Source of the DNA: Lachnospiraceae bacterium G41
GTDB taxonomy: Bacteria; Bacillota; Clostridia; Lachnospirales; Lachnospiraceae
Reading direction: 5' to 3'
NCBI GenBank assembly: GCA_900100245.1
Contig: FNEU01000001.1
Location: forward strand, 248,001-312,000
DNA: 64,000 bases
The notes below the pieces were generated by a model. That model had not been told where the DNA came from and made no database searches. It saw nothing but the letters and a program-made list of their open reading frames with translations. Of the stretch, positions 1-64,000 are shown one piece after another; the stretch's first letter is position 1, and each line of letters begins with the position of its first letter. Position numbers and translations under genes: made by a program.

Positions 1-1781
1 GCCTTTACGCCCATCTTCGGGAATTCGTAAATCCTCTTTCTGATATCCATGAAACGCATTGCCATATCAAGGAAATCTGCTTCGGGATGTTCATATAAAA
101 CCCACATGATTTTGGCTGCGTCCATTGCAGAACCGCCGCCTAAAGCAATGATTGTATCAGGCTTGAATTCATTCATTAACATTGCGCCTTCTTTAGCAGA
201 AGCAAGTGTGGGATCGGGAGCAACATTCGAGAATGTCTGATGAATAATACCCATTTCATCAAGCTTGTCGGTAATGGGTTTTGTGAAGCCGTTTTCGAAA
301 AGGAATGTATCCGTAACGATGAAGGCTCTTTTCTTTCCATAGTAGTTTTTAAGTTCATCGAGAGCTACGGGAAGGCAGCCCTTCTTAATATATACTTTCT
401 GAGGTGTTCTGAACCAGAGCATATTCTCTCTCCTTTCGGCTACGGTCTTGATATTCAAAAGATGTTTAACTCCGACATTTTCGCTGACGGAGTTGCCGCC
501 CCATGAGCCGCATCCTAACGTAAGCGAAGGTGCCAGTTTAAAGTTGTAAATATCTCCGATACCGCCGTGGGAAGAAGGAGTATTGATAAGAATACGGCAG
601 GTTTTCATTCTCTCGCCGAATTCTGCTATCTTATCCTGTTCTGTAAGAGTATTTAAATATATGGAAGATGTATGTCCGTATCCGCCGTCAGCAATGAGTT
701 TTTCAGCCTTACTCAGTGCATCTTCAAAGTTCTTCGACTTATACATTGCCAGAACGGGTGAAAGCTTTTCGTGAGCAAATTCTTCCGAAAGTTCAACGCT
801 TTCGACTTCGCCGATAAGAATCTTGGTCTTTTCGGGAACATTAACCCCTGCAAGTTCTGCAATCTTAAATGCTGACTGACCTACAATCTTGGCATTTAAT
901 GCACCATTAATAAGAATGGTCTTTCTTACCTTGTCTATTTCATCGGCTTTAAGGAAGTAGCAGCCTCTGTCCTTAAATTCTTTTTTAACCTTAGCATATA
1001 TTTTAGAATCTACTATTACGGATTGTTCTGACGCACAAATCATACCGTTATCAAATGTCTTGGAGTGAATGACAGAGTTAACGGCAAGAATAATATCTGC
1101 ACTTTCATCAATAATGGCGGGTGTATTGCCTGCGCCTACGCCGAGTGCGGGCTTACCGCTCGAATAAGCAGCCTTAACCATTCCGGGACCGCCTGTTGCG
1201 AGGATGATATCCGATTCTTTCATTACGACATTGGTCATATCAAGAGAAGGAACATCAATCCATCTGATGATGCCTTCGGGTGCACCAGCTTTTACTGCAG
1301 CCTCAAGAACCACCTTTGCTGCGGCAATTGTGGAAGCCTTAGCTCTCGGATGAGGGCTGAAGATGATCGCGTTTCTTGTCTTTAAAGCAAGCAAAGCTTT
1401 AAAAATAGCCGTCGATGTGGGGTTGGTGGTAGGAATAACCGCCGCAATAACACCGATGGGTTCAGCAATTTTTTCAATTCCGAATGCCTCATCTTTTTCT
1501 ATTACTCCGCAGGTTTTGGTATCCTTATATTTATTGTAAATATACTCAGCCGCATAGTGGTTTTTAATGACTTTGTCTTCAACAACGCCCATGCCCGTCT
1601 CCTCCACTGCCATTTTGGCAAGAGGAATTCTTTCGGCATTTGCAGCCATAGCAGCTTCTTTAAAAATCTTATCGACCTTATCCTGAGAGTAAAGAGCAAA
1701 CTCTTTCTGCGCTTCTCTTAATTCTTCAAGGGCTTTTTGAAGTTTCTCAACACTGTCGATAATTTCGTATTTGTTTGCCAT
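1..1781 (-). CDS. adhE: bifunctional aldehyde-alcohol dehydrogenase, C-terminus beyond the left edge
   Basis: Reduces acetyl-CoA to acetaldehyde and then ethanol with NADH, a cytosolic fermentative electron sink. About 593 residues of a family usually near 870 are in the window. The N-terminal aldehyde dehydrogenase domain holds the catalytic Cys249 in GMICASEQ and the glycine-rich ATGGPG. The iron-dependent alcohol dehydrogenase domain begins near residue 455 and has GGGSAMDAAK before the sequence runs off the edge. The ATG is preceded by AAGGAG at good spacing. The upstream region carries a promoter and a Rex-like site, which fits repression that is lifted at high NADH. Identification is by motif and overall sequence; the missing third was not seen. 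Confidence 0.96.
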   Translation of the reverse strand, partial: MANKYEIIDSVEKLQKALEELREAQKEFALYSQDKVDKIFKEAAMAANAERIPLAKMAVEETGMGVVEDKVIKNHYAAEYIYNKYKDTKTCGVIEKDEAFGIEKIAEPIGVIAAVIPTTNPTSTAIFKALLALKTRNAIIFSPHPRAKASTIAAAKVVLEAAVKAGAPEGIIRWIDVPSLDMTNVVMKESDIILATGGPGMVKAAYSSGKPALGVGAGNTPAIIDESADIILAVNSVIHSKTFDNGMICASEQSVIVDSKIYAKVKKEFKDRGCYFLKADEIDKVRKTILINGALNAKIVGQSAFKIAELAGVNVPEKTKILIGEVESVELSEEFAHEKLSPVLAMYKSKNFEDALSKAEKLIADGGYGHTSSIYLNTLTEQDKIAEFGERMKTCRILINTPSSHGGIGDIYNFKLAPSLTLGCGSWGGNSVSENVGVKHLLNIKTVAERRENMLWFRTPQKVYIKKGCLPVALDELKNYYGKKRAFIVTDTFLFENGFTKPITDKLDEMGIIHQTFSNVAPDPTLASAKEGAMLMNEFKPDTIIALGGGSAMDAAKIMWVLYEHPEADFLDMAMRFMDIRKRIYEFPKMGVK

Positions 1782-1818
1782 TGTTAATCTCCTTTCCGTA
1801 TGTAGATTATATTCTCAT

Positions 1819-1847
1819 AAAAGATTGACATTTTTTTATCAATCTCT
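1819..1847. promoter_or_regulatory. inverted repeat in the adhE leader
   Basis: AGATTGA and TCAATCT arms about 10 nt apart lie between the predicted transcription start and the adhE ribosome binding site. It could be an operator or a 5'-UTR hairpin; nothing in the sequence decides between them. Confidence 0.35.
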
Positions 1848-1855
1848 ATGGTTCA

Positions 1856-1883
1856 AGTATAACACACTATTTTTTTATTGCAA
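1856..1883 (-). promoter_or_regulatory. adhE promoter
   Basis: Reading the minus strand, TTGCAA (1878-1883) and TATACT (1856-1861) are separated by 16 nt. This puts transcription start near 1849, about 70 nt upstream of the adhE ATG. Confidence 0.6.
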
Positions 1884-1890
1884 TAGAAAA

Positions 1891-1908
1891 TCGTTATTTT
1901 TTTAACAA
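1891..1908. promoter_or_regulatory. Rex-like operator upstream of adhE
   Basis: TCGTTAT-N4-TTAACAA matches the clostridial Rex consensus TTGTTAA-N4-TTAACAA with two mismatches in one arm. It lies just upstream of the -35. Rex is a redox-sensing repressor that releases DNA when NADH/NAD+ is high, and adhE is a common target. A better match sits in front of hydC (55316-55333). Confidence 0.5.
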
Positions 1909-1948
1909 TTTTAAAAAATTAAGTGTAAAACTAAGTTTTATAAAACAC

Positions 1949-1977
1949 TTGCATACTTTTGATTGTTTTGATATAAT
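1949..1977 (+). promoter_or_regulatory. tRNA-Trp promoter
   Basis: TTGCAT (1949-1954) and TATAAT (1972-1977) are exactly 17 nt apart, with the tRNA 5' end 19 nt after the -10. Confidence 0.8.
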
Positions 1978-1995
1978 ACACTTCGTTGACCGCTT

Positions 1996-2066
1996 AGGGG
2001 AATCATACAGTGGCAGTATCACGGTCTCCAAAACCGTTCACGGGAGTTCGAATCTCTCTTCCCCTG
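1996..2066 (+). tRNA. tRNA-Trp (anticodon CCA)
   Basis: 71 nt fold cleanly. The acceptor arms are AGGGGAA and TTCCCCT, the D stem is ATAC/GTAT, the anticodon stem is ACGGT/ACCGT with loop CTCCAAA, and the T arm is GGGAG/CTCTC around TTCGAAT. The discriminator is G and the 3' CCA is not encoded. It stands alone with its own promoter and terminator. Confidence 0.95.
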
Positions 2067-2071
2067 TAAGA

Positions 2072-2105
2072 AAAATCTCAAAGATTAATTCTTTGAGTTT
2101 TTTTT
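2072..2105 (+). terminator. intrinsic terminator after tRNA-Trp
   Basis: CTCAAAG (2077-2083) pairs with CTTTGAG (2091-2097), followed by eight T. The A-run before the stem gives it some use in the opposite direction for the minus-strand gene that ends at 2117. Confidence 0.8.
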
Positions 2106-2116
2106 ATTTCTGTCCG

Positions 2117-2575
2117 CTATTCTTTTTTAACTTTGTAAATAATAAAGCTCACAATAACTGCCAGTAATAATACTATTCCCAATATAATAAAAATGTATAT
2201 ACCAAAAATAGGCAACAAAAGAACAAACACAGGCGCAGCATGTCCCAGGGTATAAAGTGTCGGCTTAAACATAAGTTGATCCACAAGTGCGCCAATGAAA
2301 AAAAGCAGAATCATTCCGACTACAGATAAAGGAAAGTGCAGGATTAAAAGCAGAGTCGAAAAGAAGCAGAATTTCTTAGCCGGGCCGGCATATTCATACC
2401 ATACAGGCATTCTGATTCCCCTGCTTTTGTGAGAAATTTTGCTTTGCTCAATAATCTCTTCCACTGCAGCCTTTTTCATTGGATCGCTGCCAAAATACTC
2501 CAGTTCGTCATCGGAAACCGAATCTATTCCCTTAAACTCATCTTCAATTATTGTTTTCTTATCTCTTTTATCCAT
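2117..2575 (-). CDS. small membrane protein of unknown family
   Basis: 152 residues that I do not recognise. The first 65 are hydrophilic and acidic (repeated D/E, a KKAAVEEIIEQSK stretch). After residue 70 come two or three hydrophobic segments, the last ending in a short basic tail (YKVKKE). It is the last gene of the surface-polysaccharide operon, 9 nt after the GT39-like gene, so it probably acts at the membrane with that cluster. No motif points to an enzyme. Confidence 0.75.
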   Translation of the reverse strand: MDKRDKKTIIEDEFKGIDSVSDDELEYFGSDPMKKAAVEEIIEQSKISHKSRGIRMPVWYEYAGPAKKFCFFSTLLLILHFPLSVVGMILLFFIGALVDQLMFKPTLYTLGHAAPVFVLLLPIFGIYIFIILGIVLLLAVIVSFIIYKVKKE

Positions 2576-2584
2576 AGATATTTC

Positions 2585-4039
2585 TTACTTAACATTGTAT
2601 ATTCTGTAAATCGAAAAATCATAGTAAAGAAAATGAAAACCGTAGACCTTGTCATAATCGCACTCTAAGAACCAGCCGGGGTTTTTGTTGTCAAAACATA
2701 TAAGATATACATCTCCCGCAATCTTATCAAGCTGTTCTTTGGCGGTAAACGTCTCGTCATTCTCAAAAGGATTGAAATCATCCTCAAAAGCGTATATAAA
2801 AGAATAATTCTCATCGTAATAGACGCTTAAGTAGTTATTGTGAAGATCCGCATAAAGTATCGCATCATCAGGTTTGAAATTACTCTCGGCGTAAGCAAGA
2901 TAATCATCTATTCCTTTTTCGTATTCGTATCTCACCCTGTCTCTGTAAACAAGCGCTCCCGGGACAAAAGCCATCAGAAAAATAACCACATAAAGAATTT
3001 TCATCTTCATTTCGTTTAAGCCCGCAGCTATTGCAAAAAGAATAAGTGGTGCAACGCAGGATACATATCTTCCAAGGAAGCAGGGAGAGTTATTAACCGA
3101 CAGTATTATTCCTATGGCGCTTACGGCAAAAAACATGATAAATGTAAGCGATACATATTTTGTATATTTGCTCTTATATACAAGCAGGAAAATAAGCGAG
3201 ATAAATATAATCGCAAGCCACAGCCATACCTGCCAGCCCTTTTGATATGTGATAGATGAGAAGAATTCATAGAGGATATCTTTTACGAAATACATCGAAT
3301 CGTATTCGGTATTCACACCTTCGGCTTTTTTGCCAAACTGGGAAACAAGGCTGAAAAGCCAAGGAAGATAACAAAGTGATACAACTGCTGCGTTTATTAA
3401 AAACCACGTGATTTTTCTTTTACGATCTTCTTTGTTCATGATGATGGCAATTGCAAGGAAAAGATAGATAAATACCGTGCAAAGCATCGTATAGGTATGA
3501 ATGTATGTTGAGAATACAGATGCGATGAAAAACCATACCGCGTAAGATACTTTAAACTCTTTTGCAAGTTTGTATCCGAGGAAGCAAACGAACGAGAATG
3601 ATGTAATGGCCATTGCATACATTCTGGGCTCTGTATTATGTGTAAGGAATGTGGGAAGAAGTCCTGATAAAATAATCATGGTCAAGGACATTCTGAAGCC
3701 GAATTCCTTTTTAAAAGGACACGCAAGGAGCCAGAAATAAAAGCCCATAAAAACAAGCGAACAGATTTTAATACCGAAAATATGATTAAAGAAAACATGG
3801 TAAAAAATCTTCGCTATAAAATAATACAAAGGCGAATGCACGTCATTTGAGCAAAGCCTTATAATATCTCCAAACGAATGACGGACCATGGCCACGGTAT
3901 AGCCCTGGTCGTACGCAAGGTTTTTGGTCAATGCCAGCGGAAGCCATAAAAGCATTATGGCCGCTATGCACACATAAAGGATAATATTCTGTTTTTTCTC
4001 ATCATCTACGAATGATTTAAGTTTCTCTTTAAGTTTCAT
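2585..4039 (-). CDS. GT-C fold membrane glycosyltransferase (GT39/PMT-like)
   Basis: 484 residues with about ten membrane segments. The arrangement is typical of GT-C enzymes using a polyprenyl-phosphate sugar donor. An acidic residue occurs in the first extracytoplasmic loop (AYDQGYTVAMVRHS, Asp near 45), then NDVHSPLYYFI, then the TEPRMYAM motif of the PMT_2/ArnT group. The C-terminal 100 residues form a soluble outside domain rich in aromatic and acidic residues. It probably transfers a sugar to an exported polymer, lipid or protein; the acceptor cannot be read from sequence. It lies 30 nt downstream of the barnase-like gene in the same operon. Confidence 0.8.
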   Translation of the reverse strand: MKLKEKLKSFVDDEKKQNIILYVCIAAIMLLWLPLALTKNLAYDQGYTVAMVRHSFGDIIRLCSNDVHSPLYYFIAKIFYHVFFNHIFGIKICSLVFMGFYFWLLACPFKKEFGFRMSLTMIILSGLLPTFLTHNTEPRMYAMAITSFSFVCFLGYKLAKEFKVSYAVWFFIASVFSTYIHTYTMLCTVFIYLFLAIAIIMNKEDRKRKITWFLINAAVVSLCYLPWLFSLVSQFGKKAEGVNTEYDSMYFVKDILYEFFSSITYQKGWQVWLWLAIIFISLIFLLVYKSKYTKYVSLTFIMFFAVSAIGIILSVNNSPCFLGRYVSCVAPLILFAIAAGLNEMKMKILYVVIFLMAFVPGALVYRDRVRYEYEKGIDDYLAYAESNFKPDDAILYADLHNNYLSVYYDENYSFIYAFEDDFNPFENDETFTAKEQLDKIAGDVYLICFDNKNPGWFLECDYDKVYGFHFLYYDFSIYRIYNVK

Positions 4040-4069
4040 AATTTTCTGCAGTTATTATCAGGTATTTAT

Positions 4070-4735
4070 TTATTCGCTACCATACAGTAACTCGTATGTT
4101 TCATAATGATCTTCGGTATAGTATATAAGCCCGTCATTGGAAAATACAATTCTCTTTGCATTTCTTGAGCCTTTTTTATAATCTATATCGCACTCGTAAT
4201 ATACTCTTCCCTCTTTCTTCGGAAGCAGTTCTTCCCTGTTGCCGAATTTGTCTCCGCCGATACTTTTGCCCGGAGCAACCGTATTCAGATTACCTTTACT
4301 CGAATCCCAGCCCAAATCCTGAGCTTCTTTTTTAGTAATGTAATTACCCGGCAGATGGTTGTACAGATGTATATAAAGAGCTACTTCTTCTTTGGAAGTA
4401 TATTCACCGTCTTCGCTTACGGTCAAACCGGCATCTTCCTGCAGATCAGTATCATCGGAAACATCTTCAGCATTATCCTCATCCGTAACAGCTCCACCAT
4501 TATTAACAGCAGAATTTTGCTGATTGGTCATATTGATATAATCTTCGACCGGTACATGATATGCGGGATCGCTTAAATCACTTTCGCCCAGAGATACCTC
4601 GCCCGAATTTAAGTCAACTTCTAATTTCGTCCCGTCGGAATTAATAAAAGTATAGCTATCCGCATTACATCCGCCAAAGAGTAATGTCAGAACAAAAAGA
4701 AATATTAATAAAATCGGAAAACGTCTTTTTTTCAT
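4070..4735 (-). CDS. lipoprotein with a barnase-type ribonuclease domain
   Basis: 221 residues. The signal peptide ends in a lipobox (LFGGC, Cys23), so the protein should be tethered outside the membrane. Residues 24-110 are an acidic, low-complexity linker. Residues 111-220 match Bacillus barnase closely, including LPGNYITKKEA, LGWDSSKGNL, APGKSIGGDKFGNRE and DIDYKKGSRN. All barnase active-site residues are present by alignment: Lys135 (K27), Arg168 (R59), Glu181 (E73), Arg191 (R83), Arg195 (R87) and His210 (H102). A working guanyl-preferring RNase is therefore expected. No barstar-like gene (about 90 residues) is next to it. It lies between a papain-fold gene and a glycosyltransferase in a polysaccharide-export operon. 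Confidence 0.88.
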   Translation of the reverse strand: MKKRRFPILLIFLFVLTLLFGGCNADSYTFINSDGTKLEVDLNSGEVSLGESDLSDPAYHVPVEDYINMTNQQNSAVNNGGAVTDEDNAEDVSDDTDLQEDAGLTVSEDGEYTSKEEVALYIHLYNHLPGNYITKKEAQDLGWDSSKGNLNTVAPGKSIGGDKFGNREELLPKKEGRVYYECDIDYKKGSRNAKRIVFSNDGLIYYTEDHYETYELLYGSE

Positions 4736-4752
4736 ATCTAATCTCTAAAAAT

Positions 4753-5490
4753 TCAATCTTCAGTCTTTTCAGGCTTTTTTATGCCCATTACAATAATCGG
4801 TCTTGAAGTAAAACCGTTGTCGGAATTGTATTTAACCACAGCATCATAAAGAGTTTCATAGTAAATCGGTTTGCAGAACGAATTGTGTATAAAGAAGCCC
4901 TGCTCCTCTTTGGTGATGCTCATGGTATGTATCATATCCGCTATATTTTCGGTATTGTTGTAAGACATAAAAATATATGTCTCAAAATTTTTTTCCATAA
5001 AATCGATATTTTCTTTTATGATTTTTTTGCCCATAAAAGAAACATAATCGTATCCGTTCTTTTTAAAATATCTGATGATACCGGAAAAAGAAGTGCCGAA
5101 ATAACCTTTTAAAATGCTTGCATTCTTTTCAAAATAATTAAGAAGCCTCGGAAAAGTCGTTTCTTCGTTTTTTACACCAAGATTTTCCAGAGCATTGTAT
5201 ACGGAAATAACCTCGCAGCTGTTACGTGAAGCGGTAAAAGGTTTCTCTCCCATAAACATTTTCTGAAGATTCTTTCTGTATGAACCATATTTAAACATAT
5301 CCAGGTCATGCTGTCTTTCGATATAGCGTGAACCGAGTCGATCCTTATACTCTCTCCAGTTTTTCTCGTTTTCTTCAAGATGAGAATCCGCAGTCTTTTT
5401 AGAGACATGAGTCAGTTTAGAAAGAAGTTCGAGCGAATTCACACAAAGAGAGCCGGTTAAAATTTTTGTATTAAACTTAGGGCTACTCAT
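4753..5490 (-). CDS. papain-fold (C39-like) cysteine peptidase-like protein
   Basis: 245 residues from the ATG at 5490. The frame stays open further upstream, but that part lies inside the preceding gene, and 5490 gives the usual 8-nt overlap. A Cys at the head of a helix (NSCEVISVYNAL, Cys92), a His in a hydrophobic strand (DMIHTMSI, His188) and FFIHNS (Asn203) are in the order expected for a papain/C39-fold catalytic triad. There is no signal peptide or membrane segment, so it seems cytosolic. It could cleave a peptide or could be an inactive relative. Next downstream is the barnase-like lipoprotein. Confidence 0.6.
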   Translation of the reverse strand: MSSPKFNTKILTGSLCVNSLELLSKLTHVSKKTADSHLEENEKNWREYKDRLGSRYIERQHDLDMFKYGSYRKNLQKMFMGEKPFTASRNSCEVISVYNALENLGVKNEETTFPRLLNYFEKNASILKGYFGTSFSGIIRYFKKNGYDYVSFMGKKIIKENIDFMEKNFETYIFMSYNNTENIADMIHTMSITKEEQGFFIHNSFCKPIYYETLYDAVVKYNSDNGFTSRPIIVMGIKKPEKTED

Positions 5491-6295
5491 TATTCTTTTT
5501 CCACTCTTCAAATTTATCCCACGAATCAAAGAACATCGTAGTGCTCTTATACATACTGTAATCGCCGTAAACACCGACTAATTCGTAATTGTAATCTTCG
5601 AATCTGCCATCCAATGTTTTGTTGTTATTTATAACGATATAATGGACGTGCTTTCCTTCACATAAAAGTGCCAGCATCTGTACGTTTAACGTATCTTTTA
5701 CCATCTCAGAATGAATATCGTCGTTCTGGCCGTGACCAAACTGAAGCATTTCAAATCCGTAGGGCATCGTAATGTAGGTCGTGTATTGTCTCGGATACTG
5801 CAAAATCTCATCAGGGAAAACTGCTTCATACTCTCTCTCGGCCACCATCATATCGTCGCACATATCAACGACACACTGAGGTATCTGATAAGCATTCGTC
5901 GAATCAAAGAACGCAGGCGATTCATACATAAATACACCACCGATAAGAACGCAGATTACAACTATCGCAAATGCTCCGGTTCGAACGAATTTGTTTTTAA
6001 ATCTGTCCAAAATATGAAATACTGCATAGCCCGAAACTATGGATGTCGGAAGAAGCCACAAGAATCTGTAATACGTTCCCGCCTCGTCCATTTTATCCAT
6101 GAAGAAATGTGAGAAAAGAGGGAACACAAAAAGCACGAGCATTGTAACTGACAAAATAACAAGTACGGCTTTCTTTACCCTGTCTTTTTCAAATACCCAG
6201 AGGTAAATCAAAGAAAGCGCGAACATTAACATGAACGTCGTATTTCCGGAATATAATTTAATTATTTCAAATGGATTAAGTCCGCTCTCTAACAT
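5483..6295 (-). CDS. polytopic membrane protein with an extracytoplasmic domain
   Basis: 270 residues. Four or so hydrophobic segments occupy residues 15-125 (the last is FAIVVICVLIGGVFMY), followed by a soluble domain of 140 residues. The ATG has AAAGG at proper spacing. It resembles the C-terminal half of large DUF6077-type membrane proteins, and the gene immediately upstream resembles the N-terminal half, so the two may be a split version of one protein. Its role in the polysaccharide cluster is unknown; a GT-C-like function is possible. Confidence 0.65.
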   Translation of the reverse strand: MLESGLNPFEIIKLYSGNTTFMLMFALSLIYLWVFEKDRVKKAVLVILSVTMLVLFVFPLFSHFFMDKMDEAGTYYRFLWLLPTSIVSGYAVFHILDRFKNKFVRTGAFAIVVICVLIGGVFMYESPAFFDSTNAYQIPQCVVDMCDDMMVAEREYEAVFPDEILQYPRQYTTYITMPYGFEMLQFGHGQNDDIHSEMVKDTLNVQMLALLCEGKHVHYIVINNNKTLDGRFEDYNYELVGVYGDYSMYKSTTMFFDSWDKFEEWKKNNE

Positions 6296-6335
6296 AACAG
6301 TAACCTTTATAAAAACAGATTATACCAATCCGAAT

Positions 6336-7367
6336 TTAACTGAAATAAAAGTAATAAAGCAACGCAAATCCCGCCATCGGAAGAAGTGTCGGCAGAACCT
6401 TAAAAAACAAAGACATTTTTTTGACTGCGACGGCAACGCAAAAGCTTCCGACAAAGACCATAATGGAATAAAGATATATACTGGCGGGAGTCATCGCTAC
6501 AGAAGCAAATGACAGGAAAATTAAAAACACATAAAAGATATTCTTCTTTCCTTCACACTCCCCGAGCATTAAAAGAATCATAATCACAAGAGGTATGCCC
6601 AATGCAACGAACATTGATTTGCCCTGCCATGTACGCGATAAAATAAATGTCGAATCCGTAAGATACGAATGGAAATCCCAGATTGTAAGCAGGGAAACAA
6701 ATGATGCAAACAGACTTCTGTATTTATCTTTCTCTTTAGTGAAAAGTAAGATAGCGATATTGTAAATAACCGCATTGTGAAGACAAAGATAAAAACTTCC
6801 GAGAATCCTGTGAGCAAGAATTGCAGGATGAACGAAAGTCACTTTGGAAAGATATGCTATAAATAAAGGATTCGAGGCAAGAAGGTGCCTTAAATACGAT
6901 TTGCTTGTAATTGTAAAGCCCGTGTAATAATCGACTTTATAGAACACATCATTGGTCAGAGTCGTAAGTGCATTGCCGATTACAAAAGCATCGTCTCCGT
7001 CATTAACGCCCTGGAGATTGCGCATTACAATCATGTAAACGGTAAATAAAACAAATACGATGAACCCCAAATCAAATTTGGGAAGTTTGATTTTTTTTAT
7101 GGTCATAAAATTAGTGATAAGCGATAAAACCGCAAGGAAAATAAGGACTGTGGAAGCACACCAAGTCAGTTCCGTGAGTGTCCTGTGGAGTCTGTAAAAC
7201 GCAAGGAATAAAACCTGAAAGGTGGCCAGTTCCATTATAAAGCCGCCTGTCAGAATATTACCGATTGTATTGTGTTTTTCATCAAAAAATCTTGTAAATG
7301 CCAGTCCCATGCTAAAAGGAATTACAAGCAGATACAGGATAATCTGAAGTATGCTTAATATAATCAT
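6336..7367 (-). CDS. polytopic membrane protein, DUF6077-like
   Basis: 343 residues with about nine membrane segments. The stretches GVNDGDDAFVIGNALTT, YLRHLLASNP and SRTWQGKSMFVALG look like the DUF6077 family of Lachnospiraceae surface clusters (recalled, not searched). I placed the start at 7367 (MIILSILQ) because the earlier in-frame ATG at 7409 overlaps the preceding gene by 29 nt and 7367 has a GAAGAG upstream. A 40-nt gap with a fresh ribosome binding site separates it from the partner gene ending at 5483. Confidence 0.65.
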   Translation of the reverse strand: MIILSILQIILYLLVIPFSMGLAFTRFFDEKHNTIGNILTGGFIMELATFQVLFLAFYRLHRTLTELTWCASTVLIFLAVLSLITNFMTIKKIKLPKFDLGFIVFVLFTVYMIVMRNLQGVNDGDDAFVIGNALTTLTNDVFYKVDYYTGFTITSKSYLRHLLASNPLFIAYLSKVTFVHPAILAHRILGSFYLCLHNAVIYNIAILLFTKEKDKYRSLFASFVSLLTIWDFHSYLTDSTFILSRTWQGKSMFVALGIPLVIMILLMLGECEGKKNIFYVFLIFLSFASVAMTPASIYLYSIMVFVGSFCVAVAVKKMSLFFKVLPTLLPMAGFALLYYFYFS

Positions 7368-7380
7368 AACGCAGACTCTT

Positions 7381-9366
7381 CTAGTATATATATTCTGCCC
7401 TGCAGTCAATCTTTAATACATCACCCTCTTTTGCATCAAGACCTTTTAAAGGAAGCTTGAAATGCGGATCTGCTTTCTTAAATGTAAATGTATTGTTGAC
7501 CTGAACGCAGGAACGAATATCCATACATCCGTTTTTGTTGATACCGATTAATTTGTCGGTCACTTCAGTATCGTTTAAATAAATGTGGTTTACATAAAAT
7601 CTTAAAGGCTTGTCTCCGGGATCGACTCTTAAGTTTTTCAATCCGTCCTTGATTTTAATGTCTAAAAGCATATTGGGACCATGCTTTTTAAATTCTCCCA
7701 GGAAATATGAATTCTCTTCCCTGAATCCTTCGCCGTAATCTTCGTAAATCTGGTATTTGATATCAAACGCAGCAACTCTGTCCGTAAGATATTTTAAATC
7801 GTACACTCCTTTGCCGATATCGTGTCTTATGGTCGAGAGGGCTTTATTTTTGCTTAAAACCTTTTCTTTTATGAACTTATCATCGTTAAAATCACTGTCG
7901 AACTCGACCCACTCTTTTATCTTCTTTCTGAAATCACCTGCTAAAAGATAATTGTTTAACGCGCGCTTTATTGCGATCTTTGAATCGCCTTTTTCAAAGC
8001 TTACCCATTCATAATCGATTAAGTGCCAGCCCGCATCATTTACGATGATGTTTGAAAAGATAAAATCATTGTTGAATACGGGATATTCTTCGTTGAAGGA
8101 AATGAAAAACTTATAGGTTTCAAACAGTTTGTCAAAACCTTCCTTATCATTATTTACAATGCATTCGTCAATCAGAACATCGAGCGTCTTGCCTTCGATA
8201 AATTCAAAGATGAGACGTCCTTCTTTTTCGTCATATTCAAGGATTTCATTTATATCCAAATCGCTTCCAAAATACCTTTTTCTTAATTCTTCCATTGCCC
8301 TCTTTATGTCGGCAATATGTTCCTTACCTGCCTCGTAAATGCAGGATTTCTCGACTTTTTTGACGCCGTTTTCTTCGAAAATCTTTGTTTTGATGCAGTA
8401 TTTGTCATCGCGGTCCATGGAATATTTCGCATAGGAGACATTTACATCGGGACCTAAAATAACTTCAAAGGAATTAGAAAACTCTTCAAACATACCGTCT
8501 TCGATAAGACCGTCAAAAGCTTTGGTTTCATCAAAAAGAAGCAGTCTGTCCTGATCGAAGTTTCGGATATTGTCTTTTAATTCTCCGCATAAAGGAAGCT
8601 TTTTGTCGGAATAAATTGCATTCGGAAGCTTGTAATCAGGATAAGGATAATAAAAATGATAATTAGTTATGTTAACCTTTTTGAAAATATTCTCAAGACC
8701 CTTTTTCGTAAAAGTTCTGACATGGCTATAAGTCTTGTAATTCTCAATGCCGTCAAAAAACTCACAGGTATGATCTTCTTTGCATCCTGCAAAATATTTA
8801 AGTCCCAGTCTGTTTTCGATAGCAATTACAATACGGCCGTCTTTCTTTAAATGCTTCTTTAAAATCTTTAAGAAATCTTCAAAAGGAGTTTCGGAGCCGA
8901 TATATGAAATCGCATATTCAAAAACACCTATTAACATTATCCAGTCATAATCATTGTCAAGATCCGGCTCAATATCGGTAAAGTTTCCGACTTTGATCGA
9001 AAGATTACCGCACTCTTTGTTTCTGCTTGCGTTGATTTTGCTTCTCTTTAAAGATAAATCAATACAGTCTACAGATGAAGCAAGTTTACATAACTCTCCC
9101 GCTATGGCACCCGGACCCGCACCGACATCAAGCACCTTATCGTTTTTTGAGATAGGCAGCCATGATACAATATTCTCTCTTTCTTTGGCAAGATGGTATA
9201 GATACGACCAGCTCTCACTGTCTTCTATGACTTTTCTATAGTCCTTCGGATCTTTTTCTTCAGCCACTTTTAAAAGCTTGTCTTCTATCTCGCCTTCGGA
9301 ATAAATATCTTTTCCGGAATAATGCATTAAGTCTATATTTACTTTTCCGATTTTTATATTTGCCAT
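7381..9366 (-). CDS. WbdD-like methyltransferase / kinase bifunctional protein
   Basis: 661 residues in three parts. Residues 60-240 are a class I SAM methyltransferase (VLDVGAGPGAIAGELC, 78-93). Residues 310-500 are a kinase-like fold with EFIEGKTLD and a degenerate catalytic loop NNDFIFSN (Asp434, Asn439) followed by the metal-binding Asp451 in HLIDYEW. Residues 545-661 look like a beta-sandwich. The same methyltransferase-plus-kinase order occurs in WbdD, which caps E. coli O8/O9 polymannose and sets its chain length. The next upstream gene is a Wzt with a C-terminal cargo domain, the partner that reads such caps. Capping of an exported glycan is therefore the best guess. The usual catalytic His is Asn here. 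Confidence 0.78.
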   Translation of the reverse strand: MANIKIGKVNIDLMHYSGKDIYSEGEIEDKLLKVAEEKDPKDYRKVIEDSESWSYLYHLAKERENIVSWLPISKNDKVLDVGAGPGAIAGELCKLASSVDCIDLSLKRSKINASRNKECGNLSIKVGNFTDIEPDLDNDYDWIMLIGVFEYAISYIGSETPFEDFLKILKKHLKKDGRIVIAIENRLGLKYFAGCKEDHTCEFFDGIENYKTYSHVRTFTKKGLENIFKKVNITNYHFYYPYPDYKLPNAIYSDKKLPLCGELKDNIRNFDQDRLLLFDETKAFDGLIEDGMFEEFSNSFEVILGPDVNVSYAKYSMDRDDKYCIKTKIFEENGVKKVEKSCIYEAGKEHIADIKRAMEELRKRYFGSDLDINEILEYDEKEGRLIFEFIEGKTLDVLIDECIVNNDKEGFDKLFETYKFFISFNEEYPVFNNDFIFSNIIVNDAGWHLIDYEWVSFEKGDSKIAIKRALNNYLLAGDFRKKIKEWVEFDSDFNDDKFIKEKVLSKNKALSTIRHDIGKGVYDLKYLTDRVAAFDIKYQIYEDYGEGFREENSYFLGEFKKHGPNMLLDIKIKDGLKNLRVDPGDKPLRFYVNHIYLNDTEVTDKLIGINKNGCMDIRSCVQVNNTFTFKKADPHFKLPLKGLDAKEGDVLKIDCRAEYIY

Positions 9367-9444
9367 TTTATGTAAACCTTTTTCGTGAATTATTCAAGTA
9401 AAATCTATGTTTGATATTTATGTAAACTAATTATGTTATCTACA

Positions 9445-10695
9445 TTAATGATATATTATGTTAACCTTCGAGTTCATATCGTAATATCCGACCGAATCCT
9501 TGTCAGATACAACAGTAACATTTATGCAGTCGTACAGTCTGTGATATACGGTAAATTCGCCCTTTTCAAATCCCGTAAGTCCGAGGGATAAAAGATACTC
9601 ACCGCCCTGAAGATTCATATCCTGAGTGAATTCAATAGTCAGTTTGGTTCCGCCCTTTAATCCTTCGGTAATCGACTTTTCTATCATTGTATTGGTACCG
9701 GTAATCTCGGTACCCTGTACATTCTTAAACGTAAAAGCAAATATCGGAGCCTCGAGATCTTCGTAAATCTCGGCATCCATTACTATCTTAAAACTCGATC
9801 CTTTTAGGATAACATTATTGTTTTTCCCGTTGCTGTCGATAATTTTACAATCCGTATACCGGGCCTTTTTGGAACCGTACTCAAGAGTATCTGTATTAAG
9901 GCCTTCTTTTACTTCGCCTGCTTCGTCTTTGTACTGACCGACCAGAACCTGCTTGTAAAGGTCTATCATTTCCTTGGGCGAGCCTTCGCCGAGCTTGTCA
10001 CCCTTGTTTAAAAGAATAACTCTGTCGCAGTATTTTGCGATGCTTGACAAGTCATGTGATACAAAAAGAATGGTCTTGCCCTGCTTTTTAAACTCTTCGA
10101 ATTTGCGATAACATTTTGCCTGGAAGAATACGTCACCTACGGATAACGCTTCGTCGACTATCAAAATTTCAGGGTCGATATTTATCGCAACAGCAAATGC
10201 GAGACGAACAAACATACCGGACGAATATGTCTTGACAGGCGAATATACATACTCTCCGATATCTGCAAAATCAAGAATCTCAGGAAGTTTCTTATCTATT
10301 TCTTCTCTTGTAAGGCCCATCATTGTGCCGTTTAAATACACGTTTTCAACACCCGTATATTCGGCATTAAAACCGGCACCGAGTTCAAGCAGTGCGGAAA
10401 TACGTCCCTTAACTTTAGCCTTACCTTTAGTCGGAGTTAAAACACCTGTAATAATCTTAAGAATGGTGGATTTACCCGAGCCGTTAGTACCGATAATACC
10501 TACCGTCTCACCTTTATCAACCGTAAAAGATACATCCTTGAGTGCTTCATTCTTCGGATATTTCTTCCAGGGCATCAGATGAAAGGTATCAATCAGTCGA
10601 TCCGAGGGTCTTTTATAAAGGCTGTAAATCTTTGTTACGTTCTTAACTTCGATTGCAACTTCTTTATTCTCTTTTATGATTTCGTTTTCACTCAT
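9445..10695 (-). CDS. wzt: polysaccharide ABC exporter ATPase with C-terminal cargo domain
   Basis: 416 residues. The N-terminal nucleotide-binding domain has Walker A GTNGSGKST (69-77), signature YSSGMFVRLAF, Walker B ILIVDEAL and the His switch in FVSHDLSS. Residues 285-416 form the extra beta-sandwich seen in Wzt proteins that recognise a terminal glycan modification. It pairs with the permease 18 nt upstream to flip an undecaprenyl-linked polymer across the membrane. With the methyltransferase/kinase downstream it resembles the O8/O9-type export system. A long A/T-rich gap (78 nt) follows, with two copies of the 10-mer GTTTACATAA. Confidence 0.92.
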   Translation of the reverse strand: MSENEIIKENKEVAIEVKNVTKIYSLYKRPSDRLIDTFHLMPWKKYPKNEALKDVSFTVDKGETVGIIGTNGSGKSTILKIITGVLTPTKGKAKVKGRISALLELGAGFNAEYTGVENVYLNGTMMGLTREEIDKKLPEILDFADIGEYVYSPVKTYSSGMFVRLAFAVAINIDPEILIVDEALSVGDVFFQAKCYRKFEEFKKQGKTILFVSHDLSSIAKYCDRVILLNKGDKLGEGSPKEMIDLYKQVLVGQYKDEAGEVKEGLNTDTLEYGSKKARYTDCKIIDSNGKNNNVILKGSSFKIVMDAEIYEDLEAPIFAFTFKNVQGTEITGTNTMIEKSITEGLKGGTKLTIEFTQDMNLQGGEYLLSLGLTGFEKGEFTVYHRLYDCINVTVVSDKDSVGYYDMNSKVNIIYH

Positions 10696-10713
10696 AATCG
10701 TTTAATCCAAACT

Positions 10714-11508
10714 TTATAAAACATCCGCAAACAACGGTCTTAATTTCTTAAATACATATGCACCAAGCGCAAACAAAATTGCTACAATAGCCCAGAAAAC
10801 AAGTGTATCAAGCCATCTTTCATGCACCCATGTTCCTTCAAAAAGCGAGCTGCGATAACCTTCGATTATATAATAAATCGGATTGAATCTGAAAATCGGT
10901 TCAAGGAACTTAACCTTCTCGGGAATAGAACTTATATGCCAAAGGATGGGAGTTCCCCACATACCTACCTGAAGAAGAATATTGATTATTTGTAAAAGGT
11001 CTTTGAAAAATACTGTTACAGCACTCGTTGTATAAGTAATCGCAAGCACAAGCATAAAAAGACAAAATGAATAATATAAAAGCTGTATAAGCTGAAAGCT
11101 TGGCTTAAAACCATAAGCAAAGTACATAACAAGCAATACAAATATAAAGAAAATATGAATAAATGTAGCAGAAATTGTCTTGATAAGCGGAAGAATTCCT
11201 ACTTTGAATACAACCTTTTTTACAAGATAATTGTACTCATTCATTGCATTGGCACCTGTTGTTACGGCTTCATTCAAGAAGAACCATGGAACAAGTCCTG
11301 CGGTAAGCCACATTACATAAGGAACCGGGCTGTCATAAGGGCTTCTTCCGGGGAAAACAAGGCCAAAAACAAAATAATAAAGAACGACTGTTACCAGAGG
11401 CTGAACAAAAGCCCATACTCTGCCGAGTGAGCTGCCTGCATACCTTTTCTTAAAGTCGTTCTTTGAAAGTTCCCAGATTAAATTTCTGTTCTTTTTAAAA
11501 TCGCTCAT
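10714..11508 (-). CDS. wzm: polysaccharide ABC exporter permease
   Basis: 264 residues of ABC-2 type with six membrane segments and the N-terminal amphipathic WELSKNDFKKRYAGSSLG typical of Wzm/TagG. The central MWGTPILWHISSIPEK and NPIYYIIEGYRSS motifs are characteristic of O-antigen and teichoic-acid exporters. It is the first gene of the nine-gene operon, with its own promoter at 11545-11573. TagG (teichoic acid) is the main alternative, but the partner ATPase carries a Wzt-type C-terminal domain. Confidence 0.92.
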   Translation of the reverse strand: MSDFKKNRNLIWELSKNDFKKRYAGSSLGRVWAFVQPLVTVVLYYFVFGLVFPGRSPYDSPVPYVMWLTAGLVPWFFLNEAVTTGANAMNEYNYLVKKVVFKVGILPLIKTISATFIHIFFIFVLLVMYFAYGFKPSFQLIQLLYYSFCLFMLVLAITYTTSAVTVFFKDLLQIINILLQVGMWGTPILWHISSIPEKVKFLEPIFRFNPIYYIIEGYRSSLFEGTWVHERWLDTLVFWAIVAILFALGAYVFKKLRPLFADVL

Positions 11509-11544
11509 TTATTATGTATCTCTTTCCTTAGCACATACATAGTT

Positions 11545-11573
11545 ATTTTACCATAAAAATCGCTATTTTTCAA
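11545..11573 (-). promoter_or_regulatory. promoter of the polysaccharide export operon
   Basis: On the minus strand TTGAAA (11568-11573) and TAAAAT (11545-11550) are 17 nt apart, about 37 nt before the wzm ATG. Confidence 0.7.
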
Positions 11574-11589
11574 AGAAATACATTAAACG

Positions 11590-12261
11590 TTATCTTAAAG
11601 ATTTTAAATACTCTTTATGCTCATCAGTCACGCGGAAACTTTCAACCGCTTTCTGAATTGCTTTTTTATGACACCAGTCATCAAGCACATGCTTTTCAAA
11701 GTAAGGAATCGTGGCATCATACTGTTTAGCCAAAGCAGTAGCAAAATACCAGGCAATCATCATTTTCAGATAATAATCTTCGCCTTTTTTTGAAGCAACC
11801 CACTTTAAATATTCGGGCTTAAAATCTTCTCCTAAAAACTCATTCATCAGCATTCTCATACCAAATCTCGAAGTATAAACATGGTCAGAAGCTATCCATT
11901 TTTTTATGAGCGGAAGCAGTTCATTATGTTTCTTTTTAAAGGCTTTAGGCGATGACTGATCGCATACAGGCCAGCAGTCGATGAAAGGTAAGAATCGTTC
12001 GGTTTCTTTTACGCATTCGTCAAAATCTTTTATCATTGCAATCATAAAAAAATGAACCAGATTTTCTTCGTAGTATTTATGCGGAAGCTTTTTTAAGAAC
12101 TTCTTTCCTTCGTCTGTATCAAACATTTCTTTTGCAATTATACGCATATCGGGCGTTCTTACACCAAGAATCACATCCTTAGAAATGTTCGGAACAAGAT
12201 TACTCTGAAAGTCCCTGTATTTATCATCCTTATATTTGCAAAGTTCTTCGTATACGCTCAT
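11590..12261 (-). CDS. AlkD-like DNA alkylation repair protein
   Basis: 223 residues, the usual family length, all helical (HEAT-like repeats). The N-terminal VRTPDMRIIAKEM, the internal FIDCWPVCDQ and the segment TSRFGMRMLMNEFL match the AlkD/DNA alkylation repair family. Those proteins remove bulky or N3/N7-alkylated bases without flipping them. GGAGG lies 7 nt before the ATG. It is probably monocistronic, with a terminator for the upstream pilin gene in front. Substrate specificity cannot be told. Confidence 0.88.
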   Translation of the reverse strand: MSVYEELCKYKDDKYRDFQSNLVPNISKDVILGVRTPDMRIIAKEMFDTDEGKKFLKKLPHKYYEENLVHFFMIAMIKDFDECVKETERFLPFIDCWPVCDQSSPKAFKKKHNELLPLIKKWIASDHVYTSRFGMRMLMNEFLGEDFKPEYLKWVASKKGEDYYLKMMIAWYFATALAKQYDATIPYFEKHVLDDWCHKKAIQKAVESFRVTDEHKEYLKSLR

Positions 12262-12290
12262 TTATTCCTCCAAATTTCTTCCATAAAACG

Positions 12291-12333
12291 AAAAAAGACT
12301 TCAACGTTATTATAACAGTTTGAAGCCTTTTTT
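12291..12333 (-). terminator. terminator after the pilin gene
   Basis: GACTTCAA and TTTGAAGCC arms flanked by an A-run on one side and a T-run on the other; it can work in both directions. Confidence 0.8.
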
Positions 12334-12384
12334 CATATCATTGAAAGGGTTGTTTTGTATAAAAATTTTAAAGAAAAATTTTTA

Positions 12385-12906
12385 TCATTTTGAGTAAATA
12401 ACGCCGGATGTCTCCACTGCAGTAAAATCTGAACACGAATGATCGTTACTTTTTCCTTCGGCGTCACTGTGGTTTATCCAAACATATAGATTATTGCCGT
12501 CCATCTGCATTACTAGTAATCCGTTGTCTTTTGCAACTCTGGATTTCATCATGCTTCTGGCAACTTCTTCACCGCTCGCACCATTACCGATCACCTTAAA
12601 ACCGATGATTTCTGCAACCTCATCAGTAAATGCCGTTTGGTCTGTTAAAGAAGTCATATCAAGACTATAAAGATTACCACTTTCCAAGAAATCTATCTGA
12701 GGAGCGCTTGAAGGGTCATTCCTTATATCAATATTACTTCTCGCAATATTGATTGCTTCTCTTACAGTATCACATAACTGCACATCAGAAGACACATTAG
12801 ACTTTTCAATGTATCTCATAAGCATGGGTGCCATAACACCAACCAATATTGCCATTATAGCAATAACGATAATTAATTCAACAAGTGAAAAACCCTTGCG
12901 TTCCAT
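12385..12906 (-). CDS. type IV pilin-like protein
   Basis: 173 residues. It has the classic prepilin start: a short basic leader MERKG, then FSLVELIIVIAIMAILVG with Glu at +5 after the cleavage site. This is processed by PilD-type peptidase and forms the pilus-core helix. The remaining 130 residues are a small globular head with two Cys that I do not recognise. No assembly ATPase, platform protein or peptidase is nearby, so the machinery must be encoded elsewhere. The ribosome binding site is AAGGGG. The gene lies 200 nt downstream of the c-di-GMP-riboswitch-controlled surface protein. Type IV pili are under c-di-GMP control in some clostridia, which makes shared regulation plausible. Confidence 0.88.
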   Translation of the reverse strand: MERKGFSLVELIIVIAIMAILVGVMAPMLMRYIEKSNVSSDVQLCDTVREAINIARSNIDIRNDPSSAPQIDFLESGNLYSLDMTSLTDQTAFTDEVAEIIGFKVIGNGASGEEVARSMMKSRVAKDNGLLVMQMDGNNLYVWINHSDAEGKSNDHSCSDFTAVETSGVIYSK

Positions 12907-13107
12907 ATAATTCCCCTTTTGACATATCCCTATATCTATATATAATCCCTCTACGTTTCCATCATACTATAAGGTCAGGGGAAAAATGAATATTCATTTA
13001 TAACATTATGTTTATTTCTCGTGTCATTATCAGTGCAATTAAAAGAAAAATTTATTATTCCTATAACAATTATCTATTACTAATCCTAAATAATTAGAAT
13101 TCCAATG

Positions 13108-15330
13108 CTAATTAAGTATTGTAAATCCAAAACTCTGAAGGATGCCTCTGAATTCATCAGATTTTCCGAAGCCCGCTTCTATAAGCCATACTCTGCTGAC
13201 TTTTTCCTTCTTTAAATTTTCAAGCCAGTAATTATATCCTTCAGGATCCGGCTCTCTTCCAAAGAACATTGCATATACATCCCTTAAGAATTCTTCGTCA
13301 CTCTTATTCTTATCTTTGTATTCTTTCGACTGGAAAAACTGACTGGCTGCCTTCGCCGCATCCATTTCGTTTCCTTCTTTAATTGCCTTTTTCCAATAGT
13401 CACATCCCGCAGGTTCACTGGCTCTCCCAAGGATTGTTGTATACAGTTTTTCTACATATCCCGACAACTGACCATCGTCAACATTTTTTGAATCTACTTT
13501 AAGCGGAACAATTCCCTGAGAAGAGGTCGGTGTTCCCGTTGTTTTGTCAAGATTTCCTCTTACTATTCCGTACGATTCGCATATTCCCGTAAACTCCTCA
13601 GAATCCACAAAGCATGCAACAACATATTCTTTGGAAGCACCGTTATACAGTTGGTCCAGCCAATAATAGTATCCTTGGTCATCTTTGGGACGATCAAAAA
13701 ATGCTGCATACATTACGTCAAGAAACTCATTATAAGTTAGATTCTTATTTATAAACTCATCCGCTAAAATGAAATGTTTGGCTGTCTCTGCGCCCGTAAG
13801 TTTCCCTTCCAAAAGGTTATTTGTCCAATAGTCAAGTCCGTCCGGATCAGGGTCTCTGTTTAATGTAACATTATACATACGTGTTACAAATGCTGATACA
13901 TTGGCAGTCTGTTGTGCTTTGTCTCCGACAAAAACCGTATACTCAACCGAAAATCCGTCCAATTTGACGGTGACAATCGTTTTTCCGGCCTTTAATGCAT
14001 TTATTTTGCCACCTGATAAAGACAAGATACTCTTATCTTTAATTTCAACTGCCGCAGAGCTTACCTTTGTATCGCTCGTAAAAGATTTATAAGCCTGGTC
14101 TTCTACTTTGAATTTAACTGCCGTGCTGTCGCCGACATTTAATTTAATTTCACCCGAGGGGTATGATGTGTCGGCTTCAATTCCCGTTACGTAATTTGGA
14201 TTAAAAATGTATCTCCACCAGTTATTATAGTATCCGTCTTTGTCACGGCCGTCTTCGTATGGCATATTGTAAAACCACCATCTGTGATGATTTACCGTTG
14301 GGTCTCCGTACTTGCTATAAAACGGATCATTCTGATATACATCGGGGGTAAAAATCTGTGCGTTCTTGCCGTTCTTCCAGTCTTTGTAATACTTTACCTC
14401 GTTGGTATAATTAATCCAGTCATAATCATTCTCTGAATTAGGAGAATAATGAACCATTCCATAGCCGTAAACTTTAGAATTCGAAGTGCCGAGAAGCTCA
14501 CAGAGGCTGAATTTCTGCCAGTCATTGAGTGCCATATAATTGCTTCCGTCTATGGTATGTCTCGGCTCGTAATCAATCATGCCATATGTATATCCAAGCA
14601 TATGTTCAGCCAGATGTCCGACATTTTCAATCGAACCGTCTTTTCTTGAAAAAGTGGGAGTTACAATGACAAAATTGTCGCAGTCTCTTTCAAAGCATAA
14701 TCCGTTTACCCATGACGGGCTGCTACCTACCATACATGTTTCACAGGGGGATAAAGGATCGATACCAAACATTATAACCATGTCAAACTCTTTATTATTC
14801 TTACGTTTAACCAGGTTGAGTTTATCAATATAATAATCGTAATCCAAATCCCAAGCAGTATCATAGGGCTTATATTCAGGATCCTGTATTCCTGACCACC
14901 AGTCACCATTTCCAAAAGAATCTTTTTTAAATATTTTCTGAAATGATTTATTATCTAAAGAATTCATGGAGCAATACTTTGGGAACTCATTGATTACAAC
15001 TGTGTCAACAACATTAAAATCAACAGTGTTGTGTGATATCTCTTCAAAGTTATCTATCCAGAATTTTAATGAATCATCAAGAGAAAATCCGAGATACTCG
15101 GACGCCTTAATCGTCTTCTTGCCATTCGAGTAATTCTTATTGTCTATCGACTTTAAAGTCGGATCAATCGCTGCAACAAGCAGGTTAATTTTTATATCTC
15201 CCGTTGCCGAAAGAGAAATATTCCCGTTCTTATCCGTTGTATTAAACGCTTTTGCCTCATAAGAAGGCACAAACGTCAGTAACAGCATAATAAAAGTCAT
15301 CAGAAGAGAAAGTATTTTTCTGTTTTGCAT
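13108..15330 (-). CDS. secreted DUF4214 / Ig-like surface protein under c-di-GMP riboswitch
   Basis: 740 residues, exported by a 30-residue signal peptide ending near YEAKA. Residues 35-385 are a domain I do not recognise, rich in Trp, Tyr and Asp, with a HLAEH pair near 240. Residues 390-470 are an Ig-like (Big_2) domain. The C-terminus has DUF4214 units near 475-595 and 620-740, each with pairs such as RDPDPDGLDYW and REPDPEGYNYW. DUF4214 occurs in adhesins and extracellular matrix proteins. The ATG at 15330 follows GGAGGG by 7 nt; the TTG two codons earlier is not the start. Expression is set by the riboswitch and terminator just upstream. Confidence 0.87.
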   Translation of the reverse strand: MQNRKILSLLMTFIMLLLTFVPSYEAKAFNTTDKNGNISLSATGDIKINLLVAAIDPTLKSIDNKNYSNGKKTIKASEYLGFSLDDSLKFWIDNFEEISHNTVDFNVVDTVVINEFPKYCSMNSLDNKSFQKIFKKDSFGNGDWWSGIQDPEYKPYDTAWDLDYDYYIDKLNLVKRKNNKEFDMVIMFGIDPLSPCETCMVGSSPSWVNGLCFERDCDNFVIVTPTFSRKDGSIENVGHLAEHMLGYTYGMIDYEPRHTIDGSNYMALNDWQKFSLCELLGTSNSKVYGYGMVHYSPNSENDYDWINYTNEVKYYKDWKNGKNAQIFTPDVYQNDPFYSKYGDPTVNHHRWWFYNMPYEDGRDKDGYYNNWWRYIFNPNYVTGIEADTSYPSGEIKLNVGDSTAVKFKVEDQAYKSFTSDTKVSSAAVEIKDKSILSLSGGKINALKAGKTIVTVKLDGFSVEYTVFVGDKAQQTANVSAFVTRMYNVTLNRDPDPDGLDYWTNNLLEGKLTGAETAKHFILADEFINKNLTYNEFLDVMYAAFFDRPKDDQGYYYWLDQLYNGASKEYVVACFVDSEEFTGICESYGIVRGNLDKTTGTPTSSQGIVPLKVDSKNVDDGQLSGYVEKLYTTILGRASEPAGCDYWKKAIKEGNEMDAAKAASQFFQSKEYKDKNKSDEEFLRDVYAMFFGREPDPEGYNYWLENLKKEKVSRVWLIEAGFGKSDEFRGILQSFGFTILN

Positions 15331-15361
15331 TTTCAACCCTCCAAAAACAAATTATTTTAAA

Positions 15362-15400
15362 CAAAAAAAGCAATCAAATAAGAAAAACTTAAATGATTGC
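15362..15400 (-). terminator. riboswitch-linked terminator
   Basis: GCAATCA and TGATTGC arms with a partly paired middle and seven U, sitting between the aptamer and the ribosome binding site. The stem starts only a few bases after the aptamer, so ligand binding can plausibly bias its formation. Confidence 0.75.
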
Positions 15401-15477
15401 AGTCTAACTACCTGGAAATAATTCCTTACGGCTTACGACTTTGCGTCCTAACCTTTCGGTTAGTTTGCCCTTATCAC
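15401..15477 (-). ncRNA. c-di-GMP-I (GEMM-I) riboswitch aptamer
   Basis: On the minus strand the conserved GEMM elements occur in order. GGGCAAAC is followed by a stem CTAACC/GGTTAG capped by a GAAA tetraloop, then GGACGCAAAGTC, a second hairpin, and the receptor-side CCAGGTAG. The transcript would begin right at the aptamer and reads into the terminator at 15362-15400 and then the DUF4214 gene. It binds c-di-GMP. Whether it turns expression on or off cannot be decided by eye. Confidence 0.9.
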
Positions 15478-15483
15478 AAAAAA

Positions 15484-15512
15484 ATTTTAGCATCTTAAAT
15501 GAAATAAATCAA
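15484..15512 (-). promoter_or_regulatory. promoter of the riboswitch transcript
   Basis: TTGATT (15507-15512) and TAAAAT (15484-15489) with a 17-nt spacer; transcription would start near 15477, the 5' edge of the aptamer. Confidence 0.75.
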
Positions 15513-15574
15513 ATGAATAAACTGTGAAATAAGGCATTTAACATGCTTTTTCAGAAAAATAAACCATAAAAGAA

Positions 15575-16474
15575 TCAAAACTTCAATTCCGCTTCAGTAA
15601 AAGAAAGAAGTTCCTCCGTGCCCTCTTTTACGATTTTTCTCACACGATTTTCCTTTGGATACCCCCATACTTCAAAAAGCCGGGGACCCGCAATAGAACC
15701 GGACGGTAGATCATTGGCTAAAACATATACCATCTCAAGCGAGGACTTTTCGGGAGAATTAAATATCCACCTGAAAGCATTTGCCGCATTCTTTATAAAA
15801 TCAGAAAAGCCGCCCGCAGCAAGAGCCGTAATCGTAGTTCCGGGATGAATCATATAAAAGAAAAGATTGGTGTTCTGATACTTTTGTGCCAAATAATAAG
15901 TGTATTTTGCCAGGCAGAGTTTGGATCTAGCATATACGGCAAAGTGATTGTATTTTTCAGAATAATAAAAATCATCAAAGCTGATTTTACCGTATTTATA
16001 AACCAGGGATATGGTGTTAAAATAATGCACTTTATGCGGTAAGCTTTTAAGATATGGCAATAAAGCTTCCGTGAGTCTGTACACGCCAAAATAATTGGTT
16101 CCTATTACGCTCTCAAAACCGTCTTTGGTTATGTCTTTTCTGTGAAAAGTACCTGCGTTATTAACAAACACATCAATATCAATCTTATTCGAAATAACCT
16201 CGTTTGCAAAAGCATCGATGGACGAAAAATCAGAGATATCAAGTTTCATAATCGATATCTTCGAATCAGGATAATCTTTTAGAAGGTTTTCTCTTGCAGC
16301 CTCTGCCTTTTTAATATTTCGGCATGCCATTATGATTTCGGCTCTAAGGTAAATCGCAGTCTCAACTGTTTTATACCCTATTCCGCTGTTGGCACCCGTA
16401 ACGAGAACCGTCTTTCCTTCAAACGATATATTCTGTTTGTTAAGCCATTTTTTAGTTTTTTCTTTTAGTGCCAT
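15575..16474 (-). CDS. SDR-family oxidoreductase (retinol dehydrogenase-like)
   Basis: 299 residues. The Rossmann motif TGANSGIGYKT is near residue 27, then NNAG, the Ser and the catalytic YARSK. This is the layout of short-chain dehydrogenases of the RDH/WWOX-like branch, which reduce carbonyls with NAD(P)H. A C-terminal extension of 60 residues follows the substrate loop. The gene is downstream of the SCP2 gene and probably separated from it by a terminator. Substrate unknown. Confidence 0.85.
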   Translation of the reverse strand: MALKEKTKKWLNKQNISFEGKTVLVTGANSGIGYKTVETAIYLRAEIIMACRNIKKAEAARENLLKDYPDSKISIMKLDISDFSSIDAFANEVISNKIDIDVFVNNAGTFHRKDITKDGFESVIGTNYFGVYRLTEALLPYLKSLPHKVHYFNTISLVYKYGKISFDDFYYSEKYNHFAVYARSKLCLAKYTYYLAQKYQNTNLFFYMIHPGTTITALAAGGFSDFIKNAANAFRWIFNSPEKSSLEMVYVLANDLPSGSIAGPRLFEVWGYPKENRVRKIVKEGTEELLSFTEAELKF

Positions 16475-16488
16475 CTTCTCTAATACTT

Positions 16489-16520
16489 AAAAAACCTCAC
16501 AGAAATATCTGCAAGGTTTT
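16489..16520 (-). terminator. terminator after the SCP2 gene
   Basis: AACCTTGCAGA and TCTGTGAGGTT arms (minus strand, one mismatch) around a 4-nt loop, followed by a T-run. Confidence 0.7.
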
Positions 16521-16526
16521 CATTCA

Positions 16527-16844
16527 TCATTTAAGCAGCTTTGAAAACTCCAAAGCTTTCGTAATATCTCCGTCCACTTTAAGTTTGCCCGTAGTAAATG
16601 CAAACACGGGATCAAGTTTGCCGTTTGCAAGTTTTACGAAGTCGGAAAGACTGATTGTAATGGCGCAGTTTCTGTCATTGTATTCATAAGGTTCGACATT
16701 GATTCTGCCGTCTTTTACTTCCACATAAAAGACACCGCTCTCCTTGCCCGTAATATTAACCTGAACGGCAAGAAAGCCCATATTTGATGCATCAACCTTG
16801 GAAGCGGTCTCTCTTACTTTCGCAATAAGTTCATCGAATTTCAT
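16527..16844 (-). CDS. SCP2 sterol-binding-domain protein
   Basis: 105 residues, a single SCP2-like alpha/beta domain. The segments AVQVNITGKESGVFYVEVKDG, DRNCAITISLSDFVKLANGKLDPVFAFTTGKLKVDGD and a C-terminal helix (ALEFSKLL) are the family hallmarks. Stand-alone SCP2 proteins of clostridia probably bind fatty-acyl or other hydrophobic ligands. The ribosome binding site is GGAGG. It is 19 nt downstream of the ABC exporter permease, so it may be co-transcribed with it. Confidence 0.88.
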   Translation of the reverse strand: MKFDELIAKVRETASKVDASNMGFLAVQVNITGKESGVFYVEVKDGRINVEPYEYNDRNCAITISLSDFVKLANGKLDPVFAFTTGKLKVDGDITKALEFSKLLK

Positions 16845-16863
16845 ATATATTCCTCCAAAATTT

Positions 16864-18531
16864 TTATCTGTTTGTCAGAAAATGAGGTGTTATCAGTGTG
16901 AAGAATGCTCCCGCAATCACATCAAACACTGCTCCGAGTAAAAGCATGACTGCCATATTTTTTAGGATTAATCCGGCTATAACAAATCCCATTGAAGGCA
17001 TTGCTCCGAAGTATACAAATATAATCTGTACCATCATTTTTACATACTGCGCATGATCGCCGGGAATCGAAATGCTTACAAAAGCACCGACTGCGGTTCC
17101 GAAAAGCGATAAGGAAAGAATGAATACAAACCATCCGATAGCAACCAGCGGACTCGTTTTTGTCATTACAGCTGCAACTATCATGGGTATGCTTATATCA
17201 ATTGCACATACAGTCACAACTCCCAGTAAAGTTGACCAGATTTTCTTAAGCGGCGAATCGGGTATCAGTATAAAGAATTCTCTCGAGGTATCCTCATCGA
17301 GCGGATTGCCCATGGTTCTGTAAAATGCAAATAATGCCATTGCTGCCACAGGAATTAAAAACGGATCAAGCAAAGGATTTTTGATTTTACCCGAAAGCCA
17401 GCTTCCGCCAACTGCTATAAGCAGATTAATGATAAATGTCTTTGAAAATATTTTTAATGTGGCAAATCTCAAGCGGTTGTAAACGGTCTTATAAAAGAAA
17501 ACTCCGGCTCCGCTTCCGTAATGGAAACCGTCTCTTTCGATTTTTGCGCTTCGATCTTTATTTCTGGTTACGGTACCGCCTTTTTGAGCCTTTTGTGAAT
17601 TTTCAAGTTTCGCTGCCACTCTCTCGGTAGCAAACATTGCATCCTCGTAAAAATCCGCTTTTATATTCCAGATAATAATCACGGTAACTATGCATGCAAC
17701 CACAAAGAGCGCTGTGAAAATCACAGTTCTTAATACATCGCCCATCATCGAATAATAAACCATACCTCTTATCCATCCGAGGAAAGGAATGAAGAAAGTA
17801 TGCTTGCTTCCAAAGAATTTAAACGCAGCAAGTCCGACATCCTGCTTTGTTATCGTGGTATAAGCGATGAATGCCACTAAAAGAACTGCGTAAAATCCTA
17901 TGAGAATCGAACCTATATTGACCGTACCTTTTTTCGAATTGCGTGACAGCGTATAAAAGGTTATCTGAACAAGTGTCGAAAACAGCATTGTCAGAATATA
18001 AGCAAGTAGAATAATAAATGCGCTCCATACGCTTATATGAAGATTATTAACAAGGTTCGGAATCTGAAATACCATATAAAAACCGACAACAATATTCATT
18101 CCGAGACTGTTCATAAGTCTGAACATAAGTACCGACTGCGGCTTCATCGGAGACGCAAACAAAAGCGGAACATCCGCAGGTTTAAACAGTTCACCGCCTT
18201 TATTAACAGTAGCTATGGTTAAGGTCACAAAGAAAAGAAATGCTACAACCACGACCATATCAACCATATCATACTTGGTCAGATTTCTTTCGGTAAGAAA
18301 TACCGACAGTTTCGAGATATGTTCTTCTACTTCTTCTTCATCTATGGTCTGTTCAATTTGTGTTTCCTCGGTCTTGAAACTCTTCTCAATAAGAGGAACG
18401 AGTCTGCCGATTAGCAATCCAAAAAGACTGCAGACAAGAGTAATTACAATAAAAAATGCCACCCATGTTTTTAAAAGCTTTTTTAAAGTATTAACAATCG
18501 TATGGAAGGCATAATAAACAAAAAGTCTCAT
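16864..18531 (-). CDS. ABC exporter permease, large
   Basis: 555 residues and about twelve hydrophobic segments, of the 'putative ABC exporter' type found next to a single ATPase in Firmicutes. A hydrophilic region with charged residues (RVAAKLENSQKAQKGG and beyond) splits it into two halves, as in full-length fused permeases. It starts 2 nt after the ATPase gene ends, a clear translational pair. Substrate unknown; antimicrobial-peptide or lipid export is common for this kind of pair but is only inference. Confidence 0.8.
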   Translation of the reverse strand: MRLFVYYAFHTIVNTLKKLLKTWVAFFIVITLVCSLFGLLIGRLVPLIEKSFKTEETQIEQTIDEEEVEEHISKLSVFLTERNLTKYDMVDMVVVVAFLFFVTLTIATVNKGGELFKPADVPLLFASPMKPQSVLMFRLMNSLGMNIVVGFYMVFQIPNLVNNLHISVWSAFIILLAYILTMLFSTLVQITFYTLSRNSKKGTVNIGSILIGFYAVLLVAFIAYTTITKQDVGLAAFKFFGSKHTFFIPFLGWIRGMVYYSMMGDVLRTVIFTALFVVACIVTVIIIWNIKADFYEDAMFATERVAAKLENSQKAQKGGTVTRNKDRSAKIERDGFHYGSGAGVFFYKTVYNRLRFATLKIFSKTFIINLLIAVGGSWLSGKIKNPLLDPFLIPVAAMALFAFYRTMGNPLDEDTSREFFILIPDSPLKKIWSTLLGVVTVCAIDISIPMIVAAVMTKTSPLVAIGWFVFILSLSLFGTAVGAFVSISIPGDHAQYVKMMVQIIFVYFGAMPSMGFVIAGLILKNMAVMLLLGAVFDVIAGAFFTLITPHFLTNR

Positions 18532-18533
18532 TC

Positions 18534-19316
18534 TTATGCCTCCTCAGTATTTTCCTCTTCTGTATTTTCTTCTTCAGTATTCTCTTCTTCAGTCTTTTCT
18601 TCAGATACAGCATCTTTATTAATGCCCTCTGTAACCTCAAAGAATAAATCTTCAAGAGATTTGCCCATTCCGTCGATTTCGGCTTTGGTAACGTTTGCCT
18701 TTACCTGGCCGTTCTGCATAATGACGGTTCTGTCCCAGAGCATGTCCACACTGTCGATAATATGCGTGGAAATAAGCATGGTTTTGCCTGCCTGACGCAT
18801 TTCTTCTATCATCAGTTTTAATTCTTTTATGGCGTGAGGATCGAGTCCTAAGAGAGGCTCGTCGAGTAAAATAATATCGGGATCGGGTAACAGACCAAGG
18901 CAGAGATTTAATTTCTGCTGCATACCTTTTGACAGCTCGTCACCGAATTTTTTTCTTTTATCATCGAGTTCGAATCTTTTAAGGAGCATATCGATTCGCT
19001 CCTTGTAATTCGTCAGTTTATAAGCTCTTGCGATAAACTCCATATGTTCCGCTACGGTAAGCGTTGAATATAACGAAGGCATCTCGGGAATGTATCCGAG
19101 TACTTTTCTCGCCTCCGAAGTCTTGTTGGGAATTCCGTTTACGGTAATATTTCCCTGATATTTCAAAAATCCGATAATGGACTTCATTATCGTACTTTTT
19201 CCTGCACCGTTAGGTCCCAGCAAAACAGTCAGACTACCCGAGTCGAGTGTAAAAGAAACATCATTACAGGCAAGATTCTTGCCATACTTCTTAGTTACGT
19301 GATTTACTTCCAGCAT
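18534..19316 (-). CDS. ABC transporter ATP-binding protein with acidic repeat tail
   Basis: 260 residues. Walker A GPNGAGKST, signature LSKGMQQKLNL, Walker B IILLDEPLLGLDP, His switch STHIID. The start is the ATG at 19316 (MLEVNH). An upstream in-frame ATG at 19334 would place the AAGGAG ribosome binding site inside the coding sequence. The last 30 residues are a run of Glu, Asn and Thr in a five-residue period (EENTE) encoded by an imperfect 15-bp tandem repeat. Partner of the permease that follows. Confidence 0.9.
   Translation of the reverse strand: MLEVNHVTKKYGKNLACNDVSFTLDSGSLTVLLGPNGAGKSTIMKSIIGFLKYQGNITVNGIPNKTSEARKVLGYIPEMPSLYSTLTVAEHMEFIARAYKLTNYKERIDMLLKRFELDDKRKKFGDELSKGMQQKLNLCLGLLPDPDIILLDEPLLGLDPHAIKELKLMIEEMRQAGKTMLISTHIIDSVDMLWDRTVIMQNGQVKANVTKAEIDGMGKSLEDLFFEVTEGINKDAVSEEKTEEENTEEENTEEENTEEA
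18541..18600. repeat. 15-bp tandem repeat in the ABC ATPase tail
   Basis: Three to four imperfect copies of a 15-bp unit encoding EENTE at the 3' end of the ATPase gene. Copy number could change without shifting the frame. Confidence 0.75.
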
Positions 19317-19413
19317 TTTGTTTCTCCTTTTCAAGTAAAATATTATTAGTTAACGGAAGTCCGCACTCCGAAGAGTATTATATCATATAATTTTTCGCCG
19401 AAAAACAATTATT

Positions 19414-19472
19414 AAAAAAGAAAACAGGCCGTCCAACTTGCTTATTTAAATCGCAAACAACAGCTTGTTTTC
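19414..19472 (-). terminator. possible terminator after the peptidase gene
   Basis: GAAAACA and TGTTTTC arms with a long, partly paired loop and a T-run on the minus strand. The long loop makes this uncertain. Confidence 0.4.
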
Positions 19473-19498
19473 TATATACCGCATCATAAATTATTCTT

Positions 19499-20623
19499 TT
19501 AAATATCCGTAATCAGTTTTTCAACCAGTTTGGCTCCGGCTAAAAGATTGTCCGTTTTAATGTACTCATTCTTCGTGTGGACGTTCTCCATTCCGCAAGA
19601 GAGAACCAGACCCTTAATACCGTTTGCATTAAACTGATGATTGTCCGCTCCGCCCAAGGTGGACTTAATATTGCCCGAGAGTTCCAGTTCAATACATGCT
19701 TTAACAAATCTTTTTACCAAAGGTTCATTTTTATCAACTTCGTATGCTTTAATATGAACCGTATAATCTGCCTCTATGAGCGCATTATAAGTGTGACTCT
19801 CATTCTCGAATACATTCTTTAATTCTTCATACAAAGACAGTGCTTTTTCGTGATTGTAACTTCTTATCTCACCGTTAATTACACATTCTTCGGGAACAAT
19901 ATTCTTTGCACTCCCGCCGGCTATTGTTCCGATGTTTAAAGTTGTCTCATCATCAACTCTGCCCTGTTTAATCTTCGCAATTGCCTTTGATGCTATTTCA
20001 ATTGCATTGACTCCTTCTTCGGGTTCAAATCCGGCATGCGAGGCCTTGCCGATTACTTTTATCCTGTAAGATATAAGAGTCCCGGCTTTGTTGACCGCTT
20101 CACCCACATCACCGCTTAAATCAAGACAGTACGCTTCTTTGGATTTAATCTTCGAAAAATCAAACACGGCCGCGCCACGGGTATATGCTTCCTCCGCAAC
20201 GGTAAACAGGATTTCAGCACTTCTGTGGTCCTTACCGCTCTCTTTGACTCTTCTTATTCCCTCAAGTATTTCGGTTATTCCCGCAAGGTCGTCCGCACCC
20301 AAAACAGTGGTTCCATCACTCCTTATAATACCGTCTTCTCCGAGTACAGCTTTCTTCGAATTGCCGGGAATCACTGTATCCATATGAGCTGATAAAAGAA
20401 TCGGTTCGTATGCGGAATTCCCTTCAAAATAAGCATAGATATTACCTGCATTACCGCCGATTTTACTTCCCGCATCATCCTCTGAATATACTATGCCAAG
20501 TTCTTTTAGTTCATCTTTAATCGCATCGGCCATTTTTCTTTCATTAAAACTTTCCGAATCTATTGCCGTCAGTTTAAGAAAGTTTTCCGTTATTCTGTTT
20601 TTGGAATAAACATCACTGCTCAT
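19499..20623 (-). CDS. M20-family peptidase (PepT-like)
   Basis: 374 residues. Metal ligands of the M20 family are visible in LLSAHMDTV, VLGADDLAGI, EEAYTRGA, YCLDLSGDV and the C-terminal ADNHQFNA; the dimerisation lid lies between about 180 and 290. The domain order suggests a tripeptidase/aminopeptidase that supplies amino acids from peptides. The start at 20623 (MSSDVYSK) overlaps the GNAT gene by 11 nt, a coupled arrangement; the longer in-frame start at 20665 would overlap by 53 nt. Last gene of the sulfur-locus transcript. Confidence 0.87.
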   Translation of the reverse strand: MSSDVYSKNRITENFLKLTAIDSESFNERKMADAIKDELKELGIVYSEDDAGSKIGGNAGNIYAYFEGNSAYEPILLSAHMDTVIPGNSKKAVLGEDGIIRSDGTTVLGADDLAGITEILEGIRRVKESGKDHRSAEILFTVAEEAYTRGAAVFDFSKIKSKEAYCLDLSGDVGEAVNKAGTLISYRIKVIGKASHAGFEPEEGVNAIEIASKAIAKIKQGRVDDETTLNIGTIAGGSAKNIVPEECVINGEIRSYNHEKALSLYEELKNVFENESHTYNALIEADYTVHIKAYEVDKNEPLVKRFVKACIELELSGNIKSTLGGADNHQFNANGIKGLVLSCGMENVHTKNEYIKTDNLLAGAKLVEKLITDI

Positions 20624-21593
20624 CGTCAAATCTGAATCCTTTCGAGAGTACAAATCCCTTGGCAATCTCCTCGGGCATATCGGGATGTGCGGGATATAAA
20701 AGAGCCGTTTTGTTTCTAAGATACGGTTTTCTGTTATAAAATCCCACTCCGCCCGGATGAGTATTAAGGAATATATTCTGCCCTTTCATTTGAGAGCATA
20801 AAAGATCGACTACCTTCTGACCGATATGAAGTCCCTGATATTCGGGATCCACTGCCACATTCAGTATAAGTGCCTGATTATTCTTATCCGATACCGCCCT
20901 TGCACATCCGACCAAAGCTTTGTCTATGTATGCAAATGCAAAATGTCTGCTGTTATTAAAAGCCTTTTTTGTAGCATTGATATTACGATTGGAACCACCG
21001 AACGCTTTAATTAAAAGAGCATTTATCGCTTCAAAATCAGGATTATCAAACTTTGTATCATATACAATTTCTGTTTTGGAAATATCAATCGAACTCTTTT
21101 TTCCTACAGGAAATGAACCCGCAAAAGGAAGATGCTCGATATCATATTCATAACCCAAAGGCAGATAGAATTCTTCTTTGGGTTGCTTTAAATCATAATC
21201 TGCATTATAACCTTCATAAGTAAATGCATTCTTTGATCTCTTAAATCCGAGTTCTTCGTATAATCCAAGATTTGCTTTATCCGATACGACGAATAATTCG
21301 TGCCCATTAAATCTTTTAAGAGTTCTTTTTATAAGTTCGTCTTCAATGCCCAACTCCCGATTCTCTTTTTGCACGGAAACTTCCGAAATAAGCGTCCATT
21401 CCACATCATCGGAAATTGCTCTTAAAAAACCTGCAATACGACTGTCTTTAAGAGCAAATACCGAATATGTGCTGTTGCAAAAAATATCTTTTACATTTTC
21501 CCGGGTTAGACCATTCTTTTTAGAAACGTTCTTATAAAAATGATACAAATCCTCAATATTTATTTCTTGTAAGTTATCTGTATATTCTGTCAT
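20613..21593 (-). CDS. double GNAT acetyltransferase
   Basis: 326 residues with two GNAT folds. The N-terminal one (about 5-110) has VSVQKENRELGIEDELIKR. The C-terminal one (165-320) has the better acetyl-CoA loop VAVDPEYQGLHIGQKVVD. The ATG overlaps the stop of the preceding GHR-like gene in ATGA, with GGAG...GAGGT in front. Substrate unknown. Its place among cysteine genes hints at acetylation of a thiol compound or amino acid, which is inference. Confidence 0.82.
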   Translation of the reverse strand: MTEYTDNLQEINIEDLYHFYKNVSKKNGLTRENVKDIFCNSTYSVFALKDSRIAGFLRAISDDVEWTLISEVSVQKENRELGIEDELIKRTLKRFNGHELFVVSDKANLGLYEELGFKRSKNAFTYEGYNADYDLKQPKEEFYLPLGYEYDIEHLPFAGSFPVGKKSSIDISKTEIVYDTKFDNPDFEAINALLIKAFGGSNRNINATKKAFNNSRHFAFAYIDKALVGCARAVSDKNNQALILNVAVDPEYQGLHIGQKVVDLLCSQMKGQNIFLNTHPGGVGFYNRKPYLRNKTALLYPAHPDMPEEIAKGFVLSKGFRFDDEQ

Positions 21594-22744
21594 ACCTCTG
21601 CTCCGGGTATATTCCATCTTGAAGGATTAATAACCGTTTTATATTCTTCGATTGTTTCTCCCTTGGGATGGCGAAGGAATTTCTCATCGGGCGTACGGCT
21701 TAATTTCTTTCTGTCCTGAGGTGCACTCCATAATCCTTCAAAATCAATCTGGTCAACAAATCTTTCGTTGTATGATTTGAATATTCCGGGTTTGGAAGGT
21801 ACTCTTGAAAAGTCCTTAAAATAAGTATTATTCTTAAACGCCGGAATTTCATACAAATCTCTCGCATAAGCCCAGATATTCTTATGGTCAACCATTCTCT
21901 TCTGCTGGGGCCCGAGATTCTTGTAATAATACGAATCCCATCTTGCAAGAGTTACGAAAAAGCGGATATCCGAATCGGTCACATAGTCACCGAAAAGGAA
22001 ACGGTTGTTTTCAAGTCTTTTATCAAGCTTATCCATGGCTGAGAAGAAATCATCATAAGCTTCGTTATATGCCACCAGACTCTGGCAAAATGCCATACGA
22101 TAATGTGCGTTGTTGATGTTAGGGAAAAGCCAGTCGTTTAATCTGTCAATTTCACCTCTCAAATCCTTGGGATAAATATCAGGTGCATCGGGTGACTGGA
22201 ATTCTCTGAAATTAACTTCCAGATAATTGGTTAATCTGTGGTAATCATTGTTTACCACTTTTAATGTTTCCTTGTCAACAAGGGCGGGAACAGTTGCTCT
22301 TCCCTTATAATCGGGATCTGCCTTAAGATAAGCTTCCGTTAAGAATTTAAGACCCGTTACCGCATCAGTTCTGTTTGGCTGATCGGTAAATCCCCATCCG
22401 TATGTATTTGATTCTCCTGTATGGTCCACTATCGAAATGCTTATCGCATCTTCAAGTCCGAGAAGTTCCCTCGTGATTGACGCCCTGTTGGACCAATGGC
22501 AGCCTTTAGCCCAGAAAAGATGGTATCTTCCGCTTTCCGCCTTTAAATCACCTTCGTTATCACCAAAAGGTGTCGTGAAGCGATTGGGCTGTCTTATAAA
22601 AGCACCTCTTTCGTTAATCTCAGCTTTTATTTCCTGAGGTCTGGGAGGAACATTTCGCTCCGCAGCATCAGCCTTTGCCAGTTCATCGCTGTATATTACA
22701 CTTTCTTTTATATCTTCTTTAATAAAACTTTCACCGCAAGCCAT
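21590..22744 (-). CDS. glutathionyl-hydroquinone reductase-like protein 1 (CHWS active site)
   Basis: 384 residues of the Xi-class GST family (YqjG/ECM4). A thioredoxin-like domain has the redox Cys82 in KGCHWSNRA where the family usually has CPWAHR. A helical GST C-domain follows with LENNRFLFGDYVTDSDIRFFVTLARWD. Known relatives reduce glutathionyl-hydroquinones through a Cys-S-glutathione intermediate. Clostridia usually lack glutathione, so the thiol here is uncertain. The ribosome binding site is AAAGGAG. One of four paralogues in this locus; it lies 34 nt after the cystine-type transporter. Confidence 0.85.
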   Translation of the reverse strand: MACGESFIKEDIKESVIYSDELAKADAAERNVPPRPQEIKAEINERGAFIRQPNRFTTPFGDNEGDLKAESGRYHLFWAKGCHWSNRASITRELLGLEDAISISIVDHTGESNTYGWGFTDQPNRTDAVTGLKFLTEAYLKADPDYKGRATVPALVDKETLKVVNNDYHRLTNYLEVNFREFQSPDAPDIYPKDLRGEIDRLNDWLFPNINNAHYRMAFCQSLVAYNEAYDDFFSAMDKLDKRLENNRFLFGDYVTDSDIRFFVTLARWDSYYYKNLGPQQKRMVDHKNIWAYARDLYEIPAFKNNTYFKDFSRVPSKPGIFKSYNERFVDQIDFEGLWSAPQDRKKLSRTPDEKFLRHPKGETIEEYKTVINPSRWNIPGAEV

Positions 22745-22778
22745 TTTAATTTCTCCTTTTAGTATAAATTTTCAGTAT

Positions 22779-23546
22779 CTAGATTATATAATTGTCCGCA
22801 CTCTCAAGCATGTTGATATTACTTAAGAATGTTTTAAGTCTTTCATTAGTCGGATTTTCAAATATTTCCTTAGGAGTTCCGTCGGCAACAATCTTACCGT
22901 TTTCCAAAAAAATAATCCTGTTCGCTACAGACTTAACAAAATTCATCTCATGAGTCACCAGAAGAATTGTATTTCCTTCTTTGGCTACTCTTTTGATAGT
23001 CAGCAATACTTCGTTAACAAGTTCTGGATCAAGTGCCGATGTCGGCTCATCCATGAGAAGAAGTTCCGGTTCGAGCGCCAGTGCTCTTGCAATGGCAACT
23101 CTCTGCTGCTGTCCGCCTGATAAGTGCTTGGGATAATGATACAGTCTGTCAGACATTCCGACTTTTTCTATCTCTTCCAATGCTTTCTTTCTTGCTTCCT
23201 CTTTGGGTATTTTTTTAACCACCGTCAAACCTTCCATAACGTTTGACAATGCATCTTTGTTTTTAAATAGATTGAACTGCTGGAAGACCATTTCGGTATG
23301 CTGTCGTAACTCAAGTTTTTCTTTTTTGTTCTTGGTGGTTAAATTAAATGTTTTATCATTAAACTTGACACTGCCCGCTTCGGGTTTTTCCAGGAGATTA
23401 AGACATCTTAAAAGAGTAGATTTGCCGGTTCCCGAAGGTCCGATAATGGCTACTACCTCTCCTTTTTTAATATCCAGATCCACATTGTCGAGTACAACGT
23501 TATTACCGAATTTCTTGCTTAGTCCTCTTATCTCTACCAGGTTCAT
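22779..23546 (-). CDS. polar amino acid (cystine-type) ABC transporter ATPase
   Basis: 255 residues. Walker A GPSGTGKST, Q-loop VFQQFNLF, signature LSGGQQQRVAIARAL, Walker B LLLMDEPTSALDP. This is the GlnQ/TcyC type. It overlaps the permease by 4 nt. The neighbouring genes (PatB, CysK, LysR) make cystine or cysteine the likely substrate; the ATPase itself does not show specificity. Confidence 0.93.
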   Translation of the reverse strand: MNLVEIRGLSKKFGNNVVLDNVDLDIKKGEVVAIIGPSGTGKSTLLRCLNLLEKPEAGSVKFNDKTFNLTTKNKKEKLELRQHTEMVFQQFNLFKNKDALSNVMEGLTVVKKIPKEEARKKALEEIEKVGMSDRLYHYPKHLSGGQQQRVAIARALALEPELLLMDEPTSALDPELVNEVLLTIKRVAKEGNTILLVTHEMNFVKSVANRIIFLENGKIVADGTPKEIFENPTNERLKTFLSNINMLESADNYII

Positions 23547-24265
23547 GCCTTCACCTCCTTAGGCTCGGCCGGAATTGAAGTCTTCTTTTCTATCAGAACA
23601 AGAATTCTTTCAAGAACGAAAGTTATTACCCAATATATAATCGCTATCGAGCAGTATGCTTCAAAGTATCTGTAGCTCTTGCCTGCCGTAATCTTGGCAG
23701 CCGCGGTTATTTCCACAACAGAGCAGGTAAATGCAAGTGATGTACCCTTAATAAGCGCTATCAGCGAATTGCCGAGAGGAAGAAGCGCAACCGTTATTGC
23801 CTGGGGAAGTGTTATCCTTCTTAATACCTGAAGACCTGTCATACCCATGGATTTTGCTGCTTCAATCTGACCTTTATCAACCGATTGAATCGCAGAACGG
23901 ATAGTCTCCGAATCAAAGGCTGCCTGATTAAGTCCTAAAGCCACCATTGCGAAAACTATGCCCGGAATCGCGTTAATATCATAATTTGTTCCGTGATAGT
24001 AATTAAAATATTTAAGCGCAATGGGAATTCCGAAATATGTTATATAAAGCTGAACTATAATAGGCGTTCCTCTCATCAGCGACACAAACCCGATTGAGAG
24101 CTGATTCAGAACCGGTACTTTGTTGATTCTGATAACGGCTATAAGAAGTCCTATGCTTAAACCGATTACAAGTGCAATAAAAGTTAAATACAGTGTAGTC
24201 GGCAGATATTTTAATAAATAAGGGATTTGTTTGAATACTAAAACCCCGTCAAATAATTTGGCCAT
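23543..24265 (-). CDS. polar amino acid (cystine-type) ABC transporter permease
   Basis: 240 residues, HisMQ/TcyB type. Five membrane segments; the EAA loop is EAAKSMGMTGLQVLRRITLPQA. The early segment IRINKVPVLNQLSIGFVSLMRGTP is a family signature. The ATG at 24265 follows GGAG by 7 nt; the TTG two codons earlier is not needed. A hairpin separates it from the binding-protein gene, which would favour more binding protein than permease. Confidence 0.92.
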   Translation of the reverse strand: MAKLFDGVLVFKQIPYLLKYLPTTLYLTFIALVIGLSIGLLIAVIRINKVPVLNQLSIGFVSLMRGTPIIVQLYITYFGIPIALKYFNYYHGTNYDINAIPGIVFAMVALGLNQAAFDSETIRSAIQSVDKGQIEAAKSMGMTGLQVLRRITLPQAITVALLPLGNSLIALIKGTSLAFTCSVVEITAAAKITAGKSYRYFEAYCSIAIIYWVITFVLERILVLIEKKTSIPAEPKEVKA

Positions 24266-24288
24266 TTTCAATCTCCGTTATTTTAATC

Positions 24289-24316
24289 GAAAAGCCCGAC
24301 AAATGAGCCGGGCTTA
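24289..24316 (-). terminator. intra-operon hairpin between binding protein and permease
   Basis: AAGCCCG and CGGGCTT arms followed by TTTT, giving partial termination or 3'-end protection of the binding-protein message. Confidence 0.6.
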
Positions 24317-24332
24317 TCATTAAATATACTTT

Positions 24333-25265
24333 TTATTCATAAGAAGGAGAGTAATCATCTCCGAAATACTTAAGGTTGATTTCTTTGGATTTACCCTCTT
24401 CGATTACTTCGCGAAGTGCTTTATTGATATCTTCCACAAGCTGCTTGTTTTCTTCAGTTCGGCTTACAATAAGATAACTGTCCATGCCTTCTCCGACACC
24501 GTATCCTGCGAGTGCAATCGCATGAAGATCGTATCCGAATTCAGGCTGATAGTAACCGAAGTACATAGGCTTATCAATGATTGTAAAATCATACTTACCG
24601 GACTGGATATCATTAAGCTGGATGTTAAGATCCTCTTCCGTATAATTAATCTCTATGGGTTTCTCGGGATTTGTATCATTGTAATTCTCAATTAGTGTTG
24701 TAACATTAACGGCTGCCTGTCCGACAAACTTAAGACCGCCCAAGTCTTCTACAGAGAGGCTGTCGGGAAGTTCTACGTCTTTGTTTGCTACAACGATATA
24801 AGCGTTTGAGAAAATAGGATCCGTGAAGTAATACTTTTCTTCACGCTCGGGATTCTTCGCAAAGTTGTTAACGCCAAGCTGGTATTTATCGGAATCAAGT
24901 CCCGCAAAGATTGAAGGGAAATCCGTTACTTCCCAAACAAGTTCGTACTGGGGAAGTTTCTCAAATACCGCTTCAACCAGTTCGATGTTCTGTCCTATTA
25001 CCTGATCGTCATCACCGTAATATGTGAAGGGTCTGGGTGATGCACCGGTTACCGCATAAATCTTTCTGACCTCAACTTCGTTTGTTACCTCTGCAACTTC
25101 GTTTTCAACGCTTCCGCTCTCGCTGTTTGATGCTGCTTCAACATTGACTGTTGTTGCCTCAATGTTTGTTGTGTTGTTTACTTTTCCGCATCCTGTGAGG
25201 CTTGCTCCTATAAGCGCTGCCCCTAAAACTGTTGTAATTAATTTATTTATTTTTTTATTTAACAT
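24333..25265 (-). CDS. cystine-type ABC transporter substrate-binding lipoprotein
   Basis: 310 residues. Lipobox SLTGC (Cys27), a Ser/Glu/Val-rich linker to residue 65, then a type II solute-binding fold (SBP_bac_3). It contains YYGDDDQVIGQNIELVEAV, the arginine-binding-type loop NPEREEKYYFTDP and VGQAAVNVTTLIEN. It captures the substrate outside the cell for the permease and ATPase. It is the first structural gene of the transport operon and is preceded by a 25-codon cysteine-rich ORF. GGAG lies 12 nt before the ATG. Confidence 0.92.
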   Translation of the reverse strand: MLNKKINKLITTVLGAALIGASLTGCGKVNNTTNIEATTVNVEAASNSESGSVENEVAEVTNEVEVRKIYAVTGASPRPFTYYGDDDQVIGQNIELVEAVFEKLPQYELVWEVTDFPSIFAGLDSDKYQLGVNNFAKNPEREEKYYFTDPIFSNAYIVVANKDVELPDSLSVEDLGGLKFVGQAAVNVTTLIENYNDTNPEKPIEINYTEEDLNIQLNDIQSGKYDFTIIDKPMYFGYYQPEFGYDLHAIALAGYGVGEGMDSYLIVSRTEENKQLVEDINKALREVIEEGKSKEINLKYFGDDYSPSYE

Positions 25266-25328
25266 TTCTTTTTTTCTCCTGTTTGATATTTTTTTTAATT
25301 CTTAAATCATTTATATTTAATCAGTACC

Positions 25329-25406
25329 TTAACGGCACATTCGGTTGTCCTTAAAGTATAAACAACATCGTCCTATGGCTCTTTTTCCTAAAAAAATCTT
25401 TCTCAT
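25329..25406 (-). CDS. 25-residue cysteine-rich leader ORF upstream of the cystine transporter
   Basis: ATG at 25406, stop TAA at 25329-25331, preceded by GGAG 9 nt upstream. The peptide is basic, with RCCLYF at residues 13-18 and a third Cys at 24, the next to last residue. Two adjacent Cys codons (TGT TGT) and one near the stop, in the leader of a cystine importer, suggest a ribosome-stalling sensor of cysteinyl-tRNA. The gap to the transporter ATG is 63 nt. I do not see a classical terminator/antiterminator in that gap, so the mechanism might be translational or messenger stability. Too short for similarity; its reality rests on the ribosome binding site, codons and position. Confidence 0.6.
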   Translation of the reverse strand: MRKIFLGKRAIGRCCLYFKDNRMCR

Positions 25407-25425
25407 TTCTTTGTTCTCCGTTATG

Positions 25426-25442
25426 CCTACCTTTTTGGTGGG
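25426..25442. promoter_or_regulatory. CCTAC-N7-GTGGG dyad in the transporter leader
   Basis: It lies at about +10 to +26 of the predicted transcript. Related dyads with the same 7-nt spacing are at 33756-33774 and 55446-55464. The shape is what an Rrf2-type (CymR/IscR) repressor might bind; no such regulator gene is in the window. Confidence 0.4.
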
Positions 25443-25458
25443 TTATTCATTGAAGAGA

Positions 25459-25487
25459 ATACTATCACGTCTTATTCTTTTTGAAAA
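25459..25487 (-). promoter_or_regulatory. promoter of the cystine transport operon
   Basis: TTTTCA (25482-25487) and TAGTAT (25459-25464) with a 17-nt spacer. Start would be near 25452, so the leader ORF is within the transcript. Confidence 0.55.
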
Positions 25488-25502
25488 ATATATAAAACAT
25501 TT

Positions 25503-25533
25503 GACTGGCTATAAGTATTACCTATAGCCAGTC
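25503..25533. promoter_or_regulatory. LysR-type dyad upstream of the cystine transport operon
   Basis: TGGCTATA-N9-TATAGCCA with GAC/GTC extensions. It is centred about 66 nt upstream of the predicted transcription start, the usual place for a LysR activator site. An almost identical copy is at 28359-28383. It can also fold as a hairpin, but no T-run follows it on the minus strand. Confidence 0.5.
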
Positions 25534-25561
25534 TTTTATATAAAACCCCTTCAATTACACT

Positions 25562-27028
25562 TTAAATTTCAGGTCCCCTGAAAATTATTCCGTAAGGGTT
25601 CCTGATTTCGTCAAGTTTAGAATACTCTTTTTCCTTCTCTTCGATAATATCCGCCAAATTATCACCTTTTTCGGATATATAATCCTCTTCAAATCTTTTA
25701 ATATTGGCGAAATCATAGCTTTTATAACTGTTTAACTTAAGAAGATGATAGTATATGTAGTCCAGTTTCTTTAAAGTATTAAACAGTAATATATCCGCAT
25801 CACTGATTTCATCAGAAAGAAGGTATTTGCTTTTATCCAGTCTTTTGTTAATTTCCTTAAGAGCATCAAAAAGATTGGCATTCCAACGGTTCAAATCGGT
25901 CTGGAATGTTGACTCGGAAGCCTTTTTAATCGGTTCAAGCACAAATTTGTTCAGATATTTAATTTCGGTCTTAACGTCTTTATGCGAATAATATTCACTG
26001 TAAAAACCTGTGTTTTTCTCGTAGCTATAAAGATTGTCTTCATCATTTGAGAGTTTTCTTCTGTCTGTTGCTTCAAACAATTCTCTGTAGTCCGGTCCTG
26101 TTCCCACAAGGCCGAACACATTACCCTGTTTGGCTCTCATATGAGGCGAAAGCTGATAATGTTTTTTTATCTCATCAAGTTTTGTAAACTCGTAAAATGC
26201 GTCCGTTTTAAACAATTCCCTTGTATATCCCCAGAGATTGGGATACTCCTGCAATCGCTTTTTATTCACGCCAAAGACAAGATGGTAATTGATATAAAAC
26301 CTTATTAATGCCACATAAAGATGAATATCGGAGAGCGTAATATAATCTCCGTGCAAAAATCTTTTATCCGAGAGTCTCTCTTCAAGTTCATCCAGAGCAT
26401 CGTGGAACATCTCATAACCCCTGTCGTACTGCTCCTGGTTAAGCGCAAATCCGCATGCATACGCATTAACCTTGGTTTTGATAAACTCAATTGTTTCGTC
26501 AATTTCTTCTCTTAAGCTTACAGGGTACAAATCGGGAGCATTTTCTTTGTGATACTGTTTCCAGTCAACAATAAGATACTTGGGAATATCCCATGCTTCA
26601 TTCTGTACGACGGCACCGGTTTTGATATCAACTATAGCAGGTACCGTCGATCTTCCCGTGAAATCGGGATCGCCCTTAAGATATGCATCATCGAGATAAT
26701 GAATCTTAAGTACAGGGTCCACTTCTCCCAAATCTCCGGAAAATACCCATCCGCGCGGGTCTCTTAATATCCCGCATTCTCCGATACTGATTACTCTGTC
26801 AAGTCCGAGAAGGCGTGCTGTTATTACAGCCTTATTCGAATGAGGGCAGCCGGGCATCCATATGATGCGGTATCTGTCAGACTCTATTGAAAGATCGTTT
26901 TCGCCCGGTCCGAAATGTCTGTTAAAAACAAATTCCCTGTCGTCGATTTTGCCTGTCTTTTTATTAATCTGATGCCTGAATGTGTTTTCAAAAAGTCCAA
27001 TTGTCTGAAACGGTACTATATATGACAT
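25562..27028 (-). CDS. glutathionyl-hydroquinone reductase-like protein 2, with duplicated GST C-domain
   Basis: 488 residues, over 100 longer than its paralogues. Residues 1-300 are the usual thioredoxin-like plus helical GST layout, with active-site motif GCPHSNKA (Cys near 60) and LSDKRFLHGDYITLSDIHLY. Residues 365-460 repeat the helical pattern (LNRWNANLFDAL, LDKSKYLLSDEISDADILLF), so they look like a diverged second GST C-domain. The ribosome binding site is AAAGGAG. Located between patB and the transport operon. The function of the extra domain is unknown. Confidence 0.82.
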   Translation of the reverse strand: MSYIVPFQTIGLFENTFRHQINKKTGKIDDREFVFNRHFGPGENDLSIESDRYRIIWMPGCPHSNKAVITARLLGLDRVISIGECGILRDPRGWVFSGDLGEVDPVLKIHYLDDAYLKGDPDFTGRSTVPAIVDIKTGAVVQNEAWDIPKYLIVDWKQYHKENAPDLYPVSLREEIDETIEFIKTKVNAYACGFALNQEQYDRGYEMFHDALDELEERLSDKRFLHGDYITLSDIHLYVALIRFYINYHLVFGVNKKRLQEYPNLWGYTRELFKTDAFYEFTKLDEIKKHYQLSPHMRAKQGNVFGLVGTGPDYRELFEATDRRKLSNDEDNLYSYEKNTGFYSEYYSHKDVKTEIKYLNKFVLEPIKKASESTFQTDLNRWNANLFDALKEINKRLDKSKYLLSDEISDADILLFNTLKKLDYIYYHLLKLNSYKSYDFANIKRFEEDYISEKGDNLADIIEEKEKEYSKLDEIRNPYGIIFRGPEI

Positions 27029-27042
27029 ATTATTCTCCTTTC

Positions 27043-27078
27043 AAAAAATAAGTTAAATCCTTGGATCTAACTTATTTT
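27043..27078 (-). terminator. hairpin over the end of patB
   Basis: AATAAGTTA and TAACTTATT arms around a GATCC/GGAT core, followed by a T-run. The first arm covers the patB stop codon region, so it would attenuate read-through into the next gene. Confidence 0.65.
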
Positions 27079-28272
27079 TCTCTTCTGTTCACAAATCTTA
27101 AATGTATTCACAAGTCTTTCGAGTGCATCTTCAAGAGTCTTTCTCGGACATGCCACATTGATTCGCTGAAATCCCGAGCCGACTCTGCCGAAGATATTTC
27201 CTCTGTCGAGCCAGAGCTTCGCATCATGCACTATGATGTCGTTTAATTCTCTGTCCGTAAAATCATAATAATTAAAATCCAGCCATAAAAGATACGTCCC
27301 CTCAGGTTTTCTTACCTTTACCTCGGGAAGATTCTCAGACAAATACTCTATGGCATAATCAAGATTGGATTCTATTGCTTTCTTAACGCCCTCAAGCCAC
27401 TCTTCTCCGTATGTATACGCTGCCTGACACGCGATTATACCCATTCCGTTTATCTGGCTGAAGCCCGCTGCCGAGTACGCTGCATGAAATCTGTTGTAAA
27501 TCTCTTTGTTGCTTGTGATAATTCCGGATACCTGAAGGCCTGCGAGATTGAATGTTTTGCTCGGAGATACCGATGTAATGCAGAATCTGTCATAACCCTC
27601 TCCGGCATTCGTAAAAGTAGTAAATTCGCTGCCCCATACAAAGTCCGAATGAATTTCATCGCTGAAAACTATTATTCCGTATTTTTTGCAGAGCTCCCCT
27701 ATTTTATGCAATTCTTTTTTGCTCCAGACTCTTCCCACGGGATTGTGAGGGGAACAAAGAAGATAGAGTTTCGGTCTGTATTCTTTTATCTTTTCTTCAA
27801 GATCCTTAAAATCGATTCTGTAATATCCGGTCCCGTCATTAACCAGGTCGCTGCTTATAATCTTTCTGTTGTTTTCCTTAATCGTTCCCATGAACGGATA
27901 ATATACGGGCTGGTTAATCAGTACATATCCGCCTTCTTCGGTAAACGCTTTTACTGCGGTTGCTATCGAAAAAACAACCGAAGGCGATTTGTGAAACCAC
28001 TCTTTTTCTATAACCCTGTTATAATGCCGTGCTATATAGTTTTTAAGCGCTTCAAGAAAATCATCATCAACTTCCGTATATCCGAATATCGCATGTTTAG
28101 CCTGTTCAACAAGTGCATCCTCTATGTATGAAGAAGTGCGATAATCCATATCCGCTACCCAGAGAGGCAGCACATCGTCAGGGAGATGTCTCTCTTCCTT
28201 AAAGTCGTACTTTAGGCTTTTCGTACCGTATCTGTTTGTAACACTTTCAAAATCCAAATTTCTTTCGCTCAT
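27067..28272 (-). CDS. PatB/MalY-type cystathionine beta-lyase
   Basis: 401 residues of the PLP fold-type I family. The PLP lysine is in SPSKTFNLAG, with the upstream SDEIHSDFVW and LCSPHNPVGRVW and the C-terminal FQRINVACPR (carboxylate-binding Arg). Members cleave C-S bonds of cystathionine or cysteine to pyruvate, ammonia and a thiol; MalY also acts as a regulator. With CysK and a cystine importer it could interconvert cysteine, cystathionine and sulfide. A LysR-type dyad lies upstream. Confidence 0.92.
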   Translation of the reverse strand: MSERNLDFESVTNRYGTKSLKYDFKEERHLPDDVLPLWVADMDYRTSSYIEDALVEQAKHAIFGYTEVDDDFLEALKNYIARHYNRVIEKEWFHKSPSVVFSIATAVKAFTEEGGYVLINQPVYYPFMGTIKENNRKIISSDLVNDGTGYYRIDFKDLEEKIKEYRPKLYLLCSPHNPVGRVWSKKELHKIGELCKKYGIIVFSDEIHSDFVWGSEFTTFTNAGEGYDRFCITSVSPSKTFNLAGLQVSGIITSNKEIYNRFHAAYSAAGFSQINGMGIIACQAAYTYGEEWLEGVKKAIESNLDYAIEYLSENLPEVKVRKPEGTYLLWLDFNYYDFTDRELNDIIVHDAKLWLDRGNIFGRVGSGFQRINVACPRKTLEDALERLVNTFKICEQKRKIS

Positions 28273-28358
28273 TATTATTTCCTGTCCTAATCTTACTTTT
28301 GATTGATATCAAGTTTAATCAATGAAAAGCAAAATGAATAATATTAAAAAAAAAGAGT

Positions 28359-28383
28359 TGGCTATAGGCATTACCTATAGCCA
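28359..28383. promoter_or_regulatory. LysR-type dyad upstream of patB, also a terminator for the LysR gene
   Basis: TGGCTATA-N9-TATAGCCA differs from the copy at 25506-25530 in only two spacer bases. It lies about 90 nt before the patB ATG. On the minus strand the hairpin is followed by nine T within 11 nt, so it also makes a strong terminator after the LysR gene. Both roles can hold together. Confidence 0.6.
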
Positions 28384-28416
28384 ACCGGTTTTGTTCGTTT
28401 AGTTAAAATCTTAAAA

Positions 28417-29325
28417 TTATTTTTGGGTTCCTTTGTATTTGCTTATTTCATCAATATATCTCTGTCCCAAAGGAGAGATTGACATACCCTTTCTTACGAT
28501 ATATCCGACGGTATTGATGTCCTCGCTGTCGAGTTTGACGGCGCAATGCTCGGAGCCGTTTAAATGTTCGCATATAATACCTGAGCATACGGTAAATGCA
28601 TTAAGGCCTATCATAAGATTAAGACCTGTGGCTCTGTCGCAGACTCTTAATGTCTGATTGAACTGATATGTCGAAAACATCTCTTCGGCAAAATAAAATG
28701 AGTTATTGATTCCCTGCTCAAATATTATGCACGGATACGAATTAAGTTCGTCAAACGTAACTCTTTTTTTCTTGGCAAGAGGATGCTTTTTCCACATATA
28801 TGCATATACACCGCAGTCTAACAAAGGATGAAATTCGAGTTCGTTTTCATCAAGAAGTTTGGTAATTATTTTACGGTTAAAATCATTAAGATAGAGAATA
28901 CCTATCTCACTTTTAAACTTCTTTACATCCTGAATAACGTCATATGTTTTTGTCTCATACATGGCAAAATCATAGCCGTCCATTCCAAACTCTTCGACCA
29001 TTTTGGCAAATGCGTCTACCGCAAAAGCATAATGCTGCGCGGAAACACTGAAACGTTTCTTGATTTTACCGCCCGTTATATATTTGTTTTCAATCAGTTC
29101 GTACTGCGTAACAACCTGCTTGGCATATCCGACAAATTCTTCCCCTTCGGGCGTCAGACTAATCCCGCGATTGGAACGGATAAAAATATTAATACCGATC
29201 TCCTCTTCAAGTTCACGGATTGTAGCCGAAATCGAAGGTTGCGAAATAAACAATTTCTTAGACGCTTCATTCATCGAAGAGCTTGATGCTACCGCAATAA
29301 CATAATTTAACTGTGAAAGAGTCAT
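28417..29325 (-). CDS. LysR-family transcriptional regulator
   Basis: 302 residues. N-terminal winged helix (MTLSQLNYVIAVASSSSMNEASKKLFISQPSISATIRELEEE region, residues 1-60), then a LysR substrate-binding domain. It resembles the CysL/CynR/CysB-like group; the C-terminal SPLGQRYIDEISKY is common in Firmicute LysR proteins near sulfur genes. A cysteine-pathway effector such as O-acetylserine is likely but inferred. It follows cysK by 49 nt. Probable target sites: the two TGGCTATA dyads. Confidence 0.92.
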   Translation of the reverse strand: MTLSQLNYVIAVASSSSMNEASKKLFISQPSISATIRELEEEIGINIFIRSNRGISLTPEGEEFVGYAKQVVTQYELIENKYITGGKIKKRFSVSAQHYAFAVDAFAKMVEEFGMDGYDFAMYETKTYDVIQDVKKFKSEIGILYLNDFNRKIITKLLDENELEFHPLLDCGVYAYMWKKHPLAKKKRVTFDELNSYPCIIFEQGINNSFYFAEEMFSTYQFNQTLRVCDRATGLNLMIGLNAFTVCSGIICEHLNGSEHCAVKLDSEDINTVGYIVRKGMSISPLGQRYIDEISKYKGTQK

Positions 29326-29374
29326 ATATCCTCCAAATTAAATATAATCTCTCTTTTATTTTAATGATAATTTA

Positions 29375-30304
29375 TTATTCGTAAAGGTCACCGGACAGAT
29401 AATGTTCTCCGCTGTCGGGAATGATTACCACAATGTTTTTACCTGAATTCTCGGGACGTTCTGCGATAACTTTGGCTGCATATAAAGCTGCGCCTGCAGA
29501 AATGCCTACGGTAAAGCCTTCAAGTCCGGGGATAAGTCTCGCATATTCGTAAGCCTGATCGTCCGTTACATCTATTACTTCATCAAATATCGAAACATCA
29601 GTTACGGGAGGGATTGCACCGCCGCCGATACCCTGAATCTTGTGAGGGCCTGCAGTTCCGCCGTTTAAAAGCGCACTTCCCGTAGGCTCTACGCCGATTA
29701 CCTTAATATCGGGGTTCTGCTCTTTAAGGAATTTGCCTGCACCGCTTACGGTTCCTCCGGTTCCGGCAGCCGATACGAAAATATCCACTTTACCGTCTGT
29801 ATCTTCCCAGATTTCGGGACCTGTTGTCCTATAATGTGCAAGAGGATTGTTTGGATTGCCACCCTGTCCAAGGATAACCGCATTTTCAGTTTCAGCCAGC
29901 AATTCTGCTGCCTTTGCATTTGCACCTCCCATATTTAAATCACCCGGTGTATGATAAACTTCTGCACCGAAAGCTTTTAATAGTCTGGTTCTTTCTTCCG
30001 AAAGATTATCAGGCATACAAATCTTAACCTTGTATCCTTTCGCTGCCGCAATCGAAGCAATGCCTATACCGGTATTGCCGGATGTGCCTTCGATAATCGT
30101 ACCGCCTTCCTTCAAGTCACCTGCTTCTTCCTTGCCGTTAATCATCGATAAAGCGATTCTGTCTTTTACGGAACCTGAGGGATTAAAGAATTCAAGTTTG
30201 CCGAAAATCTTATTGTCTGTACCAATCTTTTTTTCAAATGCATGAAGCTCAAGAAGCGGTGTGCGTCCTATAAGCTCTGTAATATTGTGATAGATTTTAC
30301 CCAT
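29375..30304 (-). CDS. cysK: cysteine synthase
   Basis: 309 residues. O-acetylserine (thiol)-lyase, a PLP fold-type II enzyme that makes cysteine from O-acetylserine and sulfide in the cytosol. The PLP lysine is in NPSGSVKDRIA, the substrate loop is GTSGNTGIG, the phosphate-binding glycine loop is GTGGTVSGAG, and EPTGSALLNGG covers the active-site entry. Length and motifs are those of CysK. It lies 53 nt after a GHR-like gene in the sulfur operon. Confidence 0.96.
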   Translation of the reverse strand: MGKIYHNITELIGRTPLLELHAFEKKIGTDNKIFGKLEFFNPSGSVKDRIALSMINGKEEAGDLKEGGTIIEGTSGNTGIGIASIAAAKGYKVKICMPDNLSEERTRLLKAFGAEVYHTPGDLNMGGANAKAAELLAETENAVILGQGGNPNNPLAHYRTTGPEIWEDTDGKVDIFVSAAGTGGTVSGAGKFLKEQNPDIKVIGVEPTGSALLNGGTAGPHKIQGIGGGAIPPVTDVSIFDEVIDVTDDQAYEYARLIPGLEGFTVGISAGAALYAAKVIAERPENSGKNIVVIIPDSGEHYLSGDLYE

Positions 30305-30357
30305 TGTTTTATCCTCCGAATTTTTCTTTTATTCTTTTCTTATGTTTCTCTTTTAAT

Positions 30358-31353
30358 TTACTGCTCTTCAATCCTGAATTTATGTTCGGGATCTTTGCTT
30401 AAGCCCTCTCTTCCTGACGGAATATTCCATATTGAAAGATCCGGTCCGAGGGGAAGGATATCATTAGGATTGGTCTTTAAACAACATAAGTGATAATGCT
30501 TCTTAATCGCTTCAAAATGCGTATTGTCGCCAAATGCACTCTCAGCATACAGATCCCTCGCGTATCCCCAAAGATTCGGATAATCCTTAAGCATCTTTTT
30601 ATTGACTCTGAAACCGTTGTAGTAGGCAATGTCAAATCTTGCGAGTGTAACATAGAGTCTGATATCAGATTCGGTAATATAGTCGCCAAATAAAAATCTC
30701 TGATTTGATAGTCTTTCCTCGAGCTTGTCAAAAGCATCAAAGACGAGTTTAAAAGCATCAGAATAGGCTTCCTGGCTCGTTGCAAACCCCGCCTTATATA
30801 CGCCGTTGTTGACATTGTGGAATATATAATCGTTAAGCTCTTCGATATCGTCTCTTAATTCCACGGGATACAGCTCGGGAGCGTCTTTTTTATGATATTT
30901 TTTCCATGCCGTTTCAAAATATGTGGTGAGTTTAGAATAATCATTGTTCACCACAGCCCCGGTTTTAAGATCTACAATTGCGGGAACCGTATATCTTCCC
31001 TGATAGTCTGGATCAGCTTTTTTATAAGCTTCACTTAAAAGATGAATACCAAGGACAGGATCTTTGTCGCCTTCATCAAGCGTAAACGCCCAGTCAGACC
31101 AGGGCACATCCGGTCTTATGGGGTCAAGTGTTCCTACCGATATTACATCCTCAAGACCCATGAGCTGTCTTACGATAATCGATCTGTTGGCCCAGGGGCA
31201 CACAGGTGCCCACAGAAGCCTGTATCTGTCTTTTTCTACAGGAAGTTCACCTTCCTTATCTCCAAACGGCGTTACGAATCTGTTGGCCTGTCTTTCGAAT
31301 TTACCGTTACTTTGTATTTCTCCGTTTGTTACATGATCTACGACTGCCATCAT
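30358..31353 (-). CDS. glutathionyl-hydroquinone reductase-like protein 3 (CPWA active site)
   Basis: 331 residues, the usual length. Active-site APVCPWANRS (Cys near 52), DYQGRYTVPAIVD, and LSNQRFLFGDYITESDIRLYVTLARFD in the helical domain. This copy keeps the canonical CPWA and is closest to the known family. The start overlaps the stop of the upstream paralogue in ATGA, with GGAGG in front, so the two are translationally coupled. Role in a glutathione-poor organism is unclear. Confidence 0.88.
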   Translation of the reverse strand: MMAVVDHVTNGEIQSNGKFERQANRFVTPFGDKEGELPVEKDRYRLLWAPVCPWANRSIIVRQLMGLEDVISVGTLDPIRPDVPWSDWAFTLDEGDKDPVLGIHLLSEAYKKADPDYQGRYTVPAIVDLKTGAVVNNDYSKLTTYFETAWKKYHKKDAPELYPVELRDDIEELNDYIFHNVNNGVYKAGFATSQEAYSDAFKLVFDAFDKLEERLSNQRFLFGDYITESDIRLYVTLARFDIAYYNGFRVNKKMLKDYPNLWGYARDLYAESAFGDNTHFEAIKKHYHLCCLKTNPNDILPLGPDLSIWNIPSGREGLSKDPEHKFRIEEQ

Positions 31354-32432
31354 TCCACCTCCGTCAGGTTTTTGGATATATTTTCGTTTCCCACGTATAA
31401 GGGACCGAATTTCTCCGCTCTGTCATTTGCTTCTTCCCATACACCTTCATCGGGGCCGTCCGGTAAAATATTGTCAGGGTTTTCTGATGCTCCCAAAAGA
31501 TATCCTCTTTTAATCGCATCAAAATCAGTACTCTCTTTAAATGCAGGAATGGAATAAAGTTCCTTGGCATAATTCCATAGATTCGGATAATCCATGATTC
31601 GTCTCTCATTCAGTCTGAAACCGAAATAATAAGCCGTATCAAATCTTGCAAGCGTAACATAGAGTCTTACATCACTGTCGGTAAGTCTGTCTCCGAAAAG
31701 AAATCTTCTGTCCGCGAGTCTTTCTTCCAGCCAGTCAAGTCTGTCAAATACAAGATGATAATTCTTCTCATACTCCTCCTGACTCTTGGCAAAACCCGCC
31801 TTATATACGCCGTTATTTATCTCGTTAAACAGGATTTCATTAAGTGCATCTATTCCTGTCCTGAGTTCCAAAGGATAAAGATTGGGTGCGCCCTCTTTCC
31901 AGAAAGGCTTCCATACAGTTTCCCAGTAGTTGCTTAAACGGTGATAGTCATTGTTTACGACCTTTTTTTCTTTAACATCAACTATTGTCGGAACCGTTGC
32001 CCTTCCTTCATACTCGGGATCTGTGGCTGCATATATTTCAGGCAGGAATCGTATTCCGAGCACAGGGTCCACTCCGTCCTTATCAAGCGAAAACTCCCAG
32101 CCTTTGTCTGTTCGCACGGGTGCAACTTTTCCTATGCTTATTACATCTTCACCTATTCCCAAAAGCTTGAGAACTATAGCCTGCCTCGTAGCCCACGGGC
32201 AAAGAGGCGTCCAGATAAGGCGGTATCTTCCTGCCTCTACGGGAAGCTCTCCTTCCTTATCTCCGAAAGGCGTACAAAAACGGTTTTTCTGTCTTACAAA
32301 AGCTCCGTTTTTCGCTATCTCTCCCTTATCTTCGGAGGTTGCAACTTTTCCGAATGATTGTGATTCTCTTCCTTTTTCTATTTTCTTTCTGTGCAATGCT
32401 ATAGAGCATGCTGCTTCCTCAAATTCTGCCAT
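31350..32432 (-). CDS. glutathionyl-hydroquinone reductase-like protein 4 (CPWA active site)
   Basis: 360 residues from the ATG at 32432. ATGs at 32438 and 32462 are also possible, but GGAG is best spaced for 32432. Active-site TPLCPWATRQ; helical domain LADRRFLFGDRLTDSDVRLYVTLARFD. Canonical like its neighbour downstream. A 40-residue N-terminal extension precedes KNGAFVRQKNRFCTPFGD, the conserved entry of this family. It is coupled to the rhodanese-TtcA gene upstream and to paralogue 3 downstream. Confidence 0.86.
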   Translation of the reverse strand: MAEFEEAACSIALHRKKIEKGRESQSFGKVATSEDKGEIAKNGAFVRQKNRFCTPFGDKEGELPVEAGRYRLIWTPLCPWATRQAIVLKLLGIGEDVISIGKVAPVRTDKGWEFSLDKDGVDPVLGIRFLPEIYAATDPEYEGRATVPTIVDVKEKKVVNNDYHRLSNYWETVWKPFWKEGAPNLYPLELRTGIDALNEILFNEINNGVYKAGFAKSQEEYEKNYHLVFDRLDWLEERLADRRFLFGDRLTDSDVRLYVTLARFDTAYYFGFRLNERRIMDYPNLWNYAKELYSIPAFKESTDFDAIKRGYLLGASENPDNILPDGPDEGVWEEANDRAEKFGPLYVGNENISKNLTEVE

Positions 32433-32451
32433 ATTCATAATCTCCATTCTT

Positions 32452-33597
32452 TTAATATTCATCCAGAAAATGATGTCTTACTCCGTCTTTTTTATATGCA
32501 ATGACGGTATCAAGATTTACGTTTTCTACGCTTTTAAAAATATTGGATTCGATAAACGGATTGTCTTTCTTCAATTCCGCAATCAGTTTCTTCGTCTCCA
32601 GTCGTTTGGACGATGTGGTACCGTCCTCATGACAGGTCGTACAGGTATCCGTAAAGTGACATGCGCATTGAAGGAAGTGTAAGTTGTTGTAATCCCTCCA
32701 TGCGATGATATCGCTCTCTCTTATAAGGTAAAGCGGACGGATAAGCTCCATTCCTTCAAAGTTCGTACTGTGAAGTTTGGGCATCATGGTCTGTATCTGC
32801 GCACCGTGCATCATTCCCATCAGAATCGTTTCAATCACATCATCATAATGGTGTCCGAGTGCAATCTTGTTACAGCCAAGTTCCTTTGCCTTGCTGTAAA
32901 GATACCCTCTTCGCATTCTGGCACATATGTAACAGGGACTTTTTTCGATATTGTCAACCGAATCGAATATATTGCTGTCAAATATTGTTATGGGAATGCC
33001 GAGAGCCTTTGCATTGCTTTCGATTAGTGCCCTGTTTTCTTTGTTATATCCTGGATCCATCACAAGAAAGGTCAGTTTGAAATTACACTGTCTGTGTCTT
33101 TGTATCTCCTGGAAAAGTTTGGCCATCAGCATTGAATCTTTGCCGCCCGAAATACAGACCGCTATTCTGTCGCCTTCCTCTATCAGTTTGTATGTTTTAC
33201 AAGCCTTTGCAAAAGGCGTAAAGAGCGGCTTGTGGAATTTCTTCCTTATGCTTTCTTCTGCTTTATGCTGCCTTTCCTTGGACTCTTCGTCTTTGGCCAT
33301 CGAAGCCTTAACATATCCGATATATCCGCCTTCAAGACCTAAACATATTCTGTCAGACAGATAATATTCATCGTCAAGTTCTCTGGTTTTTCTGCCGATT
33401 TCACAGTAAAAGACAAGAGTTTTATCCTTCGGAATTAAATCTATATTTTCTTTTATGATGTTTTCATCAAGGGTCAAATCAATTGCTTCGGCCCCGGGAA
33501 TCATGCCATATGCTCTTAATCCTTCATCTCTTATGTCTATAAGGACGTAGGAATCTTCAGGCAGTTTGACAAGATCCTCATATTTGATTTCTTTCAT
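32452..33597 (-). CDS. rhodanese-TtcA-like PP-loop fusion protein
   Basis: 381 residues. Residues 1-95 form a rhodanese domain with the persulfide Cys in FYCEIGRKT. From 105 on it is an ATP-pyrophosphatase of the TtcA group, with PP-loop CISGGKDSM, the Fe-S motif PCYICARMRRG, GHHYDDVIETILMG and a Cys-rich CACHFTDTCTTC. TtcA makes 2-thiocytidine in tRNA using a [4Fe-4S] cluster. The fused rhodanese could hand over the sulfur. TtcA proteins are usually stand-alone; this order is uncommon to my knowledge. First full gene of the sulfur operon. Confidence 0.86.
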   Translation of the reverse strand: MKEIKYEDLVKLPEDSYVLIDIRDEGLRAYGMIPGAEAIDLTLDENIIKENIDLIPKDKTLVFYCEIGRKTRELDDEYYLSDRICLGLEGGYIGYVKASMAKDEESKERQHKAEESIRKKFHKPLFTPFAKACKTYKLIEEGDRIAVCISGGKDSMLMAKLFQEIQRHRQCNFKLTFLVMDPGYNKENRALIESNAKALGIPITIFDSNIFDSVDNIEKSPCYICARMRRGYLYSKAKELGCNKIALGHHYDDVIETILMGMMHGAQIQTMMPKLHSTNFEGMELIRPLYLIRESDIIAWRDYNNLHFLQCACHFTDTCTTCHEDGTTSSKRLETKKLIAELKKDNPFIESNIFKSVENVNLDTVIAYKKDGVRHHFLDEY

Positions 33598-33733
33598 TTA
33601 CTTTTCTGACTCCAACTCGGAATTTATCGGCAAACCATTTCATGACAGCTTCCACAGTCAGCGCATGCTGAATATGAAAAGAATCCTTGTTATATTTCTT
33701 TAAAAGTTCAAAAGCTTCATCTCTTGTAATCAT
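33578..33733 (-). pseudogene. truncated HD-domain protein, N-terminal remnant
   Basis: A 51-codon ORF with a good ribosome binding site (GAAAGG). The first 36 residues (MITRDEAFELLKKYNKD, then FHIQHALTVEAVMKWFA) match the N-terminus of clostridial HD-domain hydrolases. The segment that should carry the LLHDID metal site is missing, and the frame runs into the start of the rhodanese-TtcA gene, overlapping it by 20 nt. A deletion joined the two. The remaining ORF may now serve only to couple translation of the next gene. Confidence 0.6.
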
Positions 33734-33755
33734 TTTTGCATCCTTTCGCCTATTT

Positions 33756-33774
33756 ACCTACTATGCTTGTAGGT
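33756..33774. promoter_or_regulatory. ACCTAC-N7-GTAGGT operator-like dyad
   Basis: A perfect 6-bp dyad between a TATATA -10-like box and the first ORF of the sulfur operon. Its flanks (TATTT before, TTTTA after) are also found around the dyad at 55446-55464, which points to one regulator for both. Confidence 0.5.
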
Positions 33775-33957
33775 TTTTATATAAACTATCACATTTTTCA
33801 TCCTAAATCAAGAAAAAACTGCAAATCCTCATAATTAGTTTTTTCAGCTGCTTATCCATAAAACACTCTTTCTAAAACGTAACTTATATAGGGCGGAATA
33901 TTTATTTGCTTTTGAACATTTGTTATACTATTATCAGTAAATTTTGGGGAGAAAATT

Positions 33958-35220
33958 ATGAAGAGAAAAATCCTGATTTGTATAATAACTATAATTACAT
34001 TCTTTGCTTTTGCATGCGCAAATCCCGACCCGGATACAAAGCCCGGTCCAATGCAGAATTATCAGGCTCGGCTGGCCGGATTTGATGTTTCGGATTCAGC
34101 TGAATTAACTTATTGTGTAATAGGATTTTTCCCCGCTGAATATGATGTATATGTCTTCAGCCAAGGGTTTTTTTATCATTATGATTACACTGAATACTGG
34201 CTCGCAAGCGATGACGGATTTGATTATTTTAATGATACAATTCCCACAGATTCCAAATATCTGATTGCACAGGGTTCGGTTCCCGAGGAAACATGGAACG
34301 CCCTTAAGAAGGCATTAAAAGACAACCAAATTAATAATCTCTCCGACGACATGGATGTGAACGGCATTGACGACGGCGGAATATACGAAATAGAAGTGAT
34401 TGACGGCACCAAAAGATTTTTTGCGGGCGGATATATGGCCGGGCAAGGCAAAGGAGATAAGCATAAACGTTTTTATAATATACAACTCGCCTTTTCGGAA
34501 GCCATAAAAGAATGCGAAGATGCTTTGGAAAATGAAAAGGCAAACAACAATCCGATTGAGGATTCCTATAATTATATCTTTGTCGATGATCCGGAGGACG
34601 AGAACATTTTTGATTACTACTCCTCTACCGACGGTTCTCTTTTCATAAGACAGGATTTAAACACACAATCTTCTTATATAAACGATCACGGCAGATGGAT
34701 TCAGATTGATATCGCAACAGGCGCATACGGTCCGAGGATTGAAAAATTTGATGTTGATGGTGACGGCGTAGAGGAATATGTAATCGCCGAATGTGAAGGA
34801 ACCGGAACAGGTTTTTCCGTTTACGGACTGATTATCTACGAGGATGACGGCAATAAAGCCGCATCTTACAAATACGATTACAGTTATTTTGTCAATATGA
34901 TTGATGAATCAATCGATTACTCTTACAACGAGGCAACACACGAACTAGAAGTACACGAAAAACTGCCGCCTTATTATGACAGATATGAAGGATGCAGTGT
35001 TACTCTTGATTCGAATTTGACTTTTGAGAAAATCGTTTACACAGATATAATCAATATCTCCTTTGAAAACGACAGAATATATATGTCAGCCCCTATAGGG
35101 TGTGTTTACTCCGAATATATGGCTCCGGATTATGATAACGCGATTCTTGTAAAGGCAGAACTTTTTTTTGACGAAGACATGAGCTTTTATCCCATTTGGT
35201 ACATTACCGCTAATGAATAA
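33958..35220 (+). CDS. lipoprotein of unknown family
   Basis: 420 residues. Signal peptide with lipobox FAFAC (Cys near 20), then a secreted region with no family I recognise. One acidic loop, FDVDGDGVEEYVIAE, looks like a calcium-binding or FG-GAP/VCBS-type repeat unit. The remainder is rich in Tyr, Asp and Glu. The ribosome binding site is GGGGAG. It is a lone plus-strand gene between two minus-strand groups, without a clear terminator after it. Confidence 0.8.
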   Translation: MKRKILICIITIITFFAFACANPDPDTKPGPMQNYQARLAGFDVSDSAELTYCVIGFFPAEYDVYVFSQGFFYHYDYTEYWLASDDGFDYFNDTIPTDSKYLIAQGSVPEETWNALKKALKDNQINNLSDDMDVNGIDDGGIYEIEVIDGTKRFFAGGYMAGQGKGDKHKRFYNIQLAFSEAIKECEDALENEKANNNPIEDSYNYIFVDDPEDENIFDYYSSTDGSLFIRQDLNTQSSYINDHGRWIQIDIATGAYGPRIEKFDVDGDGVEEYVIAECEGTGTGFSVYGLIIYEDDGNKAASYKYDYSYFVNMIDESIDYSYNEATHELEVHEKLPPYYDRYEGCSVTLDSNLTFEKIVYTDIINISFENDRIYMSAPIGCVYSEYMAPDYDNAILVKAELFFDEDMSFYPIWYITANE

Positions 35221-35248
35221 AAAGAAATTCTATGGGGGAAAATGTCAT

Positions 35249-35662
35249 CTACTTTTCTATCTTGCCGTCCCAGGACATAATTCCGCCAAATTCAATTACG
35301 TTTGTATATCCCAGTTTTGCAAGTTTGGCTGATGCCAGTTTACTTCTGTGACCGGTTCTGCAGTATACATAGATAAACTGATCGGTATCGGGAAGTTCTT
35401 CAGGCTTCTTATCTCCTATTTTTTCATTTGCAACATTGATAGCCCCGGGAATATGTCCGTTTGCATATTCACTCGCAGTACGAACATCAAGTATTATATA
35501 ATCTCCGGGTGTGGCAAATATTTTCTTAGCCTCTTCCATGGATATGGATGTATATTTAGCCCTCTTTTTATCAGTTTTAATAAAATATAATGCTACAAAG
35601 GCACCTGCAATAATTACAACCGCAATCGCCAATGCAATGATAATTCTTGTAATAAGTTTCAT
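35249..35662 (-). CDS. membrane-anchored rhodanese-like protein
   Basis: 137 residues. One membrane segment (residues 5-27) then a single rhodanese domain with LDVRTASEYANGHIPGAINV and the catalytic Cys in VYCRTGHRS. The orientation of the lysines after the helix puts the domain outside the cell. Sulfurtransferase or thiol-related function; the sulfur donor is unknown. Confidence 0.9.
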   Translation of the reverse strand: MKLITRIIIALAIAVVIIAGAFVALYFIKTDKKRAKYTSISMEEAKKIFATPGDYIILDVRTASEYANGHIPGAINVANEKIGDKKPEELPDTDQFIYVYCRTGHRSKLASAKLAKLGYTNVIEFGGIMSWDGKIEK

Positions 35663-35710
35663 AATAATTTTCTCCTGAAAAATCTAATTAGTATTTTAGC
35701 ATAGAAAAAC

Positions 35711-35742
35711 AAAAAAGACACCGATATGTATCGATGTCCTTT
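35711..35742 (-). terminator. terminator after tRNA-Gly
   Basis: GACATCGAT and ATCGGTGTC arms with a 4-nt loop and six T on the minus strand. Confidence 0.88.
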
Positions 35743-35747
35743 AATCG

Positions 35748-35820
35748 AGCGATAGACGGGACTCGAACCCGCGAGCTCAACCTTGGCAAGGTCGTGTGCT
35801 ACCAACTGCACCACTATCGC
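35748..35820 (-). tRNA. tRNA-Gly (anticodon GCC)
   Basis: 73 nt. Acceptor GCGATAG/CTATCGC, D stem GTGC/GCAC, anticodon stem CGACC/GGTTG with loop TTGCCAA, T arm GCGGG/CCCGT around TTCGAGT (one G.U). The discriminator is T and the 3' CCA is not encoded. A TGTCCG/CGGACA hairpin precedes it in the transcript. Confidence 0.95.
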
Positions 35821-35850
35821 ATTTACCTGTCCGTTTTGCGGACAAGTAAT

Positions 35851-35879
35851 ATATTAACCGATTGATTTTAAAAAGTCAA
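35851..35879 (-). promoter_or_regulatory. tRNA-Gly promoter
   Basis: TTGACT (35874-35879) and TAATAT (35851-35856) with a 17-nt spacer. Confidence 0.8.
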
Positions 35880-35896
35880 CAACTTTTTGAAACGGA

Positions 35897-36952
35897 TTAG
35901 TTAATATTGATATTTATACTTCCGGAGCTTGTTTCAACCTTGATTTTTTTGCCTTTTCCGTCATTTGTAATAAACTTGGAATTCTTCTTCTCGTCGTTTA
36001 CATTAATCGAGCCTGAAGATACATCAAGATCAAAATCGTAATCGTTTACATCTCCGATTAAGTTTAATTTAACTCCGCCGCTTGATACATCAAGGTCAGC
36101 GTTATCAATTTCGGTATCTTCTGCCTTAACGCCACCAGAGGTTGAATCTGCGGTTAAATTCTCGATTTCACAGCCATCCATTTTTATTGAGCCTGAGTTC
36201 GCATCAAGGTTTGCACTCTTGGCTGAAACCTTTGTAAAATCAATTCCGCCACTGGTCGAATTACCTTCAATTGTTTCTGCGGTTACATTTTCAAATTCAA
36301 TTCCGCCGCTTAAACTTCTGGCATATAAATTTCCGACGTCAGCATTATTTATTACAAACTTTCCCGAAGACTGGTTTGCTTTTAAGTCTTCATACTTAAC
36401 ATTATCAAGAGTGGTTCTTCCGCTTGAAACCTTAATATCAAGATTGTCTGCTTCGGATCCGGTAATACTTACACCGCCTGATGAACTCTCAATCACACCG
36501 TCAATATTTACGTTTTTAATTTCCATTCCGCCGCTTGATGTCTTTATTTCTGCATACTGATCTTTCGTGACATATAATTTTATATACTGCTCTTCTGAAT
36601 CAATATTCATTATGTTTATAGGAATCACTTTATTATCTTTATGAGTAATAATGAGAGTTTCATCCTCAACTTTTATATCAGGAATTGCCTCTTCAAGTAA
36701 GCGGTATTCAATGCGGCACTTATCACTCTCTTCTATGTATAATTTTCCCATCTCTATGTCGATCTTCATTGAAGAAAAATCATCGAGGTCATAATATTCA
36801 TTGATATAAATAGGCTCTACAAATACCTTATTTTTGATATCAAATCCGAAATTATTTTTTCCTCCGAGCAATAATCCGAGTCCAAATATTCCTCCTCCTA
36901 AAAGAAGCAATGATGTATTTATAATTACCATAACCAGTATAAATTTTTTCAT
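35897..36952 (-). CDS. membrane-anchored DUF4097 beta-repeat protein
   Basis: 351 residues. An N-terminal membrane segment (5-28), a 90-residue linker domain, then about ten 20-residue repeats marked by SSGG or SSGS, which should stack as a beta-solenoid (DUF4097). Family members occur in envelope-stress operons with PadR and DUF1700 proteins, as here. It is probably a structural or sensing component at the cell surface. It follows the DUF1700 gene by 15 nt. Confidence 0.87.
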   Translation of the reverse strand: MKKFILVMVIINTSLLLLGGGIFGLGLLLGGKNNFGFDIKNKVFVEPIYINEYYDLDDFSSMKIDIEMGKLYIEESDKCRIEYRLLEEAIPDIKVEDETLIITHKDNKVIPINIMNIDSEEQYIKLYVTKDQYAEIKTSSGGMEIKNVNIDGVIESSSGGVSITGSEADNLDIKVSSGRTTLDNVKYEDLKANQSSGKFVINNADVGNLYARSLSGGIEFENVTAETIEGNSTSGGIDFTKVSAKSANLDANSGSIKMDGCEIENLTADSTSGGVKAEDTEIDNADLDVSSGGVKLNLIGDVNDYDFDLDVSSGSINVNDEKKNSKFITNDGKGKKIKVETSSGSINININ

Positions 36953-36967
36953 AATAAATCCTTTCTT

Positions 36968-37555
36968 TTATGCTTTTTTAACTCTTTTCTCGGTAGACTT
37001 TTTAATTATTTTGACAATAAGTCTTACGATAAGTATGAAAAGAAGTACTGTTACAAAGCAGATTGCAAGACCGATGGCAATTACCATCATACCGGCACCT
37101 ATACATACAAGTTTCTGTCCGATACCCGGTGCAATAAATGCAGAAGCAAATACCGCAGTGCCTGCAGCCATAACGGAGAGTCCCGCACCAAAGAATGCAA
37201 CGAATAGTATAAGCAGAACTATAAATAGGGTTAATACAATTACTAACAAACAAATAGCAATCGGCAAAGATATCGGAAGCGAAAAGATGGAAATAATCGC
37301 AATCCATACTATTGTTGCTGTTTTCTTGGCGGATTTCTTTTCTTCATTAGCATCAATATGCTTCATTGTGATATCCGCAAATATATTCTTGGCTACTTCC
37401 TTGGGAGTTCCGAGCTTCGCGGTAACATCTTCGTCCTCCACAAATCCGCAGTCCTCAAGATATTCTGTATAAAATGTTAAAGCATCCTCTCTGTCTTCCT
37501 GGGGCAAAAGTTTAAGTTGTTTGGAAAGGGCTTTTAAAAATTCACTCTTATTCAT
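36968..37555 (-). CDS. DUF1700 (HAAS) membrane protein
   Basis: 195 residues. The N-terminal cytosolic helical HAAS region (FLKALSKQLKLLPQEDREDAL, YTEYLEDCG) is followed by three or four membrane segments. HAAS proteins pass information between PadR-like regulators and membrane stress. It overlaps the padR gene by 8 nt, so the two are made together. Confidence 0.88.
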   Translation of the reverse strand: MNKSEFLKALSKQLKLLPQEDREDALTFYTEYLEDCGFVEDEDVTAKLGTPKEVAKNIFADITMKHIDANEEKKSAKKTATIVWIAIISIFSLPISLPIAICLLVIVLTLFIVLLILFVAFFGAGLSVMAAGTAVFASAFIAPGIGQKLVCIGAGMMVIAIGLAICFVTVLLFILIVRLIVKIIKKSTEKRVKKA

Positions 37556-37865
37556 CTACATTTCCTCCTATCAGCCTGTCAATCTTGGTTTTGTAATCAA
37601 TCCATTCCGTTCTGTAAAAACCAAGCAGCTCGTTTCCTTTTTCCGTGATGGAATAATATCTGCGATTTCTGCCCTCGAAAGGCTGATCGTATGTAGTAAG
37701 GTATTCGCTTTTCTGAAGTCTTCGTAATACCGGATAGAGTGTTGATTCGGAAATGTCTACGACTTCCTGGACCTTTTGCGTTAATGTATAGCCGTAAGCA
37801 TCACTCTCTGCAACTATACCGAGCACACATGCATCCAAAAGCGGTGCCGTAAGTTGATATGTCAT
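37548..37865 (-). CDS. PadR-family transcriptional regulator
   Basis: 105 residues from the ATG at 37865, which has GGAGGG in front; the frame is open further upstream but that part contains the promoter. Winged-helix PadR with ACVLGIVAESDAYGYTLTQKVQEV, STLYPVLRRLQKSEYL and RRYYSITEKG. It probably represses its own operon at the dyad 37926-37938. Inducer unknown; envelope stress or a drug is usual. Confidence 0.93.
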   Translation of the reverse strand: MTYQLTAPLLDACVLGIVAESDAYGYTLTQKVQEVVDISESTLYPVLRRLQKSEYLTTYDQPFEGRNRRYYSITEKGNELLGFYRTEWIDYKTKIDRLIGGNVDE

Positions 37866-37923
37866 CCTTAATCCCTCCTGATTTATATTTGAAAATTCAT
37901 AGCTATTTTTGTTTTCGTATAAT

Positions 37924-37952
37924 ACTATACGGCGTATAATATTATTTGTCAA
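37924..37952 (-). promoter_or_regulatory. padR promoter with overlapping dyad
   Basis: TTGACA (37947-37952) and TATAGT (37924-37929), spacer 17. The dyad TATAC-N3-GTATA (37926-37938) covers the -10 and the end of the spacer, a typical place for a repressor such as PadR itself. Confidence 0.75.
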
Positions 37953-38042
37953 CACATATTATACAAATTTTCAGATTATATTTTTCATCTCATAAAAGAA
38001 ATAAATGTTATGTAAACTAGCTTATCATAAAAGAGCAAAATA

Positions 38043-38082
38043 AAAAGGTGCCCGGCTCGTATACCGTGCCCGGCACCTTTAA
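38043..38082 (-). terminator. terminator after clpB
   Basis: GGTGCC...GGGCACC arms with strong GC content and T-run. The stem contains CGAGCCGGGCAC on the minus strand, a 12-mer also present at 50092-50103. Confidence 0.82.
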
Positions 38083-38103
38083 TATTATGTAAACTATCTT
38101 TAA

Positions 38104-40680
38104 TTATCTTGCAGTAAACTTTCCGTCCTCAACATCAATCGTAATTGTATCGCCTTCGGAAACATTTCCTGAAAGAATCAGTTTTGCGGCAAGTGTTTCA
38201 ACTGTTTTCTGTACGTATCTTTTAAGAGGTCTTGCACCGTAGTTAGGATTGTAACCTTCTGCTATGACTTTGTCTTTTGCTTCATCGGTTAACATAACTT
38301 TATACTCTCTGTCTTCAAGACGTTTGTTAAGATCGGCCACGATGAGATCTAAGATACCTGCAATTTCATTCCTGCCGAGAGGTTTAAACAGTATCGTTTC
38401 ATCAATTCTGTTAAGAAACTCAGGTCTGAAGAACTTGTGAAGCATACCTGTTACGGCCTCTTCCACGCCCTCTTTAAATTCACCGTTTTCATCAATGCCT
38501 TCAAGCAACACGTCTGCGCCGATGTTTGAAGTCATTATGATGATTGTATTCTTAAAGTCTACCGTCTTGCCGTGTGAATCTGTGATTCGGCCGTCATCAA
38601 GTACCTGAAGAAGTACATTGAATACATCAGGATGAGCCTTTTCAACTTCATCAAACAGAACTACCGAATAAGGTTTACGTCTTACAGCTTCGGTTAACTG
38701 ACCGCCTTCATCATATCCGACATATCCGGGAGGAGCTCCTATTAATCTTGATACGCTGTACTGCTCCATATATTCACTCATATCGATTCTGACGATATTG
38801 TTTTCATCATCAAAGAGTGACTGTGCAAGTGCTTTGGCAAGTTCCGTTTTACCTACACCTGTAGGTCCTAAGAAAAGGAATGAACCGATGGGCTTTGTAG
38901 GATCTTTTATGCCTGCTTTCGATCTGATGATTGATTCAGTAACCTTTGTTACGCCGTCATCCTGACCGATGACTCTTTTATGAAGTTCATCTGCCAGATG
39001 CAGTACTTTGTTTCTTTCTGATTCATTGAGTTTAGCTACGGGAATACCTGTCCATCTCGAAACGATTCTCGCGATTTCGGTATCTGTAACTTTTTCATGT
39101 ACGAGCGAGTCGTCTTTCTTCTCGGCCAGTTTTTCTGCCTCTTCAAGACTTGCCTTTAATCTCGGCAGTTCACCGTATGTAAGCTCTGCAGCTTTTGCAA
39201 GATCGCCTTCACGTTTTGCGATTTCAATCTTCGAATTGAGGGCATCGATTTCCTCTCTCATCTTCGAGAGTTTATCTACCGCACTCTTTTCGTTCTCCCA
39301 TTTAGCTTTTGCATTTGCAAAATCTTCTTTTTCAACTGCTAAATCTGCGAGCAAATCTGCCAGACGCTGTTCACTCTGTGAATCATCTTCTTTCTTTAAA
39401 GCCTGAGCCTCGATTTCCATCTGCAATATTTTACGCTGTTTTTCATCAAGTTCGGTGGGCAGACTGTTAAGTTCTGTCTTAATCATTGCACATGCTTCAT
39501 CCACTAGGTCGATAGCCTTGTCGGGCAAGAATCTGTCAGAGATGTATCTGTCTGATAAAACTGCTGCAGCGACAAGTGCGTTATCCATGATTTTTACGCC
39601 ATGATATACTTCGTATCTGTCTTTTATACCACGAAGAATCGATATTGTATCTTCGACTGTAGGTTCATTTACCATTACAGGCTGGAATCTTCTCTCGAGT
39701 GCAGCATCCTTTTCGATATACATTCTGTATTCATCAAGTGTAGTCGCACCTATACAGTGCAGTTCGCCTCTTGCAAGCATTGGCTTTAACATATTACCGG
39801 CATCAAGTGCGCCGTCAGTTTTACCTGCGCCGACAATTGTATGAAGTTCATCGATAAAAAGAATAATCTCTCCGTTTGACGATTTGACTTCATCAAGCAC
39901 GGCTTTAAGTCTTTCCTCAAACTCGCCACGGTATTTTGCACCTGCGATTAGCGAGCCCATATCCAGTGCGAAAATAGTCTTGTTTTTAAGATCATCCGGA
40001 ACATCTCCGTTTACGATTCTTTGAGCCAGACCTTCCGCAACTGCGGTTTTACCAACACCGGGTTCACCGATTAAAACAGGGTTGTTTTTTGTTTTACGGC
40101 TTAAGATTCTTATAACATTTCTGATTTCCGAATCCCTGCCGATGATAGGATCCATCTTTCTTGATTTGGCTTTCTGTACGAGATCCTGACCGTATTTGTT
40201 AAGTGCATCATAGGTACCTTCGGGATTGTCACTTGTAACCTTTACGTTTCCTCTGACCGATGAAAGTGCAGTTAAAAATCTCTCCTTTGTGATACCGTAT
40301 TCTCTGAAAATCTCTCCGATTTCTTTGTTGGGATGATCAAGCATCGACAGGAACAAATGCTCTACCGATACATATTCGTCACCCATCTTTTTAGCCTGAT
40401 TCTCTGCTGTAATTAAAACTTCGTTTAATTTCTGACCGATACGAAGATCTCCGCCGCTTACTTTAACTCTTTTTTCAACAGCTTCCTTAACCCTTGCCTT
40501 AAAATGCTCGGTGTTAATCTCCATCTTTTCGATTAGTTTTAATATCAGACTGTCGTCAATATTTATGAGCGCATAAAGAAGATGCTCTTCCTCAATCTCC
40601 TGATTGCCGAACTCTATTGCATACTGTTGCGCCATATTGACAGAATTTTGAGAATTTTGTGTAAATTTCGTTATGTTCAT
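38104..40680 (-). CDS. clpB: ATP-dependent disaggregase ClpB
   Basis: 858 residues, full length. Clp N-domain repeats (1-145), first AAA+ with [13 protein letters not shown], the coiled M-domain (about 400-525), second AAA+ with [14 protein letters not shown], and the C-terminal [12 protein letters not shown]. It works with DnaK to pull apart aggregates in the cytosol. There is no ClpP-binding tripeptide loop, as expected for ClpB. A CIRCE element overlaps its -35, so HrcA should control it. Confidence 0.97.
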
Positions 40681-40762
40681 AAACTCACCTTCTTTCTGAC
40701 CAATAATCCTTCTTTTCTGTTTCTTTTATGATAATTTGAGTATTATTTTTTCAACCAAGAAT

Positions 40763-40791
40763 ATAATATCACTTCTTTTAGCACTCGTCAA
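40763..40791 (-). promoter_or_regulatory. clpB promoter
   Basis: TTGACG (40786-40791) and TATTAT (40763-40768), spacer 17; the -35 lies inside the CIRCE spacer and right arm. Confidence 0.72.
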
Positions 40792-40804
40792 GTGAGAGTG
40801 CTAA
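40778..40804. promoter_or_regulatory. CIRCE operator (HrcA site)
   Basis: Perfect TTAGCACTC-N9-GAGTGCTAA upstream of clpB. HrcA binding here would block RNA polymerase until heat stress. Confidence 0.95.
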
Positions 40805-40894
40805 CAATTAACAAATTTTATTGCATTTTATAAAAAAAATTTAAATTTGTCCGCCTATATATATTATAAATATAAATTAAATATAAAATATTTG

Positions 40895-40923
40895 TTGAGA
40901 TTAACATAATTTAATGGTAAAAT
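40895..40923 (+). promoter_or_regulatory. promoter of the diguanylate cyclase gene
   Basis: TTGAGA (40895-40900) and TAAAAT (40918-40923), spacer 17, 31 nt before the ATG. Confidence 0.7.
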
Positions 40924-40954
40924 CATTTATATATATGCTTAAATTGGAGATAGA

Positions 40955-42082
40955 ATGGACCAGATTAAGATTTATCTTAATTACATAAAGGACATCATCA
41001 ATGGTGAAGAGTACCTTTCGGACAGGGATAAGTTTACGCTTATTCTTCATCTTTGTGCTTTTTCACACCTGATTTTTGCCGGACTTTTCCTTGGTTTTGG
41101 CAATATCCTTATGATGCTTTACAATCTCCTTTCATTCCTTGTATATGAATCACTGGTAACATTAACCAAGAACAAACAGTTCAAATTAATCACTCTCGCC
41201 ATTACCGCGGAAGTTAATATTTTTGTACTGCTTTCCACTCTTGCATACGGTAAGGGATTGTACTTCAATCTCTTCTGCTTCCTTTTGATTCCTGCGGTAT
41301 TTTACATTTCCAATTCCGCCAAGGCTTTTAAGCATCCTTTCTTCGCATCTTTGGTTGTAACGATTATTACCACGGCTAATTATATCTTCTCCGTCTTTTA
41401 TGAGTCGAATAATTATCAGACTCTCGTTGATCGTTATCACGTTCTTTTAATCGTTACAATAATACTTAATATAGTGGTTACTGTAGTTCTGCTCGGACTC
41501 TTCTGCTTTATGTTTACGATTGAAATGCGTAACAGCACGGCTACTCTTGAAAACAGAACCAGACAGTTAAAACAGTTATCCAGTATCGATCCGCTTACCA
41601 AGCTTGCCAACAGAAGAAGCATGATGGAAAAACTTAATATTTCCATGCATCTTTTAAGAAAAGATAAAAAAGTCTTCAGTCTTATTTTGGGCGATATCGA
41701 TGATTTCAAAAAAGTCAACGATACCTACGGTCATGACTGCGGCGACAGAGTTCTTGTAATGGTAGCCGATACCATCTCTTCTCAAATGCGTGAAGGCGAT
41801 TTCGTATGCAGATGGGGCGGCGAGGAAATCCTTATACTTGTTAACGGTAATATCGAAGCTGCCAAATCACTTGGCGAGCGTATCTTAAATAAAATCTGTT
41901 CGAGCGAAGTTATTCACGAAGGCAATTCGGTTAAAGTCACTATGACTTTCGGTGTGGCTCAGGCTAACGAAAGTTTCAGAATTGAGGACTTTATTCAGCA
42001 GGCTGACAACAGACTGTATTACGGAAAGACTCACGGCAAATGTCAGGTTGTCGCCGAGATCCCCAACAGCGTCAATTATTAA
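40955..42082 (+). CDS. membrane-bound GGDEF diguanylate cyclase
   Basis: 375 residues. Residues 25-190 hold five or six membrane segments without a recognisable ligand domain. A linker helix (residues 190-210) leads to a GGDEF domain with SIDPLTKLANRRSMME, LGDIDDFKKVNDTYGHDCGDRVL and the active-site GGEEI. The key residues are intact, so it should make c-di-GMP from two GTP. The inhibitory-site RxxD four residues before GGEEI is absent (it reads DFVCRW). A c-di-GMP riboswitch lies 25 kb away in the same window. Confidence 0.93.
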   Translation: MDQIKIYLNYIKDIINGEEYLSDRDKFTLILHLCAFSHLIFAGLFLGFGNILMMLYNLLSFLVYESLVTLTKNKQFKLITLAITAEVNIFVLLSTLAYGKGLYFNLFCFLLIPAVFYISNSAKAFKHPFFASLVVTIITTANYIFSVFYESNNYQTLVDRYHVLLIVTIILNIVVTVVLLGLFCFMFTIEMRNSTATLENRTRQLKQLSSIDPLTKLANRRSMMEKLNISMHLLRKDKKVFSLILGDIDDFKKVNDTYGHDCGDRVLVMVADTISSQMREGDFVCRWGGEEILILVNGNIEAAKSLGERILNKICSSEVIHEGNSVKVTMTFGVAQANESFRIEDFIQQADNRLYYGKTHGKCQVVAEIPNSVNY

Positions 42083-42172
42083 TAAATTGAACCGGATATT
42101 CTGTAATTGCGGGATTGTTACATCAAACCCGTAATTTATTTTGCGGTTCGTTTCAGAAAGGAATTATAAAAA

Positions 42173-43810
42173 ATGATAAGTGCAAACAATGTATCCTTAA
42201 GATTCGGAAAGAAAGCCCTCTTCGAGGATGTAAACATAAAATTCACCGAAGGCAACTGCTACGGCATTATCGGTGCTAACGGAGCGGGAAAATCCACATT
42301 CCTTAAGATTTTATCAGGCGAACTCGAAACAACTACAGGTGATATCGTTATCACTCCCGGTCAGCGTTTAAGCGTGCTCGAACAGGACCACTTCAAATAC
42401 GATGCATACTCGGTAATGGATACAGTAATCCTCGGCAATCCCAGACTTTATGAAATCATGAAAGAAAAGGATGCCATCTATGCAAAAGAAGATTTCTCCG
42501 ATGAAGACGGTATCAGAGCAAGTGAACTTGAAGCTGAATTTGCCGAGCTTGACGGTTGGGAAGCAGAATCAAACGCAGCCAATCTTTTAAACGGTCTCGG
42601 TATTGAAACTGAGCTTCACTACACACAGATGTCGGAACTCGGCGGTAACGAAAAGGTCAAAGTACTTCTTGCAAAAGCATTATTCGGTAACCCCGATATT
42701 CTTCTTCTCGACGAGCCTACAAACCACCTCGATCTTGATGCTATCGCATGGCTCGAAGAGTTTCTTATTAACTTTGAAAATACTGTCATCGTCGTATCCC
42801 ACGACAGACATTTCTTAAATAAAGTCTGCACACAGACCGCAGATATCGACTACGGCAAAATCCAGCTTTATGCAGGTAACTACGATTTCTGGTTTGAATC
42901 CAGCCAGTTGCTTGTAAAGCAGATGAAAGAAGCCAACAAAAAGAAAGAGGAAAAGATTAAGGAACTCCAGGAATTCATTAATCGTTTCTCCGCCAACGCT
43001 TCAAAATCAAAGCAGGCTACATCAAGAAAACGTGCGCTCGAAAAAATCGAACTCGAAGAGATTAAACCTTCAAGCAGAAAATATCCTTACATCGATTTCA
43101 GACCCGATAGAGAAATTGGTAATGAAGTACTTCAGGTCGAAGGCATTTCAAAGACTATTAACGGTGAAAAGGTACTCGATAATATATCTTTTATATTAAG
43201 ACGTGAAGACAAGGTTGCTTTCGTTGGAAGTAACGAAATCGCAACCACAACGCTTTTCCAGATACTCGCAGGTGAGATGGAGCCCGACGAAGGTACTTAC
43301 AAATGGGGCGTTACCACATCACAGGCATACTTCCCCAAGGATAATACGGAAGAGTTCCAGACCGATGATATCATCACAGACTGGCTCATGGGTTATTCGC
43401 CCGTAAAAGATATTACCTACGTCAGAGGCTTCCTCGGAAGAATGCTCTTCTCACAGGACGATGCTCTTAAAAAAGTTAAGGTTTTATCCGGTGGTGAAAA
43501 GGTTAGATGTATGCTTTCAAAGATGATGATTTCAGGTGCTAACTGCCTTATTCTTGACGAGCCTACAAACCACCTCGACATGGAATCCATTCAGGCTTTA
43601 AACAATGGTCTTATCAGATTTTCAGGCGTAGAACTCTTCTCATGCCATGACCATCAGTTTATCGAAACAACAGCCAACCGTATCATGGAGATTATGCCCG
43701 GCGGTAAACTCATCGATAAAATTACTACTTACGACGATTATCTTGCAAGCGATGAAATGGCCAGAAAACGTACTATTTACATTGCAAAGAAAGAGGATGA
43801 CGAAAACTAA
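42173..43810 (+). CDS. ABC-F protein, YkpA/YbiT-like, with degenerate second Walker A
   Basis: 545 residues, two ABC domains, no membrane segment. First domain: GANGAGKST, a linker with a charged helix (KQMKEANKKKEEKIKELQE), signature at SELGGNEKVKVLLAKAL, LLLDEPTNHLD. Second domain: LSGGEKVRCML and LILDEPTNHLD are intact, but the Walker A reads GSNEIATTTL, so the P-loop Lys is Thr and the last Gly is Ala. ABC-F proteins act on the ribosome in translation or antibiotic protection; this subgroup's exact role is uncertain. GGAATT-type ribosome binding site (AAAGGAAT). Confidence 0.9.
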   Translation: MISANNVSLRFGKKALFEDVNIKFTEGNCYGIIGANGAGKSTFLKILSGELETTTGDIVITPGQRLSVLEQDHFKYDAYSVMDTVILGNPRLYEIMKEKDAIYAKEDFSDEDGIRASELEAEFAELDGWEAESNAANLLNGLGIETELHYTQMSELGGNEKVKVLLAKALFGNPDILLLDEPTNHLDLDAIAWLEEFLINFENTVIVVSHDRHFLNKVCTQTADIDYGKIQLYAGNYDFWFESSQLLVKQMKEANKKKEEKIKELQEFINRFSANASKSKQATSRKRALEKIELEEIKPSSRKYPYIDFRPDREIGNEVLQVEGISKTINGEKVLDNISFILRREDKVAFVGSNEIATTTLFQILAGEMEPDEGTYKWGVTTSQAYFPKDNTEEFQTDDIITDWLMGYSPVKDITYVRGFLGRMLFSQDDALKKVKVLSGGEKVRCMLSKMMISGANCLILDEPTNHLDMESIQALNNGLIRFSGVELFSCHDHQFIETTANRIMEIMPGGKLIDKITTYDDYLASDEMARKRTIYIAKKEDDEN

Positions 43811-45478
43811 ATGCAGGCAATTGATTTACATGTCCATTCAACTTTCTCCGACGGCACTTTAACACCGAGCGAGCTCGTTGATCTTGCAATTAAATCCAAC
43901 CTTGAAGCTTTCGCCCTCACAGATCACGACACGACAGACGGTATCGAAGAGGCTTATACTGCCTCTGTCGGAAAGGATATAGAAGTAATTCCGGGAATAG
44001 AATTTTCCACCGAATACAAGAAAAAAGATATTCATATTCTCGGATATTATATAAATCCGTACAACGAAAAATTCTCCAAGAAAGTTGTAGAATTCAGAAA
44101 TTCAAGAGAAATCCGCAACCAGAAAATGTGCAAAAAATTACAGGGACTCGGAATCGATATCGATTACGATTCTTTTGTTGCGCAGTTTCCGGACAGCGTT
44201 ATTACCAGAGCACACTATGCGAAATATATGATTTCTAAGGGTGTTGTTAAAAGCATTGATGAGGCTTTTGATACCTATATCGGAGACGACTGCCCGGGCT
44301 TTGTTCCGAGAGAAAAAATATCTCCCGCGAAAGCTGTTTCTCTGATTCTTTCATGCGGAGGAATTCCCGTTCTTGCCCATCCGATTCTATATAAATTCTC
44401 AGACAGAGATCTTGAGACACTCGTCGCAGAATTGACACGTGTCGGCTTAAAAGGCATTGAAACAATCTATTCCACTTATTCAAGCAAAGACGAAAAACTA
44501 ATAAGAAAACTTGCAAGCAAATACCGCCTGATGATTACAGGAGGTTCTGATTTCCATGGAAGCAACAAACCCAATCTTTCACTCGGCTGCGGTCACGGAG
44601 ATCTTTATATTCCCGCAAAACTTCTTCCGCCTTTAAAGAAAGCCTACCTTAAAGGTTTTGTACCCAACAAAGCCATTCACTCGGCGCTTTTCTTTGATCT
44701 TGACGGAACGCTTTTAAATGATGAGAAAATCATTACTCCTATTACCAAAGCTTTGCTCATAAAAGCATGCGAAAACGGTCATAAATTTATCATCAATACA
44801 GGCCGCCCTCTCGCATCCGCATTAAAGATAGTTGACAGACTTTCAATCGGAGATATCACAGACTATATCGCTGCTTTTAACGGCGGTGTTATTTACGATT
44901 GTAAAAAAGGTGAAATCCTTGAGAAAGTTACTCTTAAAAAAGAATATTCCGAAATCGTCAAAAAAACAGCCAAGAAATACGGCTGTCATTTCCATACCTA
45001 TTCGGATTATGAGATATTAAGCGAAAAGAAAACCAAGGAATTGGATTACTATTCAAATTACGTATCACTCCCTTACAGACAGGTCAGAAACGTAATCAAA
45101 GAAGAACCGACTCCTTACAAGTTTTTAATAATGAATTTCGACAAGCCAGAAAAACTTAAGAAGGTTCAGGCAACAATCGAAAAAGAACTCGGCAATAAAG
45201 TATTTTGCATCTTCTCCTGTGACAAGTTCTTAGAGGTAATTCCCAAAGAATCGGGAAAAGGCAATGCTTTAAAATATATCATGAAAACATCTGGCATCAA
45301 AGAATCACATTCCTATGCTTTCGCGGATGAAGAAAATGATATCACTCTTCTTCAGGCAGCTTCAAACAGCGTATGTATGATGAACGGCAATCCAAAGTTA
45401 AAAGCAGTTTCGGATTACATAACTTTCCGTGACAATAATAGCGACGGACTCGCTGATTTCCTGGAATTGTTCTCATGA
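43811..45478 (+). CDS. PHP phosphoesterase / HAD hydrolase fusion
   Basis: 555 residues. Residues 1-285 are a PHP domain of the TrpH/RNase AM type: DLHVHSTFSDGTLTP, LTDHDTTDG, PGIEFST, AHPILY and GGSDFHG carry the metal ligands. Residues 295-555 are a Cof-type HAD phosphatase: FFDLDGTLLNDE, the Thr in INTGRP and FADEENDI. Both sets of catalytic residues are intact. The fusion is unusual; these are normally separate proteins. It begins immediately after the ABC-F stop codon, so they form an operon. Likely substrates are phosphorylated nucleotides or sugars. Confidence 0.88.
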   Translation: MQAIDLHVHSTFSDGTLTPSELVDLAIKSNLEAFALTDHDTTDGIEEAYTASVGKDIEVIPGIEFSTEYKKKDIHILGYYINPYNEKFSKKVVEFRNSREIRNQKMCKKLQGLGIDIDYDSFVAQFPDSVITRAHYAKYMISKGVVKSIDEAFDTYIGDDCPGFVPREKISPAKAVSLILSCGGIPVLAHPILYKFSDRDLETLVAELTRVGLKGIETIYSTYSSKDEKLIRKLASKYRLMITGGSDFHGSNKPNLSLGCGHGDLYIPAKLLPPLKKAYLKGFVPNKAIHSALFFDLDGTLLNDEKIITPITKALLIKACENGHKFIINTGRPLASALKIVDRLSIGDITDYIAAFNGGVIYDCKKGEILEKVTLKKEYSEIVKKTAKKYGCHFHTYSDYEILSEKKTKELDYYSNYVSLPYRQVRNVIKEEPTPYKFLIMNFDKPEKLKKVQATIEKELGNKVFCIFSCDKFLEVIPKESGKGNALKYIMKTSGIKESHSYAFADEENDITLLQAASNSVCMMNGNPKLKAVSDYITFRDNNSDGLADFLELFS

Positions 45479-45506
45479 AAGTGGTTTACATAAACTTAAA
45501 AACAGT

Positions 45507-46133
45507 TTACATAATATTCTTGATAGTATATATAATCTTTGATACCGGAAGTCCTACAACATTGTTGTAATCACCATCTATCTTTTCAACGTATTTACCA
45601 AATAAGCCTTGGATTCCGTAGGCACCGGCCTTATCGTAAGGTTCGGCGGTAGATATATAATCTTCTATCTCTTCATCAGTCATAGGATATACATAGACCT
45701 TAGTCTCTGAATAATCCGTAATTGATTTCCCATTGGCTTGAACTATCGTAAATCCTGTAAATACTGAATGAACATTTCCCGAAAGCATTTTAATCATATC
45801 ACGTGCGTCTTCTTTGTTTTTCGGTTTTCCGAGAATCATTCCGCCTGCATATACAACAGTATCCGCTCCTAATACAATATCATTTTCGCTTAAATCTGTA
45901 TTAGCATTCTCTTCAGTATCAGCTACACTTACTTTTTTATCTTTTAGGTCTTCATAAACAGATACTGCTTTGATGTACGACAATGTTTTAACCATTTCAG
46001 CAGGTTCTTTTATATTGATATTTTCTTCAGCTTCTGAAGGAATGATGACGATTTTAAAACCTACGTTTTCAAGCAGTTCTTTACGTCTTGGAGACTTCGA
46101 AGCAAGTATTATTCTTATCTTTTCAGATTTCAT
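45507..46133 (-). CDS. maf: Maf nucleotide pyrophosphatase
   Basis: 208 residues. ASKSPRRKELLENVG, the catalytic GADTVV, GKPKNKEDARDM, SVFTGF and the C-terminal YNNVVGLPVSKI are the family marks. Maf removes non-canonical or modified nucleoside triphosphates and affects septation. An insertion of about 15 acidic residues (DTEENANTDLSEND) precedes GADT. The stop codon is part of one copy of the GTTTACATAA 10-mer. Confidence 0.93.
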   Translation of the reverse strand: MKSEKIRIILASKSPRRKELLENVGFKIVIIPSEAEENINIKEPAEMVKTLSYIKAVSVYEDLKDKKVSVADTEENANTDLSENDIVLGADTVVYAGGMILGKPKNKEDARDMIKMLSGNVHSVFTGFTIVQANGKSITDYSETKVYVYPMTDEEIEDYISTAEPYDKAGAYGIQGLFGKYVEKIDGDYNNVVGLPVSKIIYTIKNIM

Positions 46134-46222
46134 ATAATCACACTTTTCTAATATTTCCGTTAATTCTCTTTTCAGTTTCTATTTTACTTACCCATCAGAT
46201 AAATTAAAAGCCATTAAATAAA

Positions 46223-46248
46223 GAATTCCGGCATTTCAGCCGGAATTC
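46223..46248 (-). terminator. terminator after alaS
   Basis: GAATTCCGGC and GCCGGAATTC arms, perfect 10-bp stem, followed by a T-rich stretch on the minus strand. Confidence 0.82.
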
Positions 46249-46254
46249 ATCTTT

Positions 46255-48945
46255 TTATAACATCTTTTCAAGTTCAGTCTTAACAGCCTTTAATGCATCA
46301 TCGATGCCTGCAGGATTCTTACCGCCGGCCTGAGCCATATTGGGACGTCCGCCACCGCCGCCTCCTACGATGGGAGCAACAGCTTTGATAATGTTTCCTG
46401 CGTGAGCGCCTGCCTTTACTGCACCGTCAGTAGCCATAATAACGATATTAACTTTACCGTCTGCTGCTGACATAAGGGCTACAACGCCTTCACCAAGCTT
46501 TTCTTTAAGTGAATCACCAAGATCTCTTAATCCGTTCATATCAACGCCGTCAACCTTGTTGGCAAGAACTTTGATTCCCTTCACTTCTTCTACGCCGCCC
46601 ATAACATCGCCGAGTGCTTCTTTTGCAGCCTTTGATTTAAGTGATTCAATCTCAGAATTTGCAGTCTTTAATTCGCTCTGAAGATGTTTAATCTTATTAA
46701 CTACTTCGTTAGGCTGTGTCTTAAGAGCATTTGCAGCCTCAAGCAATATGCTTTCAAGGTTCTTGTAGTAATTAATTACTCCGCTTCCTGTAAGAGCCTC
46801 AATTCTTCTAACACCTGCAGCAACACCTGATTCTGAAAGAATCTTAATCTGCTGTATGTCTGATGTATTGGAAACATGTGTACCACCACAGAGTTCTACA
46901 GAGAATGCTTCTTTGAAATCTGCTTCGTCATCACCTGAATCACCCTTGCCCATGCTGACAACTCTTACGGTAGCGCCGTACTTCTCTCCAAAGAGAGCCA
47001 TAGCTCCGGTCTTATTTGCATCTTCAATGCTCATTTCATCAGTAATAACATCAAGTGATGCAGCGATTTCTTTATTTACGATTTTCTCAACCTTTGCAAG
47101 ATCTTCAGCACTTATAGCCTGTGAATGTGAGAAGTCGAAACGAAGTCTGTCGGGTGTAACAAGTGAACCCTTCTGCTCTACATGATCACCAAGCACTGTC
47201 TTTAATGCTTTCTGAAGAAGATGTGTTGCAGAGTGATTCTTACAGGTATTCATTCTGTTTTCGTAATCAACCTTTACATATACTTCATCGCCTGCATTTA
47301 TAAATCCGCGTGAAACATATCCTGTATGGCCGATACGTCCGTTAGGAAGATGAATTGCTTCGGTTACTACGAATTCGCCGTCCTTGGAAGAAATAATACC
47401 CTTGTCGCCAACCTGGCCGCCCATGGTACCATACATACTTGTAACATCGGTGATAATCGTACCGTTTTCTTTTTCGCTTAATTTATCGCACTTTCCTTCT
47501 TCGTTAGCCATAGCAACAGCCTTAGCTCCGCACTCAAGCACATCGTATCCTACAAATTCGGTCTTAATGCTTTCATCAAGAGAATCAAATACGCCTGCAG
47601 ATACATTTAATTTAGCGGAGAAGTTCTGATTATCTCTTGCGGTCTGCTTCTGCTCTTCCATAGCTGCCTTAAAGCCTTCTTCATCTACCGTAAGACCTTC
47701 TTCTTCAGCAAGCTCTACAGTAAGCTCAATAGGGAATCCAAATGTATCATACAGATAGAATGCGGATTTACCGTCGATTTCCTTAGCACCCTCTGCATTT
47801 TTGTTATCAAGAATCTTTTTGAACTCTTTCATACCATTTTCAAGAGTATTCTCGAAACGCTCAATTTCTTTTCCAAGTTCGTCTAAAATAAATTCCTTGT
47901 TCTTAACAAGAAGAGGAAAACTGTTAGGATATATATCATCAATAAAGATTGTTGAAATCTTTAAGATATCAGCTTTTTTAAGTCCGAGTGCTCTTGCATG
48001 TCTTACGGCACGACGAATAAGTCTACGAAGAACATATCCTGCACCTGCATTTGAAGGAAGAAGCTTTGCGGGATCGCCGATAAGCATAACACTTGTTCTT
48101 GTGTGATCCGCAAGAATTCTCATTGATTTTGTAAGCTTCTCGTCAGCATCGTATTCCTTGCCTGAAGCCTTCTCAATATATCCAATAACGGGTGCGAAAA
48201 GGTCTGTCTTGTAAACATCCTTTGTACCGTTTAAGAAAGCAAGGTTTCTTTCAAGTCCCCAGCCTGTATCAACATTCTTTTGTTTTAAGGGCGTTAAAGA
48301 ACCGTCCTGATGCTTTTCATACTGCATAAATACGTCATTACCAAGCTCTGTATATTTACCGCATGAACATCCGGGTCCGCAGTTAGGACCGCAATCGGGA
48401 ACATCTGCAATATAAAACATTTCACTGTCAGGTCCGCAAGGTCCGTATTCAAGGCCCCACCAGTTATCCTCAGCAGGAAGATAATAAATATTCTCTTTCT
48501 TAAAACCTGAAGCAATTCTGAAGCCTGCGCCTTCTTCGTCTCTGGGAGCATTCTCATCACCTGCAAATACAGTTGCTGCAAGATGATCTGCATCAAATCC
48601 GAAAACTTGTGTAAGAAGTTCAAAACTCCATTTACATCTGTCTTCCTTAAAATAATCACCGAGGCTCCAGCTTCCCATCATTTCGAAGAAAGTAACGTGG
48701 CTCTTATCTCCGACTGAATCTATATCGTTTGTACGAACGCAACCCTGTACGTTGCAAAGTCTCGTACCGAGAGGATGCTTCTGACCTAAAAGATAAGGCA
48801 TCAGAGGCTGCATGCCGGCGACGTTAAACATAACGCCTGTAGAGCCGTCAGATACGAGCGATACCGCACCTACATCTACATGTCCGCGTTCAACATAAAA
48901 CTGTTTCCATGTGTTTCTAAGTTCGTCTGAAGTAAACTGTCTCAT
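46255..48945 (-). CDS. alaS: alanyl-tRNA synthetase
   Basis: 896 residues, full length. Catalytic domain with FYVERGHV, NVAGMQPLMPYLLG, WWGLEYGPCGPDSEMFY; editing domain with HSATHLLQKAL and ELCGGTHVSNT (zinc/editing HxxxH and CxxxH); C-terminal oligomerisation domain with a Gly-rich GGGGGGRPNMAQAGG. Charges tRNA-Ala and clears mischarged serine. An extra Cys-rich loop (CGPNCGPGCSCGKY) in the catalytic part is common in clostridial AlaRS. The leader is short and has no T-box. Confidence 0.97.
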   Translation of the reverse strand: MRQFTSDELRNTWKQFYVERGHVDVGAVSLVSDGSTGVMFNVAGMQPLMPYLLGQKHPLGTRLCNVQGCVRTNDIDSVGDKSHVTFFEMMGSWSLGDYFKEDRCKWSFELLTQVFGFDADHLAATVFAGDENAPRDEEGAGFRIASGFKKENIYYLPAEDNWWGLEYGPCGPDSEMFYIADVPDCGPNCGPGCSCGKYTELGNDVFMQYEKHQDGSLTPLKQKNVDTGWGLERNLAFLNGTKDVYKTDLFAPVIGYIEKASGKEYDADEKLTKSMRILADHTRTSVMLIGDPAKLLPSNAGAGYVLRRLIRRAVRHARALGLKKADILKISTIFIDDIYPNSFPLLVKNKEFILDELGKEIERFENTLENGMKEFKKILDNKNAEGAKEIDGKSAFYLYDTFGFPIELTVELAEEEGLTVDEEGFKAAMEEQKQTARDNQNFSAKLNVSAGVFDSLDESIKTEFVGYDVLECGAKAVAMANEEGKCDKLSEKENGTIITDVTSMYGTMGGQVGDKGIISSKDGEFVVTEAIHLPNGRIGHTGYVSRGFINAGDEVYVKVDYENRMNTCKNHSATHLLQKALKTVLGDHVEQKGSLVTPDRLRFDFSHSQAISAEDLAKVEKIVNKEIAASLDVITDEMSIEDANKTGAMALFGEKYGATVRVVSMGKGDSGDDEADFKEAFSVELCGGTHVSNTSDIQQIKILSESGVAAGVRRIEALTGSGVINYYKNLESILLEAANALKTQPNEVVNKIKHLQSELKTANSEIESLKSKAAKEALGDVMGGVEEVKGIKVLANKVDGVDMNGLRDLGDSLKEKLGEGVVALMSAADGKVNIVIMATDGAVKAGAHAGNIIKAVAPIVGGGGGGRPNMAQAGGKNPAGIDDALKAVKTELEKML

Positions 48946-48998
48946 TAAATTAGTGTCTCCTTTATTGCATTATATGTGCTTAACACATATTAATTTCC

Positions 48999-49991
48999 TT
49001 AATCGGCAAAAAGCTGTGCCCAATATTTTCCGTACTCTCCGCCTTCGGAATAACCGACTCCGATTTTTTTGAAATCCTTATTCATTATATTGGCTCTGTG
49101 TCCGGGTGAATTCATCCATGCTTCAACCACATCCTTCGGATCGCCCTGGCCTGCGGCTATATTCTCACCGCACAAAGTACATTTATAATCTTTCATAACC
49201 GTAAAGCAGTCACTGCCGTCCGGTCTTTCGTGCTCAAAGTAAATTATAATTTCATCCGCTCGTATCTCGGCTAAAGCATCAAGCTCAGGATCTTCTAAAA
49301 GAGGGTCAAGCCCTTCTGCTGCTCTGTAATCGTTGCAAATTGATACTATCTGTGCGGAAAGACTGTTACTGTTATTGTTGTTATCGTTATTATTTACAGT
49401 CTCATTGTTATTGCTATCGTTTACAGTCTCATTATTATCGTTTTGATTGTTATCTTCGGTATTTACCGCAAGCTCTTCATCATATTTTTCTTTCTCAACG
49501 AAGAACTTTTGATTGATGAATCCGTCGTTTGATTCAAATTCAAAGCGAAACCATCCGTTCTCGGATGCTCCGGTTATTTCAATCACAGAATCCGCCTGAA
49601 TTGTGCCTAACTTGTCAAAATCCGTGGATGGTCCGCTACGAACTACCGCAGATTTTATGAGCACATATTCGCCCTCTATTTCTTCTATCACATAATCATC
49701 CAGACTGGGCTTAACCACTTCGGTTTCATTTGGCAAAGCATCCGTATTATCTGTAATCTCCGTATTGCCTGAAGTAACCGCAGAAGTATCGTTTGTATCT
49801 TTATCACCGTTATCGGTGTTGTTGTCATTATCGGTATTTGTTTTCTTTATATCCGGAGCGGGAAGATTGTCAGTATCTAGTACAATTACTTCATTCGTTC
49901 CGTTTTTTATGTTTTGAATATCAGCTTCTGTACAGGCTACCGCGGCTGTTAACAGTAAAACGAACGCCGTACAAAAAATTCTTTTTTTCAT
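48999..49991 (-). CDS. SH3b plus CAP-domain lipoprotein
   Basis: 330 residues from the ATG at 49991, where GGGGGC lies upstream. Lipobox AAVAC (near 19), an Asn/Asp/Thr-rich linker, an SH3b domain (about 105-165: LIKSAVVRSGPSTDFDKLG, WFRFEFESNDGFI), a second Asn-rich spacer, and a C-terminal CAP/SCP domain with HERPDGSDCF, GENIAAGQ and NSPGHRANIMN. Secreted and anchored. SH3b often binds cell wall; the enzymatic role of bacterial CAP domains is unclear. Confidence 0.9.
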   Translation of the reverse strand: MKKRIFCTAFVLLLTAAVACTEADIQNIKNGTNEVIVLDTDNLPAPDIKKTNTDNDNNTDNGDKDTNDTSAVTSGNTEITDNTDALPNETEVVKPSLDDYVIEEIEGEYVLIKSAVVRSGPSTDFDKLGTIQADSVIEITGASENGWFRFEFESNDGFINQKFFVEKEKYDEELAVNTEDNNQNDNNETVNDSNNNETVNNNDNNNNSNSLSAQIVSICNDYRAAEGLDPLLEDPELDALAEIRADEIIIYFEHERPDGSDCFTVMKDYKCTLCGENIAAGQGDPKDVVEAWMNSPGHRANIMNKDFKKIGVGYSEGGEYGKYWAQLFAD

Positions 49992-50049
49992 GTAACGCCC
50001 CCGCAAATGAAAAATCAAATTAAAGCCTAATTATAATTCGAATATTTTT

Positions 50050-50121
50050 AGACAGAGCCAGGTGCGCCGACGGGAACGAAGTTCCCTAGTGCGAGCCGGG
50101 CACTGATAAATAATGCTGTCT
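50050..50121. repeat. GC-rich nested inverted repeat 1
   Basis: AGACAG and CTGTCT at the ends, GTGC/GCAC inside, and a tight GGGAAC-GAA-GTTCCC hairpin at 50072-50086. It is strikingly GC-rich for this genome. It carries the 12-mer CGAGCCGGGCAC also in the clpB terminator. It lies between the CAP lipoprotein gene and hydA. It may be a repeat family or a structured RNA. Confidence 0.6.
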
Positions 50122-50137
50122 TCTCAATAATAAAGCG

Positions 50138-50170
50138 GCACCCGGGGCCCCAAAAAGGGACCTCGAGTGC
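50138..50170. repeat. GC-rich nested inverted repeat 2
   Basis: GCAC/GTGC ends around GGTCCC-TTTTT-GGGGCC (minus-strand view, one G.U pair). It is the second GC-rich hairpin in the hydA downstream region and could end the hydA transcript, although the T-run after it is weak. Confidence 0.55.
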
Positions 50171-50227
50171 ATACAAAGAATGCCTAAAAAACCTTTAATA
50201 TAAAGAATTTTCACATTCCGATTTTAA

Positions 50228-51985
50228 TTAGATTTCATGAATCTTTCTCTGAACATACTTGGTATGAAGAACTTCATGAGCTCTGTGGCTGTTAGGCTCG
50301 CCGAAGTATTCAGCATAAAGCTTCTTAACCGACTCGTTCTCATGAGATTTTCTTCTGGGCATGTTCTCATCATAGTTGTAAAGGGCTTTAGCTCTCTCTG
50401 CTCTGATGTCTGTGAAGTTACGAACAGAAGCGGGAACCTGAGGCTGACCGCCACCGTTTACGCAGCCGCCGGGACAAGCCATGATTTCAACGAATGTGTA
50501 ATCTGCTTCTCCTGCACGAATCTTATCCATGATAATTCTTGCATTTGAAAGACCTGAAGCAACAGCAACTTTAACCTTCATACCTGCAACTTCGTATGTA
50601 GCTTCCTTAATTCCTTCTACGCCACGTACTTCCTTGAACTCAAGAGGGCTGTCGTTAGATTCGCCTGTGAGTTTCCAAACTGCTGTACGAAGAGCTGCTT
50701 CCATAACACCACCGGTAGCACCGAAGATAACTGCAGCACCTGTTGACTCACCCATAGGATCGTCAAATGCTTCATCAGGAAGGTTCTTAAAGTCAATACC
50801 ACATCTCTCTATTAATCTTGCAAGTTCTCTTGTTGTCATTGTGTAGTCAAGATCGGGTACACCTGCAGCTGACTGATCAGGTCTGCCAATCTCAAACTTC
50901 TTAGCTGTACAAGGCATTACCGATACGGATACGATATCCTTGGGATCCCAGCCCATCTTCTCAGCGTAGTATGTCTTAAGGATTCCGCCGAACATCTGCT
51001 GAGGAGACTTACATGATGATACGTGATCAAGCTGATCGGGATAGTAATGCTCACAGAACTTAATCCATCCGGGTGAACATGATGTAATCATAGGAAGTAC
51101 ACCGCCGTTTGTTACTCTGCCGAGTAATTCTGTAGCTTCTTCCATGATTGTAACGTCTGCAGCAAAGTCTGTATCAAATACTTTCTCGAATCCGATACGA
51201 CGAAGAGCTGCAGCCATCTTTCCTTCTACGCCTGTTCCCATAGGGAATCCGAAAGGCTCGCCGAGTGCTGCTCTTACAGCGGGAGCTGTCTGAACAACAA
51301 CATGCTTTGTAGGATCTGCGATAGCAGCCATAATCTTGTCAACATCAGACTTCTCGTAGATAGCACCTGTAGGACATACAGCGATACACTGTCCGCAGCA
51401 TACACAAGCTGTTTCGCCGAGACCCATACCGAAAGGTGAAGAAATCTCTGTGATGAAACCTCTGTTGTTGGCACCGATAACGCCGATACCCTGTGTCTTT
51501 TCACATGCTGCGATACAACGACGGCAGTTGATACACTTGTTGTTATCTCTTACCATGTGAGCAGCCGAATCATCGATTTCGAACTCGTTTGTAACGCCTG
51601 CATACTTGTTCTCATCGTCTACGCCAAAGTCATGGCATAATTTCTGAAGTTCGCATTTGCCTGAACGAACACATGAAAGACATTTCTTATCATGGTCTGA
51701 CAAAATGAGCTGTAATGTTTTCTTTCTGTACTCAAGTACTTTGGGAGTGTTGGTATAAACCTTCATTCCTTCTGTGATGGGGTATACACAGGAAGCAACA
51801 AGTCTTGCTCCTCTACCTTCATCTGCTTCTACCATACAGATACGACATGCACCGATTTCGTTGATCTCTTTTAAGTAACAAAGAGTAGGAATGTCGATGC
51901 CTGCGCCCTTAGCAGCCTGAAGAATAGTGGATCCTTTGGGAGCTTCAACTGCCATACCATTTATTGTAATATTAATGGTTTCCAT
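50228..51985 (-). CDS. hydA: [FeFe] hydrogenase catalytic subunit of the NADH-linked trimer
   Basis: 585 residues. N-terminal [2Fe-2S] domain (PTLCYLKEINEIGACRICM), His-Cys3 site (HDKKCLSCVRSGKC), two [4Fe-4S] motifs (CINCRRCIAAC, CVCCGQCIAVC), and the H-cluster domain with TSCSPGW, MPCTAKKFE and MACPGGCVNGGGQP. It evolves or oxidises H2 at the [FeFe] centre using electrons from HydB. The first H-cluster motif has Ser where the textbook TSCCPGW has a second Cys, with an extra Cys in SSCKSP. Last gene of the hyd operon. Confidence 0.96.
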   Translation of the reverse strand: METINITINGMAVEAPKGSTILQAAKGAGIDIPTLCYLKEINEIGACRICMVEADEGRGARLVASCVYPITEGMKVYTNTPKVLEYRKKTLQLILSDHDKKCLSCVRSGKCELQKLCHDFGVDDENKYAGVTNEFEIDDSAAHMVRDNNKCINCRRCIAACEKTQGIGVIGANNRGFITEISSPFGMGLGETACVCCGQCIAVCPTGAIYEKSDVDKIMAAIADPTKHVVVQTAPAVRAALGEPFGFPMGTGVEGKMAAALRRIGFEKVFDTDFAADVTIMEEATELLGRVTNGGVLPMITSCSPGWIKFCEHYYPDQLDHVSSCKSPQQMFGGILKTYYAEKMGWDPKDIVSVSVMPCTAKKFEIGRPDQSAAGVPDLDYTMTTRELARLIERCGIDFKNLPDEAFDDPMGESTGAAVIFGATGGVMEAALRTAVWKLTGESNDSPLEFKEVRGVEGIKEATYEVAGMKVKVAVASGLSNARIIMDKIRAGEADYTFVEIMACPGGCVNGGGQPQVPASVRNFTDIRAERAKALYNYDENMPRRKSHENESVKKLYAEYFGEPNSHRAHEVLHTKYVQRKIHEI

Positions 51986-51999
51986 TATCTTCCCTCCTA

Positions 52000-53814
52000 T
52001 TATTTCTTAGAAATAGCGCTGAACTTACATGTAGCCATACAAGCACCGCACTTAACGCATTTACTGGAATCAATTGCCATTGCAGGTAATTTCTTACCGG
52101 GTGCAATGTAATCAGTCTTGGAAATAGCACCTGCAGGACACTGCTTAGCACACATTCCGCATCCGATACATTTTTCTTTGTCGATAGAGAAGTTAAGGAG
52201 TGATTTACATACGCCTGCAGGACATCTCTTCTCAACAACATGAGCAACATATTCGTCTTTGAAATAACGAAGAGTTGAAAGAACGGGGTTAGGAGCTGTC
52301 TGTCCGAGACCGCAAAGTGAGTTAGCTTTGATGTAGTAGCAAAGTTCCTCAAGCTTATCAAGGTCTTCAAGAGTTCCCTGACCCTTTGTAATCTTGTCGA
52401 GTGTTTCGTACAGTCTCTTTGTACCGATACGACAAGGTGTACATTTACCGCAGGATTCATCAACTGTAAATTCAAGGAAGAATTTAGCGATGTCAACCAT
52501 ACAGTTATCTTCATCCATTACGATAAGTCCGCCGGAACCCATCATGGAACCGATAGAAATAAGGTTATCGTAATCGATAGGAATATCAAAATGCTCAGCA
52601 GGGATACATCCGCCTGAAGGACCACCGGTCTGAGCAGCTTTGAACTTCTTTCCGTTAGGAATGCCGCCACCGATGTCTTCGATAACTTCACGAAGTGTGG
52701 TTCCCATAGGAACTTCAACAAGACCTGTGTTGTTGATCTTACCACCAAGTGCGAATACCTTGGTACCCTTGCTCTTCTCTGTACCCATTGAAGCAAACCA
52801 TTCAGCACCGTTTAAGATGATACGGGGAATGTTAGCGTATGTTTCAACGTTGTTAAGTACAGTGGGCTTTGCGAAAAGACCTTTAACTGCAGGGAAAGGA
52901 GGACGAGGACGAGGCTCACCACGGTTTCCTTCGATGGAAGTCATAAGAGCTGTCTCTTCACCACAAACGAAAGCACCTGCACCGAAACGAAGGTCGATAT
53001 CAAAATCGAAACCTGTTCCGAAAATGTCTTTACCAAGTAATCCGTATGCTCTTGCCTGATCAATGGCAATCTGAAGTCTCTGAATAGCGATGGGATATTC
53101 TGCACGAACGTAGATATAACCCTGATTAGCACCGATTGTGTAACCTGCGATAGCCATAGCTTCAAGTACTACATGGGGATCGCCTTCAAGAACGGAACGA
53201 TCCATGAAAGCACCAGGGTCACCTTCATCGGCGTTACAACATACATATTTCTGATCTGCATCGGGAACGAGGGTTCTTGCGAGTTTCCACTTCTGACCTG
53301 TAGGGAAGCCTGCACCACCACGTCCTCTTAAGCCTGCTGCAAGAAGTGTATCGATAACCTGCTCGGGTGTCATTTCTGTAAGAACCTTTGCAAGAGCCTG
53401 ATAACCGTCTACAGCGATATATTCATCAATGTTTTCGGGATTGATTACACCACAGTTACGAAGAGCAACTCTCTTCTGCTTTTTGTAGAAGCCTGTTTCA
53501 ACAAGGGGAATAACTTCCTCTTCCTTAACAGTCTCTTGATAGAGAAGTCTGGTAACAACTCTACCTTTGAGCAAATGCTCGGAAACGATCTCGGGAACAT
53601 CTTCTACTTTAACCATTGAGTAGAAAGAACCTTCGGGATAAATAAGTACGATAGGTCCTAATGCACAAAGACCGTGACAACCGGTACGTACAACAGCTAC
53701 TTCGTCTTTTAAGCCATTCTTTTCAATCTCGGCTTCGAACTTGTCGATGATTGCCTGGCTTCCGGAGGAAGTACATCCTGTACCACCGCAAACTAATACG
53801 TGTGAACGATACAT
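52000..53814 (-). CDS. hydB: NuoF-like hydrogenase subunit
   Basis: 604 residues. A thioredoxin-like [2Fe-2S] start (LVCGGTGCTSSG), the FMN/NADH-binding NuoF core (GRGGAGFPTGQKW, GEETALMTSIEG), the [4Fe-4S] N3-type ESCGKCTPCRIGT, and a C-terminal pair of [4Fe-4S] motifs (CIGCGMCAKQC, CVKCGACMATC). It takes electrons from NADH and splits them between ferredoxin and the hydrogenase subunit in the electron-bifurcating models. Separated from hydA by 14 nt. Confidence 0.96.
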   Translation of the reverse strand: MYRSHVLVCGGTGCTSSGSQAIIDKFEAEIEKNGLKDEVAVVRTGCHGLCALGPIVLIYPEGSFYSMVKVEDVPEIVSEHLLKGRVVTRLLYQETVKEEEVIPLVETGFYKKQKRVALRNCGVINPENIDEYIAVDGYQALAKVLTEMTPEQVIDTLLAAGLRGRGGAGFPTGQKWKLARTLVPDADQKYVCCNADEGDPGAFMDRSVLEGDPHVVLEAMAIAGYTIGANQGYIYVRAEYPIAIQRLQIAIDQARAYGLLGKDIFGTGFDFDIDLRFGAGAFVCGEETALMTSIEGNRGEPRPRPPFPAVKGLFAKPTVLNNVETYANIPRIILNGAEWFASMGTEKSKGTKVFALGGKINNTGLVEVPMGTTLREVIEDIGGGIPNGKKFKAAQTGGPSGGCIPAEHFDIPIDYDNLISIGSMMGSGGLIVMDEDNCMVDIAKFFLEFTVDESCGKCTPCRIGTKRLYETLDKITKGQGTLEDLDKLEELCYYIKANSLCGLGQTAPNPVLSTLRYFKDEYVAHVVEKRCPAGVCKSLLNFSIDKEKCIGCGMCAKQCPAGAISKTDYIAPGKKLPAMAIDSSKCVKCGACMATCKFSAISKK

Positions 53815-53830
53815 TTAAATTTCCTCCTTA

Positions 53831-54202
53831 TTATTTTAACTGGTTGCCGATTGTGTACTCGGTAACTACATGACCGCCGATAAGATGCTTCTCAACGATT
53901 TCAAGAGCCTTCTCGGGAGTCATCTTTGTATATGTAACTTTTTCCTTACCGGGCTGAATAACCTCAACAATGGGTTCATACTGGCAAAGTCCGATACAAC
54001 CTGTCTGTGTAACTGAGCAATCGGGAATCTTCTTCTCTGCAACTGCGTCAGCCAAAGCTGTAAGTACAGGTCTTGCACCTGATGCGATACCGCAAGTAGC
54101 CATACCTACAACAACTCTGGTGCTTGCTTCGGATTCTGCACGAAGACCAACCTGGCCCTGCATTCTGTCTCTTATTGCTTTTAATTCTTCAAGAGATTTC
54201 AT
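53831..54202 (-). CDS. thioredoxin-like [2Fe-2S] ferredoxin
   Basis: 123 residues. A NuoE/thioredoxin-like [2Fe-2S] fold with GMATCGIASGARPVL and TQTGCIGLCQYEPIVEV giving the four Cys ligands. Small proteins like this lie between hydC and hydB in clostridia and probably carry electrons within the complex. GGAGG ribosome binding site. Confidence 0.92.
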   Translation of the reverse strand: MKSLEELKAIRDRMQGQVGLRAESEASTRVVVGMATCGIASGARPVLTALADAVAEKKIPDCSVTQTGCIGLCQYEPIVEVIQPGKEKVTYTKMTPEKALEIVEKHLIGGHVVTEYTIGNQLK

Positions 54203-54217
54203 AGCTTTCCTCCTAAA

Positions 54218-54775
54218 CTAGATATTTTTACCATTATCTGTATTGTATTTGTTTTCTGAAAGATATTCTTTGATGTAATCCGAAACTTCCTTTGTATCAA
54301 AAGGAACGTCTCCCAATACTTCTCTGAATTCTCTCGTGTCCATCGTGAAAGAATTTCCGTTAAAAACATACTTATAAACAAAATCAGTATCCGGATGATA
54401 AATCACCAGCTGATGAATCGTACCTGTAATATCTCCCAGGGGCATTCTGTCTATATTACTTAGTTGAAATTCTGCGGTTACCTTGGTACCTACTCCCGGC
54501 TCGGACTCTATATCAAAACTTCCGCCTGCCTGAAGCGCCGCTTCCCTGAAAAACGGAACACCGAGTCCTACCTTTCTTGTGGTCCTGGTTGTAAAAAAAG
54601 GATCTTTAACCGAAGCAAGCTGTTCCTTACTCATTCCGCACCCGTTGTCTTCTATCAAGACTCTGAGAAGATCTTTTTCTTCGTCAACTTCAACGGTAAT
54701 GTGAACAATGCTCGCGCCCGCCCTTGTGGAGTTCTCGGTAACGTCAAGTATGTTAAGGGATATTTCTGTCATCAT
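54218..54775 (-). CDS. HATPase_c histidine-kinase-like ATPase in the hydrogenase operon
   Basis: 185 residues from the ATG at 54775, best spaced from GGGAG (54781 is too close). Bergerat-fold ATPase: N box LDVTENSTRAGAS, G1 box DNGCGMS, PFFTTRTTRKVGLGVP (F and G2). No His phosphoacceptor or sensor domain is present. The last 70 residues are a separate small domain. It sits between hydC and the ferredoxin. It likely acts in signalling or redox control together with the second such ATPase on the other strand. Confidence 0.88.
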   Translation of the reverse strand: MMTEISLNILDVTENSTRAGASIVHITVEVDEEKDLLRVLIEDNGCGMSKEQLASVKDPFFTTRTTRKVGLGVPFFREAALQAGGSFDIESEPGVGTKVTAEFQLSNIDRMPLGDITGTIHQLVIYHPDTDFVYKYVFNGNSFTMDTREFREVLGDVPFDTKEVSDYIKEYLSENKYNTDNGKNI

Positions 54776-54807
54776 GGGCATATCTCCCTATTAAAAATAA
54801 GAGATTT

Positions 54808-55302
54808 TTAGTTAAACTTTGCTAAAATGTCTTTAACATCGTCCGGTTTAAGACGTCCGTAAACTTCGTCATTGATCATCATAACCGGTGCGAGGCCGCA
54901 GGCACCTACACATCTGCAGGCATCAAGAGAGAATTTTCCGTCAGGTGTGCATTCGCCACCCTTAATACCTAAAATCTCTTCGATCTTGGCATAAACGTCT
55001 CCCGATCCTTTAACATAACATGCAGTACCAAGGCATACCGAAATCTGGTATTTACCCTTGGGATTAAGTGCGAACTGTGAATAGAATGTAGATACTCCGT
55101 AAACCTTCTCGAGGGGAATACCCATTTCGTCCGCGATCATCGTCTGAACTTCGATGGGAAGGTATCCGTAAATGTCCTGTGCTTTCTGCATGATGGGCAT
55201 TAACGCTCCCTTCTGGTTCTTGTTTTCAGCGATGATTTTCTTAAGTTCTTCCTCTTGCTCTTTGGTTCCGGCAAAAGGAACAGTTGTTTTCTTGGAACTC
55301 AT
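54808..55302 (-). CDS. hydC: NuoE-like hydrogenase subunit
   Basis: 164 residues, a thioredoxin-like [2Fe-2S] protein. The ligands are in CLGTACYVKGSGD and ACRCVGACGLAP. A helical start (KIIAENKNQKGALMPIMQKAQDIYGYLP) is the NuoE hallmark. It is the first gene of the hydrogenase operon. A Rex-like site lies between the ribosome binding site and the predicted start of transcription. Confidence 0.95.
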   Translation of the reverse strand: MSSKKTTVPFAGTKEQEEELKKIIAENKNQKGALMPIMQKAQDIYGYLPIEVQTMIADEMGIPLEKVYGVSTFYSQFALNPKGKYQISVCLGTACYVKGSGDVYAKIEEILGIKGGECTPDGKFSLDACRCVGACGLAPVMMINDEVYGRLKPDDVKDILAKFN

Positions 55303-55315
55303 CCTAAAAACCTCC

Positions 55316-55333
55316 TTGATAAATTTTTAACAA
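55316..55333. promoter_or_regulatory. Rex-like operator in front of hydC
   Basis: TTGATAA-N4-TTAACAA, one mismatch to the Rex consensus. It is downstream of the -10 and 13 nt from the hydC ATG, where binding would block transcription of the NADH-linked hydrogenase. Confidence 0.65.
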
Positions 55334-55445
55334 TACTATTTTTCAATAGCCGAACGTAACATATATTGTAGCACAAGACAGTCTGTATTTCTATTGATTT
55401 TTTCAATTTTTCATAAAAAATTTTTCTCTTAAAAAACGCCTATTT

Positions 55446-55464
55446 ACCTATGATTTCGATAGGT
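55446..55464. promoter_or_regulatory. ACCTAT-N7-ATAGGT dyad between the hydrogenase operons
   Basis: Same arm layout and flanks (TATTT before, TTTTA after) as 33756-33774 in front of the sulfur operon. Nothing else explains it here; a shared Fe-S- or cysteine-sensing regulator is possible. Confidence 0.45.
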
Positions 55465-55496
55465 TTTAACTCTTCTTTCACCACTGTCCTATTTGC

Positions 55497-55525
55497 TTGA
55501 AAAAAAAGTTTTCCGTTGTTATAAT
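55497..55525 (+). promoter_or_regulatory. promoter of the sensory hydrogenase operon
   Basis: TTGAAA (55497-55502) and TATAAT (55520-55525), spacer 17. The leader to the first ATG is about 90 nt. Confidence 0.75.
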
Positions 55526-55622
55526 AATTATGTATTTTTTGGGGGTTAAAAATCATATAGTTTTTCTTTTATTTTTTCTTGGTATATTTATCCCCATTTT
55601 TAACTTAATACGGAGGTTTATT

Positions 55623-55976
55623 ATGACTGTAAACGATATTATAAAAATCCTTGACGGTACCGCTTTGGCCGGAAAGGATGAATTGGATAAAGAGGTATTG
55701 ACGGCTTGCGGATCCGATATGATGAGCGACGTGCTTGCATTTGCAAAGCATCAGTGTGTACTCTTAACGGGTCTTTGCAACCCTCAGGTTATAAGAACTG
55801 CCGAGATGATGGACATTGTGGCTATCATTTTTGTTAGAGGCAAGACTCCCGACGAAACCATGATTCAGATGGCTGACGAAATGGGTCTCCCTATTATCAC
55901 AACAAGCCACAGAATGTTTTCCTCATGCGGATTACTTTACGAACACGGATTGACAGGAGGTATCATTGATGGCTGA
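55623..55976 (+). CDS. DRTGG-domain protein 1
   Basis: 117 residues from the ATG at 55623 with GGAGG in front. A single DRTGG domain with CVLLTGLCNPQVIRTAEMMDIVAI and FVRGKTPDETMIQMA. DRTGG domains are small ligand- or partner-binding modules common beside phosphotransacetylase and sensory hydrogenases. It overlaps the ATPase gene by 8 nt. Confidence 0.87.
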   Translation: MTVNDIIKILDGTALAGKDELDKEVLTACGSDMMSDVLAFAKHQCVLLTGLCNPQVIRTAEMMDIVAIIFVRGKTPDETMIQMADEMGLPIITTSHRMFSSCGLLYEHGLTGGIIDG

Positions 55977-56391
55977 TTTAATGGAGCTTAACTACGCAGT
56001 TTCCAACGAAGATTTTACCAGAGCGGGAGAAGCTTCAAGCGACGTAAAAAAGAAATTAAAACAACTCGGTGTTTCACCTGAAGCCATCAGAAAAGTAGCG
56101 ATAGCTCTTTATGAAGGCGAAATAAATATGATAATCCATGCATACGGCGGCAAAATCAAAGTGACCATCTCGGAAGATGCCATCACTCTCATACTAGCCG
56201 ACAAAGGACCCGGTATCGCAGATGTCGAAAAGGCTATGCAGGCCGGATATTCCACCGCACCAGACAAGGTTCGTTCCCTCGGATTCGGTGCAGGCATGGG
56301 GCTTCCCAATATGAAAAAGAATTCCGACAAGATGGATATCCAGACAGAACTCGGTGTCGGAACTACGGTAACTATGGTGATTAATTTATAA
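55969..56391 (+). CDS. anti-sigma-factor-type HATPase
   Basis: 140 residues from the ATG at 55969, with GGAGG upstream; a TTG one codon earlier is not the start. Bergerat-fold ATPase like RsbW/SpoIIAB: YEGEINMIIHAYGGKI (N box), DKGPGIADVEKAM (G1) and LGFGAGMGLPNM (G2). It probably binds or phosphorylates a partner. It is the second such ATPase in the region; the other is on the opposite strand in the hyd operon. Confidence 0.9.
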   Translation: MADLMELNYAVSNEDFTRAGEASSDVKKKLKQLGVSPEAIRKVAIALYEGEINMIIHAYGGKIKVTISEDAITLILADKGPGIADVEKAMQAGYSTAPDKVRSLGFGAGMGLPNMKKNSDKMDIQTELGVGTTVTMVINL

Positions 56392-56410
56392 CTTTAAAAC
56401 GGAGACCAGA

Positions 56411-57697
56411 ATGGACCACTACGGCAACTCGGTATACTTAATTGAAAATCTCTGCAAGGGCTGTACAAACTGTATCAACAGATGTCCGACCCAGGCTATT
56501 CGTGTGCGTAACAACAAAGCTGTCATTACTCCCGGCCGCTGTGTAGACTGCGGAGAATGTATCAGAATATGTCCTCACCATGCTAAAAAAGCAAAACGTG
56601 ATTTTATCGATGCTACGGACAAGTACAAGTATACTGTTGCGCTGCCCGCTCCGAGTCTCTGTGCGCAGTTTAACAATCTCGAAGATATCAATATTCTTTT
56701 ATCCGCTATAAAGAGCATCGGTTTTGACGATGTATTCGAAGTAAGTGCGGCTGCGGAAATCGTATCCGAAGAATCCAGAAAATACATTGCGGCTCACAAG
56801 GACAAGTGGCCCTTAATTTCCACCGCATGCCCTACGGTTGTTCGTCTCGTACAGGTTCGTTTCCCGAATCTTTGTGACAATCTTTTACCGCTTATTACTC
56901 CCGCAGAGCTTGCAGGTGAACTTGCAAGAAAACAGGCCGTTGAAAAGACAGGCTTTAAGCCTGAAGAAATCGGTATTTTCTTCCTCTCTCCCTGTGCGAG
57001 CAAAGTTACAAGCGTAAAGAACCCCATCGGTATGGAAAAGAGCAATATCGATGAAGTACTCGCCATAAAAGATATCTACCCCATCCTTCTTGCCGAACTG
57101 CCCAAGTTCGTTGAGCAGCCCGAAGATTTATCACGCTCCGGAAAGATTGGTTTAAGCTGGGGTATTACAGGCGGCGAAGTAGGCGGTCTTTTATCAGATG
57201 CATGCGTAGCTGCCGACGGTATCGAAAATGTCATCCACGTTCTCGAAGATCTCGAAGACGACAAGTTCTCACAGAACCTTGAATTTATCGAACTCAATGC
57301 CTGCAACGGCGGTTGTGTAGGCGGAGTCATGAATGTGGAGAACCCTTTTGCCGCAAAAGCAAAGATGCAGCATTTAAGAAAATATCTTCCCGTTGCAGCC
57401 GCAAGAAGCGATAAATACGGCGAATATCATGTCGACTGGACAAGCGAAGTCAAGTACCAGCCCGTATTCGAACTCGCAGATAACTTAAAAGAATCAATGG
57501 AAAAGATGAACCGCATCGAAGAACTGACCAAAGAACTTCCCGGACTCGACTGCGGATGCTGCGGTGCTCCTACCTGCAAGGCACATGCAGAAGATATCGT
57601 AAAAGGTATCGCCAGAAAACAGGACTGCATTCACGTGCTTCGTGAATATATTCATAAATTATCGGAAGATATTGCCGAATTAAGCGAAGGAATTTAA
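56411..57697 (+). CDS. sensory-type [FeFe] hydrogenase-like Fe-S protein
   Basis: 428 residues. Two N-terminal [4Fe-4S] motifs (CKGCTNCINRCP, CVDCGECIRICP), an H-cluster domain with STACPTVVRLVQ, LSPCASKV and LNACNGGCVGG, and a C-terminal [4Fe-4S] domain LDCGCCGAPTCKAHAEDI. All H-cluster ligand Cys are kept, but the proton-relay Cys before the first is Ala, as in the sensory (HydS-like) group. It probably senses H2 or redox state rather than turning over fast. Central to a DRTGG/ATPase/PHP operon. Confidence 0.88.
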   Translation: MDHYGNSVYLIENLCKGCTNCINRCPTQAIRVRNNKAVITPGRCVDCGECIRICPHHAKKAKRDFIDATDKYKYTVALPAPSLCAQFNNLEDINILLSAIKSIGFDDVFEVSAAAEIVSEESRKYIAAHKDKWPLISTACPTVVRLVQVRFPNLCDNLLPLITPAELAGELARKQAVEKTGFKPEEIGIFFLSPCASKVTSVKNPIGMEKSNIDEVLAIKDIYPILLAELPKFVEQPEDLSRSGKIGLSWGITGGEVGGLLSDACVAADGIENVIHVLEDLEDDKFSQNLEFIELNACNGGCVGGVMNVENPFAAKAKMQHLRKYLPVAAARSDKYGEYHVDWTSEVKYQPVFELADNLKESMEKMNRIEELTKELPGLDCGCCGAPTCKAHAEDIVKGIARKQDCIHVLREYIHKLSEDIAELSEGI

Positions 57698-57699
57698 GT

Positions 57700-58023
57700 A
57701 TGAAAGTTTTTGAATTAAGTAAACTCGAACAATTTACATCACTCTCACTTTCAAAGGACTCCGATATCACAGGTGTCTTTTGCTGTGATCTTTTATCCAT
57801 CGCAATGGGTAAGGCGCCCGCAGGCAGTGCCTGGGTTACGGTTATGGCAAACGTTAATACTTTGGCTGTCGCATCCCTTACAGATGTCGCATGCATTATC
57901 CTTGCCGAAGGAGTTACTTTCGACAACACTTTAATCGAAAAAGCGAAGGAGGAAGGAATTGCGGTTTTAAAAACGGACCTTCCGATATTCGAAGCCGCTC
58001 TTCTTATCAATAATCTTTTATGA
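57700..58023 (+). CDS. DRTGG-domain protein 2
   Basis: 107 residues. Same domain as the first DRTGG gene, with CDLLSIAMGKAPAGSAWVTVMANVN and LAEGVTFDNTLIEKAKEEGI. It overlaps the PHP gene in ATGA and follows the sensory hydrogenase by 2 nt, so the three are made together. The two DRTGG copies may form a heterodimer. Confidence 0.85.
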   Translation: MKVFELSKLEQFTSLSLSKDSDITGVFCCDLLSIAMGKAPAGSAWVTVMANVNTLAVASLTDVACIILAEGVTFDNTLIEKAKEEGIAVLKTDLPIFEAALLINNLL

Positions 58024-58739
58024 TTCCGCTTCATTACGATTTACATATACATTCCTGCCTGTCTCCGTGCGGCGATAATGAATCGACGCCCGGAAACATT
58101 GTCGGTATGGCCGTTGTAAAGGGCCTTGATGTTATTGCGCTCACCGATCACAACACATGTAAAAACTGTGCGGCCGCAATGGCTATCGGCAGGGAATACG
58201 GAATTACCGTTATTCCGGGTATGGAACTTACAACAAGTGAAGAAGTTCATGTCCTCTGCCTCTTCCACACTCTCGAAGACGCAATGGGCTTTGACGCATA
58301 TGTAGAACCCCGCATACTTCAGATTCCAAACAATCCGAAAGTATTCGGGGATCAGTTTATTTGTGATGAAAACGATGAAGTAAAAGGAACTTTTCCGACT
58401 CTTTTAATCTCGGCTACGGATATTTCTTTTGACAGGGTCGATGATGTTATAAAACCTTTTAACGGAGTAATGGTTCCCGCGCATGTTGACGCAAACTCAT
58501 TTTCATTAACTTCTAACCTCGGTTTCGTACCGCCGGATGCTATCTTCCACTGCTTTGAGCTTCAGCACATGGAGAATTTGCATAAGATGCAGAATGCTAA
58601 CCCGTATTTAAGAGAATGTAACGTTATAAAAGATTCCGATGCTCATTATATCGAGCATATAAGCGAAGCTGTAAATACACTTTATGCGGAGTCAAATTCG
58701 ATAGATGATGTACTCGCGGCACTAATTAGAAGAACATAA
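58020..58739 (+). CDS. PHP-domain phosphoesterase (TrpH-like)
   Basis: 239 residues. PHP metal site residues in YDLHIHSCLSPCGDN, LTDHNTCKN, PGMELTTSEEVH, VPAHVDANSF and KDSDAHYIE. PHP genes are regular partners of sensory [FeFe] hydrogenases and may make or break a nucleotide signal. Specificity not readable. A second, different PHP domain in this window is the one fused to a HAD (43811-45478). Confidence 0.9.
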   Translation: MIPLHYDLHIHSCLSPCGDNESTPGNIVGMAVVKGLDVIALTDHNTCKNCAAAMAIGREYGITVIPGMELTTSEEVHVLCLFHTLEDAMGFDAYVEPRILQIPNNPKVFGDQFICDENDEVKGTFPTLLISATDISFDRVDDVIKPFNGVMVPAHVDANSFSLTSNLGFVPPDAIFHCFELQHMENLHKMQNANPYLRECNVIKDSDAHYIEHISEAVNTLYAESNSIDDVLAALIRRT

Positions 58740-58754
58740 AAGAAGGATATAACT

Positions 58755-59483
58755 ATGAGAAAAAACGTACTGATAACCGGAGCAAGCGGAGCCATAGGAA
58801 GCGCGACCGCCTTGGAATTCGCCAAGGAAGACTGCAATCTCTTTTTGGTCTGCAACTCAAGAATAAATGAACTGGACGAATTGGCCGAAAAGCTTTCATT
58901 AAGCTACGGAATCGAAGTTTTCACAGCTTCCATTGATTTTAGCAATACCGAAAAATCAAAGGACGATTTGGACGATTTTTTAGGAGAAACCAATATCGAT
59001 ATTCTGGTAAACAATGCAGGAATATCATATATCGGAATCTTCCAGGATATGACCGCTTCATCATGGAACAATATAGTGAATATAAACTTAAACAGTGTGT
59101 ATTCAACCTGTTCGGTGGTAATTCCCGGAATGGTTAGAAATATGTCGGGAAAGATTATTAATGTTTCTTCGGTATGGGGAAATGTCGGTGCATCATGCGA
59201 GGTTGCATACTCTGCTACCAAAGGCGGAATCAATGCATTTACAAAAGCGCTTGCAAAGGAACTTGCAATATCGGGCATCAGCGTAAATGCAATATCTCCC
59301 GGACTGGTAGATACTCCGATGAATTCGCATTTATCCGATGAGGAATTAAACGATTTGTTCGAGCAGATTCCGATGGGAAGAGCTGCTACTCCAAAAGAAA
59401 TCGCACAATGCATTTTAAAACTATCGCAAATGCCCGCTTATGTGACAGGACAGATAATAACAGCCGACGGAGGCTGGACTTGA
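58755..59483 (+). CDS. SDR oxidoreductase, FabG-like
   Basis: 242 residues. TGASGAIGSATA, NNAGISYIGIF, SSVWGNVGASCEVAYSATKGG (Ser-Tyr-Lys), VDTPMNSHLS and the C-terminal GQIITADGGWT. Closest in style to 3-oxoacyl-ACP reductase, but no other fatty acid gene is nearby, so the substrate may differ. 15 nt after the PHP gene; likely the last gene of this operon. Confidence 0.9.
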   Translation: MRKNVLITGASGAIGSATALEFAKEDCNLFLVCNSRINELDELAEKLSLSYGIEVFTASIDFSNTEKSKDDLDDFLGETNIDILVNNAGISYIGIFQDMTASSWNNIVNINLNSVYSTCSVVIPGMVRNMSGKIINVSSVWGNVGASCEVAYSATKGGINAFTKALAKELAISGISVNAISPGLVDTPMNSHLSDEELNDLFEQIPMGRAATPKEIAQCILKLSQMPAYVTGQIITADGGWT

Positions 59484-59493
59484 TTGTATAAAG

Positions 59494-59530
59494 AAAGGAT
59501 GCTACCTATAATTTGGAAGCATCCTTTTTT
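59494..59530 (+). terminator. terminator of the sensory hydrogenase operon
   Basis: AAAGGATGCT and AGCATCCTTT arms, then a T-run. Confidence 0.85.
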
Positions 59531-59666
59531 CAATATTTTCAACTTTTATTATATCTGTGGAAATTTTTTATAATCTTCTTTTTATCCTTCCGTTTTCCTA
59601 TATGACTGTTCCCTTAGGTTCTGTGCTGTTCGAAAATATATACTTAAAAAAACTTGAATTAAATAT

Positions 59667-59705
59667 TTACGCGAGAATCCTCATTTATGCTGAAAATGCG
59701 CGTAG
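59667..59705. repeat. array repeat 1
   Basis: TTACGCGAG...ATGCGCGTAG, 39 nt with inverted ends; 62 bp to the start of the next copy. Confidence 0.75.
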
Positions 59706-59728
59706 TTTTCATAGTACAAAAACAAAAT

Positions 59729-59769
59729 ATTACGTGCGAAATTGGGATTTTGTTCTGATTGCGCGTAAG
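59729..59769. repeat. array repeat 2
   Basis: ATTACGTGCGAA...TTGCGCGTAAG, 41 nt with inverted ends and a central GATTTTG; 63 bp to the next copy. Confidence 0.78.
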
Positions 59770-59791
59770 ACAATAACGATTTAACAAGATA

Positions 59792-59830
59792 ATTACGCGC
59801 GAATTCATGATTTTACCTAAAGTGCACGTA
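59792..59830. repeat. array repeat 3
   Basis: ATTACGCGCGAA...AGTGCACGTA, 39 nt; central GATTTTACC; 63 bp to the next copy. Confidence 0.8.
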
Positions 59831-59854
59831 AAAGAATAAACTTGTTCCCGAAAA

Positions 59855-59893
59855 CATACGCGCAAAATCACAATTTTACTCAAAGCGCGCGTA
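59855..59893. repeat. array repeat 4
   Basis: CATACGCGCAAA...AAGCGCGCGTA, 39 nt; central AATTTTACT; last full copy. Confidence 0.8.
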
Positions 59894-59948
59894 AAATGAT
59901 TTACTGTTTAAATGTATCGGTATTTCATCATTAGATATATAATCAGAT

Positions 59949-59980
59949 AAAAAAAGCGCAATGTGAATTGCGCTTTTTAG
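59949..59980. terminator. bidirectional terminator downstream of the M48 gene
   Basis: GCGCAAT-GTGA-ATTGCGC with A-run before and T-run after. Confidence 0.85.
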
Positions 59981-59992
59981 TTTACATAACTA

Positions 59993-61240
59993 TTACTCTT
60001 CTGTTTTCCTGACGGCATCAATTCTCTGCGACAATGTCGGGTGAGAATGTTCCAGCGCCACCACAAAAGGATGCGGATTTAAGTTTGTCAGAGCATCTCT
60101 GCTTAGCTGCTTTAGCGCTCCGATTAAGGATTCGCCGTATCCTTCTTTGGCAGCGAAAGCATCAGCCTGATATTCGAATGTTCTTGAAATCTTATTGGAT
60201 ATAAGATCAAATACTCTGCTTAACGGCCAGCTTATCATCGTAAGAATTGTAAATGCAAAATAGTAATTAACCTCTTTGAATCCGAACGCTTCACAAATAG
60301 CCGGAATATTCAGTATTACTCCCAACGCAAGAATCAGAATAATAATTCTGAAAAACGAAAACCAGATTGTTTTAAATACATGCTTATATTTTGCATGTCC
60401 GAATTCATGTGCAAATACAGCAACAATTTTATCAGTTGAATAATTGTTCACAAGATTATCATCAAGAGATATTGTTTTCTTGCCGATTCCCGTACAGAAT
60501 GCATTCGATCTTGTAGTTCTTTTAGAAGCATCCATTACATATATCTGTTTGATTTTGACATTGTATTTGCGGCAGAGTTCAGTGAGTTTGTCACGAAGCT
60601 CGCCTTCTTCAAGCGGAGTGAATTTGTTGAAAATTCTCATTATCGGAAGCGACATAAAAGCAATAAATACATTAAAAAGAATTATCGCCGCAACGGTCGC
60701 AAAAATACCCCAGTTTCCAATGGTCTCAAAGAAAAACATTATAGCAAAGAAAAGTATTACAGACAGAATCAAACCTATTAAAAAAGATTTTAAAATATCA
60801 AGTATAAAAGTCTTAATTGTTGTTTTGTTAAAACCATACTTCTCTTCTATCACAAAATTCTGATAATAATCAAACGGTATCGAGATTAACGTGGAAACTA
60901 ACGTAAATACAAGTATTAAAAAGATGTAATTGTAAATATTTCCAAATTTACCGCCCGCTACCGGGATAAAAGAATCGAAATCAATCAGATAAAATACTCT
61001 AGCATGAATATTGAAAATCAAAAGAAGCAAAGTAATTAAAGCGCTGACAAGAGTCTGAATAGCGCTGAACTTCTTGGAATCGTTTCTGTAATTAATCCAC
61101 TTGTTATATTTATCTTCGTCGTATACGTCTTTTACGTTCTCCGGAAGAGGTTTCTTAACGTATGAATCGTTTAGTTTTACGAGGACAAAATCAAAAACAT
61201 TTTCAAGTATGTATGAAATTAATAGAAATATTTTAATCAT
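59993..61240 (-). CDS. M48 family metalloprotease, Ste24-like
   Basis: 415 residues with an N-terminal five- to six-segment membrane region (M48 N domain) and a catalytic zinc domain, FAHEFGHAKYKH, with the third ligand in RTFEYQADAFAAKEG. The layout is that of CAAX prenyl protease 1/Ste24 rather than short HtpX. It probably clears membrane proteins on the cytosolic face. The closing HPFVVALEHSHPTLSQRIDAV is typical. Confidence 0.92.
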   Translation of the reverse strand: MIKIFLLISYILENVFDFVLVKLNDSYVKKPLPENVKDVYDEDKYNKWINYRNDSKKFSAIQTLVSALITLLLLIFNIHARVFYLIDFDSFIPVAGGKFGNIYNYIFLILVFTLVSTLISIPFDYYQNFVIEEKYGFNKTTIKTFILDILKSFLIGLILSVILFFAIMFFFETIGNWGIFATVAAIILFNVFIAFMSLPIMRIFNKFTPLEEGELRDKLTELCRKYNVKIKQIYVMDASKRTTRSNAFCTGIGKKTISLDDNLVNNYSTDKIVAVFAHEFGHAKYKHVFKTIWFSFFRIIILILALGVILNIPAICEAFGFKEVNYYFAFTILTMISWPLSRVFDLISNKISRTFEYQADAFAAKEGYGESLIGALKQLSRDALTNLNPHPFVVALEHSHPTLSQRIDAVRKTEE

Positions 61241-61271
61241 TTAATGCCTCATTTCGCTAAGTTCTAATGTC

Positions 61272-61310
61272 AAAGGACCTTGAAATAATATCATATTCCA
61301 AGGTCCTTTT
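61272..61310 (-). terminator. terminator after the aquaporin gene
   Basis: AAAGGACCTTG and CAAGGTCCTTT arms around a 16-nt loop; the T-run is short on the minus strand. Confidence 0.65.
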
Positions 61311-61340
61311 CAATCAATTAACTTTTAACGAAAATCTATT

Positions 61341-62039
61341 TTATTTCTTAGCCTTGTCTTCTTTTTCAAGGAAGTTATAAATAACCGAAGCGAAAGCACC
61401 GCCTGCCAAAGGTCCTACGATAAAGATCCAGAGATCTTTGATAGGGCCCGCATTGCCTGAAATTAATGCGCAAAGAGCAGGTCCGAAGCTTCTTGCAGGG
61501 TTAACTGATGTTCCTGTAAGAGCGATACCGAAAATGTGGATTAATACAAGTGAAAGACCGATGATAAGTCCGCCGAATGAACCGTGATTAGCTTTCTTGC
61601 TTGTAACACCAAGGATAATAAGAACAAATACAAATGTAAGGATGAATTCAACGATTAATGCTGCGGGAATACTTCCATTAACGCCTGCGATGCCGTTAGA
61701 TCCGAATCCGCCTGTTTGGTCTTCGATTTCAGCAACGCCAAAAATCAAAGCAAGGATTCCGCCGCCAAGCCATGCGCCAATGCACTGAGCAAGTACATAA
61801 AGTCCGAAATCTGCAGCGCTCATTCCTTTGCTCATAAATACTGCAAGAGATACAGCGGGATTGATGTGACATCCGGAGATATTTCCGATGCAATATGCCA
61901 TTCCAACGATTACCAAACCAAAAGCAAGAGCTGTAAGAAGATATCCGCCCCAATGTTCACAGCCTGTAATCATAGCCGTTCCGCAGCCGAATACTACGAG
62001 AACGCAAGTACCGATTAATTCTGCAATAAATTTTTTCAT
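61341..62039 (-). CDS. MIP-family aquaporin (AqpZ-like)
   Basis: 232 residues, six membrane segments. Two half-helix motifs: HINPAVSLAVF and VNPARSFGPAL. The GTSVNPARSFGPAL form is that of water-selective AqpZ-like proteins; glycerol facilitators usually have Asp after the second NPAR. Provides water flux in osmotic change. The ribosome binding site is GGAGG. No metabolic gene adjoins it, which agrees with a water channel over GlpF. Confidence 0.92.
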   Translation of the reverse strand: MKKFIAELIGTCVLVVFGCGTAMITGCEHWGGYLLTALAFGLVIVGMAYCIGNISGCHINPAVSLAVFMSKGMSAADFGLYVLAQCIGAWLGGGILALIFGVAEIEDQTGGFGSNGIAGVNGSIPAALIVEFILTFVFVLIILGVTSKKANHGSFGGLIIGLSLVLIHIFGIALTGTSVNPARSFGPALCALISGNAGPIKDLWIFIVGPLAGGAFASVIYNFLEKEDKAKK

Positions 62040-62093
62040 ACAATTCCTCCTTTGTTATCTATAAAATAAGTCATTGCGACATTATTTACACTA

Positions 62094-62303
62094 TCACTCT
62101 TTGATTTCTACAGCTTCAGGCAATTTGCCTTTGTTCGCAAATTTCTCTTTTATGGAATCAAGGATATTCTCAGGAAGCGAAAATACTTTTTCGATAAGAA
62201 AATCAAGAACCTTCTCCGTAAAATGGATAATGATTCTACCAAGAATAAATACCAATATAAACGGCAATGCCGCACTTATTAAAATTGCGCTCAGAGTAAT
62301 CAT
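62094..62303 (-). CDS. small single-pass membrane protein
   Basis: 69 residues from the ATG at 62303, which has GGAGG; the frame is open for 26 more codons, but those lie in the AT-rich promoter area. One long hydrophobic segment (residues 2-23) followed by an amphipathic helix (FTEKVLDFLIEKVFSLPENILDSIKEK). Unknown family. Confidence 0.65.
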   Translation of the reverse strand: MITLSAILISAALPFILVFILGRIIIHFTEKVLDFLIEKVFSLPENILDSIKEKFANKGKLPEAVEIKE

Positions 62304-62398
62304 AAAATCCTCCGATAAACAGGTTAGAATTGTCAAATAAAACCATAAATTATTATACACCAATATAAAAAAAGTGACCATAAAAAAATAAATAAAAA

Positions 62399-62434
62399 AA
62401 GACTTTAGAAGTTTAATTCCAAAGCCTTTTTCTA
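62399..62434 (-). terminator. terminator after the 62445 gene
   Basis: GGCTTTGGAA and TTCTAAAGTC arms (minus strand, mismatches) followed by seven T. Confidence 0.65.
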
Positions 62435-62444
62435 AAAGATTCTT

Positions 62445-63134
62445 TTATAATCCATCAACATAATAATACGAATACCATTCATCTCCAAGTTCTATTTTCG
62501 TGGCGTATTTTTTATATTCTTTGGGAAAATTATCCATAACTCCAAGAGTTCTGCTCTTATCTCGAGACATAATAACTTGTCCTTTGGTGCATTCAGCATC
62601 GTGAAAAATAACCTCACTTTGAGTGACAGATATTTCATATAAACCTGAATTTGCACCGGCAAATTTATAAGAAGTATCTTTGATTATTTCCAGGCACTCT
62701 GTTTCTTCATCCGTTAAAGGCACATTTTCATAACAATAATCTCGACCGGCGAGATATATTCGATTAATTATATATTTTTTTTGTTCATCGTCATATTTAA
62801 AAACAAAAGAGGAATTATAATCATTTTCTTCCTGTATAACGATTAGTTTGTCGGCTATGGTCTGATAACATTCTTTGCACTGAATAAACTCACTTCTGCA
62901 CTCTCTTGCCTGTCTAAAATTACTTAATAAATTTCCGATAATCGGAACACCAACAAATACCAATAAAGCAGCCGAGGAAATTATCAGAATTATTAATTCA
63001 GGTTTTTTTGAATTTTTTTCATTAATTTTTCTTACAATACGAATTATTATGCAGATTAAAATACCCAGTAATAAAAGCACAATAATTGGGTAAAAACCGA
63101 AACAATACAAATCGAAGATTAAATCACCAATCAT
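62445..63134 (-). CDS. membrane protein of unknown family
   Basis: 229 residues. Two hydrophobic segments (10-35 and 48-72), then a soluble domain of about 150 residues with four or five Cys (ECRSEFIQCKECYQTI, DYCYENV) and many Tyr. I do not recognise it. By the positive-inside rule the basic stretch between the segments is cytosolic, so the soluble part is likely outside. The gene stands alone with its own terminator. Confidence 0.7.
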   Translation of the reverse strand: MIGDLIFDLYCFGFYPIIVLLLLGILICIIIRIVRKINEKNSKKPELIILIISSAALLVFVGVPIIGNLLSNFRQARECRSEFIQCKECYQTIADKLIVIQEENDYNSSFVFKYDDEQKKYIINRIYLAGRDYCYENVPLTDEETECLEIIKDTSYKFAGANSGLYEISVTQSEVIFHDAECTKGQVIMSRDKSRTLGVMDNFPKEYKKYATKIELGDEWYSYYYVDGL

Positions 63135-63200
63135 TATTTATCCTCACTCATTTCAGCATATCATCAATCAAGTCTTATAATCGGTGAAACCTTAAATAGC

Positions 63201-63764
63201 CTACATCAGTTTCTCGTCGTAAATCGCTCTCTGGCCGCCTACATATTTAGGGCGGTGTCTCGCGCAGATAATGGGTGCTTCGCCTATTTTTCGTAAGGAA
63301 ATTCTCATAGGTACTACGACACTGTGCATATGCATTCCAATCATTGTACCGCCAATATCTATGCCTGCATCAGCCTTTTGGTTAAGGCTTTCAACAAGTA
63401 CGGGATCGTCGAATCTCTCAAAGCAAACTGTCGCAAAAGCTCCGCCTGCATGATTGGGCTGAGGAATTGCATTTACCTGTTCTAAGCCGTATTTAATCAT
63501 GGTTTCTCTTTCAACAACCAGTGCTCTGTTTAAATGCTCGCAACACTGTGCGGCAGCAAAAATACCCTTTTCTTTTAGGATGGGAATAATACCGTCATAT
63601 ACTGCATTTGCGGAATCAAGATTTGTCGCGGTTCCGATTTGCGAACCGAGAATTTCACTTGATGAACAGCCGATTACGAATATATCCCCGGGATTAAGTC
63701 TTGCTCCCTCTAAAATCTCTGTAACAGCCTTTTTGCTCTGAGCGGTAATTTCTTTTAAATCCAT
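63201..63764 (-). CDS. YwlG/TIGR01440 family protein
   Basis: 187 residues. A single domain with FVIGCSSSEILGSQIGTATN, AAQCCEHLNRALVVER and GGTIGMHMHSVVVP-like DIGGTMIGMHMHSVVVP. Widely conserved in Firmicutes with no proven function; the conserved Cys pair and His residues suggest a metal or thiol site. About 170 nt separate its start from the divergent gene at the right edge. Confidence 0.92.
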   Translation of the reverse strand: MDLKEITAQSKKAVTEILEGARLNPGDIFVIGCSSSEILGSQIGTATNLDSANAVYDGIIPILKEKGIFAAAQCCEHLNRALVVERETMIKYGLEQVNAIPQPNHAGGAFATVCFERFDDPVLVESLNQKADAGIDIGGTMIGMHMHSVVVPMRISLRKIGEAPIICARHRPKYVGGQRAIYDEKLM

Positions 63765-63874
63765 AATAGAATCCTTTCAATGTATTTCGTTTAGTAATTG
63801 ATTTCACTTTCATAATTATATCACAATAAAACAATAAGGCTACTTTTTCGCTTAAGAGCATGTAAATATTTTAG

Positions 63875-63904
63875 GTATCTTTTTCACAGATACTATGTTA
63901 TAAT
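63875..63904 (+). promoter_or_regulatory. promoter and dyad of the TM1266-type gene
   Basis: A -10 TATAAT at 63899-63904, with GTATCT-N7-AGATAC (63875-63893) in the spacer and -35 area. It could be an operator for the gene's own product or another repressor. Confidence 0.45.
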
Positions 63905-63937
63905 CACAACAGAATTTAATCATAGTGAGGAAATCAT

Positions 63938-64000
63938 ATGGAAACACGTGCTGCAGTTATTGCAATTATCGTGGAAAACGATGATTCCGCCAACGAGATT
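63938..64000 (+). CDS. TM1266-type iron-only hydrogenase system regulator, 5' end
   Basis: The first 21 residues (METRAAVIAIIVEN, then DDSANEI) match the start of the small 'iron-only hydrogenase system regulator' family, an ACT-like protein of about 80 residues. It is normally encoded with hydrogenase maturases HydE/F/G. AGG lies 8 nt upstream of the ATG. The rest is outside the window. If right, maturase genes should follow. Confidence 0.72.
   Translation, partial: METRAAVIAIIVENDDSANEI

Follow-up and report, generated by a model that had tools for sequence, protein, structure and literature searches.

The window analysed here, a stretch of 64,000 nucleotides from Lachnospiraceae bacterium G41, contains on its minus strand an importer operon composed of the genes for a family-3 solute-binding lipoprotein (SBP_bac_3; 24333..25265), an ABC permease (23543..24271) and an ABC ATPase (22779..23546). 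The top NCBIfam models of all three products are cystine transporter parts (the cystine permease model for the permease and TcyN for the ATPase), and all scores lie below the respective cut-offs. On the same strand, which also carries the leader features described below, the upstream genes encode a GST-fold protein (25562..27028), a PatB family C-S lyase (27067..28272), a LysR-type regulator (28417..29325) and the cysteine synthase CysK (29375..30304), with PatB and CysK exceeding their NCBIfam cut-offs. Three GST-fold genes surround the operon (21590-22744, 25562-27028 and 30358-31353). Elsewhere in the window, a c-di-GMP-I-GGC riboswitch was found at 15394-15478 (Rfam RF03167, 60.4 bits; gathering score 59).

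Judged by this gene context, the substrate of the importer would be a sulfur compound, either cystine or glutathione. The nearest PDB sequences of the binding protein are 4c0r and 4eq9, which we take to be the streptococcal glutathione-binding protein GshT. The accessible part of one report describes GshT as acquiring glutathione together with TcyBC (PMC10355420). Because the binding protein resembles these presumed glutathione binders, the name cystine importer, given to the operon in the earlier note, is plausible but inferred; given also the three GST-fold genes nearby, the operon may import glutathione or its conjugates instead. In one related operon (L050), a hairpin followed by a short T-run (GCCCGGC..GTCGGGCTTTT, ~2675-2705) lies between the binding-protein and permease genes and perhaps lowers permease expression.

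The binding-protein gene is preceded by a short upstream open reading frame (uORF), MRKIFLGKRAIGRCCLYFKDNRMCR, which spans 25329..25406 and has 25 codons, an ATG start and a TAA stop. A GGAG ribosome binding site (25416..25419) is located 9 bases 5' of the ATG, and the stop is separated from the start of the binding-protein gene by 63 nt. The codons CGA-TGT-TGT (25362..25370) specify Arg13-Cys14-Cys15 and are followed by Leu16-Tyr17-Phe18; the Cys pair is followed by ten more codons before the stop, including the TGC codon of Cys24 (25335..25337), which lies within an RMC motif common to the L050 and L084 relatives described below. The earlier note had pointed to a 25-codon frame with a good ribosome binding site, to RCCLYF at residues 13-18 and Cys24, and to a place in the leader of a transport operon, and all of this holds.

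The uORF is a real feature rather than a chance one. The window has six ATG ORFs of 12-60 codons that are preceded by a Shine-Dalgarno (SD) sequence and lie outside the ORFs of >=90 aa; of these, this uORF alone has a CC pair. When the 210-nt leader was dinucleotide-shuffled 5000 times, an SD-preceded ATG uORF of >=12 codons arose in 527 shuffles, but one with CC in only 2 and one with CC and three Cys in 0. The peptide itself has no Pfam or NCBIfam match.

Orthologs of the binding protein, taken as matches at E <= 1e-30 in 31 genomes of the genus, numbered eight in seven genomes, and a uORF with a Cys codon stands before all eight. Three of these leaders (the window's own, that of G419 and one of the G412 copies) are ~99% identical and add little. 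Six distinct versions can be distinguished: the window, L050 (MRKMFLGKRAVGRCCLYFKDNRMCR), L084 (MSKRIFGRNAKERCCLNHQNMRMCM), L085 (MIKKYGKRAVGRCWHLGHAKSRM), L086 (MNRRKLSGATDRC) and L087 (MNKRKYRGATDRC). The same genus leaders were recovered again in L119-L125, and a near-identical binding protein (98%) is present in record RUG11047. The genome bin G412 holds two operon copies (L050/L088 and L047/L083), the second with a leader 84% identical to the window's, which may reflect two strains in one bin.

In all six versions, the start, the residues A-x-x-R-C and the bases CGATGTTG (CGA-TGT-TG; 25363-25370 in the window) are invariant, while the length, the remaining peptide and the upstream arrangement differ. 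The tandem CC pair, accompanied by a third Cys, is found in three of the six; the L085 peptide has one Cys, and those of L086 and L087 are only 13 residues long and end in R-C-stop, indicating that the Cys codon is conserved and not the peptide. With regard to the conserved CC peptide that the earlier note proposed to look for, a Cys codon recurs in 8/8 operons of the genus and the pair in 3/6 versions. The window and L050 uORFs differ by six substitutions in 78 nt, five of them at third codon positions, with residues 12-25 identical; against L084 there are 29 differences, distributed 8/9/12 over codon positions 1/2/3, i.e., with no third-position bias. CGA accounts for just 24 of the 605 Arg codons (4.0%) in the long ORFs of the window, so that its presence in all six versions stands out; the invariance of CGA may reflect slow decoding or a nucleotide element.

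These patterns bear on two alternatives in which the peptide itself matters. A conserved Cys-rich microprotein that binds metal or acts in redox binding and is co-expressed with the importer would account for the CC pair plus third Cys seen in three versions and for how the substitutions between the window and L050 are distributed, but the single Cys of L085, the stop after one Cys in L086 and L087 and the lack of a Pfam or NCBIfam match to the window peptide make it highly improbable. Alternatively, the peptide could arrest its own ribosome, its basic N-terminus and A-x-x-R-C(-stop) acting in the exit tunnel, so that a small molecule or the termination rate would be sensed instead of tRNA-Cys charging. 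The K/R-rich N-termini, the invariance of A-x-x-R-C in the six versions and the two that end in Cys-stop speak for such arrest; on the other hand, the residues between the start and this motif are variable, and in classical Cys leaders belonging to the same pathway (see below) it is the Cys or Cys-Trp codons that are kept, while the N-termini differ. We regard arrest of this kind as unlikely. Invariance of Arg-Cys and CGATGTTG amid a diverging remainder fits a sensor of Cys codons better than a functional peptide.

The trait is narrow, since no comparable SD-led Cys uORF was seen before the binding-protein relatives outside the genus sample, namely L126 (74% identity) and L127, L128, L129, L006 and L007 (52-60%). 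The 25-aa peptide matched 114 of 397 family genomes at E <= 1, with a best E of 0.024 beyond its own copy; none of 29 further matches (L053-L081), judged by translation alone, was convincing, and the L076 match turned out to be a cysK 3' end with its hairpin. Among the DNA matches to the leader sequence, L049 proved to be an unrelated gene, and L048 corresponds to the L084 leader on its promoter side. The pattern ATGTGYTGYMGNATGR occurred at 93 sites in 83/397 genomes versus 10 for the reversed control. Fifty of the 93 sites were inspected (30 loci plus 20 chosen mainly for the wording TGYTGYCG), giving the SD-led Cys leaders L185, L188 and L190; L015 is among the other 43. L178 is leader-like, but the scan shows no SD for it and it has no recognisable sulfur gene downstream; the remaining inspected sites are not leader-like. 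Twelve related loci gave no Rfam match at gathering score.

The earlier note had interpreted the uORF as an attenuator that reads charged tRNA-Cys. A scan for a hairpin plus T-run found no terminator in any of the six genus versions; likewise, no alternative antiterminator pairing was found in any version, no terminator arm being available as partner. The leader is thus not a classical attenuator. Folding of the leader, which the earlier note proposed as a check for competing hairpins, gave no signal by itself: the whole leader is not unusually structured (z -0.63; 48/200 shuffles fold equally well or better). The window leader has no Rfam match at gathering score, to a T-box or to any other family; the six permissive matches in it belong to RNA families of eukaryotes, each scoring under its gathering threshold.

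Some leader systems work by stalling that frees a downstream ribosome binding site. Translational attenuation, in which stalling on the uORF would free the ribosome binding site of the binding-protein gene, follows this known mode; however, that site (GGAG, 25276..25279) is mostly unpaired in the predicted ensemble of the window, and so are its counterparts in all six versions, with pairing of <=0.27 except for one L050 base at 0.63. SD sequestration was accordingly rejected as the output, and this explanation is very unlikely. Because neither a terminator nor an SD-sequestering structure is found, the most likely output would be that the stalled ribosome shields the gap from Rho or a nuclease, a route that we propose tentatively, with the odds leaning against it. 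The genome encodes rho (above the family cut-off), but the 63-nt gap of the window is A-rich with 5% C, unlike a rut site, so a Rho step can only be inferred. In L087, the uORF and the binding-protein gene are separated by a 179-nt repetitive C-rich, G-poor gap (1322-1500) that resembles a Rho loading site, with 27% C and 4% G in its best 78-nt window.

A classical Cys attenuator was found in the same genome as the window (G000:C10:162934; L234 ~1500, L241 before 1753). It contains ...MCMCCCRMLFSRA..., an antiterminator and a terminator; its uORF is MTNMKTFANNYISMCMCCCRMLFSRACMKTGCLAHLSCTCTD, the predicted antiterminator is CUCCCGGGCC/GGCUCGGGAG (-19.7 kcal/mol), and the predicted terminator GCUCGGGAGUUUAAAACCCCGGGC is followed by U's. 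Downstream lies a binding-protein gene whose product carries an extra MetQ domain, followed by genes that read by sequence as a MetN-type ATPase and permeases, i.e., a sulfur-amino-acid transporter operon. One cell therefore holds the terminator-free Cys leader of the window together with a classical one before a related transporter, so that the window leader, too, is naturally read as a Cys sensor.

Comparable leaders occur in relatives. Cys-codon uORFs with a terminator precede distant relatives of the binding protein in L015, L022, L156 and L135, and the promoter pattern TTGACNTNSTAGGNNNNNNGTGATA derived from such leaders yielded 18 sites in 17/397 family genomes, with 0 for the reversed control. 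At 13 of the 18 (L015, L185 and L190 among them under other locus numbers), a uORF whose Cys codons look regulatory comes next: eleven of these contain CC or CCC, one CW and one WC. The other five sites have no such uORF. The core motif TGNCGNATGNNNNNYTCCCGGGC gave eight sites in 7/301 class genomes (control 0), at seven of which there are SD-led leaders, six with CC or CCC and one (L237) with a single Cys, and these seven include the classical attenuator of the window's own genome; the eighth, L233, is a chance match and not a leader. The TGNCGNATGNNNNNYTCCCGGGC leaders belong to the window's own family (f1) and to three other family codes (f32, f45 and f62). Since the search pattern is narrow, these site counts are lower bounds. 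This Cys leader family, often reading MCCRM..SRA, includes L015, L022, L135, L156, L185, L188, L190, 13 of L208-L225 and L234-L240; its coding sequence is predicted to double as an antiterminator segment, and it stands before metY-like, cystathionine-type, metQ, ABC and LysR genes. NCBIfam was applied to the downstream genes in four cases and assigned O-acetylhomoserine sulfhydrylase (L221, over the cut-off), a cystathionine synthase/lyase type (L216), MetQ (L222) and LysR (L210, a weak model match); the remaining downstream names, metY-like and permease, come from sequence reading. The LysR protein of L210 is 50% identical to that of the window. Seven loci of the family searched against Rfam gave no match.

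A hairpin with a T-run was present in 15/17 leaders (absent in L208 and L219) and in 6/7 of the TGNCGNATGNNNNNYTCCCGGGC leaders (exception L235, where the hairpin chosen by the script is not the leader terminator); the chosen hairpins of L190 and L213 extend past the T-run. By comparison, only 2 of 18 hand-picked binding-protein leaders without a Cys uORF had one (220-nt and 440-nt windows), and both are palindromes 5' of the promoter. The segment after the Cys codons, typically AACUCCCGGGCA (N-S-R-A), is predicted to pair with the terminator 5' arm UGCCCGGGAG. When the uORF segment was mononucleotide-shuffled 200 times, at most 5 shuffles equalled this duplex in 13/15 leaders (exceptions L156 with 37 and L188 with 77) and in 6/7 TGNCGNATGNNNNNYTCCCGGGC leaders (exception L235 with 33, where the wrong hairpin was used). 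Diverged segments still pair, as CUCUCAGACA with UGUCUGGGAG in L219 and CCGGAUA with UAUCCGG in L213. The per-position pairing table is rough, as the chosen segment lies outside the terminator 5' arm in at least 5/15 leaders (L015, L156, L185, L188 and L225), and swapped pairs score high (L219: own 11/12, swapped mean 8.6, maximum 11), since the leaders have the motif in common. A 3' arm reading GCGUUCG or similar, 42 nt past the start of the Cys pair, can pair with CGAAUG directly after the Cys codons, at 6-7 of 7 positions in 7/15 leaders (L185, L188, L214, L215, L221, L222 and L224), and is predicted to sequester the segment until ribosome stalling releases it. These clostridial leaders are thereby predicted to follow the classical attenuation scheme. 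Two loci show further arrangements: the uORF of L208 ends in RMCCCR-stop before a metY-like gene, and as the scan shows no terminator there, this Cys leader from beyond the genus is terminator-free as well; L156 has a second short uORF, MKPHKETLIRQLREFFRCRRG, with CGATGT (3849-3914) between the attenuator terminator and the binding-protein gene. For the window leader, the proposal of a Cys attenuator reading charged tRNA-Cys gains from the Cys codon in 8/8 genus operons and from the classical Cys attenuators before sulfur genes in its own genome and other Clostridia, but in the strict sense the word attenuator does not apply, as neither a terminator nor an antiterminator turned up in the window leader and its five diverged versions.

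The uORF might also be a bystander in an operon controlled only at the DNA level. A putative -10, TAGTAT (25459..25464), was assigned by inspection against TGATAAGAT of L005 and TGATAATAT of L050; a consensus promoter scan did not report it. Between this sequence and the uORF lies the interrupted palindrome CCCACC-N5-GGTAGG (25426..25442), with counterparts found by inspection in L005 (CCTATC-N5-GGTAGG) and L050 (CCCACC-N5-GGTAGG). It is a candidate operator of an Rrf2-type (CymR-like) repressor, and it looks like the same operator type as CCTATT-N5-AGTAGG, which is seen around the -35 of many classical Cys leaders. An Rrf2 gene that follows cysK in this genome scores above the Rrf2 superfamily cut-off but below those of CymR and IscR, so the label CymR-like is a guess that draws on the context and on the Clostridium acetobutylicum CymR case, as far as the accessible text of PMC3828012 describes it. 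Farther upstream, a 14-bp hairpin, GACTGGCTATAGG..CTTATAGCCAGTC (25503..25533; CTATAGGTAATACTTATAG), looks like the terminator of the upstream gene and/or a LysR-type site; a similar palindrome at 28357-28385 (CTATAGGTAATGCCTATAG) resembles both as well. The pattern AAAGGTAGG is not specific, with 11 sites in the genome against 39 for the reversed control, and a short ORF with CC comes next only at the window's site. Sole control by the LysR-type and Rrf2-type sites would agree with the two palindromes just upstream, with the nearby LysR and cysK genes and with the 5/18 related-site promoters that lack a Cys uORF. However, the uORF and its Cys codon persist in L084, where inspection shows a different palindrome, and in L085-L087, where the uORF start overlaps the 3' end of the preceding ORF (also by inspection), so that the uORF is retained under a different upstream arrangement. 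A bystander role is therefore distinctly improbable.

Taken together, the sequence comparisons favour the interpretation that the uORF is a cysteine leader peptide that raises expression of the binding protein through ribosome stalling, to which we assign a probability of about 0.6; sensing of Cys codons by the uORF, taken on its own, is likely, and more so than the full chain. While the importer operon is transcribed, a ribosome would translate the uORF and, under a shortage of charged tRNA-Cys, would stall at CGA-UGU(-UGU). In this position it would most likely block access of Rho, or of a nuclease, to the short A-rich gap and thereby increase expression of the gene for the binding protein, which starts 63 nt further downstream. 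If true, Cys-codon leaders would represent an extra layer of control in gut and rumen Clostridia, coupling sulfur import to translation, and the natural pair with and without a terminator in one genome raises the question of how a stalled ribosome increases expression where no intrinsic terminator exists.

In Firmicutes, cysteine genes are generally described as being under the control of repressors such as CymR, of riboswitches and of T-boxes. Among the top-ranked open-licence papers on leader peptides and attenuation, we found no description of a cysteine leader peptide in Clostridia, in agreement with the earlier note, which knew of none, nor a publication on clostridial CCRM-type Cys attenuators. 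Cys leader peptides are known in other phyla, the nearest cases being the actinobacterial leaders, including those of mycobacteria, and uORFC-8-2; that Clostridia have them, and that one genome holds two forms, seems to be new. According to the accessible sections of Seliverstov et al. 2005 (PMC1262725), terminator-free leader peptides precede the cys operons of Mycobacterium and P. acnes and cbs of B. longum, with Rho proposed as the actor. Like the window leader, these are short Cys-codon ORFs before sulfur genes with no conserved terminator; in the descriptions available there, however, their Cys runs lie near the stop, whereas the window has one invariant Arg-Cys in an SD-led uORF before an importer operon of Clostridia, and Cys stands beside the stop only in L086 and L087. 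The title of Canestrari et al. 2020, cited in PMC13236596, describes leaderless polycysteine short ORFs of mycobacteria through which cysteine attenuates operonic genes; the window uORF has an SD site and a 63-nt gap. The available excerpts of PMC8632094 present uORFC-8-2, located before cysS in Rhodobacterales, with tandem Cys codons usually at positions 14-15, as in the window, and stalling as the proposed sensor; it differs in having an intrinsic terminator and cysS downstream in alpha-proteobacteria, against no terminator and a solute-binding protein here. Leader peptides before hisS/hisZ in bacilli, as outlined in the accessible part of PMC2965389, share the Firmicutes background but involve histidine, and no cysteine leader is named there. 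Also comparable are the clostridial CCRM-type attenuators, including L234/L241 of the same genome, which, like the window, place a Cys-codon uORF before sulfur-amino-acid genes; most of them have an antiterminator segment in the uORF and an intrinsic terminator, and the window leader has neither. Clostridia may possess a cysteine-codon leader regulon with two forms in one genome, classical attenuators before sulfur-amino-acid genes and terminator-free shielding of the transcript from Rho or nucleases at an invariant CGA-UGU before a glutathione/cystine-type importer, convergent with the mycobacterial cys leaders, a possibility that we place somewhat short of even odds.
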